The notes beneath the pieces were generated by a model. That model did not search any database and was not told the DNA's origin. It saw only the letters and a list, made by a program, of their open reading frames with translations. Below are positions 1 through 64,000 of a DNA stretch of 64,000 bases, piece by piece. The translations under genes were made by a program, and so were the position numbers. Numbering within the stretch: position 1 is the stretch's first letter; every line of letters starts with the position of its first letter. The stretch lies in NCBI RefSeq assembly GCF_011067135.1, contig NZ_JAAMOW010000002.1, positions 124,001 to 188,000 of the forward strand. The letters run 5' to 3'. The stretch comes from Solimonas terrae. GTDB taxonomy: Bacteria > Pseudomonadota > Gammaproteobacteria > Nevskiales > Nevskiaceae.

Positions 1-707
1 GCCGCGATGCCTTCGAAATCGGACATGTAGCCAGGCCGCGGAATCGCGTTCTTGACCAGCATGTACTTGTCCAGCGCACTGAGCTCGTCGGCAGTTCCGG
101 TCATGCCGGTCTTGATGTAGCCGGGCGCGACGACATTGGCACGAATGCCGTGCTTGCCGAACTCGGCCGCCATGCCGCGGATGATCGCGCCGACCGCCGC
201 CTTCGAGCCGGCGTAGTGCGGTTTGCCGGCCAGGCCCTTGAACATCGACAGGCTGCCGCAGGCGATCAGCGAGCCGCCGGGCTCGCCGGCCTCGGCACGC
301 TTGACCATCGCCCGCGCGCCTTCGCGCAGCGTGTAGAACGCGCCGTGCAGGGCGACATCGAGGAACTTGTGATAGTCGTCGGTCGACAAGGTGAGCGACG
401 ACTGCGAGGCCGGCGGCGGGCCGGCATTGGCGATCACGGTATCGACGCGGCCGAAGGTCTTGATGACCTCGGCATAGGCATCGACGATCTGCTGTTCCGA
501 GGACACGTCGACCTGCCGCGTCGCAACGCGCACGCCAAGCGCTTCGAGTTCCTGCCTGGCGGCGGCATTCCTTTCGGCATTGCGTGCCCAGATCACGACA
601 TCGCCGCCCTGCCTGGCGATGCCGCGCGCGAAGCCGAGTCCCAGACCGCTGTTGCCGCCGGTGATCACCGCCACCTTGCCACTGAGGTCGAACAGGCCCT
701 TGGCCAT
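1..707 (-). CDS. SDR family oxidoreductase, 3' end cut by window edge
   Basis: NAD(P)-dependent short-chain dehydrogenase/reductase, probably oxidising or reducing a hydroxyl/keto group of a catabolic intermediate. The protein starts MAKGLFDLSGKVAVITGG. It shows the TGGNSGLG nucleotide-binding glycine motif near residues 15-22, the NAG motif (VIANAGPP) and the YAGSK active-site Tyr/Lys. The ATG at 707 is preceded by a GGAG Shine-Dalgarno about 8 bases upstream. At least 235 codons are present; the C-terminus lies beyond position 1. The gene is followed upstream by the terminator of the TonB receptor gene, so it has its own promoter. Substrate unknown; several other SDRs in the window suggest steps of one pathway. 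Confidence 0.9.
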   Translation of the reverse strand, partial: MAKGLFDLSGKVAVITGGNSGLGLGFARGIARQGGDVVIWARNAERNAAARQELEALGVRVATRQVDVSSEQQIVDAYAEVIKTFGRVDTVIANAGPPPASQSSLTLSTDDYHKFLDVALHGAFYTLREGARAMVKRAEAGEPGGSLIACGSLSMFKGLAGKPHYAGSKAAVGAIIRGMAAEFGKHGIRANVVAPGYIKTGMTGTADELSALDKYMLVKNAIPRPGYMSDFEGIA

Positions 708-843
708 GCATATCTCCGGATCGTGCCGGGCGCGTGGGCCGGCTTGCAGGTTGGAGGACTAGTGTCGATCAGCGGGCAATGGCCCTCAAGCCGCAGCAGT
801 ATCGACAAGCGGACGCAATGACGAGCGCCAGACACCGCAGGCC

Positions 844-881
844 AAAAAAAACCCGCTCCCCGATGACGCGGGGAGCGGGTT
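844..881 (-). terminator. Rho-independent terminator of the TonB receptor gene
   Basis: A 12-bp perfect stem (851-862 with 869-880, GC-rich) closes a 6-base loop. On the minus strand it is followed by a T run (the A tract at 844-851). It sits 20 bases past the stop of the receptor gene. Confidence 0.9.
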
Positions 882-900
882 GGTCAGGTTGCAGGCGCTA

Positions 901-3642
901 TCAGATGCCGAAGCTGTAACGCAGGCGTGCGCCGTACATGCGCGGCAGGCCGACCTGACGCGAGTCGAAGCCGAGCGTGTAGTACGTGCCGGAACCGTAG
1001 GTGATGTACTTCTCGTCGAGCACGTTGGTGCCGAACAGCGACAGATCGAACGAGCTGTTGAACATCGAATACCAGTTGACGTTGACGTTCAGCAGGTCGA
1101 ACGGATCGAGCACCGCATCCGGGCTGGAGCCCGACGCCGACGAGCGACGCTTGCCGGTGTACACGTAGGTGGCGCCGAGATCGATGGAACCGATTTCCGG
1201 CGGCAGCGGCAGCGTGTAGGTCAGCGAGGTCACCACCGTGTGGTCGGGCGCGAACGGCAGCGTGTCGCCCTGCACCGCGATCGGCGTTGCCGTGCCCGGG
1301 ATCGCGCCGGCCGCGGTGACTTCCGCCGTACGATCCTCGGCCTTGATCAGCTTGGTGTTGAGGTACGAGTACGAGACCGCCCAGGTCAGGCCGCGCGCCA
1401 GCTGCATGAACGACTCCACCTCGACACCGGCGATCCGCGACTTGCCGGCGTTGGCGATCGTCGTGGTGGTCTGCGCCGTCGGCGAGACGTAGCCGAACTG
1501 CAGCTGCTGGTTCGTCAGATCGTTGTAGAACGCCGCGACGTTGAAGCGGCCCGGGATGAAACCGCGGTAGGTCGTCTTCAGGCCGATTTCGTAGCTGTTG
1601 ACGTGCTCGGGCTCGAAGGTATCGATGCCCGGGTCGGCCGCCAGGATCACGTTGCCCTGGCGATAGCCGCGCACGTACTTGGCATAGCCCATCACGTCCT
1701 TGACCGGCTTGTACGAGAACTCGACCTGCCCGGTCGGTGCCTGGCTGCTGGTCTTCGGCGTCGTGATCTGCTCCTTCGGCGCCAGCGGCACGCTCAGCAG
1801 GTAGGTATAGCGATCCTTGATGCCGTAGCCTTCGGTGCTGTCCCAGGTGTAGCGGGCGCCGATCGTCGTGCTGAACTTGTCGGTGAAGTTGTACGTGCCC
1901 TGTGCATAGACGGCGCGGTTCAGGTACGTGGTCTTGAAGTGCTGTGTCAGCACGCCGCCGAGCACGCCGCCAAGCGGGTCGTAACAGTTGTAACCCGACG
2001 GGGGGCCTTCGATGCTGGCCAGGTTGCAGGAGATCAGGGCGATCGAGTTGTTGCCCGAGAAACCGTCCGGCAGGCTCTTCTCGAAGTAGGCGCCGGTGGT
2101 CCATTCGAAGGCGTCGTTGAACGAGGTGCCCTGCAGCTGCAGTTCCTCGACGAAGGTTTCCTGGCTGGTGACCGGCTCATCCGGCGCCGGTGCCGAGACG
2201 CCGATCTTGAACTCGCGGTCCGGATTCGGATCGACCGGAATGCCGGCCACCGTGTAGCTGAACGTGGTGCCGAAGATGTCGTTGCCGGCCTCGGTGCGCA
2301 GATGCGCATACGAGAAGATGTTCTTCAGGTGTGCGTTGTCCGAGAAGTCCCAGGTCGTGGTGTTGATCGCGCGCCATTCCTTGAGATTGCTCTCCGGGGT
2401 GGCGATCGTGCTCGCGAGGTCGTAGAAGCCGTCCTTGCCGGCGGCGGCCTGTGCGGCGAGCTGGCGGCGGCACGGGGCGGCCGAGAACACGTAGAACGGA
2501 TTGCCGGCCGGGCTCGGATTGCACTGATACAGCTGCGACGGCGTGCCGTTGGTGTTCGAGTCCGCGTACGTGAAGATCGTGTAGTTCTCGAGACTGTCCG
2601 CGATGTTCCACAGCGCGCTGATGCGGCCGGAGACATAGTCGACGTCACCGAACTTGTCGGCACCGATGCCGGTGAAATTCTTCAGATGGCCGTCGCGCTT
2701 GTTGTAGTCGACACCGAAGCGCAGCTTGAAGTTGTCGGTCAGCGGCGTGTTCAGCACGCCCTGGATGCGGCGCATCATGAAATCGCCGCCCGAGGCTTCG
2801 AGATAGCCCTCGTAGACATCGGTCGGCTTCTTCGGCACCAGCAGGACCGCACCACCCGTGGTGTTGCGACCGAACAGGGTGCCCTGCGGACCCTTGAGGA
2901 CCTGCACGTTCGCGAGATCGAACAGCTCGCCGGGGCCGGCGCCGTCGCCGGAGGTCTGCGAGCTTTGACCGCGCGGGGCGACCACGTCGGCGAAGTAGAC
3001 ACCGACGGAAGCCGTCGTGCGCAGATCCTGCGTGAAGCCGCGGATCGCGAAGGACGCGCTGTCCGGACCGAAGCGCTGGTTGGTCTGCAGCGACGGCGTG
3101 TAGGTGGCCAGGTCGGCAGAGTTGGTGATGTTCGCATTGGCGAGCTGCTGCTGATCGAGCACGGTCACCGAGACCGGCACGTCCTGCGCGCTCTGTTCGC
3201 GTCGCTGCGCGGTGACGATGACCTCGGCGATACCCGGCTGCTTGTCCTCCGCAGCCTTCGGTACCGGTGCCGGCGCACTTTGCGGCAGCGCGATCACGTC
3301 CAGCGGTGCAGCGGTGCCGGCGGCTGGCGCGGCCGGCGCTGCCGTCGTGGCATCGGTCGTCGCGGCACCGGCGTCCGCCGCGGCGTCGGTCGTTGTACCG
3401 GCCGTGGCTGCGTCGTCGGTGCTGGCGGCACCGCCACCGGCCGTGCCGTCCGGGGCAGCGGCGGTGTCGGTCGTGCCGCCATCGGCCGGCGCGAAACTCG
3501 ACGCGTCCGACATGTCCGTCATGTCGGTGGCCTCCGGTGCGGTGCTGGTCTGCGCCGTATCAGGCGCCTGCGCAACAGCGCCGGCGGTATAGGCGATGTT
3601 GGCGGCAGCCGTCATCGTTGCGGCGATTACGATTCTCTTCAT
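901..3642 (-). CDS. TonB-dependent outer-membrane receptor
   Basis: Outer-membrane beta-barrel transporter, energised by TonB, for uptake of a bulky hydrophobic substrate. This family is expanded in steroid- and terpene-degrading proteobacteria, so substrate import for the adjoining catabolic genes is the likely role. Of 913 residues, 1-25 form a signal peptide ending AVAQA. Residues 26-137 are an unusual low-complexity Ala/Thr/Asp/Pro-rich linker. A TonB-box-like stretch (AEVIVTAQRR) opens the plug near 139, which contains VPVSVTVL and a GPQGTLFGRN-type motif. The barrel ends in ARLRYSFGI. A terminator follows. Two copies of the TNNACA-N4-TGTNNA dyad lie upstream (3883, 4068). Siderophore uptake is a less likely alternative because no iron genes are nearby. 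Confidence 0.93.
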   Translation of the reverse strand: MKRIVIAATMTAAANIAYTAGAVAQAPDTAQTSTAPEATDMTDMSDASSFAPADGGTTDTAAAPDGTAGGGAASTDDAATAGTTTDAAADAGAATTDATTAAPAAPAAGTAAPLDVIALPQSAPAPVPKAAEDKQPGIAEVIVTAQRREQSAQDVPVSVTVLDQQQLANANITNSADLATYTPSLQTNQRFGPDSASFAIRGFTQDLRTTASVGVYFADVVAPRGQSSQTSGDGAGPGELFDLANVQVLKGPQGTLFGRNTTGGAVLLVPKKPTDVYEGYLEASGGDFMMRRIQGVLNTPLTDNFKLRFGVDYNKRDGHLKNFTGIGADKFGDVDYVSGRISALWNIADSLENYTIFTYADSNTNGTPSQLYQCNPSPAGNPFYVFSAAPCRRQLAAQAAAGKDGFYDLASTIATPESNLKEWRAINTTTWDFSDNAHLKNIFSYAHLRTEAGNDIFGTTFSYTVAGIPVDPNPDREFKIGVSAPAPDEPVTSQETFVEELQLQGTSFNDAFEWTTGAYFEKSLPDGFSGNNSIALISCNLASIEGPPSGYNCYDPLGGVLGGVLTQHFKTTYLNRAVYAQGTYNFTDKFSTTIGARYTWDSTEGYGIKDRYTYLLSVPLAPKEQITTPKTSSQAPTGQVEFSYKPVKDVMGYAKYVRGYRQGNVILAADPGIDTFEPEHVNSYEIGLKTTYRGFIPGRFNVAAFYNDLTNQQLQFGYVSPTAQTTTTIANAGKSRIAGVEVESFMQLARGLTWAVSYSYLNTKLIKAEDRTAEVTAAGAIPGTATPIAVQGDTLPFAPDHTVVTSLTYTLPLPPEIGSIDLGATYVYTGKRRSSASGSSPDAVLDPFDLLNVNVNWYSMFNSSFDLSLFGTNVLDEKYITYGSGTYYTLGFDSRQVGLPRMYGARLRYSFGI

Positions 3643-3882
3643 GTTTTTCCCTCTCTCCCGAAATTCCTGGTTGCCCGGCTGCGTCGCCGTGCATGTGTCC
3701 GGCTTTCTTGTCTACCGCTCGAGTCAGCTGTTCATCACCGGATCGCGCCCGCATCGGCAGGCTGCCCGACGACCGGGTACCGGTTGGTTTCCATCTTCGT
3801 GTCTGCCGTGGTGCCGGCGTTGTGTCCTGCTCCCGAGATCCGGCGCCCGGAGACGCCGATCCGGGCCGCGAGCAGGTATGAA

Positions 3883-3898
3883 TCAACAGTGCTGTGTA
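3883..3898. promoter_or_regulatory. Dyad TCAACA-GTGC-TGTGTA, candidate operator
   Basis: Member of the recurring TNNACA-N4-TGTNNA motif, 241 bases upstream of the TonB receptor start. Arms match at 4 of 6 positions. Regulator unknown. Confidence 0.45.
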
Positions 3899-4067
3899 CA
3901 AGCCCGGCCGTCGTGTCCGCGCTGGCGCCGCGTGCACGCGACTCCGTCGACGTCGATTGCGATGGTCGCCTGGACAGGACTGGCAAGCTGCTCTCCTCTG
4001 CTGCCGTCGGTGGCTCGTGCCCCGCCGGATTATCGAACCGTTATCAGGTGCGTTATGCTAACTATAA

Positions 4068-4083
4068 TGGACACATCTGTCTA
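4068..4083. promoter_or_regulatory. Dyad TGGACA-CATC-TGTCTA, candidate operator
   Basis: Second copy in the receptor upstream region. The flanking bases extend the symmetry to AT-GGACA / TGTCT-AT. It lies between the TetR gene and the receptor gene. Confidence 0.4.
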
Positions 4084-4149
4084 TTAGTGCGCATGCAAAC
4101 ACCACTGATTGCGCGTTCGGGCAATACGGTGGCTCGCCGGGCAAATCCT

Positions 4150-4782
4150 TCAGGCCCGCTTTTTCGGTGTCTTCGGCTGCGCCGGTGCCCGCGCCCTGGG
4201 GGCGATGATGCCTTCGCGCAGGATGCGCGCGTATTCGTCCGTGAAGCGACGCGCGAGGCTGTCGACATCACTGTTGTGTTGATAGCTGAGCATGATCAGC
4301 GATGCGATCGAGCCGAGCAGGATGAACGGCAGCATCTCGAGGTCGATGTCCGGACGTGCGTTGCCGCTCGCCGTGAACTGCTCGAGCGACGCTATCAGCA
4401 GCTTGTACAGCGGCTGATCCGGCGTCAGTTCCTTGCCGGCCATCGCGTCGATCAGCATCAGCCGCGAGGCCTCGCGGTTGTTGAGGACAAGCCGAGCCGA
4501 GCGATAGACGCGATCTTCGGTCGAGTCCGGATCGCGCTCGCCTTCAAGTGACTCGATCAGGCGATCGGACAGCCAGGCCCTGGCTTCGCGCAGCAGATGG
4601 TCGCGATCCTCGAAATGCTGGTAGGCGACGCCGCGGCTGACATTGGCGATGCGTGCCGCTTCCTTCAGGGACAGCGCGTCCGCGCCTTTTTCGGCGACCA
4701 GGTCGACCGTCGCCTGCAGCAGTCTGGCGCGGGTCTGCGTGGGGTTGCGGATGCGCGTTTTCTGGTCCGTTTTCTTGTTCAT
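4150..4782 (-). CDS. TetR/AcrR family transcriptional regulator
   Basis: One-component repressor, predicted to control the adjoining receptor or the divergent sulfotransferase gene. The protein has 210 residues and starts MNKKTDQKTRIRNPTQ. The N-terminal TetR helix-turn-helix (RARLLQATVDLVAEKG to SRGVAYQHFEDRDHLL) spans about residues 15-62. The remainder is a helical ligand-binding domain with a basic Lys/Pro-rich tail (PKTPKKRA). I chose the ATG at 4782 because translation from the more upstream start gives non-family sequence that would cross the divergent promoter. Its ligand is unknown. It is one of four TetR proteins in the window. Confidence 0.88.
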   Translation of the reverse strand: MNKKTDQKTRIRNPTQTRARLLQATVDLVAEKGADALSLKEAARIANVSRGVAYQHFEDRDHLLREARAWLSDRLIESLEGERDPDSTEDRVYRSARLVLNNREASRLMLIDAMAGKELTPDQPLYKLLIASLEQFTASGNARPDIDLEMLPFILLGSIASLIMLSYQHNSDVDSLARRFTDEYARILREGIIAPRARAPAQPKTPKKRA

Positions 4783-4985
4783 CGGCCGACAGTCGGAATG
4801 GCTTGTGGTGCGGAGCATCGCCGAGTGCCCGTCATCCGTCCATGCGGAGCGGCATGGCGGCCCGACTGCGACATTGTGTCCGCTGATCGCATGCGAATCA
4901 CGTTGCATGCCTTTCGCCTGCGGTCGAAGATCATTTGCCCGGATGGCCGCCGGTGGCCGAAACGGATCATCGAGAGGGAACGGAC

Positions 4986-6140
4986 ATGGCGCAGACACTG
5001 CTTGCCGAGCAACTGATAGAGCAGGCCCGCAAGGCAACGGGGTTGGAGCGCTTCGACAGCGAGAGCTTCCGCGAGGGGCTGGACGTCTTTCTCAGGGACG
5101 TCAACGCCTGTCAGTACACCGAGTCCGGCATGCAGCGGCTGATCGGCAGCGTGGTCGGGGCCTTGTCGACGCGCCTGAAGGTCAACGCCTACCTGGAGCA
5201 GCGTCCGGAACTGCTGCAGCGTCCGGTCGAGCGGCCGGTGTTCGTGTTCGGGGTGCCACGCACCGGCACCACCTTGCTGAGCAATCTGCTGGCCGCCGAT
5301 CCGCATCGGCGCTCGCCGCTGACCTGGGAGATCGACGATCCGGTGCCGCCGCCGACCCGCGCGATGCTGTATCGCGATCCGCGCGCCCTTGCACGGCTTG
5401 AACAGGAAAAGGCGATGCTGGCGGCGCGTCCGGAGATGGGCAAGTACTACCGCAATTCGGCGATCTATCCGAACGAGTGCATGTTCTTCATCCACGCCGA
5501 TTTCAAGGCCTTGATGTGGGAATCTCGCGGCGTGCTGCCGAACTACCGCGACTGGCTGTTCGGGCAGGCCGACCTGCGCTCCACCTACGAATACCACCGG
5601 CGCTTCCTGCAGTTGCTGCAGGCCGACGCACCCGGCGTCTGGAACCTCAAGCAGCCGTCGCACGCGCTGTGGATCGAGACGCTGCTGAAGGTCTACCCGG
5701 ACGCGCGCCTGGTGTGGACGCATCGCGATCCGCTGACCGCGACCGGCTCGTTCTGCAGCCTGCTGTCGCTGTCGCATCAGGCCTTCATGGGACGTGTCGA
5801 CGCGAAATGGCTGGGCGATAACTGCGCGTGGCAGGCCGTCGAGCATGCCAACCGGATCATGGATTTCCGCGACAGGTTCGGCGAGGAGCGTGTCATCGAC
5901 GTGCATTACGGCGAGTTGATGCGCAATCCGATCGAGACCACGCGCGCGCTGTACCAGTCGCTCGGCGACGACTACAGCGCGGAAGCCGAGGCGAGCATGA
6001 CGAGCTGGCTCGCCGACAATCCGCAGGACAAGTTCGGTCGCCACGAATACAAGCTTGCGCAATACGGCCTGACGGTCGATCAGGTGCGTGGCATGTTCGA
6101 GCGCTATTCGTCGCGCTACGACGTCGAGGCGGAAGCCTAG
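4986..6140 (+). CDS. Sulfotransferase family protein (PAPS-type)
   Basis: Predicted cytosolic sulfotransferase of the Sulfotransfer_3 type, 384 residues. The 5'-phosphosulfate-binding loop GVPRTGTTLL is at about residues 89-98. A second PAPS-contact region is seen around HRDPLTATGSFCSL. The N-terminal helix is typical of actinobacterial and proteobacterial sulfotransferases that co-occur with steroid genes. The ATG at 4986 follows GAGAGGG with good spacing, better than the earlier in-frame ATG at 4935. Genes of this type in catabolic clusters may modify a hydroxylated substrate or a CoA/lipid carrier, but the true acceptor is unknown. Divergently transcribed from the TetR gene. Confidence 0.85.
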   Translation: MAQTLLAEQLIEQARKATGLERFDSESFREGLDVFLRDVNACQYTESGMQRLIGSVVGALSTRLKVNAYLEQRPELLQRPVERPVFVFGVPRTGTTLLSNLLAADPHRRSPLTWEIDDPVPPPTRAMLYRDPRALARLEQEKAMLAARPEMGKYYRNSAIYPNECMFFIHADFKALMWESRGVLPNYRDWLFGQADLRSTYEYHRRFLQLLQADAPGVWNLKQPSHALWIETLLKVYPDARLVWTHRDPLTATGSFCSLLSLSHQAFMGRVDAKWLGDNCAWQAVEHANRIMDFRDRFGEERVIDVHYGELMRNPIETTRALYQSLGDDYSAEAEASMTSWLADNPQDKFGRHEYKLAQYGLTVDQVRGMFERYSSRYDVEAEA

Positions 6141-6239
6141 GGCTACGATCGCAACGAGTGCCCGTGCCCGGGTCGCGCCGCGACGGCGCCGAGGGGCGAG
6201 AGATCGAATACCTGTCAGCGCTTTGCCGGGAGTATCAGT

Positions 6240-6701
6240 GTGCTGCTCGAAAACCACTATCAGAATGCCTACGTCACGCCCGACATCGAGCAGGCGCTGA
6301 CGATCTTCCGTCGTCGCTACGGCGTTGCCGACGCGAAATACTTCCAGGCCGAAACCGAAGTCTGGACACCGTACGGCAGCGGTATCGCCGTGAACCGGAT
6401 CGCGTTCATCTGGATCGGCGATCTGCAGTACGAACTGATCGAGCCGGTGTCCGGCCCGGTCGATCTGTATCGCGACGCGCTGCCGGTGCGGGGGCTGCGC
6501 TTCCATCACGTCTGCATGCGCAGCTTCGACTGGGATGCGACGCTTGCCGAAGTCGAGCGACAAGGGCTGCCTGTCGTCTACCGCGGCGGCACGGCCAGCG
6601 GCCTGAAATTCATCTACGCCGACGCGCGCGACACGCTCGGCCACTATCTGGAATTCACGTCGGTTCCGGACGCCGTCTGGACCGCGATGGGCGGCCGTTG
6701 A
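6240..6701 (+). CDS. VOC family (glyoxalase/bleomycin-resistance fold) protein
   Basis: 153-residue vicinal-oxygen-chelate protein beginning with a GTG preceded by GGGAG. The sequence shows paired beta-alpha-beta-beta-beta modules (NAYVTPDIEQAL ... RFHHVCMR ... ARDTLGHYLEFT). The second-module His and the C-terminal Glu in HYLEF are plausible metal ligands. It may be an extradiol-like enzyme, an isomerase or a binding protein; the sequence cannot say which. It is 99 bases downstream of the sulfotransferase on the same strand and probably cotranscribed. It ends 19 bases from the convergent thioesterase gene. Confidence 0.8.
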   Translation: MLLENHYQNAYVTPDIEQALTIFRRRYGVADAKYFQAETEVWTPYGSGIAVNRIAFIWIGDLQYELIEPVSGPVDLYRDALPVRGLRFHHVCMRSFDWDATLAEVERQGLPVVYRGGTASGLKFIYADARDTLGHYLEFTSVPDAVWTAMGGR

Positions 6702-6720
6702 AGCCGCGGTTCGCATACGT

Positions 6721-7149
6721 TCAGTCGGCCTTGATGCGCATCGCGTCGAGGCGCTGGCGCCAGCTGTCCGGCAGTGGCACTGCGCCGCGTTCGTCGCGCG
6801 TGACCTGCACGATCTCCGCATAGACAGCCAGCCGCTCGCCCTGCCAGGCCAGTTGGCCGAGACGCAGCGAGCTGCGGCCGATCTCCAGTACCCCGACGCC
6901 GACGTCGACAGGCGCCGGATGCAGCAGATCGTCGGCATATTCGATCAGCGTCGAGGCCACCACCAGCTGCGCGTGCGCGAGCTTGAACAACTCGCAATGG
7001 TGGATGAAGCGGTTGCGGCCTTCCTGCAGGATCGCCGCGGCGGCCACGTTGTTGACGTGGCCGATGACGTCCAGATCGGAAAAACGGGTTGCGATCTGGC
7101 AGCGGAAGGGGAGGCCCTCGCGCGTCAGTCGTGTTCGGTCAATCCTCAT
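6721..7149 (-). CDS. Acyl-CoA thioesterase, 4HBT/FadM-like hotdog fold
   Basis: 142-residue single hotdog-domain protein that would hydrolyse an acyl-CoA thioester in the cytosol. The hallmark segment RFSDLDVIGHVNN, with the Asp/His/Asn pattern of the 4-hydroxybenzoyl-CoA thioesterase family, is at about residues 21-33. Substrate-tunnel strands follow. The start at 7149 is the only sensible ATG. It is the last gene of a minus-strand group running from the P450 through two ferredoxins and a START-like protein. In that context it may release CoA from a catabolic intermediate or recycle CoA. Confidence 0.85.
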   Translation of the reverse strand: MRIDRTRLTREGLPFRCQIATRFSDLDVIGHVNNVAAAAILQEGRNRFIHHCELFKLAHAQLVVASTLIEYADDLLHPAPVDVGVGVLEIGRSSLRLGQLAWQGERLAVYAEIVQVTRDERGAVPLPDSWRQRLDAMRIKAD

Positions 7150-7212
7150 GCCGGCTTGTTCCCGAAGCGGAGCGGGGCTGGACCGCGGTCGATGCGGTCG
7201 TCACGGCGCTCG

Positions 7213-7890
7213 CTACCGGCCGGCGGAAGCGGACGACGGCGGCGTCGCGAGAAACGCCGGTTTTGCGCCGGCGTACGGTGCCTGTGCGGCGAGCTTGCGG
7301 AGATTGCCGAGCGTGTTGAACGGCGAGCTGACCGACATCGCGTTGATCAGCGTGGACGGGATGCCGCCGGGGTCCGACAGCAGCTGGATCTGCACGTCGG
7401 TCCGGCCGTCGCCTGTCGGCGTCAGTCGCCATTCCTGCCGCGATTTGACGATGCGCACGTAGTCCTTGTGCGTCTCGGCATCCGGCACGGCGGTGTCGAC
7501 GAAGGTGACGCCGTGAGTGGCCGGGTCCAGCTTGATCTCGCGCTGATTGACGATGTCGCGGTCACTGACCGGCCACGGCATCTTCATCGCCGCGTAGATG
7601 CGGTAACGGGTCGCACTCGTGCGTTGCACGACTTCAGCGTGCGCGACGACATCGTTGAGCCTGGGGATCGCCGATGCGTCGTCGATCACGGCCGCCACGG
7701 CCGACAGCGGTGCATCGATTTGCACCGTGCCGCGCATCTCGTGAATTTTCCAGCCCGGCACTGCGCGCGACTCGATGCGAATGCCGTCGGCATCCTTTTC
7801 CAGTTTCCAGCCATCGTCGGCGAACACCGACGGCGCCAGGCCGCCCAGCAACAGGGCGAGCGGCAGCAGGAGCAGGGCGCGGCGGCGCAT
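7213..7890 (-). CDS. Exported START/SRPBCC-domain protein
   Basis: 225-residue protein with a START-like helix-grip fold that binds hydrophobic ligands such as sterols or lipids. A signal peptide (MRRRALLLLPLALLLGGLAP..., cleavage near SVFA/DDG) predicts a periplasmic location. The START body runs from about residue 25 to 200, with recognisable WKIHEMRGTVQIDAPLS and MPWPVSDRDIV segments. The second is typical of bacterial START proteins. The start at 7890 is 7 bases after the stop of the ferredoxin gene, so the two are cotranscribed. A ligand carrier in the periplasm fits the sterol-like context, but the ligand is inferred. Confidence 0.85.
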   Translation of the reverse strand: MRRRALLLLPLALLLGGLAPSVFADDGWKLEKDADGIRIESRAVPGWKIHEMRGTVQIDAPLSAVAAVIDDASAIPRLNDVVAHAEVVQRTSATRYRIYAAMKMPWPVSDRDIVNQREIKLDPATHGVTFVDTAVPDAETHKDYVRIVKSRQEWRLTPTGDGRTDVQIQLLSDPGGIPSTLINAMSVSSPFNTLGNLRKLAAQAPYAGAKPAFLATPPSSASAGR

Positions 7891-7897
7891 GGTTCGC

Positions 7898-8218
7898 TCA
7901 GATCTGGCTGGCCGGCAGACGCACGACGATGCCGTCGAGCGCATCGTTCATCACGATCTGGCAGGTCAGGCGGCTGGTCGGTTCGGTATTCAGAGCGCCG
8001 TCCAGCATCATTTCCTCTTCCTCGGACTTCGGGCCGAGCTTGTCGATCCACGCCGGATCGACATAACCATGACAGGTCGCACATGAACAGACGCCGCCGC
8101 AGTCGCCGAGGATGCTCGGCACCATGTTGTCGGTCGCGATCTGCATGAGGTTCTGGCCCGACGCGCCGTCGACCAGATGTTCCTTGCCGTCATGGGCGAT
8201 GAAAAGAATCTTCGGCAT
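7898..8218 (-). CDS. 2Fe-2S ferredoxin, adrenodoxin type (copy 1)
   Basis: 106-residue soluble electron carrier. Predicted cluster ligands are C40, C46, C49 (C-x5-C-x2-C) and C86; C44 is an additional cysteine. Adrenodoxin-type ferredoxins feed electrons to class I P450s, and a P450 is in the same gene group. It is about 60% identical by eye to copy 2, with the same MPKI(L/V)FI start, so it is a local duplication. It is separated from copy 2 by about 145 bases that include a hairpin at 8308-8335. No ferredoxin reductase is present in the window, so reduction must come from elsewhere. Confidence 0.92.
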
Positions 8219-8307
8219 CTTCAGGTACTCGAAATCCGTTGCGATATGAAATGGGGAATGGGCTTGCAGCTGTGACGGTGACGCTTCTCCGGCGTGGCGG
8301 CCGAAGG

Positions 8308-8335
8308 GCGGGGCAGTCTATCGGAACTGCCCCGC
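8308..8335. repeat. Intergenic hairpin between the two ferredoxin genes
   Basis: A 10-bp GC-rich inverted repeat (8308-8317 with 8326-8335) around an 8-base loop. No T run follows on either strand. It may attenuate or protect mRNA between the two genes rather than terminate transcription. Confidence 0.6.
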
Positions 8336-8362
8336 ACATTGTCGCAATGTCCGGGCCGTTTC

Positions 8363-8689
8363 TCAGAGCACCTGGCTGTGCGGCAGACGCAGCACCAGAC
8401 CGTCGAATTCCTCCGTGACCTTGAGCTGGCAGCCAAGCCGGCTGTTGGCCTCGGTATGCAGCGTGCCTTCGAGCATGACCTCTTCGTTCTCGGCGATCGG
8501 CGGCAGCCTTTGCTGCCACGCCGGATCGGCGACGTAGCAGTGGCAGGTGCCACAGGAGCATTCGCCGCCGCAGTCGCCGAGAATGCCGGGAACACTGTGG
8601 TCGAGCGCGGTCTGCATGATGCTCTTGCCGACCGTGGCGTCGACCACGTGTTCCTTGCCGTTGTGCTCGATGAAGACGATCTTCGGCAT
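8363..8689 (-). CDS. 2Fe-2S ferredoxin, adrenodoxin type (copy 2)
   Basis: 108-residue adrenodoxin-like ferredoxin with predicted ligands C40, C46, C49 and C87 plus extra cysteines C44 and C51. It starts 13 bases past the P450 stop codon, so P450 and ferredoxin are cotranscribed and this is the most likely direct redox partner. The two ferredoxins differ mainly around the surface loop after the third cluster cysteine. That could mean specialisation for different oxygenases (P450 here, Rieske enzyme at 30 kb). Confidence 0.92.
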   Translation of the reverse strand: MPKIVFIEHNGKEHVVDATVGKSIMQTALDHSVPGILGDCGGECSCGTCHCYVADPAWQQRLPPIAENEEVMLEGTLHTEANSRLGCQLKVTEEFDGLVLRLPHSQVL

Positions 8690-8702
8690 GGTCAGGCCCT
8701 GA

Positions 8703-10265
8703 CTACGCCTTGGTCGCCGTGAACGGATACGAGCCCATGAAGCCGGCCTTGGCCTTGCCGGTGATGACGTTGCCGTTGATCTCGCCCTTGAACTCGACCT
8801 TCAGCTTCATCGGCTTGGTGATCCTGTTGACCCAGTAGATCTGCTTGCCGTCGTAGCTGAAGTCCTGGATCTGCGAGGTCGAGCCGTCGCCGGTCTGTTC
8901 GCCGGTGAAGCTGTCGCCGCTCCTGGCCAGCGTCAGTACCGCCGGCTGCGGGCCGGTCGGGCCCTTGACCACCACGTTCCACTTGCCTTCCAGCGGCACC
9001 GGGCCTGAAGCCACTTCCGGCTCCGGTGCGGCGGCACGCTTCGGTGCGACGGCGCCCTTGGGCTTGGAGCCGACCCAGACCGGCAGCGAATCCCAGCCGC
9101 GCACGGTCGAGGTCGACGACAGCACCGCGTTTTCGTAATCGACTTCCCATTCCGGGAAGCGCTTCAGCAGTTCTTCCATCACCACGCGGCCTTCGAGACG
9201 CGCCAGCGGCGCGCCGATGCAGACGTGAATGCCGTTGCCGAAGGTCATGTGCGGACGCTGTTCGCGGTTGATGTCGAAGCTGTCGCCGTTGGCGAAGCGG
9301 CGCTCGTCGCGATTGGCAGCCGACACCATCAGCATCAGGGCGCTGCCTTTCGGAATCTTCCTGCCGTAGTACTCGATGTCATTGGTGACATACCGCGCCA
9401 TGAACGGACCGGGCGGTTCGAAGCGCAGCAGCTCTTCGATCGCCTGCGGAATCAGGCCCGGGTTCTGCGCGATCTGGCGACGCTGGTCCGGATGTTCGGC
9501 GAGCGTCTTGCCCATCCAGCCGATCAGGCGGTTGGTCGTCTCGTTGCCGGCACCGGCGACGACGTTGACGATCGCGCTGATCTCGTCACGCGTCAGCTTG
9601 CGCGTCGTCCCCGACGGGTCCTTGAAATCCGCGGTCAGCAGCTCCGTCATCATGTCGTCCGACGGATTCTTCTCGCGCCACTTGATGTATTCCTCGAAAT
9701 TGCCGAGCGCTTCGGCCTGCAGATCCTGCTGCTTGGCGAAGTCGATCGGCTTGCCGGCTTCCGTGCGCATGCGCGCGTCGACCGATTCGCGAATCGCGGT
9801 CTGATCTTCCTCGGGAATGCCGAGCAGCATGCTGATCGCACGCATCGGCACTTCCGCGCCGAGGTTGCCGATCATGTCGAAGTAATCCTTGCCGACCAGC
9901 GGATCGAGGCTGCGCGCGCACAGCTTGCGGATCTCCTGCTCGATGCCGAGCATGCGCTTGGGCGTGATGATGCGCTGCATCAGGCTGCGGTACGCCGAGT
10001 GGATCGGCGGATCCTGATGGATGAACACCGCGTCCGGCATCCGCGACTTGGCCTTGATGAATTCAAGGATGTCGCCGTAATGCGAGCTCATGTTCTCCTT
10101 GTCGCGCAAACCGTGCTCGACATCGGCATAGCGGGTCAGCGCGTAGAAGTCGTATTCCTCGTTGTAGTACAGCGGCGCTTCGTCACGCAGGCGCTTGTAG
10201 GTCGGATACGGATTGGGGACGAGGTCGGCGTTGTACGGATCCCACTGGACGGTCGAGCTGGACAT
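8703..10265 (-). CDS. Cytochrome P450 with extra C-terminal beta-rich domain
   Basis: Soluble bacterial P450 monooxygenase, 520 residues against about 400-420 usual. Seen: I-helix AGAGNETT (about 237-244), ExxR E278/R281, heme-binding FGNGIHVCIG with Cys349, and the LAR segment after it. The canonical P450 ends near residue 400. It is followed by an Ala/Pro linker (401-423) and a ~95-residue domain (about 424-520) with alternating strand pattern. This domain contains the GPTGPQ and GKAKAGFMG motifs. The same domain is at the N-terminus of the esterase-like protein at 21.3-23.6 kb. Likely role is hydroxylation of the hydrophobic substrate, using the downstream ferredoxins. A dyad operator lies 96 bases upstream. 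Confidence 0.94.
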   Translation of the reverse strand: MSSSTVQWDPYNADLVPNPYPTYKRLRDEAPLYYNEEYDFYALTRYADVEHGLRDKENMSSHYGDILEFIKAKSRMPDAVFIHQDPPIHSAYRSLMQRIITPKRMLGIEQEIRKLCARSLDPLVGKDYFDMIGNLGAEVPMRAISMLLGIPEEDQTAIRESVDARMRTEAGKPIDFAKQQDLQAEALGNFEEYIKWREKNPSDDMMTELLTADFKDPSGTTRKLTRDEISAIVNVVAGAGNETTNRLIGWMGKTLAEHPDQRRQIAQNPGLIPQAIEELLRFEPPGPFMARYVTNDIEYYGRKIPKGSALMLMVSAANRDERRFANGDSFDINREQRPHMTFGNGIHVCIGAPLARLEGRVVMEELLKRFPEWEVDYENAVLSSTSTVRGWDSLPVWVGSKPKGAVAPKRAAAPEPEVASGPVPLEGKWNVVVKGPTGPQPAVLTLARSGDSFTGEQTGDGSTSQIQDFSYDGKQIYWVNRITKPMKLKVEFKGEINGNVITGKAKAGFMGSYPFTATKA

Positions 10266-10360
10266 GATCTGGCCTCTTGGGAGTTTGGTGAGTGCGCTTC
10301 GGAAAGGGGGTGGCGTCGCGATCGTCGCGCGACGCCACCGCAGAATGGGTCAAACGTTAA

Positions 10361-10376
10361 TGTACACGCGTGTCAA
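10361..10376. promoter_or_regulatory. Dyad TGTACA-CGCG-TGTCAA upstream of the P450 operon
   Basis: Near-copy of the perfect palindrome at 12621. The TAA/TTA flanks extend the match, giving 9 of 11 symmetric positions. It sits between the P450 start and the stop of the PQQ dehydrogenase, so it probably acts on the P450 promoter. Confidence 0.6.
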
Positions 10377-10396
10377 TTAGCGTACAAGCCGGCCCT

Positions 10397-12391
10397 TCAC
10401 TTCTTGAGGCGGTAGGCGACGACCGAGTCGCCCATCGTCGAGCCGTACATGCTGTGGCCGCCGGCGGTGATGACGACGTATTGCGTGCCGTCGACCTCGT
10501 ATGTGACCGGAATCGCCATGCCGGCGGCCGGCAGATCGGATTTCCACAACACCTTGCCGGTCTTCAGATCGAAGGCGCGCAGGCTGTCGTCCAGGGTGTA
10601 GCCGATGAACACCAGGCCACCGGCCGTGACCAGCGGGCCGCCGGCACCCGGCGTGCCGAGATTGGTGTCGAAGTGCGCCCAGGCCGGCGGCTGGAACGGC
10701 ATGAGCTTGTCGATGCTGCCGAGCGGCACTTCCCAGACGATCTTCTTCTTGACGATGTCGACCGCGGTCAGCGCCGCCCACGGCGGCGCCGAGCAGGGCG
10801 AGCCGAGCGGCGACAGCAGCGGCTGGATTTTCGGAATCCACTGCGAGCCGGCCACGTCGAAGGTCATCGCGCCGCCCATTTCGACCTTCTGCGATTTCGC
10901 CAGATCGGCCTGGTCGCGTGGCACCAGCGTGACGATCGTCGGCACGCGGTTCGACGGCACGATCATGATGTGGCTCTGCGGGTCGTAGGCGCCGCCGCCC
11001 CAGTTCGGGCCGCCGCCGACCGACGGCGAGAAGATCGTGCCTTTCTCGCTTGGCGGCGAGAAGATCGTGCCGTAGTTGTACTGCTCGATCTTGCGCTTGC
11101 ACAGCCAGCGGTCGATCGGCGTGAAGCCCCAGGCGTCGTCCGGCGAGAAGTGCTGCGGCGCCAGCGTCGGCATGCCGACCGGGAACGGCTGTGTCGGCGA
11201 CAGCTTCTCGCCCGGCACCGCGCCAGTCTGCGGCACCGCCCGTTCGACGACCGGCACCAGCGGCTTGCCGGTCGCACGATCGAGCACGAAGATCAGGCCG
11301 GTCTTGTTGTTCTGCACCAGCGCCGGCACCGTCGTGCCATCCGCCTGCGGGTAGTCGACAAGCAGCGGCTCCGACGGCGTGTCGTAATCGAACACGTTGT
11401 GATGGACGAACTGGAAATGCCAGGCCACTTCGCCCGTCTTGCCCTTGAGCGCGACGATCGACGAGGTGTAGTTGTTGTTGCCGCCGCGGCCGCCGCCGAA
11501 GAAATCGCTGGACGGGCTGGTCGTCGGCAGGTAGACCAGGTCCAGCGCCGGATCGACCGACATGTTGGCCCAGACATTGCCGCCGCCGTAGCCGTCGCCG
11601 CTGCCCTTGGTCCAGCTCTTCGATGCCGGATCGGCCGGATCGTGCGGCACCGGATCGAACTGCCAGAGCGCCTTGCCGTTGCGCGCGTCATAGGCCAGCA
11701 CGCGGCCGCTCGGGGCATCGACGCGCTGGTTGTCGCCGATCGCCGAGCCGACGACGACGACATCGCCGACGATCGCCGGCTTCGAGGTCGCCACGACTTC
11801 ACCCGCGAACAGCGGCTTCTCGCTTGGCGGCATCGCAACGATGCCGTGATCACCGAAGCCGTCGCAGAGCTTGCCGGTCTTCGCGTCGACGGCAAGCAGC
11901 CGGTAGTCGAGCGTGCCGAGGAAGATGCGCGACTTGCAGACCGCGCCATCGGCCGCCGCGCTGTCGACCCAGTGCGAGATGCCGCGGCACTTCTGGTAGC
12001 GGTCCACGTTCGATTTCGGGTCGAAGGTCCAGCGTGCCTTGCCGGTCTGCGGGTCGAGTGCGATCAGGCGCCGCGACACCGTGCAGACGACGAGATTGCC
12101 GTCGATCATGCTGGGCTGGTCCTCGAAGGCCACCAGTGCATTCTTCAGGCCCTTGGGCGGCGTCTCGCCGGTGTGGTACTGCCAGGCCACTTCCAGGTTG
12201 GCGACGTTGGCCGTGTTGATCTGCGCCAGCGTCGAGTACTTGGTACCCGACTGGTGCTCGTCGAGCTGGACTGCAGGTGCCGCCGCACCGGTCGCCGCCG
12301 CCGCGCCGGCGGTCGTCGCGAACAGGGTCAGACAGAGCAGCGCGGTGCGGCGGGCGATGCCGGCGAAGTCGAGGCGTGATGGGGTTTTCAT
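10397..12391 (-). CDS. PQQ-dependent dehydrogenase (quinoprotein)
   Basis: Periplasmic eight-bladed beta-propeller quinoprotein of the glucose/quinate-dehydrogenase type, oxidising an alcohol or hydroxy substrate and passing electrons to the respiratory chain. It has 664 residues. The N-terminal hydrophobic segment (ALLCLTLFATTAGAAAA) is a signal peptide. No multi-span membrane domain is present, unlike E. coli Gcd. Family segments include WQYHTGE, the FVHHNVFDYDTPSEPLL blade, GRGGNNNY and the C-terminal GGPLVTAGGLVFIG. Start chosen at MKTPSRL (12391); the upstream in-frame ATG would add sequence that disrupts the signal peptide. No cytochrome domain is fused. A perfect operator-like palindrome is 230 bases upstream. 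Confidence 0.88.
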   Translation of the reverse strand: MKTPSRLDFAGIARRTALLCLTLFATTAGAAAATGAAAPAVQLDEHQSGTKYSTLAQINTANVANLEVAWQYHTGETPPKGLKNALVAFEDQPSMIDGNLVVCTVSRRLIALDPQTGKARWTFDPKSNVDRYQKCRGISHWVDSAAADGAVCKSRIFLGTLDYRLLAVDAKTGKLCDGFGDHGIVAMPPSEKPLFAGEVVATSKPAIVGDVVVVGSAIGDNQRVDAPSGRVLAYDARNGKALWQFDPVPHDPADPASKSWTKGSGDGYGGGNVWANMSVDPALDLVYLPTTSPSSDFFGGGRGGNNNYTSSIVALKGKTGEVAWHFQFVHHNVFDYDTPSEPLLVDYPQADGTTVPALVQNNKTGLIFVLDRATGKPLVPVVERAVPQTGAVPGEKLSPTQPFPVGMPTLAPQHFSPDDAWGFTPIDRWLCKRKIEQYNYGTIFSPPSEKGTIFSPSVGGGPNWGGGAYDPQSHIMIVPSNRVPTIVTLVPRDQADLAKSQKVEMGGAMTFDVAGSQWIPKIQPLLSPLGSPCSAPPWAALTAVDIVKKKIVWEVPLGSIDKLMPFQPPAWAHFDTNLGTPGAGGPLVTAGGLVFIGYTLDDSLRAFDLKTGKVLWKSDLPAAGMAIPVTYEVDGTQYVVITAGGHSMYGSTMGDSVVAYRLKK

Positions 12392-12786
12392 GGACGCTTC
12401 ACGTGGTGAGAAGAAGGAAGTCCTGCGTCGTCCTGAGGCGCGCAGCGCGGGTACCAGCGAGCGAAAACCGGCGGGCCGATATTGCCTCTGAGCATCGCGC
12501 CATCTCCTCGTCACTTGTAATTTAGTGTCAGAATCATGACGCCAATTATGGCGTCCGGCAAGCCGGGCCTGCTGCCCGCCCTGTCGCGTCTATGCGGGAT
12601 AACGTCCCTGCAGCTTTTAATGTACACGCGTGTACATTATGGCGCAAGGCCTTGTCGTGCCCCGGCTGGGCGTTCAGGGAGCCGCTTTTGCGGCCCGCGC
12701 CTGGTGGCCGGCTCGTCGGCGAGCTGGCGACGGCGATCGAGCCTGGGTCCGCGAGCGACCGTGGACCGTCCGCTGCGCCATGCCGA
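12392..12786. other. Intergenic region upstream of PQQ dehydrogenase
   Basis: About 395 bases without a convincing gene. It holds the promoter side of the PQQ dehydrogenase and the perfect dyad at 12621-12636. Confidence 0.6.
12621..12636. promoter_or_regulatory. Perfect dyad TGTACA-CGCG-TGTACA, candidate operator
   Basis: Perfect palindrome. The flanking TAA and TTA extend the symmetry to 22 bp (12618-12639). It is the best copy of the TNNACA-N4-TGTNNA family and lies in the promoter region of the PQQ dehydrogenase gene. A TetR-type dimer site is the natural reading. Confidence 0.7.
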
Positions 12787-13314
12787 TCACGCGCCCGCTG
12801 CCACGCGTCGTGCGCTGATCTTTTCGATGGTGCCGAGAATGGTGCCGAAGTAGGCAATGCCGATCAGCAGCGCGATCGTCATGCCGGCGAAATCGCCGTG
12901 CATCTGGACGTGCGGAATCGTGATCGTCGCGAGGAAGGTCATGCAGCTGAAATTGATCAGCAGCGAACCGCGGCCGAGGATGTGCAGATAGACCACCGAC
13001 AGCGCGAGCAGGCCGAACAGGTAGCCGCCGGCGGTGCCGAGCGGACCCCCGACCAGCAACTTCAGCGCCAGGCCGAGTGCAAGCCCGAAGGCACTGCCGA
13101 GCGCGCTGTGCGGCAGTTTCGCGAGTTTGCCCTGCTCGAAGCCGGTCCAGCACAGCAGGAACAGGAAGCCGGTATAGAACTCGTGATTGCCGAGCACGCC
13201 GCACAGCGCGATGTAGCCGCCGATCAGCGGAATGACGCTGACCGTCATGCCCAGCGCGAGCAGCGGCGTCGGTCCGGCCGGCGGCGTGCTGGCGGTCGCG
13301 GATGGATCTGTCAT
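12787..13314 (-). CDS. Small integral membrane protein, function unknown
   Basis: 175-residue hydrophobic protein with about five to six predicted membrane spans, separated by short Gly/Pro-containing turns (LLALGMTVSVIPLIGGYIAL ... FYTGFLFLLCW ... GSAFGLALGLALKLLVGG ... YLFGLLALSVVYLH ... LLINFSCMTFLATITI ... IALLIGIAYFGTILG). The pattern resembles DUF1097-type inner-membrane proteins, but I am not sure of the family. No transport motif is seen. It is on the same strand as the PQQ dehydrogenase but separated by about 395 bases, so it may be an independent unit. It is divergent from the AraC gene. Confidence 0.7.
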   Translation of the reverse strand: MTDPSATASTPPAGPTPLLALGMTVSVIPLIGGYIALCGVLGNHEFYTGFLFLLCWTGFEQGKLAKLPHSALGSAFGLALGLALKLLVGGPLGTAGGYLFGLLALSVVYLHILGRGSLLINFSCMTFLATITIPHVQMHGDFAGMTIALLIGIAYFGTILGTIEKISARRVAAGA

Positions 13315-13459
13315 TGCCGGTAATCCTCTTGCGGATGGGTGAAGGCGGCTCGCGCCGACGACCGGCTGCCGGCGCGGCGTCTCGCCACCGGACCTGCGGG
13401 CACGGAGCCGGTGGCAGCCAATGCCATGTTTTCTCTAGTTTCAACAGTGGAAAAGCCGG

Positions 13460-13488
13460 CCACAATGCACAACAGTGTCGAATTGTGG
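13460..13488. promoter_or_regulatory. Inverted repeat CCACAAT-N15-ATTGTGG at the AraC promoter
   Basis: Perfect 7-bp arms (13460-13466 and 13482-13488) in the divergent region between the membrane-protein gene and the AraC-type gene. Candidate regulator site or promoter element; the activity is inferred. Confidence 0.35.
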
Positions 13489-13584
13489 ACGTAGAACGGG
13501 AAACAAGACATTCCCGAACCGGCCCCATGCGGTAATATCGAGAAATGCCGGCCTCGAGACCGGCGCTGCAGAGGAGAAATGGCG

Positions 13585-14484
13585 ATGGGACGTGCGTTTG
13601 CCGAAATGAGCATAGACGCCGAGATTCGCGTGCCGCTCGCGACGGCGCAGCTCGTCCGCTTCGATGTCTTCGGGCCTGCCGCCGGCGTTCTGCCGGAAGG
13701 CGAGGACTACCGCATCGACCTGTCGCTGACGCCGCGGCCGAGCAATGCGCGCGGCTGCTACCACACGCACTGGAATCCGCATCGTTTCGAGCGGCTCGGC
13801 AAGGTCTACGTGCTGCCACCGCACGAAACCATGCAGGCACGCAGTGACGGTGCGTCGTCGCAGACTTCCATCCTCTGTCACGTCAAGCCGGATGCGATGC
13901 CGGAAGAACTGCTGTGGAACGATCGCCGGCTCGAAGCGAGCCTCGACGTGCGCGACAGCAATGTCCGCGCACTGTTGCTCCGGCTGGCGCACGAGACGCG
14001 TCATCCGGGCTTCGCGAGCAAGGTGCTGGTCGAACTCCTCGTCGCACAGCTGGGCATCGAACTCGCGCGCTATTGCGAGCGTATCAACGATGTACCACCC
14101 AACAGTGGCGGCCTGTCGACCTGGCGCCTGCGGCTGATCGACGAGCGCCTGCGCGAAGTTCGCGACGCACCGACGCTGACCGAGCTGGCGGAGCTGTGCA
14201 AACTGTCCGTGCGCCAGCTCACGCGCGGCTTTCGTGCCAGTCGCGGCTGCTCGATCGGCAGCTATGTCGCCAGCTCGCGGATCGATCACGCCAAGCACAT
14301 GCTGCTGCGCGACGAAAGCGTCAAGGCGGTGTCGTACTCGCTCGGCTTCTCCTCGCCGTCGAGCTTCTGTTACGCGTTCCGTCGTGCGACCGGCGTGACC
14401 CCGCGCGAATTCCGGCAGCGGATCCCGACCCAGCAGGGGCTTGCGGGCGGCAGTTCGCTCGGCGGTATCCGACTCGACTCCTAG
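13585..14484 (+). CDS. AraC family transcriptional regulator
   Basis: 299-residue activator-type regulator. The C-terminal ~100 residues carry the two AraC helix-turn-helix motifs (LTELAELCKLSVRQLTRGFRA and VKAVSYSLGFSSPSSFCYAFRRATG, followed by the TPREFR signature). The N-terminal ~190 residues are a sensor region of unknown ligand. The ATG at 13585 has the GAGGAG ribosome site at proper spacing, while the ATG at 13579 is too close to it. It probably controls the downstream same-strand genes for the luciferase-like monooxygenase, SDR and SnoaL-like protein, or the divergent membrane protein. Confidence 0.88.
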   Translation: MGRAFAEMSIDAEIRVPLATAQLVRFDVFGPAAGVLPEGEDYRIDLSLTPRPSNARGCYHTHWNPHRFERLGKVYVLPPHETMQARSDGASSQTSILCHVKPDAMPEELLWNDRRLEASLDVRDSNVRALLLRLAHETRHPGFASKVLVELLVAQLGIELARYCERINDVPPNSGGLSTWRLRLIDERLREVRDAPTLTELAELCKLSVRQLTRGFRASRGCSIGSYVASSRIDHAKHMLLRDESVKAVSYSLGFSSPSSFCYAFRRATGVTPREFRQRIPTQQGLAGGSSLGGIRLDS

Positions 14485-14823
14485 TCCGAACCACTTGGTT
14501 CGCACCGTGATCGGATTCCGTTCGTCCCGAGTGTTTCGGCGTGAGCCGAAACGTATCGAGGGACCGCTGCGCGTCGTCAGTGCGCCAGCCCCTCGATACA
14601 CCGCGCGCTCCGCGCGCGGCACTCGGGGCGAACGGGGTCTTCGGTGCCATTCATCCGGTTCAGCGGACTAGGCGGCCCGTCGCGCTGCGCCGTGCCGCGC
14701 GTACGCGTCGGCCCACGGCAAGGCTGTCTGCCGACATTGCGGCCCGCGATCGCCATCGAATTCGATTGCCCATCGTGTTCGCTGTCCCGCAGCATCGGCA
14801 ACGGACTTCGGAGAACCCGTCAG
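14485..14823. other. Intergenic region with two hairpins, no gene
   Basis: About 340 bases. A 7-bp-stem hairpin (14534-14551, TTTCGGC/GCCGAAA) sits just past the AraC gene. A second inverted repeat GTATCGAGGG/CCCTCGATAC pairs 14553-14562 with 14590-14599. These may end AraC transcription. The rest presumably contains the promoter of the next gene. Confidence 0.5.
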
Positions 14824-15819
14824 ATGTACACGCTGCGCTTCGATCTGCGCGTGCCCGGCAAGACGCCGCAGGAAATCGCCGATCAGCATCGTGCGGTGAT
14901 CGAGATGTCGCAGTGGGCCGACGACAAGGGCTGCGCCATCATCGGTCTGTCCGAGCACCACGCTGCCGAAGACGGCTATTCACCGTCTCCGCTGATGCTG
15001 GCCGCCGCGGTGGCGGCGGTGACCCGCAACACGCCGATCCTGATCGGTGCCGCGCTGCTGCCGTTCTACGATCCACTGCGACTGGCCGAGGACATGATCA
15101 CGCTGGATCACCTCAGTGGCGGCCGTGTCCGCTACATCTTCGGCATCGGTTACCGGCCGGTCGAATACCAACTCTACGGGCTCGACTTCGCGCAACGCGG
15201 CGCGCTGGCCGATGCGAAACTCGAACGCCTGCTGCGCGCGCTGGACGACGCAGGCGCGTGCACACGGATGCCGCGCGTCACACCGGCACCGTTCGCCGAC
15301 CTTCGCGCCCGCATTTCCTGGGGCGGGGCGACGCCGGCTGCCGCGCGCCGCGCCGGGCGCTTCGGGCTCGGCTTCTTCGCGCAGGCCGACGCACCCGGCC
15401 TGCGCGAGACCTACATCGAGGCGTCGCGCGCGGCCGGATTCGAGCCGGGCAGCTGCGTGCTGCCGCACGGCGACGTACCCGGCATGGTCTTCGTGCATCC
15501 CGACGTCGAACAGGGCTGGCGCGAGGTCGGCGACTACCTGCTCGCCGACGCGACGGTCTACGCACGCTGGAACGCCGCGACCCGTCACGGCACGACCAGC
15601 CTGTCGCAGGGACAAAGCGTTGCCGCGCTGCGAGCCGAGAACCGCGCGCATCGCGTGCTCGATGTCGGCGACGCCGCGGCCAGCGCATTGCGCTGGGGTC
15701 GCCTGCCGCTGAGTCCGCTGTGCGGTGGCCTGCCGCCGGCGCTGGCCTGGCCGTATCTGCGCCGCATCGTCGATGACGTCATGCCCGCCATCGCCGCCGC
15801 GAAAGCCGCGCGCGCCTGA
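14824..15819 (+). CDS. Luciferase-like (LLM-class) flavin-dependent oxidoreductase
   Basis: 331-residue TIM-barrel protein of the bacterial-luciferase superfamily, using reduced FMN or F420-like flavin to oxygenate or oxidise an organic substrate. Visible family features: SEHHAAEDGYSPSPLMLAAAVAA near the N-terminus, LAEDMITLDHLSGGR and the FGIGYRP phosphate-binding turn. The ATG at 14824 has GGAG upstream; the earlier ATG at 14644 would add non-family sequence. It heads a three-gene group with an SDR 31 bases downstream and a SnoaL-like protein. A role as a Baeyer-Villiger-like or hydroxylating monooxygenase is plausible, but the flavin reductase partner is not adjacent. Confidence 0.87.
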   Translation: MYTLRFDLRVPGKTPQEIADQHRAVIEMSQWADDKGCAIIGLSEHHAAEDGYSPSPLMLAAAVAAVTRNTPILIGAALLPFYDPLRLAEDMITLDHLSGGRVRYIFGIGYRPVEYQLYGLDFAQRGALADAKLERLLRALDDAGACTRMPRVTPAPFADLRARISWGGATPAAARRAGRFGLGFFAQADAPGLRETYIEASRAAGFEPGSCVLPHGDVPGMVFVHPDVEQGWREVGDYLLADATVYARWNAATRHGTTSLSQGQSVAALRAENRAHRVLDVGDAAASALRWGRLPLSPLCGGLPPALAWPYLRRIVDDVMPAIAAAKAARA

Positions 15820-15850
15820 TCATCACCCCCATTCTCCGAGGAGCTTTTTC

Positions 15851-16612
15851 ATGTCGCAGCGTTTCCAGGGCCGTACCGTTCTCGTCACCGGCGGAGCTGC
15901 CGGACTCGGCCGCAGCTTCGCCGAGCACTTCGCCGCCGAAGGCGCGCAGCTCTTGCTGCTCGATATCGATCGGAAGGGCCTCGACGAAACCGCCGCGCTG
16001 CTGCGCGCACGCGGCACGATGTGCGCGACCTATCGCGTCGATCTCGCCGTCGAAGCCGAAATCCAGGCGTTCGCGGCGCAGCTGATCGCCGAGCACCCGC
16101 GCCTCGACGTGCTCGTCAACAACGCCGGCCTTGCGTACGGCGAGATCGCCACCGGCTTCACCGATCTCAGCCAGGAGAAATGGCTGCGCTATTTCGCGAT
16201 CAACTCGGTCGCGCCTGTGCTGCTCGGGCAGGCCGTGCGTCCGGCGCTTGCCGCGGCCAAGGGCAACGTCATCAACATCACGTCGATGGCCAGCTACATG
16301 CCGGCGACCGCCTACGGCGTCACCAAGGCGACGCTGGCGTCGATGACCTACGCGATGGCCACGCACTTCTCGGCCGACGGCATCCGCGTCAACGGCATCG
16401 CGCCCGGCATCATGGAAACGCCGGCGTCGAAGGACAGCCTGCCCGCTGAAACCTATGCGCGCGTGCAGGGCTCGCAGATGCTCAAGTTGCACGGCGTCGC
16501 CGAAGACATCGCCAGGCTCGGCCTGTTCCTCGCGTCCGACGACGCGCGCTTCATCACCAGCGAGATCGTCAACTGCGACGCCGGCAACCGCATGCGCGGC
16601 TGGCGCGCGTGA
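15851..16612 (+). CDS. SDR family NAD(P)-dependent oxidoreductase
   Basis: 253-residue classical SDR. It shows the TGGAAGLGR nucleotide-binding motif at about residues 13-21, an acidic residue at the end of strand 2 (LLLLDID, suggesting NAD preference), NNAG (LVNNAGLAYG), the catalytic Ser in INITSMASY, and YGVTK with active-site Tyr/Lys. Start chosen at 15851 with a GAGGAG site upstream. It follows the luciferase-like gene by 31 bases and precedes the SnoaL-like gene, so it likely acts on the same intermediate. Substrate unknown. Confidence 0.9.
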   Translation: MSQRFQGRTVLVTGGAAGLGRSFAEHFAAEGAQLLLLDIDRKGLDETAALLRARGTMCATYRVDLAVEAEIQAFAAQLIAEHPRLDVLVNNAGLAYGEIATGFTDLSQEKWLRYFAINSVAPVLLGQAVRPALAAAKGNVINITSMASYMPATAYGVTKATLASMTYAMATHFSADGIRVNGIAPGIMETPASKDSLPAETYARVQGSQMLKLHGVAEDIARLGLFLASDDARFITSEIVNCDAGNRMRGWRA

Positions 16613-16703
16613 GACGGATTTTCGAATTGACGCAGCCGCGAATGCCGAGCGGCGATTCGACGATGGCGGGATTGAACGGAATCCGGTTACGGGAGCAGGA
16701 CGC

Positions 16704-17138
16704 ATGGCATTTTCAGGGCCGATCGAGGATCGCGGGCTGATCCGTGAACTGATGGACAGCTACGACGACACGGTATTCCGTCGTGACGTCGACGCCTGGC
16801 TGGAACACTGGACGGAAGACGGCATCTGGACCATCGCCGGCATCGAAATCCGCGGCAAACCGGCCTTGCGCGCCGAGTGGGAGAACCGCTGGCAGGATCT
16901 GAAACGCATGAGTTTCCAGACGCGGATCGGCGCGATGGAAGTGGACGGTGAACGCGCCGTGCTCCGTTGTTACTGTCATGAGACGCTGCTGCTGAAGCAG
17001 GGCGGCCTGCGCAGGCTGGTGGGCCGCTACGACGACGAATTGCGGCGCGAACAAGGGCAATGGCGGTTTGTCACACGCGGCTACCGACTGCATCTCGACG
17101 AAGGAGCAGGGCCGCTGCTGCCGCTGAAAGCGGGCTAG
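16704..17138 (+). CDS. SnoaL/NTF2-like domain protein
   Basis: 144-residue cone-shaped alpha+beta (NTF2-like) protein. The N-terminal helix (DRGLIRELMDSYDDTVFRRDVDAWLEHWTEDGIW) and the following GIEIRGKPAL strand pattern are typical of the SnoaL_4 group. That group includes ketosteroid-isomerase-like enzymes, small subunits of ring-hydroxylating oxygenases and dehydratases. The ATG at 16704 follows GGGAGCAGG. No definite catalytic Asp pair can be assigned from sequence alone. It is the last gene of the group and is convergent with a TetR gene. Confidence 0.8.
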   Translation: MAFSGPIEDRGLIRELMDSYDDTVFRRDVDAWLEHWTEDGIWTIAGIEIRGKPALRAEWENRWQDLKRMSFQTRIGAMEVDGERAVLRCYCHETLLLKQGGLRRLVGRYDDELRREQGQWRFVTRGYRLHLDEGAGPLLPLKAG

Positions 17139-17225
17139 GGCCTGTCAACACTAATCACATCGCCGAGGCCGCTTGCCGGATACCACCACCGCGACCCCAT
17201 TGGCCTCAAAGGCCCCCGGGCTGGC

Positions 17226-17792
17226 TCAGCGCGGCTCGACGATCGCCTGCACGCTGTCGGCGAACCAGTCCGCGAGCTTGCGGTCGGCGCCGCGGCGTTT
17301 CGGCACCAGCGGCAGTTGCCGGCTGAACTGCACGAAGCTCATCGACAGCATGACGATTTCCAGCGCCCGCACTTCGGCGTCCGGCGGCCCCAGCCATCTG
17401 GCGAGCGGCGCGATGATGTGCGATTCGGTGACGCGCGTGGCGATCGCACGCGCCTCGGGATCGCCAAGCGCCAGCGCGATGATCGATGGCGGGCGGATGT
17501 CGAGTGCGGTGTTCAGGAACAGGCGCGCCAGGCTTGCGCCGAACTGTGCACGTGGCGTGTCGACCAGCAGCGCGTCCAGCGGCATCGCCGCGATCAGCGC
17601 CGCCTCGAACAGCGCCGCCTTGCTGCCGTAGTAGCGCAGCAGCATCGTCGAACTGACGTCGGCAATCGCGGCAATGTCGCGAATGCCGGACTGCGAATAG
17701 CCGTGTTCGGCGAACGCCTGCTGCGCGGCGGCGAGGATTTTCGCCTTGGTCTGCGGGGCGTTGCGGCGCTTCGGCGTCGTGCGGGTGCTCAT
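17226..17792 (-). CDS. TetR/AcrR family transcriptional regulator
   Basis: 188-residue repressor. The N-terminal helix-turn-helix (KAKILAAAQQAFAEHGYSQSGIRDIA ... DVSSTMLLRYYGSKAALF) covers about residues 14-62. The C-terminal ligand domain is short and ends VQAIVEPR. Start MSTRTTPKRRN at 17792 was chosen over the farther ATG at 17846 because the upstream residues are not family-like. It is divergent from the aldo/keto reductase and acyl-CoA ligase pair, which it probably represses in the absence of substrate or acyl-CoA. Confidence 0.87.
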   Translation of the reverse strand: MSTRTTPKRRNAPQTKAKILAAAQQAFAEHGYSQSGIRDIAAIADVSSTMLLRYYGSKAALFEAALIAAMPLDALLVDTPRAQFGASLARLFLNTALDIRPPSIIALALGDPEARAIATRVTESHIIAPLARWLGPPDAEVRALEIVMLSMSFVQFSRQLPLVPKRRGADRKLADWFADSVQAIVEPR

Positions 17793-17947
17793 GGCCGCAA
17801 AATACAGGAGCACGCCGGCGCAGCGCCATTTGACGCTGCGCGCCATCGTCGGCTGACGGTGGTGTCGGCGCGTTTATAGTGAACGACGGTGGACGCCTGC
17901 CCGACGCGGCAGCGGTCACGATCATCCGCAATTGCCGAGGACCGAGC

Positions 17948-19024
17948 ATGGCAGCGCAACTCGACCACTACCGCCTGCTGGGCCGCTCCGGGCTGCGGGT
18001 CTCGCCGCTGGCGCTCGGCACCATGACCTTCGGCGTCGAGCAGGGCTGGGGCACCAGCGAAGCCGATGCCGAACGCATGGTGAATCTCTATGCCGAACAC
18101 GGCGGCAATTCCATCGATACCGCCAACTTCTATGCGAACGGTGCCTCCGAGCGCGTGCTCGGCAAGCTGCTCGCGGGCCGGCGTCAGCAGTTCGTGATCG
18201 CCAGCAAGTACAGTCTGACGATGCGGCCCGGCGATCCGAACGCCAGCGGCAACCATCGCAAGAACATGCTGCAGTCGGTCGACGACAGCCTGCGCCGTCT
18301 CGGCACCGACCATCTCGATCTGCTCTATCTGCATGTCTGGGACAGCCGCACGCCGGTCGACGAGATCCTGCGGGCGTTCGACGATCTCGTGCGCGCCGGC
18401 AAGATCGCCTACATCGGCCTGTCCGACACGCCGGCCTGGCAGGCCTCGCGCATGCAGGCGATCGCCGAGCTGCGCGGCTGGACGCCGTTCGCCGCGCTGC
18501 AGATTCCGTACAACCTCACCGAGCGCACCGTCGAGCGCGAGCTGATGCCGATGGCGCGCGAGATGGGTCTCGGCGTGCTGCCGTGGTCGCCGCTCGCCGG
18601 CGGCGTGCTGTCCGGCAAGTACCAGCAGAGCGATCTGGCGCAGCCGAAGGGCGAGGCGCAGCCGCGCTTCGATTCGCGCCAGCAGATCAATCTGGCCACC
18701 GGGCGTCTCAGCGAACGCAATCTGGCGATCGCGACGGTCGCGGCCGAAGTGGCCGGCGAACTCGGCTGCACGACGGCGCAGGTGGCATTGGCCTGGACGC
18801 TGCTCAATCCCGCCGTGACCTCGCCGATCCTCGGCGTACGCACGCTGGCGCAGCTGCAGGACAATCTCGGTGCGCTGGCCGTGCGGTTCAGTGATGCGCA
18901 GATCGCCCGACTCGATGCGGTCAGTCGTATCGAACTCGGTTTCCCGCACGACTTCCTTGCCAGCGAAGCGACCATGCGCACGATGTTCGGCGGCGTCACG
19001 GTCGCGACGCGGACGGTGCACTGA
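17948..19024 (+). CDS. Aldo/keto reductase
   Basis: 358-residue NADPH-dependent (beta/alpha)8 oxidoreductase of the AKR11/YajO-like type. Catalytic tetrad pieces are visible: Asp and Tyr in IDTANFYANGASE, Lys in VIASKYS and His in LLYLHVWDS. Segment IPYNLTERTVERELMPMA and the C-terminal SPILGVRTLAQL fit NADP binding. The first ATG with the LLGRSGLRVSPL start motif is at 17948. It is 13 bases upstream of the acyl-CoA ligase gene, so they form an operon; reduction or oxidation of a carbonyl before CoA activation is plausible. Confidence 0.9.
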   Translation: MAAQLDHYRLLGRSGLRVSPLALGTMTFGVEQGWGTSEADAERMVNLYAEHGGNSIDTANFYANGASERVLGKLLAGRRQQFVIASKYSLTMRPGDPNASGNHRKNMLQSVDDSLRRLGTDHLDLLYLHVWDSRTPVDEILRAFDDLVRAGKIAYIGLSDTPAWQASRMQAIAELRGWTPFAALQIPYNLTERTVERELMPMAREMGLGVLPWSPLAGGVLSGKYQQSDLAQPKGEAQPRFDSRQQINLATGRLSERNLAIATVAAEVAGELGCTTAQVALAWTLLNPAVTSPILGVRTLAQLQDNLGALAVRFSDAQIARLDAVSRIELGFPHDFLASEATMRTMFGGVTVATRTVH

Positions 19025-19037
19025 GCGGACCACGGTC

Positions 19038-20579
19038 ATGGACGACGATCTGCATCGCCCGCTGTACGTTCCCGACCTGCTCGCCAACGCGCTGAGCCAG
19101 GATCCGCAGCGTCCGCTGCTGCAGCTGCTCGGCGGGCCGATGCTGAGCGTCGGCGAGGTGCGCGATGCCGCCAGCCGCTTCGTCCAGGCGCTGGCCAGCG
19201 TCGGCATCGGCAAGGGCACGCGCGTCGGCATGCTGTCGGCGAACCGGCCGGAGGTGCTGCACACGGTCAACGCCTTCCAGCTGCTGGCGGTGATCTCGGC
19301 GCCGATGCATCCGCTCGGCGGCTTCGACGATCACCTGCATGTCGTCAACGATGCCGCCCTCGAATGGCTGATCTTCGATGCGCGCTATGCCGAGCGCGCG
19401 CTGCAGCTGGCGAAACAGGTGCCGTCGCTGCGCCTGCTCGCGTTCGGCGCACAGGACGGCGCCGACGATCTGTGCGTGCGCGCCGAAACCTTCGCGCCGC
19501 GCAAGCTCGTTCCGCCGAAAGTCGGGCCGCATGATGTACAGCGCCTCGGCTACTCCGGCGGTACCACCGGCAAGCCGAAGGCGATCGCCAGCGTGCATCG
19601 CACCGGTCTGCAGACCGTGCAGATCATGATGGCGGAGTGGGAATGGCCGAGCCCGCCACGCTTCCTCTCGTGCACGCCGCTGTCGCACGCCGGTGCGGCA
19701 ATGTTCCTGCCGACCCTGCTCAAGGGCGGCACGATGCTCGTGCTGCCGGCCTTCGAGCCGGCCGCGGTCATGCAGGCGATCCAGGATTACCGCATCAACT
19801 GCATGATGCTGGTGCCGACGATGATCTACGCCCTGCTCGACCATCCGCGCTTCGGCGATTTCGACCTGTCGAGTCTGGAGACGATCTTCTACGGCGCCTC
19901 GGCGATCGCGCCGGCGCGGCTGAAGGAAGCGATCGAACGCATCGGCCCGGTGTTCTCGCAGTTTTACGGGCAGGCCGAGGCGCCGATGGCGGTGACGATG
20001 CTGCGCAAGCGCGAGCACGACGTCGACGACCTGCAGCGCCTTGCCAGCTGCGGACGGCCGACGCCGTGGGTGCATGTCGAGCTGCTCGACGCCGACAACC
20101 GGCCGGTCGCCGACGGCGAGCCGGGCGAGATCTGCGTGCGCGGGCCGCTGATCATGGACGGCTATCGCGACAACCCGCAGCTGACCGCCGAGGTCTTCGC
20201 CGGCGGCTGGCTGCACAGCGGCGATGTCGCCGTGCGCGATCCCGGCGGCTTCCTGCGCATCATCGACCGCACCAAGGACATGATCGTCAGCGGCGGCTTC
20301 AACATCTATCCGCGCGAGATCGAGGACATCCTCAGTCAGCATCCGGCGGTCGCGCAGGTGGCCGTGATCGGCACGCCGCACGAGAAGTGGGGTGAGGCGG
20401 TGACGGCACTGGTCGTGTTGCGCAGCGGACAGCAGGTCGTCGCCGACGAGCTGGCGGCCATGGTCACCGCGCGCAAGGGTGCGTTCCAGGCACCGAAGCG
20501 CGTCGAGTTCATCGCTGCGATTCCGCAGACGGCGGTCGGCAAGCCGGACAAGAAGGCGCTGCGCGCGCGGTACGCATAG
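19038..20579 (+). CDS. AMP-binding acyl-CoA ligase (class I adenylate-forming)
   Basis: 513-residue acyl/aryl-CoA synthetase: carboxylate + ATP + CoA to acyl-CoA + AMP + PPi. Motifs seen: P-loop YSGGTTGKPK at about residues 172-181, YGQAEA (the A5 core), the GWLHSGDVAVRD and DRTKDMIVSGGFNIYPREIE hinge motifs, and the C-terminal catalytic Lys502 in TAVGKPDKK. The length is normal for FadD/LcfB-like enzymes. The GTG/ATG further upstream lies inside the preceding gene, so ATG 19038 is preferred. It would activate a carboxylated side chain or ring-cleavage acid for the beta-oxidation enzymes elsewhere in the window. Confidence 0.92.
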   Translation: MDDDLHRPLYVPDLLANALSQDPQRPLLQLLGGPMLSVGEVRDAASRFVQALASVGIGKGTRVGMLSANRPEVLHTVNAFQLLAVISAPMHPLGGFDDHLHVVNDAALEWLIFDARYAERALQLAKQVPSLRLLAFGAQDGADDLCVRAETFAPRKLVPPKVGPHDVQRLGYSGGTTGKPKAIASVHRTGLQTVQIMMAEWEWPSPPRFLSCTPLSHAGAAMFLPTLLKGGTMLVLPAFEPAAVMQAIQDYRINCMMLVPTMIYALLDHPRFGDFDLSSLETIFYGASAIAPARLKEAIERIGPVFSQFYGQAEAPMAVTMLRKREHDVDDLQRLASCGRPTPWVHVELLDADNRPVADGEPGEICVRGPLIMDGYRDNPQLTAEVFAGGWLHSGDVAVRDPGGFLRIIDRTKDMIVSGGFNIYPREIEDILSQHPAVAQVAVIGTPHEKWGEAVTALVVLRSGQQVVADELAAMVTARKGAFQAPKRVEFIAAIPQTAVGKPDKKALRARYA

Positions 20580-20584
20580 AAATC

Positions 20585-20663
20585 CTGCAGGAGCGGGCCA
20601 TGCCCGCGAACCTCGGGCCTTCGATCCGGCAAAGAAGGTCGCGCCCATGGGGCGCTCCTGCAG
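20585..20663. repeat. REP-like inverted repeat
   Basis: Ends CTGCAGGAGCG and CGCTCCTGCAG are perfect inverted copies. They enclose smaller symmetry (GGGCCATGCCC-type). It lies immediately after the acyl-CoA ligase stop. Short extragenic palindromes with GGAGCG ends are common in gammaproteobacteria; partial relatives are seen near 50.54 and 53.25 kb. Confidence 0.6.
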
Positions 20664-20691
20664 CAGTGACGTCTCGATTTGCCTGGATCGG

Positions 20692-21276
20692 CTGCTGATC
20701 CGGCCTTTGGTTCCGCGCTGCGGCGCGGGTTTCTTCTCTTTGCTTGTCCAAAGAGAAGAAACCAAGAGAAAGGACACCCCCGAGTCGTGCGCCGGCTGCG
20801 CCGGTTCCCGGCCATTCGACCGTGCTCGGGGCACGCGGCGACGCGACATCCCTGTCGCGACGCCGCTCGCCCGGCCGTCCTGGCCGGGCGACCCCTGCGC
20901 GCGGCCGAACAGCCGGCGCCTCCTAGGGGGACCCCGAACATCAAAAGCAACCGCTCCCTCTCCCGCTTGCGGGAGAGGGTTGGGGAGAGGGCGGCGCGCA
21001 ACGCCACGCTGTTGCCGTTCGCTTTTGCCTTTCGGGGTCCCCTTGGAGTGCACCGAGCAGCACAGCGAGCGCAGGGAATGGCGCGCCAGGACGGCGCGCC
21101 AAGTCGTCGTCGCGGCAGGGATGCCGCGTCGGCGACGGTCCCGAGCACGTGAGCAGCGCAGGCTTGCCCGCGTAGCGGGTGCCCTCCCAGGGGTGTGCTT
21201 TCTCTTGCTTCCTTCTCTTTGCACAAGCAAAGAGAAGGGAGTCGCGCCGCAGCGCGAAACCAAAGGTTCAATCAGG
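20692..21276. repeat. ~590-bp imperfect palindromic intergenic element
   Basis: The outer arms (20692-20785 and 21185-21276) are about 85-90% matched inverted copies, including CTTTGGTT, GCGCTGCGGCGCG and TTCTCTTTGCTTGT. Inner segments also pair: the GTGCTCGGG..GCACG blocks at 20821 and 21151, and GGGGACCCCGAA/CAAAAGC at 20924-20945 with its complement at 21020-21043. The centre near 20965 carries a GAGAGGG hairpin. No transposase or conserved protein is encoded; ORFs across it are composition-driven. It may be a chromosomal repeat family or a miniature mobile element. Confidence 0.65.
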
Positions 21277-21330
21277 AGCCGAGCAAAGCAGAACAGGCGC
21301 GGATCTTCTGCGAATTCCGAGTCGCCCCGA

Positions 21331-23595
21331 TTACCGCACCACGACCCGCACCCGCGCCAGATTCTCGATGCGCCCGAACGGCGTCGCCACATCGCCTTGC
21401 CGCTGCGAGACCGCGCGCAGCACAGCGAAATAGGTGCCCGGTTTGTCGTAGGCATGCGTCGCGGTCAACGACAGCATTGCTTGCGGCGTGAGCGCCGCGT
21501 CGTGCGGATAGTCGCCGATACCCTCGAAATCCCATTGCGCCGCGACGACGCTGCCGGCGCCCGGCGGCACTTCGATCTGCGCGCTGAAATGCACCGGCTC
21601 GCCGACCACCACGTCGGTACGCACACCGCCGTTGGCCTGCAGTGCGATCACCGGTTGGATGCCGCCGCGCTCGGCTGCACGGTCCGGCAGTTCGAGCTGC
21701 GCATCGACGATGCGGTAGCGCGTGCTCGACGGCCGCTGGCCGCTCTCCACCCAGCTTGCGAGATCGCGCAGACCCTGCTGCAGCGCGCCTTCGTAGCTGA
21801 CAGTGTGCGCACGCGCCGCCGGTGTCTGCGGATTGTCGTGATGCGTGTGATCGATGAACCAGATCGCAAACTGCTCGTCGCCGCGATCGCCGAGCGCGGC
21901 GCGCACCTTGCCGCGATACCAGTCGGCCTGCCACGCCAGCGCGTCGATATCCATCGCCGCTTCGAGCACCAGCATCCTGCCGTCGATGCGGCCCTCGGGG
22001 ACCGTGCCGGCGGTGTTGGCGGCGCCGAACGGGCCGATCAGCATTTCCCGCTGCGGATAGATCGGCCGGCCGTGCCCATCGCGGAACTGGTCCCAGCCGC
22101 ACATGTCGGGGGTCGGCAGCTGATGGCGATGATAGGTTTCGACCGCCAGCGCCCAGGCGTTGTCGATGCGTACGCGCGCGCCGGACCGCAGGCTGTTGAG
22201 CAGCGACTGGTCGGCGGCGTACGCAAAGCTCAGCCGGTGACCGTCGACGCGCGCGATCGGCACGCTGCGGCCGGCATCGTCGCCGTCGATGACGATCAGG
22301 TGTGCGTTGCGGCAATCTCCGTCCGGCATCGCCGCCAGCTCGAACTGCGGCGGAAAGCCCGGGGTGACGGCGCTGATCGTGGTGTCGAACGTGAAGCGCA
22401 GCGCGGCAAGTCCGGACGCCGGATCGTGGCCGAGGTAGCCGGGCTTGTTCCAGAAGTCGTCGACATAGCCCGGGTCGAGCATCGGCACCATCGGTGCGAC
22501 CTGCATGAAATAGCCGCTGTCGAGCTGCGCGTGGTTCCACCAGCCGCGCGGCGGAAAGCCCATGCGCGTGACTTCGCGCAGCGCCGCGCGTTCTTCGTCG
22601 TTCAGCGTCGCATAGGGATCGCCGCTGCCGCCGGGGCTGATCGCATCGACGATCGCCGGGAAACGATCGCGCTTCTTGAGGATGCGCAGCGCGTGCATGC
22701 GTACCGTGAACATGCTCGGAATCGCGTTCGGCGTCGCCATCACGAACGGCAGAAAGCCGTCCCAGACGTCGCGCGTGTTCTCGGCGCTGCCGATCACCTG
22801 GTACGAACCGCCGCTGCCACCGAACAGATAGCCGTAAGGGCGATGCGGGCCGTACAGCTCGGCGGCGATCACGCGCGAGTATTTCGCGGCCGCGGCATTG
22901 ACGCGGTATGCGGCGATCGCCGGATCGGCCATGCCGCCGGCGCGATCGGCGCCGCCGAGATTGGTCTGCACGTAGTACGCGCCGCTGTCCAGCGTGAACG
23001 GCAGGTTGCCGGTCGACACCTCGAACTCGATCGGGAACGGGCCGATGTCCTCGCTGAGCGCCATCGGGTAAGTGTTGTGGAAGAAGCGGCCCTGATACTG
23101 CTCGGCCGGCGGGAAATAGAACGAGAAGCGCGCGTCGCTGTTGCGGAAGCCGCCGTGCACGTAGCGGTGCGGCACCGGGTCGGCGCGCAACTCGTTGATA
23201 TCGACGTATGGCTCGGCATAGCGCGGATCGATCGAATCGCCGGTGATCTCGCCGACCGCGTCGACGTCGGCGGCCACGGCCTGCGGCGGCGCGGTATCCG
23301 ACGGCAGGCGTTCGCCGCCGAGTATGGACTTGCCGAAGATGCCGAGCCTGGCCTTGCCGCGCAGGGTGTCGCCGTCGATCGTCGCCGTGAAATCGACGGT
23401 GATCGGAATCGGCTTCTTCGCTTTCATCTGCCAGTGCAGGGCGCCGTCGCGGATCGTGCCGGCGATCTCGTGATTGCCGAGTGGGCTTTCGATGCGGCCG
23501 CTGAACCTGTCGTCGCCGGCGTCGATGTGCAGCTGCATGTCCTGCGGCCCGGCCGGCGTCGACATCGTCACTTTCCAGCTGCCCGTCGCATTCAC
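21331..23595 (-). CDS. Large esterase/tannase-like alpha/beta-hydrolase with PKD tail and N-terminal beta domain
   Basis: 754-residue protein, no signal peptide seen. Residues 4-95 are a beta-rich domain (AGPQ, FSGRIE, GKARLGIFGKS) matching the C-terminal domain of the P450 at 8.7-10.3 kb. The middle has a GGSGGS nucleophile-elbow-like motif with Ser261 followed by VIGSAENTRDVWDG, reminiscent of tannase-type hydrolases. The last ~100 residues resemble a PKD/Ig-like domain (VHFSAQIEVPPG ... WDFEG ... ATHAYDKPGTY). Start: GTG at 23595 has a GGGAG site 8 bases upstream. The longer TTG start at 23631 would place the start codon inside the palindrome at 23630. Ester hydrolysis is predicted; the substrate is unknown. 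Confidence 0.75.
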   Translation of the reverse strand: MNATGSWKVTMSTPAGPQDMQLHIDAGDDRFSGRIESPLGNHEIAGTIRDGALHWQMKAKKPIPITVDFTATIDGDTLRGKARLGIFGKSILGGERLPSDTAPPQAVAADVDAVGEITGDSIDPRYAEPYVDINELRADPVPHRYVHGGFRNSDARFSFYFPPAEQYQGRFFHNTYPMALSEDIGPFPIEFEVSTGNLPFTLDSGAYYVQTNLGGADRAGGMADPAIAAYRVNAAAAKYSRVIAAELYGPHRPYGYLFGGSGGSYQVIGSAENTRDVWDGFLPFVMATPNAIPSMFTVRMHALRILKKRDRFPAIVDAISPGGSGDPYATLNDEERAALREVTRMGFPPRGWWNHAQLDSGYFMQVAPMVPMLDPGYVDDFWNKPGYLGHDPASGLAALRFTFDTTISAVTPGFPPQFELAAMPDGDCRNAHLIVIDGDDAGRSVPIARVDGHRLSFAYAADQSLLNSLRSGARVRIDNAWALAVETYHRHQLPTPDMCGWDQFRDGHGRPIYPQREMLIGPFGAANTAGTVPEGRIDGRMLVLEAAMDIDALAWQADWYRGKVRAALGDRGDEQFAIWFIDHTHHDNPQTPAARAHTVSYEGALQQGLRDLASWVESGQRPSSTRYRIVDAQLELPDRAAERGGIQPVIALQANGGVRTDVVVGEPVHFSAQIEVPPGAGSVVAAQWDFEGIGDYPHDAALTPQAMLSLTATHAYDKPGTYFAVLRAVSQRQGDVATPFGRIENLARVRVVVR

Positions 23596-23629
23596 TACTC
23601 GCGCTCCCGGATCACGGCTTTTCGCCGTC

Positions 23630-23649
23630 AAGTTATCAACTGATAACTT
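23630..23649. promoter_or_regulatory. Palindrome AAGTTATCA-AC-TGATAACTT, candidate operator
   Basis: Perfect 9-bp arms around a 2-base centre, 35 bases upstream of the esterase-like gene start and facing the MFS gene's end. Unlike the TNNACA family, so a different regulator is implied. Confidence 0.55.
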
Positions 23650-23693
23650 ATGATCGCGGCAAGGCGACTGTCAACCGCTGCACGACCCTTCGT

Positions 23694-25061
23694 TCACGCA
23701 GCGCCCTGCGGCTTGCGCAAGGCCTGCACGCTGCAGGCGCCGGCCGCGAGTGCCAGCACCGACGCCACGAGCATCGGTGCCGGACCGGCGCCGAGACGCT
23801 GCGCGAGCATCGCCGCGACCGCAGTCGCGCCGAGGGTCTGTCCGGTGCCGCGGATCGTCGAATACATCGCGCCGGCGGCCGCGGCGCGGGTGGCGGGCGC
23901 GGCGCTCAGCACCTGACGCGAGTTCGGCGCGAAGAACATGCCGAAGCCAAGGCCGCAGACGGCGATGCGCCAGGCGATGTCGAAGGCCACCGGCGCCGCC
24001 GGCAGGAATGCGAGGCTGGCGAGACCGGCGAAGCCGATCGTCATGCCGATCGCGCCGAGTGCGCCCGCCGGATAGCGATCGGACAGCAGCCCGGACAAGG
24101 GTGCGACGACGACGCTGACGATCGGAATCGGTGCCAGCACGGCGCCGGCGGCGACCGGCGAAAAGCCGAATTCCTGCTGCAGGCGAATCGGCATGATGAC
24201 GGTGGTGATGGTCATCGCGATGTAGGCACTCAGCGAGCCGAGGCAAGGCAGTGCGATCTCGCGCTGTCGCAGCAGATCGATCGGCAGGATGGGGTGCGCC
24301 TGTCGCCGCTCGCGGCGCACGAAGTAAGCGCCTGCCGCGATGCCAAGCGGCACGATGATCGCCGGCAGCAGCATCGAGCGGCCATGAACGCCGCTCTCCA
24401 GGCCGATCACGATCAGACCCAGGGTACCGGCGCACAGCGCGGCGCCCGGCAGGTCGAACGGCGCGTGCTGGCGGATGCTGTCCGGCAGGGTTCTGTGACC
24501 GATCGCGATCGACAGGATGCCGAACGGCACGATCGCGGCGAACAGCCACGGCCATGCGGCGATCGCGAGGATGGCGCCGCCGACGGTCGGCGCGAACGCC
24601 GCGGCGCTGGCGGCGATCACCGTGTTCAGGCTGAGACCGCGACCGAGATGCGAGAGCGGATAGATCGAACGGATCAGCGCCGAGCTGACGCTCATCGCGG
24701 CGGCCGCGCCGAGCGCCTGCAGACCGCGTACGACGACCAGGAACGGCAGGCTGTGGGCGAAGAAACACAGGATCGTGGCAACGACGAACAGCGCCTGCCC
24801 GCACTGGTAGGTCTGGCGGTAGCCGAAGCGTTGACTGAGCGCCGACAGCGGCAGCATCGCCGCCATCAGCACGAACTGGTAGACGGTGACGACCAGCACC
24901 GCCGATGCCGGTTCGACGTGCAGATCGCGCGCCAGCGTCGGCAGCGCGACGTTGACGATCGCGCCGTCGACGATCGTCAGCACCGTGCCGAGCGAGACCG
25001 CGACGATCGCGACGTAACGACGCGGAGTCGGCAGGCCGCCGAAGCCGGAGGCTTGCGTCAT
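23694..25061 (-). CDS. MFS transporter, DHA2 (EmrB/QacA) type
   Basis: 455-residue inner-membrane drug/metabolite:H+ antiporter. The first membrane span carries DGAIVNVALPTLARDL, the DHA2 family motif C-like signature. The ALSQRFGYR loop matches motif A. About 13-14 hydrophobic spans follow to the C-terminus. The start MTQASGFGG at 25061 lies 11 bases past the stop of the VOC gene upstream, so the two are cotranscribed. Export of a toxic intermediate or antibiotic is likely; import of substrate is less usual for this family. Confidence 0.9.
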   Translation of the reverse strand: MTQASGFGGLPTPRRYVAIVAVSLGTVLTIVDGAIVNVALPTLARDLHVEPASAVLVVTVYQFVLMAAMLPLSALSQRFGYRQTYQCGQALFVVATILCFFAHSLPFLVVVRGLQALGAAAAMSVSSALIRSIYPLSHLGRGLSLNTVIAASAAAFAPTVGGAILAIAAWPWLFAAIVPFGILSIAIGHRTLPDSIRQHAPFDLPGAALCAGTLGLIVIGLESGVHGRSMLLPAIIVPLGIAAGAYFVRRERRQAHPILPIDLLRQREIALPCLGSLSAYIAMTITTVIMPIRLQQEFGFSPVAAGAVLAPIPIVSVVVAPLSGLLSDRYPAGALGAIGMTIGFAGLASLAFLPAAPVAFDIAWRIAVCGLGFGMFFAPNSRQVLSAAPATRAAAAGAMYSTIRGTGQTLGATAVAAMLAQRLGAGPAPMLVASVLALAAGACSVQALRKPQGAA

Positions 25062-25071
25062 GCCGCCACGA

Positions 25072-25542
25072 TCAGGTGATGCCGAAGGCCGGACGCACCG
25101 GGCTGCCGGCGTGGATTTCCTGCAGCTCGACGATGTTGCCGTCCGGATCGTGGAAATAGCAGGAGGTCACGCCGCCGGGCGCGAGATGCTGCGGCGGCGA
25201 GATGAAGTCGACGCCCGCCGCGAGCAGGCGCGCGTACTCGGCGTGGATGTCGATCACGTCTAAGGCGATGTGGCGGATGCCGACATCGCAGGCCGGCCGG
25301 CGTTCGCCGGGCCGGGGCCGCGGATGCGCATAGCAGAACACTTCCATCTGCATGTTGCCGAGCTGGAACTGTGCGACCTGTCCGCGCGTGTCGCGCAGGC
25401 CGACGATGTTCTCGAACGGTTCGAAGCCGCCGGGAATCGGCGAGACGCGGTCGAGCTGCAGGCCGAGCAGGTCGCGATAGAACGCGACGAAGCGGTCCAT
25501 GTCGGACGTCGCCAGCGAGATATGGTGCATGCCGCGGATCAT
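25072..25542 (-). CDS. VOC family dioxygenase/glyoxalase-like protein
   Basis: 156-residue protein with two glyoxalase modules. Module 1 starts MIRGMHHISLATSDMDRFVAFYRDLLG with a metal-ligand His in HHI. Module 2 has IRHIALDVIDI and ends DPDGNIVELQE with the metal Glu. Start at 25542 is better than 25569: a GGAAG site precedes it, and the family normally begins close to the first HHIS. It may be an extradiol dioxygenase-like or fosfomycin-resistance-like protein. Its pairing with an MFS exporter suggests detoxification, but a ring-cleavage role cannot be excluded. Confidence 0.82.
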   Translation of the reverse strand: MIRGMHHISLATSDMDRFVAFYRDLLGLQLDRVSPIPGGFEPFENIVGLRDTRGQVAQFQLGNMQMEVFCYAHPRPRPGERRPACDVGIRHIALDVIDIHAEYARLLAAGVDFISPPQHLAPGGVTSCYFHDPDGNIVELQEIHAGSPVRPAFGIT

Positions 25543-25579
25543 GGCGACTTCCAGTTGCGGTGGGTTCAAGAAAAGCGGG

Positions 25580-25702
25580 AACCGCAGATTTCACAGATTA
25601 CGCAGATCTGGAAGCAAAGCTGGTCGCGTTCGATCTGCGTGACGCGTCGTGGCCTGCGGCTTCTGCGTGAAAAATCTGTGTGAATCCGTGAAATCTGTGG
25701 TT
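25580..25702. repeat. Palindromic intergenic repeat (AACCGCAGATTTCACAGAT / AATCTGTGGTT)
   Basis: Left end AACCGCAGATTTCACAGATT and right end AATCCGTGAAATCTGTGGTT are inverted copies with few mismatches. Internal CGCAGATCTG and CGATCTGCGTG also pair. It separates the VOC/MFS pair from the aldo/keto reductase gene. Such A/T-rich palindromes recur in many proteobacterial genomes. Confidence 0.7.
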
Positions 25703-25720
25703 AATGAGCCTTGTCGTTGA

Positions 25721-26668
25721 TCAGTTGCTGCCCGTGATCCGATCGACTTCGGCGAGCTCCTCGGCGCTCAGCACCCAGCCGGCCGCGGCGACGTTCTGTT
25801 CGATCTGCGCGGGTTTGGTCGCGCCGCAGATCACGCTGGCGACGGTCGGCTGCTGCGCGAGCCAGCTGATCGCCAGTTCCAGCAGCGTGTGGCCGTGTGC
25901 GCGACAGAACGCGTCGAGTTCGCCGACCACGCGCAGATTGCGCTCGGTCATGAAGTTGTTGCCGAGGTTCAGGAAGTTGTCCTTGAGGCGTCCCTGCGCG
26001 TCGACGCCGTCGCGCGCCGAGTACTTGCCGGTCAGCAGGCCGCTGGCGAGCGGAAAGTACGGGATGAAGCCGAGACCGTAATGCGCGAGTGCCGGGATCA
26101 CGTCTTTCTCGGCGCCGCGATTGAGCAGGCTGTATTCGGTCTGCGCGCCGATGAAGGACGCGTAGCCATGATGCCGCGAGGTCCACAGTGCGTCGACGAT
26201 GCGCCAGGTTTCCAGATTCGAGCAGGCGATGTAGCGCACCTTGCCGTCGCGCACCAGATCGTCGAGCGCGCGCAGGGTTTCCTCGATGGGCGTGCCGTAG
26301 TCCGGCCAGTGGATCATGTAGACGTCGAGCCAGTCGGTGCCGAGGCGCCGCAGGCTGCCGTCGATCGCGCGCATGATGTAGCCGCGCGAGCTGTCGCGGA
26401 TGCGCGCGTTGTCGAGATCGACACCGAACTTGCTGAGCAGCACGATGTCCTTGCGCCGCGCGCCGAGCGCCTTGCCGAGCACCACTTCCGAGTCGCCGCC
26501 TTGCGTGCCGTAGCGGTCGGCGGTGTCGAAGAAATTGATGCCCAGATCAAGTGCCTTGGCGACGACCGCGTTCGACGCGTTCTGGTCGATGGTCCAGCCG
26601 AAGTTGTTGCAGCCCAGGCCGACCGTCGTCACGCGCAGGCCGCTGCGGCCGATTTGTCGCTTGTCCAT
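25721..26668 (-). CDS. Aldo/keto reductase
   Basis: 315-residue NADPH-dependent reductase, (beta/alpha)8 barrel. Tetrad residues are in FFDTADRYGTQGGDSE (Asp, Tyr), LLSKFG (Lys) and YMIHWPDYG (His). NADP-binding segment SVICGATKPAQIEQN is near the C-terminus. ATG 26668 with the IGRSGLRVTTVGLG opening is clearly the family start. It is the last gene of a tight four-gene run (KstD-like, Gfo/Idh-like, DUF3237, this gene) in which stops and starts touch or overlap, so a common pathway step is likely. Confidence 0.91.
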   Translation of the reverse strand: MDKRQIGRSGLRVTTVGLGCNNFGWTIDQNASNAVVAKALDLGINFFDTADRYGTQGGDSEVVLGKALGARRKDIVLLSKFGVDLDNARIRDSSRGYIMRAIDGSLRRLGTDWLDVYMIHWPDYGTPIEETLRALDDLVRDGKVRYIACSNLETWRIVDALWTSRHHGYASFIGAQTEYSLLNRGAEKDVIPALAHYGLGFIPYFPLASGLLTGKYSARDGVDAQGRLKDNFLNLGNNFMTERNLRVVGELDAFCRAHGHTLLELAISWLAQQPTVASVICGATKPAQIEQNVAAAGWVLSAEELAEVDRITGSN

Positions 26669-26670
26669 GT

Positions 26671-27099
26671 TCAATTCCGGGAAAAATGAAAGAGTTCGTA
26701 GCGCACGCCGCCGGCGGTCTGCGCGCCGAGGCCGAACACGAGGATGTCGTTGAGCCAGGCATAGGCGCCGCGCGGCGCTTCGAAGCTGCCGCTGATCTCG
26801 ATGTGCGGCTGGCCGTCGCGCTGACTCGCTCGGCCCTCGTATTGCAGCTGCAACGGCACCCCGTCGTCGGTTTCGAGCAACAGACGTACGTTGATTCGGG
26901 AGCCGCCGCCGGTACGGATGACGCTGTCGCCGCCCCAGCTCAGCACATTGCCCTGGAGGCGCGGTCCCTCGAAGCGGCCGCCGCGGACGCCGAACAGGGC
27001 ACGCTCGCCGAGCGGCGTATGGGCGAGCTCGCGCAGCACTTCGACCTCGATGTCGAGTGTGGCCAGTGCGGCCAGTGTCGGTGGCGTGATTTTCGGCAT
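26671..27099 (-). CDS. DUF3237-type protein
   Basis: 142-residue single-domain beta-barrel-like protein. Family-like features are GVRGGRFEGPRLQGNVLSWGGDSVI and VRLLLETDDGVPLQLQYEGRAS, matching the DUF3237 pattern (gG.f.Gp.l.G.v..gG.D). No enzymatic residues are established for the family. It ends 2 bases before the aldo/keto reductase start and begins 3 bases past the Gfo/Idh stop, so it is part of the same transcript. Proteins of this family are common in aromatic and steroid clusters; the role is unknown. Confidence 0.75.
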   Translation of the reverse strand: MPKITPPTLAALATLDIEVEVLRELAHTPLGERALFGVRGGRFEGPRLQGNVLSWGGDSVIRTGGGSRINVRLLLETDDGVPLQLQYEGRASQRDGQPHIEISGSFEAPRGAYAWLNDILVFGLGAQTAGGVRYELFHFSRN

Positions 27100-27102
27100 G
27101 GC

Positions 27103-28152
27103 TCAGACGTCGACGCTGACACACGCGCCGTTCTGCGCGGCCGATGCACGAACCGCGGCCATGACTTGCATGCCCTTCAGTCCGTCGGCAAAGGTCGGCG
27201 CACGGACCGGCGCCGGATCGGGCCCGCCGTCGATGCGCGCGTGCATCGTTTCGAACAGGCGTGTGAACGCGGCCAGACCGGGGTTCGCCGCGCCGCCGTC
27301 GACAACGGGCAGCTGCAGGGCGGGCGGCAGATCGAGGGTGCGTTCGCCGTCGCGGTCGGCGAGCGTCACCACGTCACCGTTGACCGACAGCGTGCCCTGT
27401 GTGCCGGCGACGCGCGCGAAGGCGGCGGGCTTGCCCCAGGCTCCGGCGGTCTGCTGCAGCACGCCCTCGACGCCGTTCTCGAGCGTGAAGCGCAACACGT
27501 ACGTATCCTCGGCGCCGCCATCGCGCGCCGATACCGTCGGCAGGCTGGCGCTGAGGGTCTTGAACTCGCCGAGCCAGTCGCGCACCTGATCGATGAGGTG
27601 CGAGCCATGCGCGCCCAGCCAGCCGCCGCCTTTCGCGGTATCGAACCACCAGTCCGGCATCGGCGCCGCCGGATCGGCGAGCAGCGGCAGATACGACAGC
27701 AGGCCGATCAGGCGCGGCGTGCCGATGCGGCCTTCGCGAATCGCCTGCGCAACCAGCGCACGGTCGGGACCCCAGCGGAATTCATGGCCGAGCAGATGGA
27801 CGATGCCGGCACGTTCGGCGGCCGCGAGCACGGCTTTCGCCGCGGCGATGTCGAGCGTGAACGGTTTCTCGCACGTCACGTGGCAGCCACGCGCGATCGC
27901 CGTCATCGCCAGCGCGGCGTGCGTGTGCGGCGGTGTGGCGATCGACACGACGCGGGCGCCGCTCTTCGTGATGGCGTCGTCGAGATCGGTATAGCTCGCT
28001 GCGATTCCGCTCTTCGCGGCGCGCCGTGCCGTGCGTTCGGCGTCCGCGCCCACCAGGCCGACGACCTCGAAGCCGGCGGCGCGCAGCGCCGGGACATGCG
28101 TGCGGCAGCCGAAGCCGGTGCCGGCGACCAGGGCGGGGATGCGGGCACTCAT
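27103..28152 (-). CDS. Gfo/Idh/MocA family oxidoreductase
   Basis: 349-residue NAD(P)-dependent oxidoreductase. N-terminal Rossmann fold starts PALVAGTGFGCRTHVPAL (GxGxxG-like), followed by the CEKPFTLDI motif holding the catalytic-family Lys. The C-terminal alpha/beta domain has GGGWLGAHGSHLID. Its start ATG overlaps the stop of the upstream KstD-like gene by 4 bases (ATGA), indicating translational coupling. The family handles sugars, inositols and also non-sugar substrates. Beside a steroid-type dehydrogenase a non-sugar substrate is plausible but unproven. Confidence 0.9.
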   Translation of the reverse strand: MSARIPALVAGTGFGCRTHVPALRAAGFEVVGLVGADAERTARRAAKSGIAASYTDLDDAITKSGARVVSIATPPHTHAALAMTAIARGCHVTCEKPFTLDIAAAKAVLAAAERAGIVHLLGHEFRWGPDRALVAQAIREGRIGTPRLIGLLSYLPLLADPAAPMPDWWFDTAKGGGWLGAHGSHLIDQVRDWLGEFKTLSASLPTVSARDGGAEDTYVLRFTLENGVEGVLQQTAGAWGKPAAFARVAGTQGTLSVNGDVVTLADRDGERTLDLPPALQLPVVDGGAANPGLAAFTRLFETMHARIDGGPDPAPVRAPTFADGLKGMQVMAAVRASAAQNGACVSVDV

Positions 28153-29846
28153 GCGGGAGATCCTTGTGTGTCGACGAGGCCGGCCGCGTGACGCGCGGCG
28201 ACATAGCCCCAGGTGAAGGAAGGGCCGACGCTGCTGCCGGCGCCGGGATAGGCGCGGCCCATGACCGAGGCCGTCGACACGCCGGTCGCGTACAGGCCGC
28301 CGATGACCGAGCCGTCTTCGCGCAGCACACGCGCGTGCTCATCGGTGACGACACCGCCGTACGTGCCGACATCGCCGGGCACGACCGGCACGGCGTAGTA
28401 CGGCGGACGATCGATGCGGCCCAGGGTTGCGGACGGCCGGTGCAGCCAGTCACCGAGCCAGCGGTCGTAGGCGCGCTCGCCGCGATGGAAGTCGTCGTCG
28501 CGATTCTGATCGACGAAGCCGTTGAAGCGTTCGACAGTTGTCCGCAGCGTCGTCGCGTCGATGTCGAGCAGGCCGGCCAACGCTTCGAGGCTGTCGGCCT
28601 TCTTCAGGTAACCGCTGTCGTACCAGCTCTGCGGCTTCCGGCTGCCCGGCATGGTGCCGGCGAGCATGTACTTGGCCAGATGCTGGCTGTCGAACACCGC
28701 CCAGCTCGGCACGGCCGGCACGGTCTTGTTGCGTTCCAGCATGGTCTGGCAATAGGCCATGTAGGAGCCGCCCTCGTTCTGATAGCGCACACCGCTCTGG
28801 TCGACGAGGATGCAATGCGGCGCGGCGGTCGTCGCCTGCGCGGTCGGTTTGGCTTCGCTGTGCTCGGTGCCCGGCGGATGGGTCTGCTGATTGCCGACGC
28901 GTTCGTCCATCTGCGCGATCGCAGCGCCATGCCGCATCATTTCCTCGATCATTTCGCCGGTGTCGCCCGGCGCGGCCATCGTCCACTGCACCGACGTGCC
29001 CGGTGCGTAACGATCACGCATTGCCTGGCTGTGCGCGAAGCCGCCGGCGTTGACGAGCACGCCGAGGCGCGCGCCGACGCGCCGGGGCTGGCCGTCCCTG
29101 ACCGTCAGCACGCCGGTGACAGCGCCGTTCTCGACGATCAGTTCCGAAACCGGTGCTTCCGTGCGGATCGCAGTGCCGGCGCGCAGGGCGGCCTGCAGCA
29201 TGCGGCCCTGCAACGCCGCGCCGCCGGCGACCCAGCGCTTGCCGGTGAGCCTGGCGAGCAGCATGCGCAGGATCAGTCTCAGCATCAGCGCCTTGACCCG
29301 CCACGAGCGCCGGTAGGCCGGCAGCTCCATCATTTCTTCGAGCGTGGCCGGCAGCGGTGCGACGATGAAGCTCGGCCGCAGGCGATCGCGCCAGTCGCCG
29401 AGTTCATTGACGTTGAACAGCTCGGCGACGACCGTGCGCCCAGGTACCGAGCCGCCCGGCAACTCGTCGTAGTAGTCCGGCCACTCGCGCACCCGCGTCA
29501 GGCGGATGCCCTGGCGGATCAGGAAGTCGACCATGCGCGGCGCTTCGCGCAAATAGGTGCGGCGGCGGGCCGGGGCGGCGCCCGGCGCGTCGCGGGCATC
29601 GCCGATCACCTGATCGAGATAGGTCGCGGCCCGCTCGTCGCTGTCGGCGATCCCGTCGCGCTTCATCAGCGGATTGTTGGGCACCCACATCACGCCGCCG
29701 GAGCGCGAGGTCGTGCCGCCGACCAGCGTGGTCTTTTCGAGGATCAGCACGGACTTGCCGGCCTCGTGCATGACCAGCGCCGCGCACATCGAGCCGCCGC
29801 CGCAACCGACGACGACGAAGTCGTGGACCTCGTCGAAAGGCGTCAT
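28149..29846 (-). CDS. FAD-dependent 3-ketosteroid delta1-dehydrogenase-like (KstD family) flavoprotein
   Basis: 565-residue flavoprotein of the FAD_binding_2 family. N-terminal dinucleotide fold DFVVVGCGGGSMCAAL (residues 9-24), LILEKTTLVGGTTSRSGGVMWVPNNP next, and the C-terminal PYYAVPVVPGDVGTYGGV and GAGSSVGPSFTWGYVAARHA segments are typical of KstD and 3-oxosteroid 4,5-dehydrogenases. The YYAV and GDVGTYGG parts contain the tyrosine and glycine expected at the substrate end. ATG 29846 has GGAGGAG upstream. Likely reaction: dehydrogenation of a cyclic ketone ring; true substrate unproven. It leads an overlapping operon and has a perfect dyad operator 25 bases upstream. Confidence 0.88.
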   Translation of the reverse strand: MTPFDEVHDFVVVGCGGGSMCAALVMHEAGKSVLILEKTTLVGGTTSRSGGVMWVPNNPLMKRDGIADSDERAATYLDQVIGDARDAPGAAPARRRTYLREAPRMVDFLIRQGIRLTRVREWPDYYDELPGGSVPGRTVVAELFNVNELGDWRDRLRPSFIVAPLPATLEEMMELPAYRRSWRVKALMLRLILRMLLARLTGKRWVAGGAALQGRMLQAALRAGTAIRTEAPVSELIVENGAVTGVLTVRDGQPRRVGARLGVLVNAGGFAHSQAMRDRYAPGTSVQWTMAAPGDTGEMIEEMMRHGAAIAQMDERVGNQQTHPPGTEHSEAKPTAQATTAAPHCILVDQSGVRYQNEGGSYMAYCQTMLERNKTVPAVPSWAVFDSQHLAKYMLAGTMPGSRKPQSWYDSGYLKKADSLEALAGLLDIDATTLRTTVERFNGFVDQNRDDDFHRGERAYDRWLGDWLHRPSATLGRIDRPPYYAVPVVPGDVGTYGGVVTDEHARVLREDGSVIGGLYATGVSTASVMGRAYPGAGSSVGPSFTWGYVAARHAAGLVDTQGSPA

Positions 29847-29870
29847 GCCGGTCTCCTCCGCATGAACTGG

Positions 29871-29886
29871 TGAACAGTTCTGTTCA
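29871..29886. promoter_or_regulatory. Perfect dyad TGAACA-GTTC-TGTTCA, candidate operator
   Basis: Perfect 6-bp arms, 25 bases upstream of the KstD-like start, placing it over the ribosome-binding/transcription-start zone. Same TNNACA-N4-TGTNNA architecture as the sites at 12621 and 33810. Confidence 0.65.
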
Positions 29887-29905
29887 TTGTAGCGACGCGC
29901 GGCCG

Positions 29906-31318
29906 TCAGGTTTGCAGATAGCGGTCGAGCTCGCGATGCATGTTGAGAATCAGGGTCTCCTGCCGGTTCGACAGCCAGGTCTGGCGCATGCGACGCGCGT
30001 GCATGCCTTTCTGCACGCGCGCAAGGTTCGACAGATCCTGGCGCGGAATCAGCAGCAACTGTTTCGGGTCTGCCGGATCGGTGACACGCTCGACCGTCGC
30101 GCGTGGCGGCGTCACGCCGGCCGGACAGGTCTTCGTCGACCAGATCTCGAAGATGCAGCGATCGGGGTCTGTGGGGTGGGGGCGCGAGCGGTACATCTCG
30201 CAGTTGCCCGCTTGCGGCAGGATCAGGAAATTCGGGAACAGGAAAATCTCGCCGCCCCACATCGACAGGAATTCGGGCGCCATCGTCGGCATCGGCCGTT
30301 GCTGTTCGGCGGCGCGTGCGTACAGGGCGCGCACGAATTCGCCGCCCAGCGAGGAACCGTCGGGGATCGGCTTGCCGCGCAGGGTCTGCAGGACCTCGAC
30401 ATCCTCCTTCAGCGTCATCGCGTCCATGCCGTCGACGATCAGCATCAGGCGCTCGGTCATCGCGTCGATCGGATCGACCGCGGCGCCGCCGGTCTTCTGG
30501 ATACGTCCGCGCACCGGCGACTGGCCGGCGTAGAAGCGCCCGTGGCCGTTGGCCATGGCGTCGTAGTCGACGATGCGGTGGTTGAGATCGCCGTCGAGAT
30601 CCATGCTTTCGCCGTAGACGATTTCACGGCCGAGCTTGTCGAGCTGCGGGTGCGTTGCCGAGACGTGGTAGGCCTCCATGAAGGCTTCCTGCGCGTTCTT
30701 CCAGTTGGCCGGAATCGACAGTTCCTTCCACCAGTAGTGACGCATCTGGCCGATCGCCATGCCGTCGAGCCAGGGCCGCGCCGGCGCGATGTAATCGTCG
30801 AACGACGGCGGATTGCGGTCGAGATTGATGAACACGAGTCCGGCATGGACCGCGACCGCGACCTCGCGCAGCGCCACGTCGCCATCCTGAAGCTGGCCGT
30901 CACGGAATTCCTGGCGTTCCAGCACCAGCTGGTTGCGGCCGGCCAGATCCCAGCGCCAGCCGTGGAACGGACAGACGATGCGAGCACGATCGAAATGGCC
31001 GCAGCCCTCGGCGAGCGTCGTGCCGCGATGCGGGCAGAAGTTGTGATAGGCCTTGACCGTCGCATCGTCGGCGCGCACGAGCAGCACCGACTGGTCGCCG
31101 ATCGTGTAGACCGTGTAGTCGCCGGCCTGCGGAATCTCGTCGAGTCGCGCGGCGACCTGCCAGACGCGGCTCCAGAGCTTTTCGTATTCGAGGGCGGCGA
31201 AATCGGGATCGGTATAGCGGCCGACGCTGATGCCATGCGGCATCGTGCGCCAGCCCGGCGGCCAGTCCCGGTCGTTGCCTGATTCGCTTGCGCGGTCTTT
31301 GCCGAATGCGAGGCTCAT
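29906..31318 (-). CDS. Rieske-type ring-hydroxylating oxygenase, alpha subunit
   Basis: 470-residue non-heme iron oxygenase. Rieske ligands C95, H97, C116 and H119 sit in CPHR...CPFHGW. Mononuclear iron ligands H218 and H223 lie in NWKNAQEAFMEAYHVSATH. The rest is the catalytic SRPBCC-type domain. ATG 31318 was chosen because upstream residues overlap the divergent operators. No beta subunit is adjacent, so a homotrimeric or KshA/carnitine-oxygenase-like monocomponent type is likely. Electron supply must come from the ferredoxins at 8 kb or from elsewhere. Predicted hydroxylation of the ring system. Confidence 0.92.
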   Translation of the reverse strand: MSLAFGKDRASESGNDRDWPPGWRTMPHGISVGRYTDPDFAALEYEKLWSRVWQVAARLDEIPQAGDYTVYTIGDQSVLLVRADDATVKAYHNFCPHRGTTLAEGCGHFDRARIVCPFHGWRWDLAGRNQLVLERQEFRDGQLQDGDVALREVAVAVHAGLVFINLDRNPPSFDDYIAPARPWLDGMAIGQMRHYWWKELSIPANWKNAQEAFMEAYHVSATHPQLDKLGREIVYGESMDLDGDLNHRIVDYDAMANGHGRFYAGQSPVRGRIQKTGGAAVDPIDAMTERLMLIVDGMDAMTLKEDVEVLQTLRGKPIPDGSSLGGEFVRALYARAAEQQRPMPTMAPEFLSMWGGEIFLFPNFLILPQAGNCEMYRSRPHPTDPDRCIFEIWSTKTCPAGVTPPRATVERVTDPADPKQLLLIPRQDLSNLARVQKGMHARRMRQTWLSNRQETLILNMHRELDRYLQT

Positions 31319-31368
31319 TGCGGTTCTCCTCCGGATGCCCGGTATCGGCGGTGCTCGTTCCGCCGAAT

Positions 31369-31386
31369 TGATAGTGAATGCTATCT
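31369..31386. promoter_or_regulatory. Imperfect palindrome TGATAGTGAATGCTATCT
   Basis: Degenerate second copy of the perfect site at 31390, with partly shared core (TGATAGTGA..CTATC). Tandem arrangement between the Rieske and TetR genes suggests cooperative TetR binding. Confidence 0.5.
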
Positions 31387-31389
31387 TAA

Positions 31390-31407
31390 TGATAGTGATC
31401 ACTATCA
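31390..31407. promoter_or_regulatory. Perfect palindrome TGATAGTGATCACTATCA, probable TetR operator
   Basis: 18-bp perfect palindrome in the divergent promoter region of the Rieske gene (minus) and the TetR gene (plus). Typical of autoregulation by the adjacent TetR protein. Confidence 0.7.
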
Positions 31408-31509
31408 TCAAGTGCCGATGCCGGGCGTTTCGTCCTCGCGCGACGCGTCGATATCGCGCCGGCGGTTATGATCCGCCGCAACTCCCCGATGCCGACGAGC
31501 GATAGCCGG

Positions 31510-32202
31510 ATGCCCCGAAAGCGGCAAGAGACACCCAGGAAAACCACCGCCGCGACCGGCGGCAAACGTCGCGTGCCGCCGGCCGCGCGGACGCGGCGCA
31601 GCGCGCAGGATCTGCTCGACCGCATCGTTCTGGCCGCCGCCGAGGAGTTCAAGCGCAACGGCTACGCCGGTACCACGACGGCGCTGGTGGCGCGGCGTGC
31701 CGAGGTGACGGAGGCGCAGCTGTTCCGCTATTTCGGATCGAAATCGAACCTGTTTCGCGAGACGGTGTTCAAGCCGATCGAGCAGCACTTGCTGCATTTC
31801 GTCGAGACGCACCTGCCCGAGTTCGACAACCCGGCGGTGCACCGCGAGCAGACGCATCTGTATACCTCGGAGCTGCAGCGCTTCATTCACGACAACGCGC
31901 AACTGCTGACGTCGTTGATCGTCGCGCAGACCTACGACGCCGGGACCGCGCACGGCGTGGCGACGATCAACAGTCTGAAAACCTATTTCGATCGCGCCGC
32001 GGCGATGATGGCGGCGCGCACCGGTGGCGGCAGCAGCGCCGATCCGCAGCTGCTTGTGCGCCTCGCGTTCTCGACCGTGCTCGCCGCCGTGATCTTTCGC
32101 GGCTGGATCTTTCCCGAGGGGCTGGCCAGCGACGCGGCGATCGAGACGGCGATCAACGACTTCGTGTTGCGCGGCGTTGCCGCCGACAAGCCGCGGCGCT
32201 GA
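31510..32202 (+). CDS. TetR/AcrR family transcriptional regulator
   Basis: 230-residue repressor. A basic N-terminal tail (MPRKRQETPRKTTAATGGKRR) precedes the helix-turn-helix (LLDRIVLAAAEEFKRNGYAGTTTALVARRAEVTEAQLFRYFGSK-like, about residues 35-80). Start is uncertain: ATGs at 31468 and 31489 are in frame, but 31510 leaves a normal-length arm before the helix-turn-helix. It is divergent from the Rieske gene and very likely binds the two palindromes between them. It ends 12 bases from a convergent SDR gene. Confidence 0.85.
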   Translation: MPRKRQETPRKTTAATGGKRRVPPAARTRRSAQDLLDRIVLAAAEEFKRNGYAGTTTALVARRAEVTEAQLFRYFGSKSNLFRETVFKPIEQHLLHFVETHLPEFDNPAVHREQTHLYTSELQRFIHDNAQLLTSLIVAQTYDAGTAHGVATINSLKTYFDRAAAMMAARTGGGSSADPQLLVRLAFSTVLAAVIFRGWIFPEGLASDAAIETAINDFVLRGVAADKPRR

Positions 32203-32214
32203 GCGGCCCTTGGG

Positions 32215-32979
32215 TCAGGCTGCGGGCACCGGTCCGGCGACATAGCCGCCGTCGACCGGCAGCGCCACGCCGGTGATGTACGACGCTTCGTCGCTGGCGA
32301 GAAACAGAGCCGCAAACGCCAGCTCCGAGGCCAGGCCCCAGCGATTCATCGGCACCGGGAACGGCAGGCATGCGTTCGGCGGCGGCACCGCGTGCTGCGC
32401 CGACGCCTTGACCAGGCCCGTCCAGGTCATGCCGGGGCAGATCGCGTTGATGCGGATGTTCTGCAGCGCGTAGTCGAGCGCCGCGGCCTTGGTCAGCTGG
32501 ATCACGCCGGCCTTGGCGGCGCCGTAGACGCTGTGATGGCGCATGCCGTCGAGGCCGGCGGCCGACGCGGTGTTGACGATGGCGCCGCCGCCACTGTGCA
32601 GCATGGCTTCGATGCCGTATTTCATGCCGAGAAACACGCCCTTGAGATTGACCGCCTGAATGGCGTCGTAGTCGTCTTCGCTCTGCTCGTGCAGCGGCAT
32701 CATCCGGCCGCCGAAGCCGGCGTTGTTGACCAGCACGTCGAGGCGGCCGAAATGCCGTTCGGCGCTGCGGATCATGTTCCGGACATCGGCGCTGTTCGCC
32801 ACGTCGGCGTGCACGGCGAGGGCGGCGTCGCCGATCTGGGCGGCGACCGCATCCTGCTGGCCGCTGCGATCGGCGCAGACCACCTTCGCGCCTTCGCGGG
32901 CGAACAGCAGCGCCATCTCCTTGCCCATGCCGGAACCGGCGCCGGTAATGACCGCAACCTTGTCTTGCAGGCGTCCCAT
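32215..32979 (-). CDS. SDR family oxidoreductase
   Basis: 254-residue classical SDR with TGAGSGMGK (about residues 12-20), Asp after strand 2 (VVCADRSG, NAD-type), NNAG in VLVNNAGFGG, Ser in IVNTASAAG, and YGAAK with catalytic Tyr/Lys. The C-terminal LPVDGGYVAG is typical of hydroxysteroid and 3-oxoacyl reductase-like SDRs. It is 9 bases downstream of a second SDR on the same strand, so the two form an operon that may catalyse successive alcohol/ketone interconversions. Confidence 0.92.
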   Translation of the reverse strand: MGRLQDKVAVITGAGSGMGKEMALLFAREGAKVVCADRSGQQDAVAAQIGDAALAVHADVANSADVRNMIRSAERHFGRLDVLVNNAGFGGRMMPLHEQSEDDYDAIQAVNLKGVFLGMKYGIEAMLHSGGGAIVNTASAAGLDGMRHHSVYGAAKAGVIQLTKAAALDYALQNIRINAICPGMTWTGLVKASAQHAVPPPNACLPFPVPMNRWGLASELAFAALFLASDEASYITGVALPVDGGYVAGPVPAA

Positions 32980-32988
32980 GTTCAGCCC

Positions 32989-33741
32989 TCAGGCCGTGGT
33001 GTCGATCGTCGGGCGGATCGCGATCACCGACACGTTGGTGCGTCGCGGCATGTTGACGATCAGCAGAATCGCGTCGGCGACGTCGCGCGGGTCCATCGCA
33101 CCCGCCTTGCTGACATGCGTCCTGATCGTGTCGCGCACTTTCTCGTTGCTGATGTTGTTGAACACTTCGGTGCTGGTGGCGCCGGGCATGACGATGCTGA
33201 CGCGAATGCCGTGGCCGCCGACTTCCTGACGGAGGCCATCACTCATCGAATTGAGGGCGTGCTTGCTCGCCGCGTACGCGCTGAACGCCGGACCCGATTT
33301 GGTCGCGGCCAGCGACGAGATGTTGATGATGTCGCCACTGCCCTGTGCCTTCATCGGTGCGATCGCCGCGCGACAGGTGTACAGCGTGGCCAGCAGGTTG
33401 AGATCGAAGACACGGCGGTATTCGTCGGTGTCGACGTTCTCGACGCCACCCGCCTGGATCATGCCGGCCGAGTTGACGAGGATGTCGATTTGGCCGAAAT
33501 GCGCGATCGTCTTCGCTATCGTTGCCGCGGCGAAGCTTTCATCGACGACGTCGCCCGGCAGTGCCAGCGCCTTGCCGCCGGCGGCCTCGATGCGCCTGGC
33601 CAGATCGTCGAGGCGATCGGCACGGCGCGCCGACACCGCGACGCTGGCGCCGGCACCGCCGAGTGCCAGCGCGGTCGCCTCACCGATACCGGAAGATGCG
33701 CCGGTGACCAGTGCCACACGCCCGGCCAGGGATGCTGTCAT
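32989..33741 (-). CDS. SDR family oxidoreductase (YdfG/serine-dehydrogenase-like)
   Basis: 250-residue SDR with TGASSGIGE near residues 14-22, an Arg-rich end of strand 2 (AVSARRADRL, favouring NADP), NSAG, the catalytic Ser (INISSLAA), and YAASK. The C-terminus with VADAILLIVNMPRRTNVSVIAIRPT is characteristic of the YdfG-like SDR subgroup. First gene of a two-SDR operon. A perfect dyad operator (33810-33825) lies 69 bases upstream. Confidence 0.92.
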   Translation of the reverse strand: MTASLAGRVALVTGASSGIGEATALALGGAGASVAVSARRADRLDDLARRIEAAGGKALALPGDVVDESFAAATIAKTIAHFGQIDILVNSAGMIQAGGVENVDTDEYRRVFDLNLLATLYTCRAAIAPMKAQGSGDIINISSLAATKSGPAFSAYAASKHALNSMSDGLRQEVGGHGIRVSIVMPGATSTEVFNNISNEKVRDTIRTHVSKAGAMDPRDVADAILLIVNMPRRTNVSVIAIRPTIDTTA

Positions 33742-34051
33742 GTCGTTCGCCTCCAGTCGTCCCGGCCCGTGGCAGCGGCGCTGCGCGATCCGGACGCCTT
33801 ATCTAATAATCAACATGGTTGTTGATTGATGATTTCCTGTCAACCGGTTCGCGACGGCTGGCACCGGCGCCGGCAGCTGCGGCGTGTCCGCGGGGCGCGG
33901 ACGATGCTCGCGCCGGGGGGGGGCTCGCCGGATGGATGGAAGCTGCAATCATCGAGAGGTCGCAGCGCTGCGCTGGCGCACGGCGAACGTGTATGTCGGG
34001 CGGGCGCCAGGTCCCGCCCGACGTTCCGGCCTGGAACGTCGGCCTGTGCTC
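33742..34051. other. Intergenic region upstream of the SDR operon
   Basis: About 310 bases between the SDR start and the stop of the CoA transferase. It contains the dyad at 33810 and a G8 tract near 33917. No convincing gene. Confidence 0.6.
33810..33825. promoter_or_regulatory. Perfect dyad TCAACA-TGGT-TGTTGA, candidate operator
   Basis: Perfect arms; the flanking A/T pair extends symmetry to 18 bp (33809-33826). In the promoter of the two-SDR operon. Confidence 0.65.
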
Positions 34052-35275
34052 TCAGGCGATGGCGCCGGCGGCCTTCAGGCTCTCGATGCGATCCCATTCG
34101 ATGCCCAGCTCCATCAGCACCAGTTCGGTGTGCTCGGACGCCTGCGGTGCGCGCGTGGTCTTCAGTGGTTCGTGATTGAACTGCACCGGACCGCGCACGA
34201 CCTTGAACGGCTTGCCGTCATCGCCTTGCAGTTCCACCAGCATGTCGTTCGCCAGCGCCTGTTCGTCGGTCGTGAGGTCGAGCAGGCTCTGGATCGGCGC
34301 CCACTGACCCTTCATCGTCTTCAGGTGCTGGCGCCAGTACGCAAACGGCTTGCTGCCGATCGCCTTGACGATGATGTCGCTGGCGGCGCCGGCGTTCTCG
34401 ATCAGCTTGTAGGCGTCGGCGAAGCGCGGATCGTCGGCAGCTTCGGGCACGCCGAAGTGCTCGAAGGCGTCGCGGATCAGGCCGGTCGGGCTGACCATGC
34501 ACAGATTGATCGTGCCGCCGTCCGAGGTGCGGAAGTTGCCCATCAGCGGATTGCGGGCAGAGCCGCCCGAACTCGGCATGGCATTGCGCGTGGTCTTGCC
34601 GGTTTCGAGCACCTGCGCGATGTTGGCCCCCGATGCCCACCAGGCCGTGCTCAGCAGCGAAACGTCTAGTTCGACGCCTTCGCCGGTGCGTTCGCGATGG
34701 AACAGCGCGCCGGAAATGCCGCCGGCAATGGTCATGCCGCCGATCGAATCGCCGAACGCCATGATGCCCTGTGAAAGTGGCCCTTCCAGTTCGGCGGGCG
34801 ACATCGAATAGCCGACGCCGCTGCGCGACCAGAACGCGGTGCCGTCGAAGCCGCCGACATTGCGCTCGTCGCCCTTGTCGCCGTAGGCGCTGCCACGCGC
34901 ATAGATGATCTTCGGGTTGACGGCGCGGATATGCTCGACGTCGAACTTGTTCTTCTGGCGTACGGACGGCAGGTAGTTGGTGAGGAATACGTCGGCCGTC
35001 CTGGCGAGTTCGTAGAGCACCTGCTGACCTTCGGCCGTCGAGACATCGATGCCGACGCTGCGCTTGCCGCGATTGGGATGCTCGACCAGTGGATTGCGAT
35101 TCGGGTCGACGGGGATGCCGCCCATGTTGATGAAGCCGCGCTGCGTGTCGCCGCGCACCGGGTGCTCGATCTTGATCACGTCGGCGCCCCAGTCGGCGAG
35201 GATCGCGCCCGCGGCCGGCACGAACGTGAACTGTGCGACTTCCAGAATTCGCACGCCTTTCATTACCTGCGTCAT
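34052..35275 (-). CDS. CaiB/BaiF-type (class III) CoA transferase
   Basis: 407-residue formyl-CoA-transferase-like enzyme moving CoA between carboxylic acids. The N-terminus MKGVRILEVAQFTFVPAAGAILADWGADVIKIEHP is the family signature. A GSAYGDKGDERNVGGFDGTAFWSRSG region and FGDSIGGMTIAGGI near the middle match the catalytic-domain part. ATG 35275 has GGAG 6 bases upstream. In bile-acid and steroid pathways BaiF-like enzymes recycle CoA between intermediates, which fits the context. A dyad operator sits 33 bases upstream. Confidence 0.92.
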   Translation of the reverse strand: MTQVMKGVRILEVAQFTFVPAAGAILADWGADVIKIEHPVRGDTQRGFINMGGIPVDPNRNPLVEHPNRGKRSVGIDVSTAEGQQVLYELARTADVFLTNYLPSVRQKNKFDVEHIRAVNPKIIYARGSAYGDKGDERNVGGFDGTAFWSRSGVGYSMSPAELEGPLSQGIMAFGDSIGGMTIAGGISGALFHRERTGEGVELDVSLLSTAWWASGANIAQVLETGKTTRNAMPSSGGSARNPLMGNFRTSDGGTINLCMVSPTGLIRDAFEHFGVPEAADDPRFADAYKLIENAGAASDIIVKAIGSKPFAYWRQHLKTMKGQWAPIQSLLDLTTDEQALANDMLVELQGDDGKPFKVVRGPVQFNHEPLKTTRAPQASEHTELVLMELGIEWDRIESLKAAGAIA

Positions 35276-36032
35276 ACGCTCTCCATCCGTTGATCGTTCG
35301 GCACTATTGAACACCGCTGTTGTTCTTGATCATATCGCGTTTGGCGCGTGTGCCGCGATACGGAGCCGCGCCGTTGCCGGCCCATGCAGGACTCGCTGCA
35401 CCGTCGCGCGTGTCGGCGTGCAGTGTCCTGTCGCGGCTGGTCGTGAAGCCTGACGCGCGGGCGAGCTGGCGGCCCTGGCCGCCGAAGGCCTCCGGTGTCG
35501 GCGTGGCGCTGCGTGACATCTGCAACTGCATCGTCATGCCGCTGCAGAAACGCAGCAGCAGATCGGCGAAGCCCTTGGTCCGCGGCTTGATGGCGCAGCC
35601 ATCGGCAAGCCGACATTCATCGATCTGCGGCGCTCAGGCATGATCAGCTCGTTGATCGCAGCGAACATCGACGGCTGCATGCGCAGCCAGTGGCTGCCGG
35701 GATTGTGCAGGGCTGCCGGCACCATTGCGCGCCGGATGTTCGGTCGGGAGCCGCGATCGACGGGTCGATGTACGGGTTCGCCGTCGTCGTTTCGGTGTCG
35801 CGGCAGGAACGGGCGATGCCGAAGCGGGCAGCCACAAACTCGGCCGTTGCGCGGTGCGGGCTGCAGATTCCGAGCAGCCGGCGTCGGGTGCCGCACGCCA
35901 CCCCGGCAAGTGCGCAAAGGCGTCCGAGCTGGCACTGATGATTCCAGGCTCGAGCGTTCTCACCGATCTCCCCGGCTTCTGGAGTTCCGGCCCTTCGCGG
36001 CTGCCGCGGTGGCGGGCGGCCGGCGCGGGATT
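35276..36032. other. ~750-bp region without a convincing gene
   Basis: No ORF on either strand has clear protein-family features. On the minus strand some segments (for example the stretch reading NPYIDPSIAAPDR in one frame and HNPGSHWLRMQPSMFAAI in the next) look protein-like but break between frames. A decayed gene is possible but unsupported. The part nearest 35275 holds the CoA-transferase promoter and a dyad. Confidence 0.4.
35308..35323. promoter_or_regulatory. Dyad TGAACA-CCGC-TGTTGT, candidate operator
   Basis: Four of six arm positions symmetric, same architecture as the perfect copies. Located 33 bases upstream of the CoA transferase start. Confidence 0.5.
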
Positions 36033-36311
36033 TCAGCGCGCGATGATGTCCGTCTTCGACAGGCTGGTCGTCAACTTGCCGTCGACCATGGACAGCGTGT
36101 TGCTCGGCACCGAGCGCATCTTGCCGTCGAGGATGAACTGCACGCCGTCGTCTTCGACGCGGTAGACCGAAGCAAGGCGGCCGCCATTGGCGGCGTACAG
36201 CATCTTGCCCTTGGTCGCGACGACCGTCTGCGCCGGGGTTTCCTGCGCCTGGACGCCAACCGAAACGCTCATTACCGCGAACATCGCAACCGCCAGCAAC
36301 GACTTCTTCAC
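36033..36311 (-). CDS. Small secreted/periplasmic protein, unknown
   Basis: 92 residues starting at a GTG with GGAG 8 bases upstream (VKKSLLAVAMFAVMSVSVGVQAQ). Cleavage is predicted after VQA. The mature ~70 residues contain GKMLYAANGGRLASVYRVEDDGVQFILDGK and end DGKLTTSLSKTDIIAR. I do not recognise a named family. The short beta-rich pattern suggests a small periplasmic binding or structural protein. The promoter carries the TAAGCTACGTTA box shared with 40.1 kb. Confidence 0.7.
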   Translation of the reverse strand: MKKSLLAVAMFAVMSVSVGVQAQETPAQTVVATKGKMLYAANGGRLASVYRVEDDGVQFILDGKMRSVPSNTLSMVDGKLTTSLSKTDIIAR

Positions 36312-36364
36312 TTTTGAATCTCCGGATTTTGGGGGAGGCAGCATTTCACTAAGTAGCGAAATAT

Positions 36365-36376
36365 TAAGCTACGTTA
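36365..36376. promoter_or_regulatory. Box TAAGCTACGTTA, possible MarR site
   Basis: The same 12-mer occurs inverted at 40106-40117. A partial inverted mate CTAAGTAGC lies just to its left (near 36349). It lies between the small secreted protein and the MarR gene, so autoregulation by the MarR protein is a candidate. Confidence 0.5.
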
Positions 36377-36395
36377 GTATTTGCTGTCGGAGATG

Positions 36396-36911
36396 TCAAG
36401 CTTCGTCGCTGGTCTTGCGGGGCTCCGGGCGTGAGGGCGCGGCGATGTTGAGGGCGATCCGGTCGAGCAGTGCTTCCAGTTGCGCGAGTTCATCCTGACT
36501 GAGACCGGCGAAAGCCTCGGCTTCGTAGACTGTCGCTGCCTGGCCGATCTGGTCGAGCAGGGGGCGCGCGGCCGGCGTCAGATAGACGCAGTAGCCGCGT
36601 CGGTCCTGCGGATTCTCGCGACGCTCCAGCAGGCCGTCCTCGCACAGGCGATCGACCATGCGGCCGGCCGTGACCTCGGTAACCTGCAGCATCGCGGCGA
36701 TCGCGCGCTGGGTGGCGCCGGGGCTGCGCGATACCGCCGCGATCAGCCCCCACTTGGCGCGCGATACGCCGGTGCTCTGCATGTTCTGGTCGAACTGCTG
36801 CCAGAGCTGGCGCGAGATCACGGTCAGCTTGCGGCCGATCGCGCGCTTGCGCGCGTCCGGCTGACTCTTGGGCGGTGCTGCCGTGGTCTTCAAACTCGAT
36901 TCCCCGTTCAC
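36396..36911 (-). CDS. MarR family transcriptional regulator
   Basis: 171-residue winged-helix regulator. Helix-turn-helix with TQRAIAAMLQVTEVTAGRMVDRLCEDGLLERRENPQDRRGYCVYLT is the classical MarR DNA-binding and wing region (about residues 66-110). Starts with GTG at 36911 (MNGESSLK). It is 24 bases downstream of the thiolase stop and probably cotranscribed with MFS and thiolase. Likely ligand: a phenolic or acyl-CoA intermediate, inferred from the family only. Confidence 0.88.
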   Translation of the reverse strand: MNGESSLKTTAAPPKSQPDARKRAIGRKLTVISRQLWQQFDQNMQSTGVSRAKWGLIAAVSRSPGATQRAIAAMLQVTEVTAGRMVDRLCEDGLLERRENPQDRRGYCVYLTPAARPLLDQIGQAATVYEAEAFAGLSQDELAQLEALLDRIALNIAAPSRPEPRKTSDEA

Positions 36912-36935
36912 CCGCCGCTGCGGGCGTGCTGCTTC

Positions 36936-38186
36936 TTATACGCGTTCGATGATGATGGCCGGCGCCATGCCGCCCGCCGCGCACATGGTAACCAGACCGC
37001 GCTTGAGGTCGCGCCGTTCCAGCTCGTCGAGCACGGTGCCGATCAGGATCGCGCCGGTCGCGCCGATCGGGTGGCCGAGCGCGATCGCGCCGCCGTTGAC
37101 GTTGATCTTCTCACGATCGATTTTCAGGTCGCGAATGAACTTCTCGACGACCACGGCGAAGGCTTCATTGACCTCCCAGAGATCGATGTCGCTCTTCTTG
37201 AGGCCGGCGCGGGCGAGCACCTTCTCGGCGGCGGGGCCGGGGCCGGTCAGCATCAGCGTCGGATCGACGCCGACATTCGCGGTGGCGATCACGCGCGCGC
37301 GCGGCTTCATGCCGTGCTTCGCCGCGTAGCCGGGCGACGCCAGCAGCAGGCCGGCCGAGCCGTCGACGACACCCGACGAACTGCCGGCGTGGTGAACCGG
37401 CACGATCTTCACGTCCGGATAGCGGCGGTTGATCAGCTGGCGGAACGTGGTGCCGTCCTTGTCGGCCGCCATGTCGGCGATCGCGGCGAAGCTCGGCTTG
37501 AGCGCGGCCAGGCCTTCGAGCGTGGTCTCCGGGCGCGGGAATTCCTCGTGGTCGAGCACGACATTGCCGTCGTCGTCCTTCACCGATACGGTCGAGCGTG
37601 CGAAACGACCTTCGGCGATGGCACGCGCGGCGCGCTTCTGGCTTTCCAGCGAGAAGGCGTCGAGCGCGTCGCGGCCGATGCCTTCGAGCGCGGCGATCGC
37701 GTCGGCAGCGACGCCCTGGTTCGACTGCGGGTGCTTGGCCTGCAGGCGCGGATTGCCGCCGCCGAGTCCGCCGCTGCCCATGCCGGCCGCATGCAGTTTG
37801 GCGCCATAGTCGTTCACGTACGACAGCATCTCGGTGCCGCCCGCGACGATCAGGTCTTCCATGCCGGACATGATCTGCGCGGCGCCAAAGGCGGTGGCCG
37901 ACAGGCCGCTGCCGCAGAAGCGCGAGACGCCGATGCCGCTCGCACGCACGTCGTAGTCGGCGTCGAGCGCGCCCATGCGCGCCAGCGAGCCCTGCTTGCC
38001 GAATGGCGCGCCGACGCCCCAGATCACGTCGTCGACTTCGGCCGTGTCGAGGTTGTTGCGCTCCTTGAGCGCCTTCATCACGGTGGCGGTCAGGTGCTCC
38101 GGATGCATCTGCGCGAGCGCGCCCTTGCCGACCTTGCCGATGCCGCGCGGTGTGCGCACGGCGTCAATGATGTATGCGTCTGTCAT
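36936..38186 (-). CDS. Acetyl-CoA acyltransferase (thiolase)
   Basis: 416-residue thiolase cleaving a 3-ketoacyl-CoA with CoA. Acyl-enzyme Cys91 in SRFCGSGLSATAF; NEAFAVV; GGAIALGHPIGATGA with catalytic His; and CAAGGMAPAIIIERV with the second Cys are all seen. ATG 38186 starts MTDAYIIDAVRTPRG, the usual family start. Terminal step of side-chain or ring beta-oxidation. Middle gene of the MFS-thiolase-MarR run. Confidence 0.95.
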   Translation of the reverse strand: MTDAYIIDAVRTPRGIGKVGKGALAQMHPEHLTATVMKALKERNNLDTAEVDDVIWGVGAPFGKQGSLARMGALDADYDVRASGIGVSRFCGSGLSATAFGAAQIMSGMEDLIVAGGTEMLSYVNDYGAKLHAAGMGSGGLGGGNPRLQAKHPQSNQGVAADAIAALEGIGRDALDAFSLESQKRAARAIAEGRFARSTVSVKDDDGNVVLDHEEFPRPETTLEGLAALKPSFAAIADMAADKDGTTFRQLINRRYPDVKIVPVHHAGSSSGVVDGSAGLLLASPGYAAKHGMKPRARVIATANVGVDPTLMLTGPGPAAEKVLARAGLKKSDIDLWEVNEAFAVVVEKFIRDLKIDREKINVNGGAIALGHPIGATGAILIGTVLDELERRDLKRGLVTMCAAGGMAPAIIIERV

Positions 38187-38262
38187 CTGCCAATCTCCGG
38201 GTTCGTGCTGTTTCTTTCGTTCGTTGATGCGGGTCGCGCGGCGCCACGGCCGCGCCGGTTCG

Positions 38263-39915
38263 TCATGGCGTGTACACGCTGATCGGATCGCGCTGCGGAT
38301 CGGGTACATCCGCATGCCAGCGCACCGAGCCGAACGGACGTTCCAGGCGCCGCCGCACGATGGCGCCGCCCGCCACCTTGTTGTAGGCGTTGGCCTGCAC
38401 CTGCAGTTCGCGATCGGACTGCGTGAAGCGGTCGCGCTGATGCAGGTAGTCGCCCCAGGTCGGGCAGTGGTAGCGCTCGGTCCACAGCTCGGGATTGGCG
38501 ATGTCGCGCGACAGGGACCATTCGAACGCGCCGTTGCGCTTGCGCGCGTGCTGCAGCTTCAGCATCGCGGTGTAGAAGTGGCGGGCCTGCGCCGTGTCGA
38601 CGATGTAGTCGAGTTCGATCACGATCGGTCCGCTGCGTGCCGTGAGCTGCAGCGCCACCTCGGGTTCACGGCCGATCTCGACGCGCTCCAGTTCGCTGAA
38701 CGACACGCGGGGCATCGGCAGCAACAGCCCGATCAGCGCGGTGGCCAGCAAGGCAATGCCGGACGCGGCGAGTGCCGCGGCGACGCCCCAGCCGGCCGTG
38801 ACCTCGCCCCACACGAATGCGCCGACGGCGATGCCGCCGGTCAACGCCGACGAATGCAGCGCGATGGCGCGGCCGGCGACCCAGCGCGGCGCCGACAATT
38901 GCACGGCGACCGAGAACAGCGAGACCAGCAGCATGTTGGCGGCGCCCGACACCACCATCAGCGCGCAGCTCAGCAGCAGCTGATGGCTGAACGCCAGCAG
39001 CACGACCGCCGGGCTGCTGACGAAGATGCACAGGCGCACGGCCTGCTCGGCGCCGAAGCGCTCGCGCACCTTGCTGACCGCGAGCGCGCCGATCACGGCG
39101 CCGACGCCGGTCGCGCCCAGCAGAAGGCCGAAGGTGCTGGCGTTGCCGTGCAGCAGATCGCGGGCGATCAGCACCGGCAGCGCGGCGGTGGCGGCACTGC
39201 AGAGACCGAACAGTGCGGCGCGGATCAGTACCGTGCGGATCGCCAGCGAATGCAGCGCGTAGCGCGCGCCGGAAATGATCGCGCGATTCAGGCGTTCCGG
39301 CGGCAGGCGGCTGGCGACATGCTGGCGCTGCCACAGGAAGAACATCAGCAGCAGCGGCAGGTAGAACACCGCATTGATGCCGAACGCGCCTTGCGCGCCG
39401 ATCGCCACCACCACCAGTCCGCCGAGCGCGGGGCCGAAGCTGCGCGCGATGTTGTAGCTGACGGCGCCCAGCGCGACCGCCGCCGGCAGATGGTCGATGT
39501 GGACCTGCTCGACGATCGAGGACTGCCAGGCCGGCGAGTACAGCGCGACGCCCGCGCCGATCAGGCTGCAGAACAGCAGCAGCGTCCAGGGTGTCGTCAG
39601 GCCGAGCACGGCAATCGCGGTCAGCACCATGCCGGCGAGGCTGGCAAAGCCGAGGCCAAGCATCGCGACCTTGCGCCGATCGAACATGTCGGCGATCGCC
39701 CCGGCCGGAACCGCGACCAGCATCAGGGGCAGCATGAGGGCGGACTGCACGAGCGCGACCATGCTCGCCGAGGGCGTCAGCCGCGTCATCTCCCAGGCCG
39801 CGCCGACGCCGAGAATCAGTTGCCCGAAATTCGACAGCAGGCTTGCCGTCCAGATGTTGCGGAAGGTCCTTTCGCGCAGCGGCGCGAAGGCGCTCCAGCC
39901 GTCACCGGCATTCAT
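38263..39915 (-). CDS. MFS transporter of the EntS/MFS_3 type with C-terminal cytosolic extension
   Basis: 550 residues. About 11-12 membrane spans occupy residues 20-400 (for example SLLSNFGQLILGVGAAWEM and loop A FDRRKVAML). The last ~120 residues (VALQLTARSGPIVIELDYIV ... YHCPTWGDYLHQRDRFTQSD) are hydrophilic. Such tails occur in MFS_3 exporters and resemble antibiotic-biosynthesis-monooxygenase-like ferredoxin-fold domains. Start MNAGDGWSAFAPL at 39915 was chosen because the upstream part is not family-like. Probably exports an organic acid, siderophore-like molecule or toxic intermediate. First gene of a run with thiolase and MarR. Confidence 0.87.
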   Translation of the reverse strand: MNAGDGWSAFAPLRERTFRNIWTASLLSNFGQLILGVGAAWEMTRLTPSASMVALVQSALMLPLMLVAVPAGAIADMFDRRKVAMLGLGFASLAGMVLTAIAVLGLTTPWTLLLFCSLIGAGVALYSPAWQSSIVEQVHIDHLPAAVALGAVSYNIARSFGPALGGLVVVAIGAQGAFGINAVFYLPLLLMFFLWQRQHVASRLPPERLNRAIISGARYALHSLAIRTVLIRAALFGLCSAATAALPVLIARDLLHGNASTFGLLLGATGVGAVIGALAVSKVRERFGAEQAVRLCIFVSSPAVVLLAFSHQLLLSCALMVVSGAANMLLVSLFSVAVQLSAPRWVAGRAIALHSSALTGGIAVGAFVWGEVTAGWGVAAALAASGIALLATALIGLLLPMPRVSFSELERVEIGREPEVALQLTARSGPIVIELDYIVDTAQARHFYTAMLKLQHARKRNGAFEWSLSRDIANPELWTERYHCPTWGDYLHQRDRFTQSDRELQVQANAYNKVAGGAIVRRRLERPFGSVRWHADVPDPQRDPISVYTP

Positions 39916-40086
39916 GATGCGCGGACCGGACTGTCCGCTTCGGACGATGATGCAAGGGCACACGCTGTCGGCAACCGCATATCCCGTCCTCCCGGCGAAG
40001 CCTCGTTGCAATTGTATGTCCTGGCCGCGGCAATGCCCGGCATGCGCATCCGCAGGCCCGGCCACGGACTTGATAAGCTCGAACGC

Positions 40087-40105
40087 TGTACAGCAGTGCT
40101 GTCAA
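40087..40105. promoter_or_regulatory. Degenerate operator half-sites TGTACA ... GTGCTGTCAA
   Basis: Left half TGTACA (40087-40092) and right half TGTCAA (40100-40105) of the recurring motif occur with a 7-base instead of a 4-base gap in the divergent promoter. Possibly a weakened site. Confidence 0.35.
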
Positions 40106-40117
40106 TAACGTAGCTTA
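40106..40117. promoter_or_regulatory. Box TAACGTAGCTTA, inverted copy of the 36.4-kb box
   Basis: Identical 12-mer (opposite orientation) to the one at 36365-36376. In the divergent promoter of the MFS and the DapB-like genes; candidate MarR site. Confidence 0.55.
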
Positions 40118-40148
40118 GTAATATCATAGCAATTCGGAGGAGAGGCGG

Positions 40149-41219
40149 ATGACTGCAGCGCAAGCCCGGACAGGGGACAAGAATTGCCGCGTCGTGCAAT
40201 GGGCCACCGGCAACATCGGCCTGCGGTCGCTGCGCGCGATCATCGAACATCCGAAGCTGTCGCTGGCCGGTCTGTACGTCTACTCCGACGCCAAGGCCGG
40301 ATGCGATGCCGGCGAGCTCTGCGGGCTGCCGCCGGTCGGCGTCAGGGCGACACGCAGCATCGACGACATTCTCGCGCTGAAGGCCGACTGCGTGCTGTAC
40401 ATGCCGCAAACCATCGATGTCGACGATCTCTGCAGTCTGCTGGAATCCGGCAGCAACGTCGTCACCACGCGGACCGAATTCCATCATCCCGCACGCCTCG
40501 ATCGCGCCGTTCGCGAGCGCATCGAGGCGGCGTGCCGGCGCGGCGGCACCTCGCTGCACAGCACCGGCAGCAGTCCGGGCTTCATCACCGAGGCGATGCC
40601 GCTGGTACTGCTGTCGCTGCAGCGCCGGCTCGACGTGCTGCGCATTCATGAATATGCCGACTGCAGCTCGCGCGATTCCCCGGAAATGATCTTCAACATC
40701 ATGGGCTTCGGGCAGGCGCCGAATCCGCAGGCGGAGGCCGGCCGGGCCTGGTACCTGCGCGAGGAATTCGGGCCGTCGCTGCGCGTGATCGCCGAGGCGG
40801 TGGGGCTGTCTTTCGACAGCGTCGAGTCCAGTGGCCAGGTCGCGCTGGCGCGCAAGCGCACGACGATCGCCGCCGGCGTCGTCGAGGCCGGCACGGTCGC
40901 CGCGATGCGGACCACGGTTTCCGGGATGCGCAACGGCAAGCCGCTGATGAGCTTTACTGCCAACTGGTTCGTGAGTTACGACATCGACGCCGACTGGAAG
41001 CTGCGCGGCGACGGCTGGCAGGTGGAAGTGGAGGGCGATTGCCCGCTCGACATGCATCTGCATTTCACCGTACCGGAGGCGCGCAAGGCGGCCACCACGC
41101 CCGGCTATACCGCGCATCGCGCGATCAATGCGGTGCGCTACGTCTGTGCCGCGGCGCCCGGCATTCGCACGTCCGTGGAGCTGCCGCAGATCGTCACCGA
41201 CCTGAGCGCGCAGGCATGA
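40149..41219 (+). CDS. Dihydrodipicolinate-reductase-like NAD(P)-binding protein
   Basis: 356-residue protein with an N-terminal Rossmann fold (VVQWATGNIGLRSLRAIIEH) of the DapB_N / 2,4-diaminopentanoate-dehydrogenase type. The central part SLHSTGSSPGFITEAMPL and IRIHEYADCSS-like segments match the family common in actinobacterial and proteobacterial degraders. The true reaction of this branch is generally unknown. The start follows GGAGGAG. Divergent from the MFS gene, with a MarR-type box in between. Function as an NAD(P)H oxidoreductase is likely; substrate unknown. Confidence 0.85.
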   Translation: MTAAQARTGDKNCRVVQWATGNIGLRSLRAIIEHPKLSLAGLYVYSDAKAGCDAGELCGLPPVGVRATRSIDDILALKADCVLYMPQTIDVDDLCSLLESGSNVVTTRTEFHHPARLDRAVRERIEAACRRGGTSLHSTGSSPGFITEAMPLVLLSLQRRLDVLRIHEYADCSSRDSPEMIFNIMGFGQAPNPQAEAGRAWYLREEFGPSLRVIAEAVGLSFDSVESSGQVALARKRTTIAAGVVEAGTVAAMRTTVSGMRNGKPLMSFTANWFVSYDIDADWKLRGDGWQVEVEGDCPLDMHLHFTVPEARKAATTPGYTAHRAINAVRYVCAAAPGIRTSVELPQIVTDLSAQA

Positions 41220-41324
41220 GCCCGGCGAGACCCGCGACGGGCGGCCGGGTCTGCGCCAAGCCGTCCCGCACGGTCTCGCCACGGGTGGCCGGACGGCAGA
41301 TCCGTCCGCTTTTCCCTGTATAAA

Positions 41325-41340
41325 TCAACAACGGCGTTGG
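41325..41340. promoter_or_regulatory. Dyad TCAACA-ACGG-CGTTGG, degenerate candidate operator
   Basis: Four symmetric positions per arm, 169 bases upstream of the carboxymuconolactone-decarboxylase-like gene and after the preceding gene, so it would act on the 41.5-46.0 kb operon. Confidence 0.4.
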
Positions 41341-41508
41341 ATAGTTGCGACCGAAAAGCGCGCTCGCTTAAACTGCCGGTCAAATTCGCGGTCGATAACG
41401 ATGTCGTTGACGAGGGCCACGCTGCTTGCCTGCGGATCGCGCCCCCCGGGGGCGGGACAGTACGTCGGTCGGCATGCCGCCGATCGTGACACGCAGAGGA
41501 GCTTGCAA

Positions 41509-42156
41509 ATGGATTCGAACCTTCAGTCCGTGCCGCGCGTCGTGCCGATGAAGCCCGATGAGTGGAACGAAGCGGCCCGCGACGCGCTGGCGGCGTTCCC
41601 GAAGAGCTACAGCTTCGTGATGAACGGCTGGAATGCCGGCGATCGCGAGGTTCGCGGCGTCAATGTACTGGGAACGCTGGCGCACTATCCTGCATTGGCA
41701 AAAGCCTTCTGCACGTTCAACGCGCACGTCGCCGGAGCGAGTACGCTCACGGTCCGCGATCGCGAGATCGTGATCCTGCGGCTGAGCTGGTTGCGGCGCT
41801 CGGAGTACGAATACGGCCAGCATCTGATACTCGGTCGGCGGGCCGGGCTCGACGATGACGAGCTGCGGCGGCTGGAGCAGGGGCCGGATGCGGCCGGCTG
41901 GTCGCCCGAAGATGCCGATCTGGTTCGCGCCGTGGACGAGCTGCACGCGCTGTCGCGGATCACGCGGGAAACCTGGGCCCGGCTGGCGCAGCGCTACGAT
42001 CAGTCGCAGATGCTCGACCTGCTGTTCCTGGTGGGTTGCTACGACGCGCTGGCACTGGCGATCAACAGCCTGGAAACGCCCGCCGAGGGCGACGCGGCTA
42101 CGCTGCTGGACGACGCGACGCGTGAGCGGATGGCGAAATCCAGGGCTGCCGTCTGA
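41509..42156 (+). CDS. Carboxymuconolactone decarboxylase family (CMD/AhpD-like) protein
   Basis: 215-residue all-helical protein. The CMD core REIVILRLSWLRRSEYEYGQHLILGRRAGLDDDEL is at about residues 86-120. The usual CxxC/H redox cysteines of AhpD are absent; the subfamily keeps Tyr-Glu-Tyr-x-x-His instead. ATG 41509 with GAGGAGCTTG upstream is the best start. It leads a five- to six-gene transcript through the two small barrel proteins into the E2/E1/lipoyl genes. Exact reaction unknown; a decarboxylase or hydrolase-like role is possible. Confidence 0.85.
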   Translation: MDSNLQSVPRVVPMKPDEWNEAARDALAAFPKSYSFVMNGWNAGDREVRGVNVLGTLAHYPALAKAFCTFNAHVAGASTLTVRDREIVILRLSWLRRSEYEYGQHLILGRRAGLDDDELRRLEQGPDAAGWSPEDADLVRAVDELHALSRITRETWARLAQRYDQSQMLDLLFLVGCYDALALAINSLETPAEGDAATLLDDATRERMAKSRAAV

Positions 42157-42201
42157 TCGGTTGCGGCAAGCGCGGGCGTTGGCCTGACGGAGGATGCAGC
42201 G

Positions 42202-42549
42202 ATGTCCCGGTATTTGTTCGTGGTTCACAGCAACGCGGCCGACGGCCGCGAGCGGGAATATGGCGAATACATGAGCCGGCACGTCGATGACATTCTGGCG
42301 TTGCCCGGCGTGATCTGGGGCCGACGCGGTGCCGTTGCACAGGCGCAGGCGCGTCCGGCGCCGGAAACGCACAAGTACATCACGGTGTTCGAGGTGGAAA
42401 CGGATGACCTGCAGGCGTTCATCGACGAAATGAACGGCCGCGTGATGTCCGGGAGGATTGCACGCAGTGCGACCGTCGCCGACGCCGTTCCGGTGTTCTG
42501 GGACGTGCTGCAGATGGATCCGGCCAGTGCGGCGCGCGCCGGCGACTAG
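42202..42549 (+). CDS. Small dimeric alpha/beta-barrel-like protein (EthD/DUF4286-like), copy 1
   Basis: 115-residue protein with ferredoxin-like fold pattern: MSRYLFVVHSNAADGREREYGEYMSRHVDDILALPGV then a beta strand and ITVFEVETDDLQAFID. Closely resembles the next gene (42580), so this is a tandem duplication. Family members are EthD-like or ABM-type proteins that act as small enzymes or stabilise other oxygenases. Likely part of the CMD/E2/E1 transcript. The function is not identified by sequence. Confidence 0.75.
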   Translation: MSRYLFVVHSNAADGREREYGEYMSRHVDDILALPGVIWGRRGAVAQAQARPAPETHKYITVFEVETDDLQAFIDEMNGRVMSGRIARSATVADAVPVFWDVLQMDPASAARAGD

Positions 42550-42579
42550 GCCGCGAATGGGCAGGTTACCGGAGTCGTC

Positions 42580-42900
42580 ATGGCGCGCTACGTCTTCGTC
42601 GTGCACACCAACGCCGTGGAAGGGCGCGATGACGAATTCAACGACTGGTATTCCGGACCGCATCTCGTTGATCTGCGGCGGCTGCCCGGCGTCGTTTCGG
42701 CGCGCCGCTTCCGCATTGCGGAGACGCAGGTTCGCGAGCAGCCGTCGTCGCATCGCTATCTCGCCATTTATGAAATCGAAACCGACGACCCGCAGGGCTT
42801 CGCACGTGAACTGCGGGCCCGTGCCGGCACCGAGCTGCTCGCCACGAGCCCGGCGCTCGCTGCGGACGCGTCGGCCTATCTCTGGGAGCAGATTGAATGA
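42580..42900 (+). CDS. Small dimeric alpha/beta-barrel-like protein (EthD/DUF4286-like), copy 2
   Basis: 106-residue paralogue of the preceding gene: MARYVFVVHTNAVEGRDDEFNDWYSGPHLVDLRRLPGV, then HRYLAIYEIETDDPQGFARELR. The WYSGPHL motif is typical of the EthD-like group. Its stop overlaps the start of the E2 gene (ATGA at 42897-42900), indicating translational coupling. A role accessory to the adjoining dehydrogenase-like complex is inferred only from position. Confidence 0.78.
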   Translation: MARYVFVVHTNAVEGRDDEFNDWYSGPHLVDLRRLPGVVSARRFRIAETQVREQPSSHRYLAIYEIETDDPQGFARELRARAGTELLATSPALAADASAYLWEQIE

Positions 42901-43649
42901 CTGACAGCAAACCCGCCGCCCTGCCGCCGATGCCCTGGCCGGAAGAAGACTTCTCCGTCCATGGTCCGGTCGAGGCCAGAAAGGTCGGCAAGATCCAGCA
43001 CTACGTCGGCCGCGTGATGCAGCGCAACTGGTCGACGATTCCGCACGTCACGCACAACGACGACGCCGACATCACGGCCTTCGAGCAGCGCCGCAAGGCC
43101 TGGAACGCCGCACATCCGGATGCCAGGCGCACGCTGCTGCCGGCCTTGATCAAGGTCGCGGTCGCCTGTCTGCAGAAATATCCGCAGTTCAATGTCTCGC
43201 TGTCTGCCGACGGTGCGACGCTGTTCCAGAAGGGTTATTACCACATCGGTATCGCCGTCGATGTGCCGACCGGCCTGCTGGTGCCGGTGATCCGCGACTG
43301 CGACCGGAAGAGCATCGGCGAGATCGCCGACGAGGTGGCGCGTGTCGCCGAGAAGGCGCGCACCAAGGGCCTGTCGGTCGCCGAGATGTCCGGCGGCTGC
43401 TTCTCGCTGTCGTCGCTGGGCCACATCGGCGGGACGAGCTTCTCGCCGATCATCAATGCGCCGGAAGTGGCGATCCTCGGCATCACGCGGACGCAGGATC
43501 GCTTTGTGCCGGATGCCGATGGCAAGCCGCTGCTGAGGTCCTTCCTGCCGCTGTCGCTGAGCTACGACCATCGCGTGATCAACGGCGCCGACGCCGCACG
43601 GTTCACGCGCGCCTTCGCCGACGCGCTGGCCGCTTTCGAGTTCAATTGA
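42897..43649 (+). CDS. 2-oxo acid dehydrogenase E2 catalytic domain without lipoyl or binding domains
   Basis: 250-residue acyltransferase core of dihydrolipoamide acyltransferase (CAT fold). The active-site motif DHRVINGAD (H225, D232) and FSLSSLGHIGGTSFSPIINAPEVAILG are present. The usual N-terminal lipoyl domain and E3/E1-binding domain are missing: E2 proteins normally exceed 370 residues. A free lipoyl protein is encoded at the end of the operon (45787). The stop of the preceding gene overlaps the ATG. Predicted acyl transfer from the lipoyl carrier to CoA, in a 2-oxo-acid- or acetoin-dehydrogenase-like complex. Confidence 0.9.
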   Translation: MTDSKPAALPPMPWPEEDFSVHGPVEARKVGKIQHYVGRVMQRNWSTIPHVTHNDDADITAFEQRRKAWNAAHPDARRTLLPALIKVAVACLQKYPQFNVSLSADGATLFQKGYYHIGIAVDVPTGLLVPVIRDCDRKSIGEIADEVARVAEKARTKGLSVAEMSGGCFSLSSLGHIGGTSFSPIINAPEVAILGITRTQDRFVPDADGKPLLRSFLPLSLSYDHRVINGADAARFTRAFADALAAFEFN

Positions 43650-43662
43650 ACTACACTGTTGG
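43647..43662. promoter_or_regulatory. Dyad TGAACT-ACAC-TGTTGG, degenerate candidate operator
   Basis: Overlaps the end of the E2 gene and lies 70 bases upstream of the E1 start. The right half matches the consensus well; the left half is weak. Confidence 0.3.
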
Positions 43663-43731
43663 ATAAATGATCGGCGGTGCCGGCGCGGACGATATCGCCG
43701 CGCGCCGCCCGGAACGAAGCAGAATCGGAGC

Positions 43732-45771
43732 ATGCAAGTGACAGCCGGAAAAAGCCTGGGCATCGAGTCCAAGACGCTGATCGAAATCTATCGCCAGATG
43801 GCGCGCATCCGCGCCGTCGACAAGGGCATCCAGGCCGGCCTGTCGGCCGGCAAGTTCCTGTTCTCGTACTGGCCGTCGACCGGCCAGGAAGTGATTCCGG
43901 CAGCGATCTCGCAGCTGATCAGCGCGCGCGATTACATGGTGACCACCTATCGCGGTATTCACGATCAGGTCGCCAAGGGTCTTGAGCTGGAAGGTCTGTT
44001 CGCGGAGGCACTCGGCCGCGCGACCGGTATCAACAAGGGCAAGGGCGGCGCGCCGCACATCTCCGACCCGGCGTCGGGTTCGATGCTGACGACGGCCATC
44101 GTCGGCGCCGGCGCGCCGATCGCCAACGGCCTGGCGTTTGCCGCCAAATCGCGCGGCGAAGACCGCGTGACCATCGTCAACTTCGGTGACGGCGCGACCA
44201 GCATCGGTGCCGTGCACGAGGCGATGAACTTCGCCGGAAGCTGGAAGCTGCCGGTGATCTTCCTGTGCCAGAACAACCAGTACGGCGAGTACACCAGGCT
44301 GGCGGACTACACGGCCAGCCAGGACTTCGCATCGCGCGCCGCCGGTTACGGCTTCAAGGGCGTCAAGCTCGACGGCAATGATCCGGTCGCTTTCTACAAC
44401 GGCATGAAGGACGTGATCGCCGAGATCCGCGCCGGTCGCGGTCCGATCTTCGTCGAAGCGACCACCTATCGCCTCGGTCCGCACGCCGGCGTCGGCGACA
44501 ACCACAACGCCCCCAAGGAAGAGCTGCAGGCCGGCAAGGCCGCGTGGCCGGTGCCGCGCACGCGCGCGCTGCTGATCGAGTCCGGCATTGCCAGCGAAGC
44601 ACAGCTCGCCGAAATCGAGGAAGCGGCGCGCGTCGAAGTCGAATCGGCGATGGAAAAGGCGCTGGCCGCACCGAACACGCCGGCGTCGGAAACACTGGTC
44701 GATGTCTATGCCGACGTCAGCGACGTGCCGGTGCGCGGGCAGTATCCGCGCCGCGCGGCCGAGGTCGAGCCGACCGGCGAGCGCAAGACCATGCTGATGC
44801 TCGAAGCGGTCATCAGTGCGCAGGCCACCGCGATGGAGCTCGACAAGGGCGTCGTCGCGTTCGGCGAAGACGTCGGCAAGCCGGGCGGGGTGTTCGGCAC
44901 GTCCAAGGGCCTGCAGGAAAAGTTCGGCGCGCAGCGCGTGCTCGACACGCCGATCGCCGAGCAGGCGATCATCGGTGCCGGCGTTGGCGCGGCGCTGGTC
45001 GGCATGCGCCCGATCACGGAGATCATGTTCAATGACTTCGCCGGCGTGTGCATGGACCCGATCTTCAACCACGCCGCCAAGCAGCGCTTCATGTCCGGCA
45101 ATGCCACGCATGTGCCGATGGTGATCCGCATGATGGTCGGCGGTGGCATCGGCGGTTTCGGCGCGCAGCACTCGCAGTCGCTGGAAGCCTGGTTCACCCA
45201 CGTGCCGGGCCTCAAGGTCGTCATGCCGAGCACGCCGTACGACGCCAAGGGCCTGCTGCTGAGTTCGATCTTCGACGACGATCCGGTCGTCCATCTCGAA
45301 TCGATCAAGCTGCTGCGCGGCATCAAGGGCGAAGTGCCGCTCGCCGACTACCGCATCCCGCTCGGCGTCGCCGCCGTGCGCCGCGAGGGCAGCGACATCA
45401 CGCTGGTCTCTTACGGCTGGGAAGTGCACGAGTGCGTCAAGGCTGCCGACGAGCTGCAGAAGGACGGCATCAGCGCCGAGGTCATCGACCTGCGCACGCT
45501 GCTGCCGATCGACTACGCCCGCGTGCTCGACTCGGTGAAGAAGACGCGTCGCGCGCTGGTCGTGCATGCGGCGACCGAATTCGGCGGTTTCGGCGCGGAG
45601 ATTGCGAGCACGATTGCCGAGGAGCAGTTCTCGACGCTGAAAGCACCGGTTGGCCGTCTCGGCGCCGCGTTCGCGCCGATCGGCTACTCTCGCGACATCG
45701 AAATGAGCCAGATTCCGAGCGCGCCGGCGATCGTCGCGCGCGTGCGTGAAATCCTTTCCTTCAAGAGCTGA
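43732..45771 (+). CDS. Fused E1 alpha-beta 2-oxo acid / acetoin dehydrogenase, thiamine-diphosphate dependent
   Basis: 679 residues, fusing what are usually two genes. The alpha half (1-~340) has the ThDP motif GDG(152)...NN(182) and YRLGPHAGVGD. The beta half (~350-679) has FGEDVGKPGGVFGTS, DTPIAEQAIIGAGVGAALVGMRPI and HVPGLKVVMPSTPYDAKGLL. It decarboxylates a 2-oxo acid (or cleaves acetoin-like substrate) and transfers the acyl group to a lipoyl carrier. Start ATG 43732 (MQVTAGKSLG). It is followed by the free lipoyl gene 15 bases later. No E3 is present in the window, so a housekeeping E3 may be shared. Confidence 0.92.
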   Translation: MQVTAGKSLGIESKTLIEIYRQMARIRAVDKGIQAGLSAGKFLFSYWPSTGQEVIPAAISQLISARDYMVTTYRGIHDQVAKGLELEGLFAEALGRATGINKGKGGAPHISDPASGSMLTTAIVGAGAPIANGLAFAAKSRGEDRVTIVNFGDGATSIGAVHEAMNFAGSWKLPVIFLCQNNQYGEYTRLADYTASQDFASRAAGYGFKGVKLDGNDPVAFYNGMKDVIAEIRAGRGPIFVEATTYRLGPHAGVGDNHNAPKEELQAGKAAWPVPRTRALLIESGIASEAQLAEIEEAARVEVESAMEKALAAPNTPASETLVDVYADVSDVPVRGQYPRRAAEVEPTGERKTMLMLEAVISAQATAMELDKGVVAFGEDVGKPGGVFGTSKGLQEKFGAQRVLDTPIAEQAIIGAGVGAALVGMRPITEIMFNDFAGVCMDPIFNHAAKQRFMSGNATHVPMVIRMMVGGGIGGFGAQHSQSLEAWFTHVPGLKVVMPSTPYDAKGLLLSSIFDDDPVVHLESIKLLRGIKGEVPLADYRIPLGVAAVRREGSDITLVSYGWEVHECVKAADELQKDGISAEVIDLRTLLPIDYARVLDSVKKTRRALVVHAATEFGGFGAEIASTIAEEQFSTLKAPVGRLGAAFAPIGYSRDIEMSQIPSAPAIVARVREILSFKS

Positions 45772-45786
45772 ACAAGGCGATCTGCA

Positions 45787-46017
45787 ATGGCGACTTCACT
45801 GACGATTCCCAAACTCGAGATGTCCATGACCGAGGGCACGCTGACCGAATGGCTGGTCGCCGACGGTGCCGAGGTCAAGGAAGGCGATCCGATCTATTCG
45901 CTGGAAACCGGCAAGTCGGTGCAGGAAATCGCCGCGCCCGCGTCCGGCAAGCTGGTGCAGAAGCTGCCCGCCGGCGACACGCTCGATGTCGGCACGGTGA
46001 TCGGCGAGATCGTCTGA
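45787..46017 (+). CDS. Free-standing lipoyl (biotinyl-lipoyl) carrier protein
   Basis: 76 residues forming a single lipoyl domain: TIPKLEMSMTEGTLTEWLVADGAEVKEGDPI and SLETGKSVQEIAAPASGKL, with the lipoyl-lysine K43 in ETGKS. Normally this domain is the N-terminus of E2; here it is a separate gene. It is 15 bases behind the E1 fusion and matches the domain missing from the 42897 E2. A biotin carrier is excluded by context and the lack of the (A/V)MK(M/L) motif. A terminator follows at 46214. Confidence 0.9.
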   Translation: MATSLTIPKLEMSMTEGTLTEWLVADGAEVKEGDPIYSLETGKSVQEIAAPASGKLVQKLPAGDTLDVGTVIGEIV

Positions 46018-46018
46018 A

Positions 46019-46157
46019 AGCTTGTGAATAAATCTACTGCGCTCGACATTTTGCACGTCGGCGGTGCTCGCAATCCTCACGTACTTGAGTACGCTGCGGT
46101 TGCTGCGCTCCGGCGGCGCACAAACTGCCTTCGCTCGCTACGATTTCTTCACAAGCT
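46019..46157. repeat. Palindromic intergenic repeat (AGCTTGTGAATAAAT / ATTTCTTCACAAGCT)
   Basis: Ends are inverted copies (AGCTTGTGAATAAATCT vs CGATTTCTTCACAAGCT), with further internal symmetry around AATCCTCACGTACTTGAGTACG. Such elements occur in many proteobacterial genomes. It immediately follows the lipoyl gene. Confidence 0.65.
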
Positions 46158-46213
46158 CTGAAAGCGGAATAAGCGAGCGCGGGTTTTCGTCCGAATGTTC
46201 GTGGTAGCAGAAG

Positions 46214-46237
46214 GGCCCGCGAGAGCGGGCCTTTTTT
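46214..46237 (+). terminator. Rho-independent terminator of the E2/E1/lipoyl operon
   Basis: Perfect 7-bp GC stem GGCCCGC/GCGGGCC with a GAGA tetraloop, followed directly by TTTTTT. About 200 bases past the lipoyl gene stop, consistent with the end of that plus-strand transcript. Confidence 0.9.
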
Positions 46238-46276
46238 GTGCCGCGCGCAGAACGGGGAGCGCGCTGCGAAAGCCGC

Positions 46277-46997
46277 TGTATGACCGGGCGCTTCTCGTGT
46301 TCTCTCTCCCCCGTCGCAACGCGAAGGGGGAGAGGGTCAGGGTGAGGGGGCGTTCGTGCCGGGAGATGCTCGATCCGTTGACCCCTCACCCCAACCCTCT
46401 CCCCTCGATGAGGGGAGAGGGAGTTGATCGTCGGCGGTGCCAGACCACCGCCCGTCCGTTCTCGCGCGCTGTCCAGTGCGCGAAGCAGTGCATCGAGTCC
46501 ATCGCGTCGTGCGGACATGACCGCACTTCCCGCGTTCCCTCACCCCCGTCGCAGCGCGATGGGGGTGAGGGTGAGGGGGCGTTCGCGCCGGGGGATGCTC
46601 GATCCGTTGACCCCTCACTCCAACCCTCTCCCCTCGATGAGGGGAGAGGGAGTTGACGTGCAGGTAAGCGCCGGACTACCGCCCGTCCGCTCTCGCGCGC
46701 TGTCCAGTGCGCGAAGCAGTGCATCGAGTCCATTGCGTCGTGCGGACATGACCGCGCTTCTCGCATTCCCTCTCTCCCGTCGCAGTGGGATAGGGCAGAG
46801 GGTCAGGGTGGGAGGGTGTTAGCACTGGATGGACATGACCGGGCTTGCCGTGTTCCCTCTCCCCCGTCGCGGCGCGATGGGGGAGAGGGTCAGGGTGAGG
46901 GGGCGTCCGGGCCTGGAGATGCTCGATCCGTGGCCCCCTCATCCCAGCCGTCTCCCCTCGTCGAAGGGAGAGGGTTTGATGCGTCGACAGCGCTAAG
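46277..46997. repeat. ~231-bp-period repeat array with decayed luxC 3'-end copies
   Basis: Units consist of a ~70-base segment closely matching the minus-strand 3' end of the LuxC-like gene, plus a ~160-base block of GAGAGGG-rich hairpins. LuxC-tail copies are at 46447-46514 and 46678-46745; the genuine gene end is at 46998-47067. Hairpin-block copies begin near 46277, 46514, 46746 and 46832. Copies A and B are offset by 231 bases and are nearly identical to each other, differing more from the gene. CRISPR is excluded: the pieces lack regular spacers. Confidence 0.75.
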
Positions 46998-48408
46998 CCA
47001 CTGCTCGTCCGTCCTCGTGTGCCATCCAGTGCACGAAGCGGTGCATCGGGTACATCGCGTCGTGCGGATTGCCGATCGTGCTCGGGCCGGCTTCGCCGAG
47101 CTGGACGATGCGCTGCGCGCCGCCGCTGGCGAGGCGGTCGCGATAGTCGGCCATGCGCGTGAACGGATAGAAGCCGACCGTCTGCGTCGCGACGTTGACC
47201 CACTTGATCGCATCGTCCAGCGCATCGACGCGCACGACGTTGGCGGTCTTGTTGATCGGGTGGAAGTCGACCGGTTCCTCGGAGCGCACGACCAGACCCT
47301 TGCCGTCGGTCTTGCCCCAGACCCGGAACTCGTCGTCGATCATCATCAGCGCTTCGATCTGCTCGCGCAGGTCCATCGCCAGCGGACGAATGTCGCCTGA
47401 CGCGGCGGCGCGCTGTGCAATGCGCTGCTGCAGTTTCTCGCTGAAGCGATCGACCTGCTGCTGATCGCCTTCGACGTAGACGAAGCGGCTGGCGACACAG
47501 GCTTCCTGATTCAGCGTCATCACGTCGGCTGACGCCAGGTCGGCGGCTTCGTCGGTCGCCGCTTCGGACGCGAACGCTTCGCGGCCGACCATCGAGATCG
47601 AAGTCTTGGGGTCGAAGGACACCAGCTGGAACCCGGGGCCGAGATACTGGATGACGTTGTTGATGGCGTCGCCGCCGCCCCAGGCGACGATCTTGTCGAA
47701 GTACTGCGGCCGGTACAGCACCTGCTCGACGCCGGCATCGCCGCCGCGCCAGTAGACGGCCGACATCGAGCGCACGATCGGATGCTGCGGGTCGATCGCC
47801 GCCATCGTGCGCAGGATCGCGACCATCGTGAACGGATCGGCCGACGACATCTTGAACAGGTTGATGGCCTTGACCATCGCGCCCTGGGCGATCGACTTCA
47901 CCGCGACGCCGGGCGAGTTGCCGGGCAGCACATGAATCAGTCGCGGCGCGAACGCGCGCACGTAGCTTTTGCGGCCGGTGAAATCCTGTTTCGGAATCCA
48001 GCCGTCGAGCGCGCGCGGGTCGGCGAAGTTCTGTTCGACTTCGGCCATCAGGATGCGCTTGTCGAGATAGGCGACGGCGTGCTTCGCCGTGGTCTCGACG
48101 ACGCTGCGTGGCAGGATGTGCGTCGCCGCCATGCGGTCGAAGCATTCCTGCATGTACGGATTGTCCGGCGCGAGCAGACGCTGGCCGGTCTCGACGAGGA
48201 AGTCGATGATCTCGGCGAGCGGCACCTTGAGCAGCGGCGGCACCTCGCTGCGCGGATGCACGGCGCGGTCGAGATCGATCCGCGGCGTCGCGAACGTCAC
48301 GCCGAGATCGCGCGAACGATGCTGCGCATCGTCACCCTCGACGGTCTCGCCGCGCAGGAAGAACGGCGCCGAGACGACGGCGGCGCCGGTATCGACGACG
48401 GCGCTCAT
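46993..48408 (-). CDS. LuxC-like acyl-CoA/acyl-protein reductase
   Basis: 471-residue member of the LuxC family (aldehyde-dehydrogenase superfamily) that reduces an activated acyl group to an aldehyde. Catalytic Cys304 lies in LNQEACVASRFVYVEG. A nucleotide-binding and catalytic body precedes it (LPGNSPGVAVKSIAQGAMVKAINLFK). The C-terminal LGEAGPSTIGNPHDAMYPMHRFVHWMAHE matches the terminal HD-x-M...HE pattern of LuxC. The ATG at 48408 overlaps the stop of the LuxE-like gene (ATGA), so the two subunits are coupled. No luxAB genes are present. It probably makes an aldehyde from a fatty or steroid-side-chain acid. Confidence 0.9.
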   Translation of the reverse strand: MSAVVDTGAAVVSAPFFLRGETVEGDDAQHRSRDLGVTFATPRIDLDRAVHPRSEVPPLLKVPLAEIIDFLVETGQRLLAPDNPYMQECFDRMAATHILPRSVVETTAKHAVAYLDKRILMAEVEQNFADPRALDGWIPKQDFTGRKSYVRAFAPRLIHVLPGNSPGVAVKSIAQGAMVKAINLFKMSSADPFTMVAILRTMAAIDPQHPIVRSMSAVYWRGGDAGVEQVLYRPQYFDKIVAWGGGDAINNVIQYLGPGFQLVSFDPKTSISMVGREAFASEAATDEAADLASADVMTLNQEACVASRFVYVEGDQQQVDRFSEKLQQRIAQRAAASGDIRPLAMDLREQIEALMMIDDEFRVWGKTDGKGLVVRSEEPVDFHPINKTANVVRVDALDDAIKWVNVATQTVGFYPFTRMADYRDRLASGGAQRIVQLGEAGPSTIGNPHDAMYPMHRFVHWMAHEDGRAVA

Positions 48409-49754
48409 GACACGCCCCGCACATAGGCATCGACGGTGCCGGCGCAGCCGATCTTGTCGTCGCCTTCGAGATCCGCGTAGCGGACGATGCTGTCGCCGAT
48501 CGTCGGCCCCTTGCAGCCGCAGGGGCAGGGGCTGAAGTCGATCGACACCTTGTCGCCGGAGATCACGCCGCCCCAGCGGCCGTCGATAGCCAGATCGAAG
48601 AACGCGGCGCGGCCCTCGTATTCGTCTTTGGCTGTCGGCAGCAGCGCGTCGCCGTCCTTGTTCAGCACCAGCGGCACGACCCAGGGCGGCACGTGATAGC
48701 GGCCGCCGGCGCGGCAGCGCGGCATGCCGGAATGCAGCTCCTGCATGCTGTAGTTCTGGTAGTTGCGTTCCGGCGCGATGTTGAAGGTCTCGTAGACGAA
48801 CTCGCGGTAATCGTCCGGCAGCTTGGCGCGCTTCAGGCCGCCGCCGACGTAAATCGAATTCTCCGGATGAAAATCCCTGGCGCTGTAACCCATCTCGCGC
48901 ACGGCTTTGGCGACGTTGTAGAGCCCGGCCCACAAGCCGGTGACGTGCAGCTTGCTCTTGCGTGCGTCGACGACCGCCTGCGCCGTGATGCCGACGGCGT
49001 CGTCGACCGCTTTCTGCCGCGCAGCCGAGGTTTGCTCGAAGGTCTGCAGGTCGCCGGGTCTGGCGGTGCCGTCGGCGATCGCCTTGCGCAGCACCACCAT
49101 CTGCGTCAGTCCGCCGACCGTGATCGGCGGCACCGGGTAGGCGAAGCGCTCGTGCGCCGGGTCCTGCAGCGCGGCGATGTAGGCGTCGCCGGTATAGAGA
49201 TTGCGCGGCACATGCGCGACCGCCGCCATGCCGAAGATGCGCCGGTCCTGCGCCGGCACGACGCCCGAACCCCAGGCATAGGCGGCGACGGCTTCGGTCT
49301 GGCACCACCGCATGTCGGCCTCGGAGGCGACCAGCATCGCCGACTTGCCGGTCGTGCCGCTGGAACAGGACACATAGAAGCCCTGCGCCTGCAGGCGCTC
49401 GATCCAGTCGTCCATGTCGCGGATCCGCGCGCGGTCCTGCGCCGGCACGCGATGGCTGGACACGGTGTCCATCCATTTGCCGAGCCGGTCCCAGCGCGCC
49501 TCCATCAGCCAGCCTTCCGGATAGCTCTTGTACGCGGTGTGCGGGAACAGCAGCGGCACCGCGTCGGCGTGGCTGCGGATGCTGTCGATGTTCGCCTCGC
49601 CGGCGCGATGACCGAGCAGCTTGATCGCGTCCTTGCGCGTCTGGAAGCGCTCGTTCATCGCCGCGATCTGTGTATCGCGCAGTTCCGCAAACGGGATGTC
49701 GTAGCGGCCATCGGCTGCAACCAGCCCGGTCAGTTGTTCGACTGCAGTGCCCAT
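48405..49754 (-). CDS. LuxE-like acyl-protein synthetase / adenylate-forming protein
   Basis: 449-residue protein that activates a fatty or carboxylic acid for reduction by its LuxC partner. The motif CSSGTTGKSAM at about residues 130-140 is the adenylate-forming P-loop typical of LuxE and PaaK-like proteins. A CPCGC cluster (C410, C412, C414) near the end resembles the metal site of phenylacetate-CoA-ligase-like proteins. Start chosen at 49754 with GGAG upstream. First gene of the LuxE-LuxC pair, divergent from a TetR gene. A palindrome at 49827 lies between them. Confidence 0.88.
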   Translation of the reverse strand: MGTAVEQLTGLVAADGRYDIPFAELRDTQIAAMNERFQTRKDAIKLLGHRAGEANIDSIRSHADAVPLLFPHTAYKSYPEGWLMEARWDRLGKWMDTVSSHRVPAQDRARIRDMDDWIERLQAQGFYVSCSSGTTGKSAMLVASEADMRWCQTEAVAAYAWGSGVVPAQDRRIFGMAAVAHVPRNLYTGDAYIAALQDPAHERFAYPVPPITVGGLTQMVVLRKAIADGTARPGDLQTFEQTSAARQKAVDDAVGITAQAVVDARKSKLHVTGLWAGLYNVAKAVREMGYSARDFHPENSIYVGGGLKRAKLPDDYREFVYETFNIAPERNYQNYSMQELHSGMPRCRAGGRYHVPPWVVPLVLNKDGDALLPTAKDEYEGRAAFFDLAIDGRWGGVISGDKVSIDFSPCPCGCKGPTIGDSIVRYADLEGDDKIGCAGTVDAYVRGVS

Positions 49755-49826
49755 GATCGTTCTCCGGTGGTGCTTTCGTGGTGCGGCGGCTTCGATTACC
49801 GTCAGCGACACCACGAATCGTTGTAT

Positions 49827-49844
49827 TGGTACTAATAAGTACCA
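49827..49844. promoter_or_regulatory. Perfect palindrome TGGTACTAATAAGTACCA, probable TetR operator
   Basis: 7-bp arms around AATA; only 2 bases from the TetR start codon. In the divergent promoter of the LuxE/LuxC pair and the TetR gene, so it likely controls both. Confidence 0.7.
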
Positions 49845-49846
49845 TT

Positions 49847-50530
49847 ATGGCGAGACCCAGCCTGGAGGGCAAGACCATTCGTCAGAAAACTCAGCCGGAG
49901 CCGGCGCGGCCGCGCGCCGGGCGCCCGACGCGGGCGCAGCAGCAGCAGCGCGTCGAGGAATTGCTCAGTGTCGCGCTGGATACCTTTCTCGAACGCGGCT
50001 TCGATCAGACCACGATCGAGGAAATCGCCACGCGTGTCGGCATGTCCAAGCGCACGGTGTACGCCTATCACGACGACAAGGAGGCCCTGTTCCGCGCCGC
50101 CGTGCGGCGGGCGATCGAGGCCTACACGGTGCCGCGCGAGGACATCGAGGCGCTGGTCGGCGACGATCTGGAAGCGAGCTTGCGCGCGATCGCGCACCAG
50201 CGCGTCGCCAATCTGTCGCGTCCGGTTTCGATCAAGCTGCAGCGCATCCTCGCCGCGCAGGCCTACCGTTTTCCGGAGCTGTTCAACGCGGCGTTCGAGG
50301 AAGGCGCCGGCCCGGTCGTCGAGGTACTGAGGGCGTTGTTCGCACGCCACGAGGCGGCCGGCGACATCGCCGTCGGCGATGCGCAGCACGCCGCCGCCGC
50401 GTTTCTGAGTCTGGTCGTCGGCGGCCCGACGCGTCTGATCGTCGCCGGCAATGCACTCGGCAAGACCGAACTCGACGCGCGCATCGACTTCGGCGTACGC
50501 CTGTTTCTGCGTGGGGCGCTGCGGCGCTAG
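49847..50530 (+). CDS. TetR/AcrR family transcriptional regulator
   Basis: 227-residue repressor. A basic arm (MARPSLEGKTIRQKT...) precedes the helix-turn-helix (RVEELLSVALDTFLERGFDQTTIEEIATRVGMSKRTVYAYHDDKEALF, about residues 35-85). The rest is a ligand-binding helical domain. The ATG at 49847 is only 2 bases from the palindrome, leaving no room for a normal ribosome site, so a leaderless transcript or a downstream start is possible. Predicted to repress the divergent LuxE/LuxC genes; ligand unknown. Confidence 0.87.
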   Translation: MARPSLEGKTIRQKTQPEPARPRAGRPTRAQQQQRVEELLSVALDTFLERGFDQTTIEEIATRVGMSKRTVYAYHDDKEALFRAAVRRAIEAYTVPREDIEALVGDDLEASLRAIAHQRVANLSRPVSIKLQRILAAQAYRFPELFNAAFEEGAGPVVEVLRALFARHEAAGDIAVGDAQHAAAAFLSLVVGGPTRLIVAGNALGKTELDARIDFGVRLFLRGALRR

Positions 50531-50647
50531 CAGGTGCTGCGGTCGCGGCTTGCGCCGCTCCTGCAGCAGCTTTCCGTCGAAGTTTGCGGCCGTGTGGCTG
50601 CGATTCGCGCCACGCCTGCAAGTCGCGACCTGCGGACCGTCACCCAC

Positions 50648-50674
50648 AAAAAAGGGCGCCTCGCGGAGGCGCCC
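50648..50674 (-). terminator. Rho-independent terminator of mmsA
   Basis: 9-bp perfect stem GGGCGCCTC/GAGGCGCCC with a 3-base loop, A6 tract preceding on the plus strand (T run on the minus strand). 22 bases past the mmsA stop. Confidence 0.9.
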
Positions 50675-50695
50675 GATCTTGTTGTCCGGACCGGC

Positions 50696-52213
50696 CTACT
50701 GCGCGGTCGGCATCACGAATTCCGGTCCCTTGGACGCGCTGTCCGGCCAGCGCTGCATGATGCTCTTGTAGCGCGTGTAGAAGCGCACGCCTTCTTCGCC
50801 GTAGGCATGCTGGTCGCCGAACAGCGAACGCTTCCAGCCGCCGAACGAATGCCAGGCCATCGGCACCGGAATCGGCACGTTGATGCCGACCATGCCGACC
50901 TGGATGCGCCGTGCGAACTCGCGGGCGGTGGCGCCGTCGCGCGTGTAGCAGGCGGTGCCGTTGCCGAACTCGTGCTTGTTGATCAGCTCGACGGCGGTCG
51001 CGAAGTCCGGCACGCGCACGACGCTGAGCACCGGTCCGAAAATCTCTTCCTTGTAGATCGTCATCTCCGGCGTGACCTTGTCGAACAGGGTGCCGCCGGT
51101 GAAGAAGCCGTTCTCGTGACCCGGCACCGTGAGGCCGCGACCGTCGACGACGAGCTCGGCGCCTTCCGCGACACCCTTCTCGATGTAGCCCTCGACCTTG
51201 GCCTTGTGCACGCCGGTGACCAGCGGACCCATCTCGGCGCGCGACTCCATGCCGTTGCAGATCACCAGCTTCTTCGCCTTCTCGGCGACCTTGGCGACCA
51301 GCGCATCGGCGATGTCGCCGACCGCGACGGCGACCGAGATCGCCATGCAGCGTTCACCGGCCGAGCCGTAGGCGGCGCCGATCAGTGCGTCGACGGCCTG
51401 CTCGAGGTCGGCGTCCGGCATGATGACCATGTGATTCTTGGCGCCGCCCAGCGCCTGCACGCGCTTGCCGCGCCGGGTGCCCTCGGAATAGATGTACTCG
51501 GCGATCGGCGTCGAGCCGACGAACGACAGCGCCTGCACGTCCGGATGCGCGAGCAATGCATCGACCGCGACCTTGTCACCCTGCACGACGTTGAAGACGC
51601 CGTCGGGCAGGCCCGCCTGCTTGAGCAGCTCCGCCATCAGCAACGAGGCCGACGGGTCACGCTCCGAAGGCTTGAGCACGAAGGTGTTGCCGCAGACCAG
51701 CGCGACCGGGAACATCCACATCGGCACCATCACCGGGAAGTTGAACGGCGTGATGCCGGCAACGACGCCCAGCGGCTGGCGCAGGTTCCAGTTGTCGATG
51801 CCGCCGCCGATGTTGTCGCTGTGCGAGCCGCCCAGCAGATGCGGCGCGCCCATCGCGAACTCGACGACCTCGATGCCGCGCGTGACTTCGCCGGACGCGT
51901 CGCTGAACACCTTGCCGTGTTCCTGGGTGATCAGCTTCGCAAGCTCGTCGCGGTTGGCTTCGAGCAGCTCGCGGAACTTCATCATGATGCGCGCGCGGCG
52001 CAGCGGTGCCGTCGCCGCCCATGCCGGGAACGCGGCCTTCGCGGCAGCCACCGCGGCATCCACGTCGGCCGGCGTCGCCAGCGTCACCTTGCCGGTGACG
52101 GCGCCGGTGGCCGGGTTGTAGACATCGCTGCTGCGTGCGGCGGCTGCTTGCTGCACGGCGCCAGCGATGTAATGACCAATAGTGTTGATGATTGTACCTG
52201 CGGGCAGATTCAT
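50696..52213 (-). CDS. mmsA: Methylmalonate-semialdehyde dehydrogenase (CoA-acylating)
   Basis: 505-residue aldehyde dehydrogenase of the MmsA family: (methyl)malonate semialdehyde + NAD + CoA to propionyl- or acetyl-CoA + CO2 + NADH. Seen: NAD-binding [15 protein letters not shown], catalytic Cys289 in [31 protein letters not shown] and the C-terminal [16 protein letters not shown] typical of the MmsA branch. Start ATG 52213. It is divergent from a LysR gene, and a terminator follows. It would channel propionate- or valine-like intermediates from degradation. Confidence 0.95.
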
Positions 52214-52334
52214 GGCGGGCTATTTTTTTGCGGGCGGAAACACATATTAGGCCGCATCCGGTTGCCAGATGCCAATGAATTAAACTGCGATCGATATAAG
52301 TGCGGCCAATATCGCAGAGGCATACGGCGCCGGC

Positions 52335-53210
52335 ATGGACCTCAAGCAACTACGCGTTTTCGTCATGGTGGCGCGCCACGGCAGCATCACGCGCGCCGCG
52401 GACGCCATTCATCTGACGCAATCGGCGCTCAGCCTGCAGCTCAAGGCGCTGCAGAAAGCGATCGGCGCGCCGCTGTTCCGGCGTACGCCGCGCGGCATGG
52501 AACTGCTGCCGAGCGGACGCGCCCTGCTGCCGCATGCGCAGGCCGTGCTGGCGGCGGTCGACGATTTCGACAGCGCCGTCGCCGGCCTGTCGCGGCAGGT
52601 CTCCGGCAGGCTGCGCCTCGGCACCATTCTCGATCCGGACTTCCTGCGCCTCGGCGCCTTGCTCGGCCTGCTGCTGGAGCGCCATCCGGGCCTTCATACC
52701 GATGTGTCGTACGGCATTTCAGGCGGCGTGCTGTCGCAGCTGTTCGACGGCCAGCTCGACCTCGGCTTCTATCTCGGCGTTCCCGGCGACAAGCGCCTGC
52801 ACGTCATGCAGCTGACCTCGTTCCGCTATCGCGTCGCCGCGCCGCGCGACTGGCAGGGCCGCGTTGCCGACGCCGACTGGCCGCAGCTCGTGCAACTGCC
52901 GTGGATCTGGACGCCGCCCGAGTCCGTCCATCATCGTTTGCTGGCGGCGCGGTTCGCTGCGCAGGCTGCGACACCGCGCATCGTCGCGCAGGTCGATGTC
53001 GAATCGTCGATGCTCGATCTGGTGCGCGCCGGGGTCGGGCTGTCGCTGCTGCGCGACACGGTGGCGCAGGCGCAACACGGGGCCGGGCACATCGCCCTTG
53101 CCCCGCCGACGCTGGATGCCGAGCTGACCCTGGTATGCCTGCAGCGTCGGGCTGCCGAGCCCGCCATCGCTGCCGCGTTCGCGCTGGCCGACGAACTCTG
53201 GCGGGCGTGA
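52335..53210 (+). CDS. LysR family transcriptional regulator
   Basis: 291-residue regulator. N-terminal winged helix-turn-helix (LKQLRVFVMVARHGSITRAADAIHLTQSALSLQLKALQKAIGAPLFRRT) at residues 2-50 is the LysR signature. A two-lobed substrate-binding domain follows. Divergent from mmsA with 121 bases between, which is the classical arrangement for a LysR activator of its neighbour. An inducer such as a semialdehyde or acyl-CoA is inferred. Confidence 0.92.
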   Translation: MDLKQLRVFVMVARHGSITRAADAIHLTQSALSLQLKALQKAIGAPLFRRTPRGMELLPSGRALLPHAQAVLAAVDDFDSAVAGLSRQVSGRLRLGTILDPDFLRLGALLGLLLERHPGLHTDVSYGISGGVLSQLFDGQLDLGFYLGVPGDKRLHVMQLTSFRYRVAAPRDWQGRVADADWPQLVQLPWIWTPPESVHHRLLAARFAAQAATPRIVAQVDVESSMLDLVRAGVGLSLLRDTVAQAQHGAGHIALAPPTLDAELTLVCLQRRAAEPAIAAAFALADELWRA

Positions 53211-53217
53211 ATCGACG

Positions 53218-53243
53218 CCGGTCGCGACATCGATGGCGACCGG
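53218..53243. repeat. Hairpin between convergent LysR and crotonase genes
   Basis: 8-bp stem CCGGTCGC/GCGACCGG with a 10-base loop just past the LysR stop, no clear T run. May act as a bidirectional transcription barrier. Confidence 0.5.
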
Positions 53244-53302
53244 TCGCAGCTTGCGCCGCCCCTGCAACCGTCGGGGCGCGACCGACCCTGGCGCCGCGGC
53301 GG

Positions 53303-54115
53303 CTAACCGCGTTTGCCGCCGCTGTTCTGCTTGTCGACCATCGCCTTGACGGCGGCCTGGTGGAAGCCCGAGCGCACGCTCAGCGATTCGTAGGCGACAC
53401 CGGCATCCATCACCGCGGTGGCGATGCGCTTCAGTTCGAGATTGGTCAGCACCTTGGTCCAGCGGATCGCGCTGGTCGCGCCGTTCAGCAGCTTGTCGCA
53501 GAACGCATCGACGGCCGCGTCGAGCTCGGCCAGCGGCAGGCAGTGATTGACGAGGCCGATTTCGGCGGCCTTCGGCGCGGTCAGCAGTTCGCCGGTCAGC
53601 AGGAATTCCTTGGCGCGGCCGAGGCCGATGCGCTGCGCCCAGATTGCCGCACCGCCATCGCCGGCGACCAGGCCGATCGCCACGTGCGGGTCGCCGATCT
53701 TCGCGGTGTCGGCCGCGAAGATCACGTCGCAGAACAGCGCAAGCGTCGCGCCGAGGCCGACCGCGTGGCCGTTGAGCCGGCAGATCAGCGGCTTGTCCAG
53801 ATCGAGGATGCCGGAGATCACGCGCTTCGCGCAGCGTGCCTCCTGATCGAACAGTTCCGGATTCGCGGCGCTGCGCGCGATGTGTGCGACATCGCCACCG
53901 GCCGAGAACGCGCGGCCGGCGCCGGTGACGACGACGACATCGGACTCGCGATCCGTGTGCGCAAACTGGAACACGTCCGCCAGCTCCTCGTGCATGTCGT
54001 AATTGCAGGCGTTGAGCAGTTCCGGGCGGTTCAGCGTGATCGTCAGGCGTCGTCCCCGGCGGCTGAGTTCCAGGGTGCGGTAGCTGGGCACGGACATCGG
54101 GTCGGAGCGGGTCAT
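53303..54115 (-). CDS. Enoyl-CoA hydratase/isomerase family (crotonase) protein
   Basis: 270-residue crotonase fold. Typical segments: AFSAGGDVAHI oxyanion-hole loop, LNGHAVGLGATLALFCDVIFAADTAKIGDPHVAIGLVAGDGG. At the positions of the two catalytic Glu of rat mitochondrial hydratase, alignment gives Thr124 and His144, while Asp153 is present in GDGG. A plain hydratase is therefore doubtful, and an isomerase, dehalogenase-like or hydrolase activity is more likely. Start ATG 54115; 54097 is an alternative. Its 3' end is convergent with the LysR gene. It is directly downstream of the EthD-like gene on the same strand. Confidence 0.9.
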   Translation of the reverse strand: MTRSDPMSVPSYRTLELSRRGRRLTITLNRPELLNACNYDMHEELADVFQFAHTDRESDVVVVTGAGRAFSAGGDVAHIARSAANPELFDQEARCAKRVISGILDLDKPLICRLNGHAVGLGATLALFCDVIFAADTAKIGDPHVAIGLVAGDGGAAIWAQRIGLGRAKEFLLTGELLTAPKAAEIGLVNHCLPLAELDAAVDAFCDKLLNGATSAIRWTKVLTNLELKRIATAVMDAGVAYESLSVRSGFHQAAVKAMVDKQNSGGKRG

Positions 54116-54181
54116 GGACGTTCTGTCTGGTGTTTGGCGCAGGCGGCGCCGGGGTCGAGAGGGCGGGGCGATGCTACTTGA

Positions 54182-54556
54182 TCAGGCCGGCGGCAGCGCC
54201 GATTCGTGTTCGACGACCGTGACGTAACGGCTCTTGCTGCGGTCGAAAAGACGCGCCTCGTCCTCGATCACTTCAGCCGGCAGCCGCCCGCGCGCCGCGT
54301 ACTTCACGACCTGCTCGAACACCGCGCGATCGTCGAACCACAGCTCGGTAACGACATCGAAGTCGAGCGCTTCGGCCTGGCTGTCGAGATCGCCGCCCAG
54401 CGGTTCGACATACCGGCGCAGGTAGCGCTTGACGCCGGTCGAGTATTTCTCGCCGAGCTTGCTGTGCACGCCTTCGTAGTATTCGCGAAATGCCGCCGTG
54501 GTCATGCCGGGTCGCCGTTTCAGGAAGATCAGGATCTTGAACAACGCTGTTGACAT
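54182..54556 (-). CDS. EthD family protein
   Basis: 124-residue dimeric alpha/beta-barrel protein, EthD-type. MSTALFKILIFLKRRPGMTTAAFREYYEGVHSKLGEKY opens the protein, with a basic KRYLRRYVEPL stretch and the EthD-like VVTELWFDDRAVFEQVVKYA. ATG 54556 has GGAGGATAAT upstream. EthD-like proteins assist degradation and dehydrogenation steps without a known universal reaction. The dyad at 54538-54553 overlaps its first codons. Upstream of, and cotranscribed with, the crotonase. Confidence 0.82.
   Translation of the reverse strand: MSTALFKILIFLKRRPGMTTAAFREYYEGVHSKLGEKYSTGVKRYLRRYVEPLGGDLDSQAEALDFDVVTELWFDDRAVFEQVVKYAARGRLPAEVIEDEARLFDRSKSRYVTVVEHESALPPA
54538..54553. promoter_or_regulatory. Dyad TGAACA-ACGC-TGTTGA overlapping an EthD start codon
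   Basis: Near-perfect copy of the recurring motif, lying within codons 2-7 of the EthD-like gene. The overlap could be chance, since it also encodes STALFK, but it lies in the divergent promoter zone with the acyl-CoA dehydrogenase pair. Confidence 0.5.
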
Positions 54557-54814
54557 ATTATCCTCCGGGGCTCGATAGTTTAAGGCTGTTCGCCGGCGAC
54601 GTGGCCGGGCGAACTGCGGCGTCTCGTGGCGCCTCATTTCCCCTATGCTCTGCCGATATCCGCGCGAGCTGCAGGCGCGTTCGACGAGACTTTATAAACG
54701 AGGAGTGGGGATGCACGCACGCGCGAGCGAAGCTGCCGGACCGACCGATATTGCCGTCGACGCAGCCGCGCGCCGTTCGCTGCATCCTGCTTCCGCAACC
54801 CCTGGATCGCCCTG

Positions 54815-55951
54815 ATGGATTTTGACTGGACAGCCGAGCAGCTGAGCTTCCGCGCGACGGTGCGGCGCTTTCTGGCCGAGAACCTGCCCCCGGACTGGGA
54901 AACGCGGGCCGACGGCCCGGCCTCCGAGATGCAGAGCGAATTCGCCGAAGTGTTCTGCGGCAAGCTGGCGCAGGCCGGTCTGCTGGTGCCGCACTGGCCG
55001 GCGCGCTGGGGCGGACGCGACGCCGACGCCTGGACCGCGTTCATCCTCGCCGAGGAAATGTGGATGGCCGGCGAGCCGCGCGGCGGCCAGTACATGAACG
55101 TCAACTGGATCGGGCCGACGCTGATGCTGTTCGGCAGCGAGGCGCAGCAGCAGCGCTACATCCCGCCGATGGCACAGGGCAAGACGATCTGGTGCCAGGG
55201 TTTCTCCGAACCGGAAGCCGGCTCCGATCTCGCGTCGCTGCGCACCCGTGCCGACCGCCACGACGAGGTCTACCGCATCAACGGCCAGAAGATCTGGACC
55301 TCGTATGCCGGCTATGCCGACACCTGCTTCCTGCTCGCGCGCACCTCGCCGGGCAAGGGCGGCATTTCGATCTTCCTGCTGCCGATGGACACCAAGGGCA
55401 TCACCGTCCGCCAGATCCCCAGCGTGATCGGCGAAGGCGACATTCACGAAGTGTTCTTCGACGATGTCGAAGTCCCCGCAAGCGCGATGCTCGGCGCCGA
55501 GGGTCAGGCCTGGGAGATCGTCCGTACCTCGCTGTCGCTGGAGCGCGTCGGCATTCCACGCTTCGCGATGGCGACCCGCATGCTGACGCGCGCGGTGACG
55601 ACGCTGAAGAAGGCCGGGCGCTTCGGTGCCGGCGCCGTCGAGCAGGCGGCGCGCGCCAAGGCGGCCTGCGAAGCGGCGCGCCTGTACAGCTACAACATCA
55701 TCGACCAGCGCGTGCGTGGCGTGACCGCCAGCCCCGAGGCCAGCGCGGCGCGCGTTGCGACCGTGATGGCCGAACGCGCGGTCGGCGAGTTCGTCGTCGA
55801 GCATCTGCCCGACGCCCTCGCCGGCGGCGACACGATGCTGCTGGCCCATCACCAACGCGCGATAGTCGCCGGCATCGCCTCCGGTGCCGCCGAGATCCAG
55901 CTCAATCTGGTCGCCACCGAACTGCTGAAGCTGCCCCGGGAGCCGCGCTGA
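54815..55951 (+). CDS. Acyl-CoA dehydrogenase, subunit 1
   Basis: 378-residue FAD-dependent acyl-CoA dehydrogenase introducing a 2,3-double bond. Seen: PHWPARWGGRDADAWTAF, CQGFSEPEAGSDLASLRTRA with the substrate-end ETF motif, IWTSYAGYADTCFLLARTSPG, and an RTSLSLERVG catalytic-loop region. ATG 54815 with family start MDFDWTAEQLSFR. Its stop overlaps the ATG of the next dehydrogenase gene, as in mycobacterial heteromeric dehydrogenases for steroid side chains. Likely side-chain or ring oxidation. Confidence 0.93.
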   Translation: MDFDWTAEQLSFRATVRRFLAENLPPDWETRADGPASEMQSEFAEVFCGKLAQAGLLVPHWPARWGGRDADAWTAFILAEEMWMAGEPRGGQYMNVNWIGPTLMLFGSEAQQQRYIPPMAQGKTIWCQGFSEPEAGSDLASLRTRADRHDEVYRINGQKIWTSYAGYADTCFLLARTSPGKGGISIFLLPMDTKGITVRQIPSVIGEGDIHEVFFDDVEVPASAMLGAEGQAWEIVRTSLSLERVGIPRFAMATRMLTRAVTTLKKAGRFGAGAVEQAARAKAACEAARLYSYNIIDQRVRGVTASPEASAARVATVMAERAVGEFVVEHLPDALAGGDTMLLAHHQRAIVAGIASGAAEIQLNLVATELLKLPREPR

Positions 55952-56862
55952 TGGATTTCGTGCTGACCGATGATCAATCCGCGGTCGTCGATGCGATCGA
56001 CCGGCTCGCGCAGTCGTTCAACGAAAAGCCGATCGACTTCCACGGCTTCGCGTTGCGCGGCGATGCACTCGAACAGGCCCTGATCGAAGGCGAGTATTTC
56101 GATATCGTGCAGATTCCTGAATACGGCCCGACCGCCGCCGCGCTGGCGGTGTCGCGCCTCGCGCAGGCGCCGTTCGCGGTCGAAGCCGCGCTGTCGATGC
56201 TGCTGCGCCACGCGCTGCCGGGCGACGACTGGCCGCGGCCGCTGGCGGTCGTCGAGAACGGCCGACCCGGGCGCTTCGTCGCACAGGCCAGAACCCTGAT
56301 CATCATCGACGGCGAGTGCATCGGCCTGGCGCGGCCGACGCCGGACATGCTCGAAGCCGTCGATTCGATCTTCGCCTATCCGATGGGCCGGCTCGTCGGC
56401 CAGCCGCAGATCACGCCGCTGGACGGCGCGACGGCCGATACGGTGCGGCAGTGGCTGCGCGTCGCGCTCGCCGCCGAAGCCAGCGGCCTGTTGCAAGCGG
56501 CGCTGGCGTCGACCGTCGAACACGTCTCCGTGCGCAAGCAGTTCGGCCGACCGATCGGCACCTTTCAGGCCCTGCGCCACCGGCTTGCGGAGTGCGCCGT
56601 GCTGAGCGGTGGCGTGCGCTGGCTGGCCCTGCAGGCGGCGGCGACCGGCCGCCCTGGCGACGCCGCCCTGGCGGCCTCGCATGCCCAGGAAAGCGCCACG
56701 CGTGTGGTCTATGACCTGCACCAGATGCTCGGCGCGATGGGCATGACACTGGAGCACCCGCTGCACCTGTGGACCTATCGGCTCAAGGCCCTGCTGTCGG
56801 AGCTGGGCGGCCGCGGTGGACAGGCGCAGGCCGTTGCCGAGCTCTGTTTCGAAGCGGGCTGA
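55951..56862 (+). CDS. Acyl-CoA dehydrogenase, subunit 2 (short)
   Basis: 303-residue protein, about 75-100 residues shorter than usual. It starts MDFVLTDDQSAVVDAIDRLAQSF and contains LHQMLGAMGMTLEHPLHLWTYRLKALLSELGG, the typical C-terminal region. The middle domain (beta barrel of ordinary ACADs) is reduced. The gene overlaps the preceding stop by 1 base, so the two probably form an alpha2-beta2 heteromer like FadE26/27-type enzymes. The pair acts on bulky CoA esters. Confidence 0.88.
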   Translation: MDFVLTDDQSAVVDAIDRLAQSFNEKPIDFHGFALRGDALEQALIEGEYFDIVQIPEYGPTAAALAVSRLAQAPFAVEAALSMLLRHALPGDDWPRPLAVVENGRPGRFVAQARTLIIIDGECIGLARPTPDMLEAVDSIFAYPMGRLVGQPQITPLDGATADTVRQWLRVALAAEASGLLQAALASTVEHVSVRKQFGRPIGTFQALRHRLAECAVLSGGVRWLALQAAATGRPGDAALAASHAQESATRVVYDLHQMLGAMGMTLEHPLHLWTYRLKALLSELGGRGGQAQAVAELCFEAG

Positions 56863-56902
56863 GGCAAGTCGTCGCGAGCACCGAAAGCAAAGGAGTCGAA
56901 CG

Positions 56903-57193
56903 ATGGCGGTTTACATGTTGTTCATGCGTGAAGCGCCGGTGCGCGATGCGGCGGAACTGGCGATCTACAACGAGATGAATCGCGCCGCGCCGCGCGACCC
57001 CAAGCTCAAGCCGCTGGCGGTCTACGGTGCCGTCGAGGCACTGGAAGGCGACGCGCCGGACGGCGTCATCCTGCTCGAATTCCCGACGCTGGAAGACGCC
57101 CGAGCCTGGTACGACTCGCCGGCCTATCAGGCCGCCTTGCCGCACCGCCAGAAGGGCGCCGACTACCGCGCGATGATCATTCAGGGTCTGTGA
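56903..57193 (+). CDS. DUF1330-type small protein
   Basis: 96-residue ferredoxin-fold protein beginning MAVYMLFMREAPVRDAAELAIY; the strand VILLEFPTLEDARAWYDSPAYQAA is typical of the DUF1330 family. ATG 56903 with AAAGGAGTC upstream. It follows the two dehydrogenases by 40 bases on the same strand. Function of DUF1330 proteins is unknown. Its 3' end overlaps the convergent SDR by 17 bases. Confidence 0.82.
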   Translation: MAVYMLFMREAPVRDAAELAIYNEMNRAAPRDPKLKPLAVYGAVEALEGDAPDGVILLEFPTLEDARAWYDSPAYQAALPHRQKGADYRAMIIQGL

Positions 57194-58082
57194 AGGCGAT
57201 CCCGGCGCGCGCCGCCAGCGTTTCGCTCTCGCGCCACAGGCGCGCCGCGGCGGCCGCATCCAGCGCCGGTGCCGCCGCGGCCAGCGGCTGGCATTCGCGG
57301 TAGTAGCCGCCGCTGCCGTGGCCGGGTTCCTCGGCCGTCGCCAGGTACACGAGGGTCTTTGCGGCATCGTCGGAGCTGACCGCTCTGTCGTCCTGCGTCG
57401 CCATGTAGCGCTGCATGCTGTCATCGGCGTGGTTGACGAAATTGCTGTCGAGCACCACACCCGGCTCCATCGCGTGCGCGACGATGCCATCGCCGGCGAG
57501 ACGCTTCGCCAGTTCGATCGTGAACAGCACGTTGGCGAGCTTGGCACTGGTATAGGCGCCGCCGGTCGTGAAGTTGCGCGTGTGCTGCAGGTCGTCCCAG
57601 TCCATGCCCGGACAGTAACGATGGCCCTCCGACGACGTCGCCAGGATGCGCACCGCGCCGGGTGCCGAGACGGCCGCCGTTTTGCGCAGCAGCGGCAACA
57701 GGCAGCGCGTCAGCACGAACGGCCCGAGATGATTGCCGGCAAATGTCGCTTCGTTGCCTTCGGCGGTCATCACCAGTTGCTTGCCGACGCCGCCGGCATT
57801 GTTGACGAGCACGTCGATGCGATCGCTGCGCGCGGCGATGTCCCGCGCGGCGCGCGCCGCCTCGCTCAGCAGCGACAGGTCGGCACGGATCATCTCGACC
57901 TGCGCGTCCGCCGTCAGTGCACGCAGCTCCGCCGCCGCGGCCGCGCAACGCGCCGCGTCGCGACCGACGCCGATCACCCGCCAGCCACGCATCACCAGGG
58001 CCTTGGCCACCGACTTGCCGATGCCGGAGCTGGCGCCGGTGACGACGGCGACGGCGACGCGGGTCTGCGGGGCAGTATTCAT
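57177..58082 (-). CDS. SDR family oxidoreductase (retinol-dehydrogenase-like)
   Basis: 301-residue SDR of the long-chain type with a C-terminal extension typical of RDH-like enzymes. TGASSGIGK at about residues 15-23, an Arg (GVGRDAARC, NADP-type), NNAG, ILATSSEG and YTSAKLAN with catalytic Tyr/Lys. The C-terminal part (GGYYRECQPLAAAAPAL...) is a further subdomain. Start 58082. Convergent overlap of 17 bases with the DUF1330 gene. A dyad is in the divergent promoter. Confidence 0.9.
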   Translation of the reverse strand: MNTAPQTRVAVAVVTGASSGIGKSVAKALVMRGWRVIGVGRDAARCAAAAAELRALTADAQVEMIRADLSLLSEAARAARDIAARSDRIDVLVNNAGGVGKQLVMTAEGNEATFAGNHLGPFVLTRCLLPLLRKTAAVSAPGAVRILATSSEGHRYCPGMDWDDLQHTRNFTTGGAYTSAKLANVLFTIELAKRLAGDGIVAHAMEPGVVLDSNFVNHADDSMQRYMATQDDRAVSSDDAAKTLVYLATAEEPGHGSGGYYRECQPLAAAAPALDAAAAARLWRESETLAARAGIAFTDPE

Positions 58083-58156
58083 GCGGGCTCCTCGTGGTTC
58101 TTTGCGGCGTCGGCGTGCCGCATGATGGCGGCGGCCGCAACACCGATTTTCTAAAG

Positions 58157-58172
58157 TGTACAGTGCTGTTGA
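58157..58172. promoter_or_regulatory. Dyad TGTACA-GTGC-TGTTGA, candidate operator
   Basis: Good copy of the recurring motif located between divergent SDR (58082) and quinone-oxidoreductase-like (58269) genes. Confidence 0.6.
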
Positions 58173-58268
58173 TTGGCGCGCGGTACGGCATGGCTGTCGC
58201 GATCGGGACGTGTGCGGACACGCGACGTCCCGTATTCGTCAATGCGAAGTTCAAACAGGGGAGCGCGG

Positions 58269-59282
58269 ATGACGATGATGAAAGCCTGGAGCTGGCAGCA
58301 CTACGGCACGTTCGACGGTCTGCAGCCGGTGCAGCGGCCTGTGCCGGTGCCCGGTCCCGGCGAAGTGCTGATGCGGATTCGTGCGAATTCGTTGAACCAG
58401 CGCGACCTGATGGCGGCGCGCGGCGCGCTGCCGCGCAAGGGGCGGCCGGACATTGTGCCGCTGTGCGATGGCGCCGGCGAGATTGTCGCAATCGGTGAAG
58501 GGGTCAGCCAGGCCGCAGTCGGCGATCGCGTCATCGCAACCTACTTTCCGCAGTGGATCGACGGTCCGCTGCAGCCGGCCCACACCGGCCAGACCCTCGG
58601 CAGTGATGTCGACGGCCTGTTGCGCGAATACGCGGTGCTGCCGAAGACCGGTCTGCTGCGCATCCCCGCGCATCTGGATTTCGCCGAAGCCGCGACCTTG
58701 CCCTGCGCCGCGGTCACGGCGTGGTCGGCGCTGTTCGTGAAGGGCGCGCTGCAGGCCGGCGAAACGATGCTGACGCTCGGCAGCGGTGGCGTGTCGCTGT
58801 TCGCGATCCAGCTCGCCAAGGCGTCCGGCGCGCGTGTCATCGTCACCACCTCCAACCCGGAACGCGGCGAACGACTGCGCGCACTCGGCGCAGACGTGGT
58901 CATCGACTACCGCAACGACGACTGGCCGCAGCAGGTCCGTGCGCTCGGCGGCGCCGACGTCATCGTCGAGAACGGCGGTGGCGGTACCTACGTCAAGTCG
59001 CTGGGCGCCGCCGCCTGGCACGCCCGCGTCGCGATCGTTGGCCTGATCACCGGCTTCCACGATCCCGGCGGCAGTCTGATGCCGATCCTCATGAACGACC
59101 TGACAATCCGTGCCGTACAGGTCGGCAGCCGCGCCGACACCGCAGCGCTGCTGGCATTCATGGAATCACATGGCCTGCGGCCCGTCATCGACAGTCGCCA
59201 CAGCTTCGACAAGCCGCGCACCGCTTACGAGCGGCTGGCGAGCGGCGAGGCGTTCGGCAAGGTGGTGATCGAATACGGCTAG
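58269..59282 (+). CDS. Zinc-independent MDR/quinone-oxidoreductase-like dehydrogenase
   Basis: 337-residue medium-chain dehydrogenase/reductase. GroES-like N-terminal domain (MRIRANSLNQRDLMAARG ... PLCDGAGEIVAIGEGV) and Rossmann domain with TLGSGGVSLFAIQLAKASGARVIVTT (GxGxxG-like). The structural-zinc cysteines of ordinary alcohol dehydrogenases are missing. ATG 58269 with GGGGAGCG upstream. It probably reduces an enoyl/keto intermediate with NADPH. The last gene of the catabolic region before the defence genes begin. Confidence 0.9.
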   Translation: MTMMKAWSWQHYGTFDGLQPVQRPVPVPGPGEVLMRIRANSLNQRDLMAARGALPRKGRPDIVPLCDGAGEIVAIGEGVSQAAVGDRVIATYFPQWIDGPLQPAHTGQTLGSDVDGLLREYAVLPKTGLLRIPAHLDFAEAATLPCAAVTAWSALFVKGALQAGETMLTLGSGGVSLFAIQLAKASGARVIVTTSNPERGERLRALGADVVIDYRNDDWPQQVRALGGADVIVENGGGGTYVKSLGAAAWHARVAIVGLITGFHDPGGSLMPILMNDLTIRAVQVGSRADTAALLAFMESHGLRPVIDSRHSFDKPRTAYERLASGEAFGKVVIEYG

Positions 59283-59457
59283 CGACTAGTGATCGCAAAC
59301 TGCAACTGCTCTGCCGCTTCCGCTCGAATTTCCGCGATGTGCCAATTTCCGACACTCGCGAACGGCCGCTTCCGGTTCTGATTCTTCGGCGCCACTCGGC
59401 TACGGGAGAACGTCGATGCAGACGTCCCCCGTTGCTTGTCATCGGCCCCGATCGTTT

Positions 59458-60909
59458 CTACATGAATAGCCGATACGCATAGGCATTTCCCGGAAGACTC
59501 GGCACGTTTGCAATCGTACGGGCCAGTCGCTGCGAATATCGGATGGTGACAGGCACCGGGTCGTAGAGTGCGTCGTTGTTCCAATCCATTTTTGTCAACG
59601 CCAAGGCCTCAAGCGCTGTTATTTCGAGTTGACCGCCGCCAGCATGTCGCACGAGATTGATCGGACGCGGGATGCTCTTCTTGCCTTGGTAGTAGTCCCC
59701 CTTCAGCGCTGCTTGCGGTGCGTTTCCCGCAACCCAGACCAAAATCGATCGCCCAGAGCGATGCAGAACAGTGCCCCGAGGGACTGGGTAGCCATCGGGC
59801 TCACTCCGGTCTCTGGGCGTTTTCCCTTGCTTCAACCACACGCCACGCCAGCCCGGACCGCTCGATACCTCTACGCATTCAACCTCCAGAACGGAGGAGA
59901 GAGCGTCCAAGGCGCCTTCTAGCTCCTCAGGCTTGAAGGACGTGGTCTTATGAACGACCAAGCGTCTTGGCAAAAGCCCGCCGTTGCGACTCTGGTACAA
60001 ACTGAGACTTCGGGCGAGCACTGCACGCATGTCGGCGCGACTCAAAAACGGGTTGCGCCGTGCTTCCTCGGCATCCGCCACCGGATCGCGGGCTTCGAAA
60101 GCGACAAACTGCATTCCACCGCCATCGGCGTCGAAGACCTGCGAACAGCAGGTAACGTAGTGAGCCTCCTTCGGATCACCTCGTAGTGCGTAAGCGAGGC
60201 CAATGTAGGCGGTACCTTCAGGGACCCCGGGGAGCGGGGCCAGCTTCCAAGGAATACCACCGGCCTTCACGTAAAGGGCGATCGACAGACGCCACGCCAA
60301 CGAGGCTTTCAATGTGAACGCAATGGCGCGATCGTTGATTACCTGAGTGGGAATGCCCCGAACTGCTCCGAGCGCCTTCAAGGCGTCGTGCGCGTCAAAG
60401 CCGGGCGCGCGGAACGCGTGCTGCCAAACGTCCGGGAGATGCACCAGAGCAACGTCAAACTGATCGCGAACCAACTCCAATCGCTCCAGTGCATCACGAA
60501 GAGCTTGCATCAATCGAGCGTGTGGAAGGCCCTCTTGCCCTAACGCATTCAGATCATCAGGCAGCTTGATATGGGCAGCACCAGTCGGTGCTGCTATCAA
60601 TGGAACTTTAAAAAGCGCCTCAAATCCTTTGAACGGTGGCACGTACTCCGTACGATCACCGGGAACTTGGCTTGAGCGCACAGTGGTGATTAACGCCTTT
60701 AAGCCCGGCCAACCCGCGGCCGGTGCAATGGTGGCAACTCGCAACGCGGGGGTGTAGCTGCCAAACGTTGCAGCACTGTAAGGTCCGAAGCGATCCAAGC
60801 CGCGCAACGGATTCGTGTCCAGCGACTTGTCGTCAGGACTAAACGTCAGATCAGGTTCGTCCAGCAACGAGAAGGGCGACAGCTTTGACTCATTGAATGC
60901 GCTGTTCAT
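59458..60909 (-). CDS. Short prokaryotic Argonaute (MID-PIWI), catalytically inactive
   Basis: 483 residues with only MID and PIWI parts (no N or PAZ domain), as in short pAgos. MID segment ALKALGAVRGIPTQVINDRA at about 178-195 binds the guide 5' end. PIWI (~205-483) has YIGLAYALRGDP at 235-246, where the first catalytic Asp is replaced (IGLAY, Ala239), and LPRRLVVHKTTSFKPEE at 313-329, where the second is missing. The C-terminus YSQRLARTIANVPSLPGNAYAYRLFM is typical. It should bind a guide and activate the upstream SIR2-APAZ partner. The gene is 6 bases past the SIR2 stop, consistent with a two-gene unit. Confidence 0.93.
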   Translation of the reverse strand: MNSAFNESKLSPFSLLDEPDLTFSPDDKSLDTNPLRGLDRFGPYSAATFGSYTPALRVATIAPAAGWPGLKALITTVRSSQVPGDRTEYVPPFKGFEALFKVPLIAAPTGAAHIKLPDDLNALGQEGLPHARLMQALRDALERLELVRDQFDVALVHLPDVWQHAFRAPGFDAHDALKALGAVRGIPTQVINDRAIAFTLKASLAWRLSIALYVKAGGIPWKLAPLPGVPEGTAYIGLAYALRGDPKEAHYVTCCSQVFDADGGGMQFVAFEARDPVADAEEARRNPFLSRADMRAVLARSLSLYQSRNGGLLPRRLVVHKTTSFKPEELEGALDALSSVLEVECVEVSSGPGWRGVWLKQGKTPRDRSEPDGYPVPRGTVLHRSGRSILVWVAGNAPQAALKGDYYQGKKSIPRPINLVRHAGGGQLEITALEALALTKMDWNNDALYDPVPVTIRYSQRLARTIANVPSLPGNAYAYRLFM

Positions 60910-60915
60910 CTGCTA

Positions 60916-62772
60916 TCACCGCAAGAAATAACCGTGCTCGTGACTGGGTCGACTCCAGGCTGTAACCGGCGACAGCTTGAACACGGCATCCATGCCAGTG
61001 CCTTCCTTGAGGCCGACTGCATGGAGCGGAGGAGAGCCTTCACCGGCAAGTGTCTTTGCCCAGGCGGAAATGATCTTGGCCCAAACACGGTTGTACCGTC
61101 TGGCCCAGCGCTCGCGCCGCCAGTCGATAGCAGGATCACCTTGATAAATAGTTGAAGGCGCGATCTCATCCGGCTTGTCCTCCGAATTCCTTTCGGTCGA
61201 CTCCCGGCTAGGGAACTGAACATGTGTCATTGGCTCGAATGCACACCACCAACGATCGCCCACGCGGTCTAAACGAATCTGCACGCCCTCATTGAAGGGG
61301 TAGTCGAGATCAGGAATCGTGCCGACAAGGGCATCGGGGTAAGCATTCCTGAGTGCCTCTAGCTGCAAATATCGACGATCGATAACTTCCTGAGAATCGC
61401 CCTCGGAACCGCTCTGCACAAGAAGCGAATGTCCCTTGCGACGCAGGCGCGCAAACAAGGGCCGCCGCCGTGTCAGCGCGCGCGCCAATGCGTCGTATAT
61501 GAGACCCCGCGCCCAGCTATCCTTGTCAGGCTGCAGTTCCACTGTTCCGGCAAGGCGGGCGCCCAGGCCAGAGAACGCCCGTAGAAGGTCAGCATCCACG
61601 CCATACGCGGCGATCTCCCGACCATTGCTGGCGACTATTCCCCAGACCTGTGCCTCTCTGAGAATTTCGCGCGCGCGTGCGGTCGTTACCGGCGAATCGA
61701 CCTCAATTTTTCGAGCAGCACTTGGCATCGCAAGGATAGGAAGCGCCGAGCATTGCAGAACTGGAAACTGCCGTCGTTCCTGCAAAGGGAGCACGACATC
61801 CCGTACCACCGGCTCCGGTCGTGCCTGGAATACATGGTGCGTCAATTCTTGGGGCAGCTCGATCACGTCGGCGATATCTGCTGCCAGTTCATCAAACGTC
61901 TGAGATTCGACAATCGTTACCGAAACACCCGCTCGATCAGCAGCGCTGAGCAGTGTCGCTACCGCAGGAAGCAGCGTGTTCGCCGATCGAGTCACCCAGA
62001 AAAGCCCACCAGGATAGGCGCTCGGTTGTGCCAGCGCTCCGGACAGCGCCGCCATGACAGAGTCATCGCGACCGCTGTAGCCGACAATCACGAGGCCGAA
62101 GCGTGAGCACGCGGCGGTTAGCACCTTCTGCATTCGCGCATCCTGCGATTTCAGCTCGTCATTCGTGTTCTTCAGCTCAACAGACTGGTAGTCGCCGTGC
62201 AATTTTGCGAGCAATGGCCAACGGGATTCGCTAATGCACAACTCGGCACGCGCAACGTTATCGATAGCCGCTACCGTAAGGGGCGCGCGCTTTGCAGCCT
62301 CAAGCAATTGATTCGTGACAGTCGTCGCATCTTCGACGAGGTGATCGAAATTCGTGGTGAAAACGCAGGGTGTCTGCTTGATTGCGAGCAGTGACGCGAG
62401 GACGCGATGAGAAAATGACGGTGTACCTTTCCTGATTGCGTCGTCGATATAGGCGCGCCGATCCTCCGGACTCGGATAAACCGCCTCGAATGTCGCAGCA
62501 TATGCGGTCGGATGGTCGGACTCTGGGAGTGACGATCTCGTGCGCAAAAGCAGGTCGATTCGTTCAAGCCACAACGGATCGTTAGCATCTACCTCGCGCG
62601 TCCGTATGCCGGAGAGCTGGCAGAACAGTCGTTTTCTAAAATCGGTGATCATCGCGTAGCCGGTAGGAATACCGGCAGAAGCGGATGCACCTGCGCCGAG
62701 GAACCAAGCCAGCATTTGCGGTCTTAACCCGAACTGCCTAGCAAACTCCGGTCCCTTCAGCGTGCGAATCAC
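60916..62772 (-). CDS. SIR2-APAZ protein of the SPARSA system
   Basis: 618 residues. The N-terminal SIR2 NADase fold shows FLGAGASAS at about 24-32, TTNFDHLVE at 139-147 (N141, D143), KLHGDY with His192, and GYSGRDDSVM at 231-240. The remainder (about 330-618) matches the APAZ-type region that contacts a short Argonaute. In the known SPARSA systems this complex depletes NAD when the Argonaute senses invading DNA through an RNA guide. The ATG at 62772 overlaps the hsdS stop by 4 bases. Short-pAgo partners with TIR (SPARTA) are excluded by the clear SIR2 motifs. Confidence 0.93.
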   Translation of the reverse strand: MIRTLKGPEFARQFGLRPQMLAWFLGAGASASAGIPTGYAMITDFRKRLFCQLSGIRTREVDANDPLWLERIDLLLRTRSSLPESDHPTAYAATFEAVYPSPEDRRAYIDDAIRKGTPSFSHRVLASLLAIKQTPCVFTTNFDHLVEDATTVTNQLLEAAKRAPLTVAAIDNVARAELCISESRWPLLAKLHGDYQSVELKNTNDELKSQDARMQKVLTAACSRFGLVIVGYSGRDDSVMAALSGALAQPSAYPGGLFWVTRSANTLLPAVATLLSAADRAGVSVTIVESQTFDELAADIADVIELPQELTHHVFQARPEPVVRDVVLPLQERRQFPVLQCSALPILAMPSAARKIEVDSPVTTARAREILREAQVWGIVASNGREIAAYGVDADLLRAFSGLGARLAGTVELQPDKDSWARGLIYDALARALTRRRPLFARLRRKGHSLLVQSGSEGDSQEVIDRRYLQLEALRNAYPDALVGTIPDLDYPFNEGVQIRLDRVGDRWWCAFEPMTHVQFPSRESTERNSEDKPDEIAPSTIYQGDPAIDWRRERWARRYNRVWAKIISAWAKTLAGEGSPPLHAVGLKEGTGMDAVFKLSPVTAWSRPSHEHGYFLR

Positions 62773-63932
62773 GCAGAACCTCCTTGGTCTTCCGAAGCGC
62801 CAAATACGCGCTCCAGCGTGGCTGGGATCAGAGCTTGGTTGGCTTTGCGGATGACGGCGTGCTGGGCTCTCAACTCGGCAAGCTTCGACTGTAGGGAGTC
62901 AAAGGCACGCTGCGTCACTAGCGGTGGTACAGGAACTTCAATCTTGCCGAGGTTCGTCAGACTCAGTGTGCGATTGCGGTCGGCGGTACCGGGAGACGCC
63001 AGTCCGACTTGCTCCAACCCATCAGGAGAGAGCAGGAAGTACGCAAGGAATCGTGGTGTTGCTCTGTCTGCGAAGGGAACGCAGGTGATGTAACGGTGCG
63101 AAGCGATACATCCGGCATGCGTTTCGTCGGCCACGGCGATGGCGCCCTCCCATGCTTTGATGTTGCTGAGTACTAGATCACCTGCCGTAATCCAGACGGG
63201 CTTTTCCCAAGTCGCTTCGGCTCCATCGAACTCCGGTTTGGCAAACAGGCCCTTGCCGAATGAGCGCGCGCCAACTTCTCGGTAGCGAGTACCGATGTCC
63301 ATCTCAACTGGCCGGCGAACCGACGGTGCTACCTCCGACATAGGCCTGTAATTTGCAGACGCGATGGCCTTGCAAAAGCGCACGGCGAGTAGACGCTCAG
63401 CGTCGGCTTCGATGGCATTGAGACAGTCGGCCACCTGTGTCGTTTTTTCGGCCAAGGTCTCGAGGCGCTGGACAATGGCTAGCTGCTCGGTGAGCGGCGG
63501 CAGAGCGATGCGTTGGTCAAGGAATCGCTCCTCCTTAATACGCACCCGGTTGGTCGTGCCCTCGCTGGATGTCTTGCAGAGCTCTACGAACGCTGCTGAG
63601 CGAACCAGCCATCCAAGAAACGAGGCCTCGACGCGGTCCGCATCTACTTCGAATGATGGAAAGTCGTTGCTGACAATTGCCCCATCGAGTTCGGGTGGTA
63701 CGAGTCCGATAGCGCCGTTCCGCGCATCGATCTTTGACATGATCAGCTGATTGGCGCGAACAAAACGCCGCGCCGTACCTATATCGCCGCCGCGCACCTT
63801 GCCCCGGCTGACAACGCCCTTACCCCAGAGTTTGATTGTGACCTCGTGGTATTCACGATCTGGCAGCAGCGCCGTGGACTCATTGGCGCGGTTGAGCACA
63901 TCGCCCAAAGCCACCTGAGGCCAAGACTTCAT
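62769..63932 (-). CDS. hsdS: Type I restriction-modification specificity subunit
   Basis: 387-residue HsdS with two target-recognition domains (about 1-150 and 200-345), each followed by a conserved helical spacer. The first spacer is PPLTEQLAIVQRLETLAEKT and the second PPLVTQRAFDSLQSKLAELRAQ. Determines the bipartite DNA sequence methylated/cut by the complex. Start ATG overlaps the stop of the upstream methylase gene (ATGA) and its stop overlaps the SIR2 start (ATGA), so hsdM, hsdS and the SPARSA pair are translationally coupled. An hsdR gene is not visible and could be beyond the edge. Confidence 0.94.
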   Translation of the reverse strand: MKSWPQVALGDVLNRANESTALLPDREYHEVTIKLWGKGVVSRGKVRGGDIGTARRFVRANQLIMSKIDARNGAIGLVPPELDGAIVSNDFPSFEVDADRVEASFLGWLVRSAAFVELCKTSSEGTTNRVRIKEERFLDQRIALPPLTEQLAIVQRLETLAEKTTQVADCLNAIEADAERLLAVRFCKAIASANYRPMSEVAPSVRRPVEMDIGTRYREVGARSFGKGLFAKPEFDGAEATWEKPVWITAGDLVLSNIKAWEGAIAVADETHAGCIASHRYITCVPFADRATPRFLAYFLLSPDGLEQVGLASPGTADRNRTLSLTNLGKIEVPVPPLVTQRAFDSLQSKLAELRAQHAVIRKANQALIPATLERVFGASEDQGGSA

Positions 63933-64000
63933 GCCGAGACCTCGGATACCAGCGCTTCGATCTCACCGAGAAGCTTGAGCACTTCTTGCTCCTTGGCTCG
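63929..64000 (-). CDS. hsdM: 3' end of a type I methylase (HsdM) gene, cut by the window edge
   Basis: Only 24 codons are present; the frame reads ...AKEQEVLKLLGEIEALVSEVSA and stops at 63929. The stop overlaps the hsdS start. A C-terminal helix of this kind before hsdS is what a type I N6-adenine methylase gene would have. Assignment rests mostly on position, so confidence is moderate. Confidence 0.7.
   Translation of the reverse strand, partial: RAKEQEVLKLLGEIEALVSEVSA

Follow-up and report, generated by a model that had tools for sequence, protein, structure and literature searches.

Effector genes of the SIR2 type have a history of association with DNA-directed immunity. A 2012 survey, in which the coupling of immunity and suicide genes was proposed, links SIR2 both to type I restriction–modification (R-M) systems and to pAgo (PMC3506569), and a 2018 survey places HsdS in pAgo operons (PMC6299218). 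In Solimonas, the 3′ end of a type I R-M operon runs directly into a SIR2-APAZ/short pAgo (SPARSA) pair, which raises the question of whether the two form one regulated machine, two independent defences that share expression and transfer, or chance neighbours. Here we describe this locus, which lies at the end of a 64,000-nucleotide stretch of DNA (the window) and continues beyond it, and compare it with related loci and known systems.

Layout and gene content of the locus

Read along the minus strand, the locus comprises genes for a Phd/YefM-type antitoxin and a PIN toxin, hsdR, hsdM, hsdS, SIR2-APAZ and pAgo, followed by a convergent oxidoreductase gene. The five genes from hsdR to pAgo lie on one strand with successive gaps of 12, −4, −4 and 6 bp. 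Positions in the interval L003 (C13:180000-199999) convert to window positions by addition of 55999, and genes were called with a simple caller that takes the longest non-overlapping open reading frames (ORFs), so that starts may be misplaced. The features are as follows.

68200-68987 (window-equivalent, outside the window; L003 12201-12988), minus strand: vapC/vapB, with PIN and PhdYeFM_antitox matches
65732-68170 (window-equivalent, outside the window), minus strand: hsdR, 812 aa as called
63929..64000, minus strand: 3′ end of hsdM within the window; the whole gene spans window-equivalent 63929-65719 (L003 7930-9720), 596 aa
63929..63932, minus strand: ATGA overlap of the hsdM stop and hsdS start, in the sequence; also in Hydrocarboniphaga
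62769..63932, minus strand: hsdS, 387 aa, type I specificity subunit
62779..62784, minus strand: Shine–Dalgarno AGGAGG for SIR2-APAZ, within the end of hsdS, 6 nt ahead of the GTG
62769..62772, minus strand: GTGA overlap of the hsdS stop and SIR2-APAZ start, in the sequence; an identical GTGA in Hydrocarboniphaga
60916..62772, minus strand: SIR2-APAZ, 618 aa, GTG start; predicted SIR2 NADase domain, then APAZ
60910..60915, minus strand: 6-bp gap between the SIR2-APAZ stop and pAgo start; Hydrocarboniphaga has a 4-bp overlap instead
59458..60909, minus strand: short pAgo, 483 aa, MID–PIWI only

The preliminary description of this DNA had given the gene order from hsdM onwards, the two 4-base overlaps and the 6-base gap, all of which are exact to the base, and it had proposed looking for hsdR and hsdM at 64-70 kb, where both are indeed complete. 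Upstream, the antitoxin and PIN toxin genes overlap by 4 bp, and 29 bp separate the PIN toxin gene from hsdR, for which an ATG about 12 codons inside the called ORF may be the true start. The GTG start of SIR2-APAZ is credible, because a full AGGAGG precedes it by 6 nt and a solved homologue aligns from query residue 7. As 4-base stop/start overlaps are common within operons, the overlap alone is not rare. We infer that the five genes are co-transcribed; a promoter and terminator scan of the locus returned sites at or below chance level.

All three R-M subunits match PADLOC type I models near full length (HsdR, REase_I, 9.5e-221; HsdM, MTase_I, 4.8e-234; HsdS, Specificity_I PDLC03141, 2e-157 over residues 1-380), and HsdS additionally matches Pfam Methylase_S in two stretches (2.7e-9). 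The set is complete and, judged by these matches, hsdRMS is a type I R-M operon.

The two genes that follow are, by sequence, a SPARSA pair, as had been claimed. SIR2-APAZ matches 8in8_B/8jl0_A in phmmer (E=4e-61 over residues 7-519) and PADLOC Aga_SIR2-PNTD1-PNTD2 (4e-208 over residues 14-608), with APAZ located C-terminal to SIR2. The pAgo matches 8in8_C (E=7e-98 over residues 5-483) and PADLOC pAgo_I (7e-202). Residues N141 and H192 of SIR2-APAZ are invariant in five homologues and align with N142 and H186 of GsSir2, the pair required for NADase activity (PMC10781750). The positions of the TtAgo PIWI tetrad (D478, E512, D546 and D660) align with A, P, T and Q of the pAgo in a weak profile alignment (E = 0.0005), which supports the earlier claim that the catalytic Asp residues are replaced. 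By analogy with its relatives, the pair probably halts or kills the infected cell through NAD+ destruction.

The Hydrocarboniphaga copy and signs of transfer

One other copy of the unit was found among 61 genomes (that of the window and those of 60 relatives), in a Hydrocarboniphaga metagenome-assembled genome (MAG; L009/L089) of the same family and a different genus. It has the same hsdR–hsdM–hsdS–SIR2-APAZ–pAgo order, with ATGA, GTGA and ATGA junction overlaps. At the amino-acid level, the Solimonas and Hydrocarboniphaga proteins are 90% (HsdR), 90% (HsdM), 44% (HsdS), 71% (SIR2-APAZ) and 82% (pAgo) identical. The nucleotide similarity detected by blastn forms a block that extends from the start of hsdR to the last codons of pAgo and no further, is interrupted only within hsdS, and is bordered by differing flanks. 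A search for HsdM at E<=1e-150 across 369 genomes of the class returned only the window; a looser search in relatives added Hydrocarboniphaga and, beyond it, only homologues of 44-51% identity.

The large part of RpoB compared between the two genomes is 83.5% identical, so that HsdR and HsdM, at 90%, are more alike than vertical descent predicts, which points to transfer. The GC content of the five genes (0.58-0.62, against 0.67-0.69 around them) fits the expectation for acquired DNA. The preliminary description had proposed a single island, a proposal supported by the GC content, which is low in every part, and by the sharply bounded block of similarity. The Hydrocarboniphaga unit adjoins a tmRNA (L089 16096-16452), and tmRNA genes are usual integration sites for islands. 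In L003, we found neither a tRNA nor exact words of >=10 bp common to the two borders, and an empty-site comparison gave no clean empty site: within the genus, the left-flank gene has a single counterpart (65%, G010), and there is none for the right-flank sulfotransferase. The divergence within the unit is unequal, at 71-82% for the SPARSA proteins versus 90% for HsdR and HsdM, and could reflect either faster evolution or separate histories.

The toxin–antitoxin heads differ between the two copies, being Phd/PIN in Solimonas and AbrB-like/PIN in Hydrocarboniphaga (L009 3970-4639), with no blastp match between them. An AbiEi/AbiEii-type pair follows pAgo on the same strand in Hydrocarboniphaga (L089 4773-6438).

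A SPARSA pair might simply have ended up downstream of hsdS within a defence island, in which case the overlap would be incidental and the only benefit would be co-inheritance. Defence genes do cluster, and 4-bp overlaps are frequent in operons. However, the five-gene order and its overlaps are kept in two genera, even though HsdS is so diverged and the flanks differ. What goes beyond chance is the conservation of the whole arrangement in a second genus, rather than the overlap as such.

Neighbourhoods of related SIR2-APAZ and hsd genes

To place the coupling in context, we surveyed the best 80 of 205 relatives from 84,980 species genomes, together with loci from other searches, and built a tree that takes in 91 SIR2-APAZ proteins. 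A type I R-M gene lies <=3 bp away in three of the 91: in the window, in Hydrocarboniphaga and in G116, where hsdR precedes a distantly related SIR2-APAZ gene by 3 bp. In three more (L011, L069 and L081), SIR2-APAZ lies up to about 0.5 kb downstream of a co-oriented type I R-M gene. For G116 and L081, the contig or the stretch of sequence stops short of where pAgo would lie. In L081, a 128-aa ORF seemed to provide a join, but it matches no Pfam family, and the interval was scored as a gap of about 380 bp; L012-L014, which profiles had labelled HsdR–HsdM, proved by PADLOC and Pfam to carry an SNF2-type helicase and a type IIG methyltransferase and were excluded from the counts. In Marinobacterium litorale, a single 782-aa frame apparently combines HsdS with a NADAR domain (L011 4508-6856) and is part of the R-M operon directly upstream of SPARSA.

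On this tree, type I R-M linkage requires at least five changes and tight linkage two. The former argues against chance neighbourhood, whereas the scarcity of tight linkage argues for it, as does L010, the next closest relative after Hydrocarboniphaga, which has no R-M gene directly upstream. Weighing these points with the conservation across two genera, we regard mere chance neighbourhood as rather unlikely. Recurrence of the hsdS–SIR2 adjacency was looked for and is present in Hydrocarboniphaga with the same overlaps, so the claimed coupling is not refuted. The earlier picture of SPARSA welded to an R-M operon thus stands in that the unit is joined, complete and recurrent; it was overstated in that such linkages appear already in the 2012 and 2018 surveys (PMC3506569, PMC6299218) and that tight coupling is confined to the three proteins above. 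As far as these genomes can tell, hsdS–SPARSA coupling is real but rare. Most SPARSA pairs surveyed have no type I R-M partner, and coupling to type I R-M is therefore not needed for SPARSA function.

The other tight SIR2-APAZ partner is a Fic-family gene, which the ORF calls place directly upstream, at about −25 to +13 bp, in seven loci (L028, L029, L039, L040, L041, L050 and L007); six of these cluster in the tree. A further locus (G335; L103 4058-11070) has a PDC-S65 SIR2 gene that lacks a pAgo partner; its overlap with hsdS is 4 bp, Abi_C and hsdR come after it, and no hsdM was recognised in the vicinity.

These neighbourhoods bear on the possibility of a functional link between SPARSA and the R-M enzyme like that between PrrC and EcoprrI. 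SPARSA would then be restrained by the Hsd complex, or receive DNA or guides from it, and would be switched on when phages inhibit restriction or overload it. Such a guardian role would suit the junction of the effector with hsdS in two genera and with hsdR in a third lineage, as well as the presence of a SIR2 effector without pAgo inside a type I R-M operon (G335), and PrrC itself is a precedent (PMC12707154, PMC3506569). By contrast, closely related SPARSA pairs stand alone or beside Fic or other systems, and the SPARSA family has its own trigger, consisting of guide RNA and target DNA (PMC10781750). We consider a guardian role improbable, and give equally little credence to the wider idea that the R-M enzyme and SPARSA are one regulated machine in which restriction products or Hsd inhibition supply or release the NADase trigger. 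Were that idea true, phages that beat restriction would set off cell suicide.

Operons with related hsd genes carry other cargo at comparable junctions. A YhcG-type nuclease gene sits between hsdM and hsdS with 4-bp overlaps in an Azotobacter plasmid (L127) and in G586 (L159), and genes for a HipA-like kinase and DUF3037 follow hsdS on a viral contig (L121), joined by 4-bp overlaps. In G619, the HsdM of which is 64% identical to that of the window, a PDC-S06 gene follows hsdM, and a REase-APAZ/short-pAgo (SPARDA-type) pair lies tail to tail with the hsd operon, 40 bp apart (L164 1189-3968 and 4009-8777). Other operons with related HsdM have no joined cargo. This distribution suggests that exchangeable defence modules dock at hsd operons of this subfamily. 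The operon head may likewise be a slot with exchangeable contents: PIN-toxin modules immediately precede hsdR in three related R-M operons, those of Solimonas, Hydrocarboniphaga and a Marinibacterium plasmid, the last with a FitB (L130 5792-6214) 33% identical to the PIN protein of the window locus.

Proposed mechanism and comparison with known systems

Collectively, these observations favour, as the likely explanation, a laterally acquired two-layer defence cassette in which the layers are expressed together and act independently. A promoter ahead of hsdR or vapB would give one message that covers all five genes, and SIR2-APAZ would be translated from its own Shine–Dalgarno site, by re-initiation at the GTGA overlap, or both. 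The presence of this Shine–Dalgarno site means that translation of SIR2-APAZ need not depend on hsdS, which counts against the cassette explanation, as do the unequal divergence within the unit and the lack of a type I R-M partner in most SPARSA pairs. As in the solved members of the SPARSA family, the SIR2-APAZ–pAgo heterodimer would load a guide RNA and recognise complementary invading DNA, and the target-bound complex would destroy NAD+, so that the cell is stopped or killed. Restriction would form the first layer and SPARSA would handle DNA that escapes it, the two working independently while sharing expression and transfer. SPARSA would be one among several cargo modules added to the hsd operons of this subfamily. 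The five-gene unit has the look of two layers of phage defence that can be transferred together, not of a new kind of system.

The locus is a natural, conserved construct from which an enzyme that discriminates self from non-self DNA is probably produced jointly with a suicide module guided by Argonaute. Separating the two halves would provide a direct test of the old hypothesis of immunity–suicide coupling, as set out in the 2012 survey (PMC3506569).

No description of the joined five-gene unit was found in the literature searched, in which coverage of subscription papers was thin. The two surveys, in their accessible parts, report general SIR2 and HsdS associations and do not describe such a unit (PMC3506569, PMC6299218). 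Its halves have close counterparts. The SPARSA of Geobacter sulfurreducens (SIR2-APAZ/Ago, PDB 8in8; PMC10781750) likewise consists of two genes, SIR2-APAZ and then short pAgo; the pAgo proteins align end to end and the SIR2-APAZ proteins over residues 7-519, with the Asn/His dyad kept and the PIWI tetrad absent. The Solimonas pair differs in being joined to the 3′ end of hsdRMS, and is known here from sequence. The type I R-M system with an EcoAI/FtnUII-like HsdR on the Azotobacter plasmid pAcX50c has an HsdM that is 83% identical and the hsdR–hsdM–hsdS order in common, but it lacks SPARSA, and its hsdM and hsdS flank the gene for a YhcG-type nuclease.

Two systems resemble the combination. 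PrrC is embedded in EcoprrI (type IC) and is likewise a suicide effector within a type I R-M locus (PMC12707154, PMC3506569), and the feature common to PrrC-type guardians, an effector gene joined to the hsd operon, is present here. However, the Hsd complex holds PrrC, an anticodon nuclease, whereas SPARSA has its own nucleic-acid trigger. TgvAB of Vibrio cholerae VPI-2 is, like SPARSA in the cassette proposed here, a second, independent defence system housed by a type I R-M operon; it is a modification-dependent nuclease rather than an NADase, and it sits inside the operon, whereas SPARSA lies at the end (PMC11411939).
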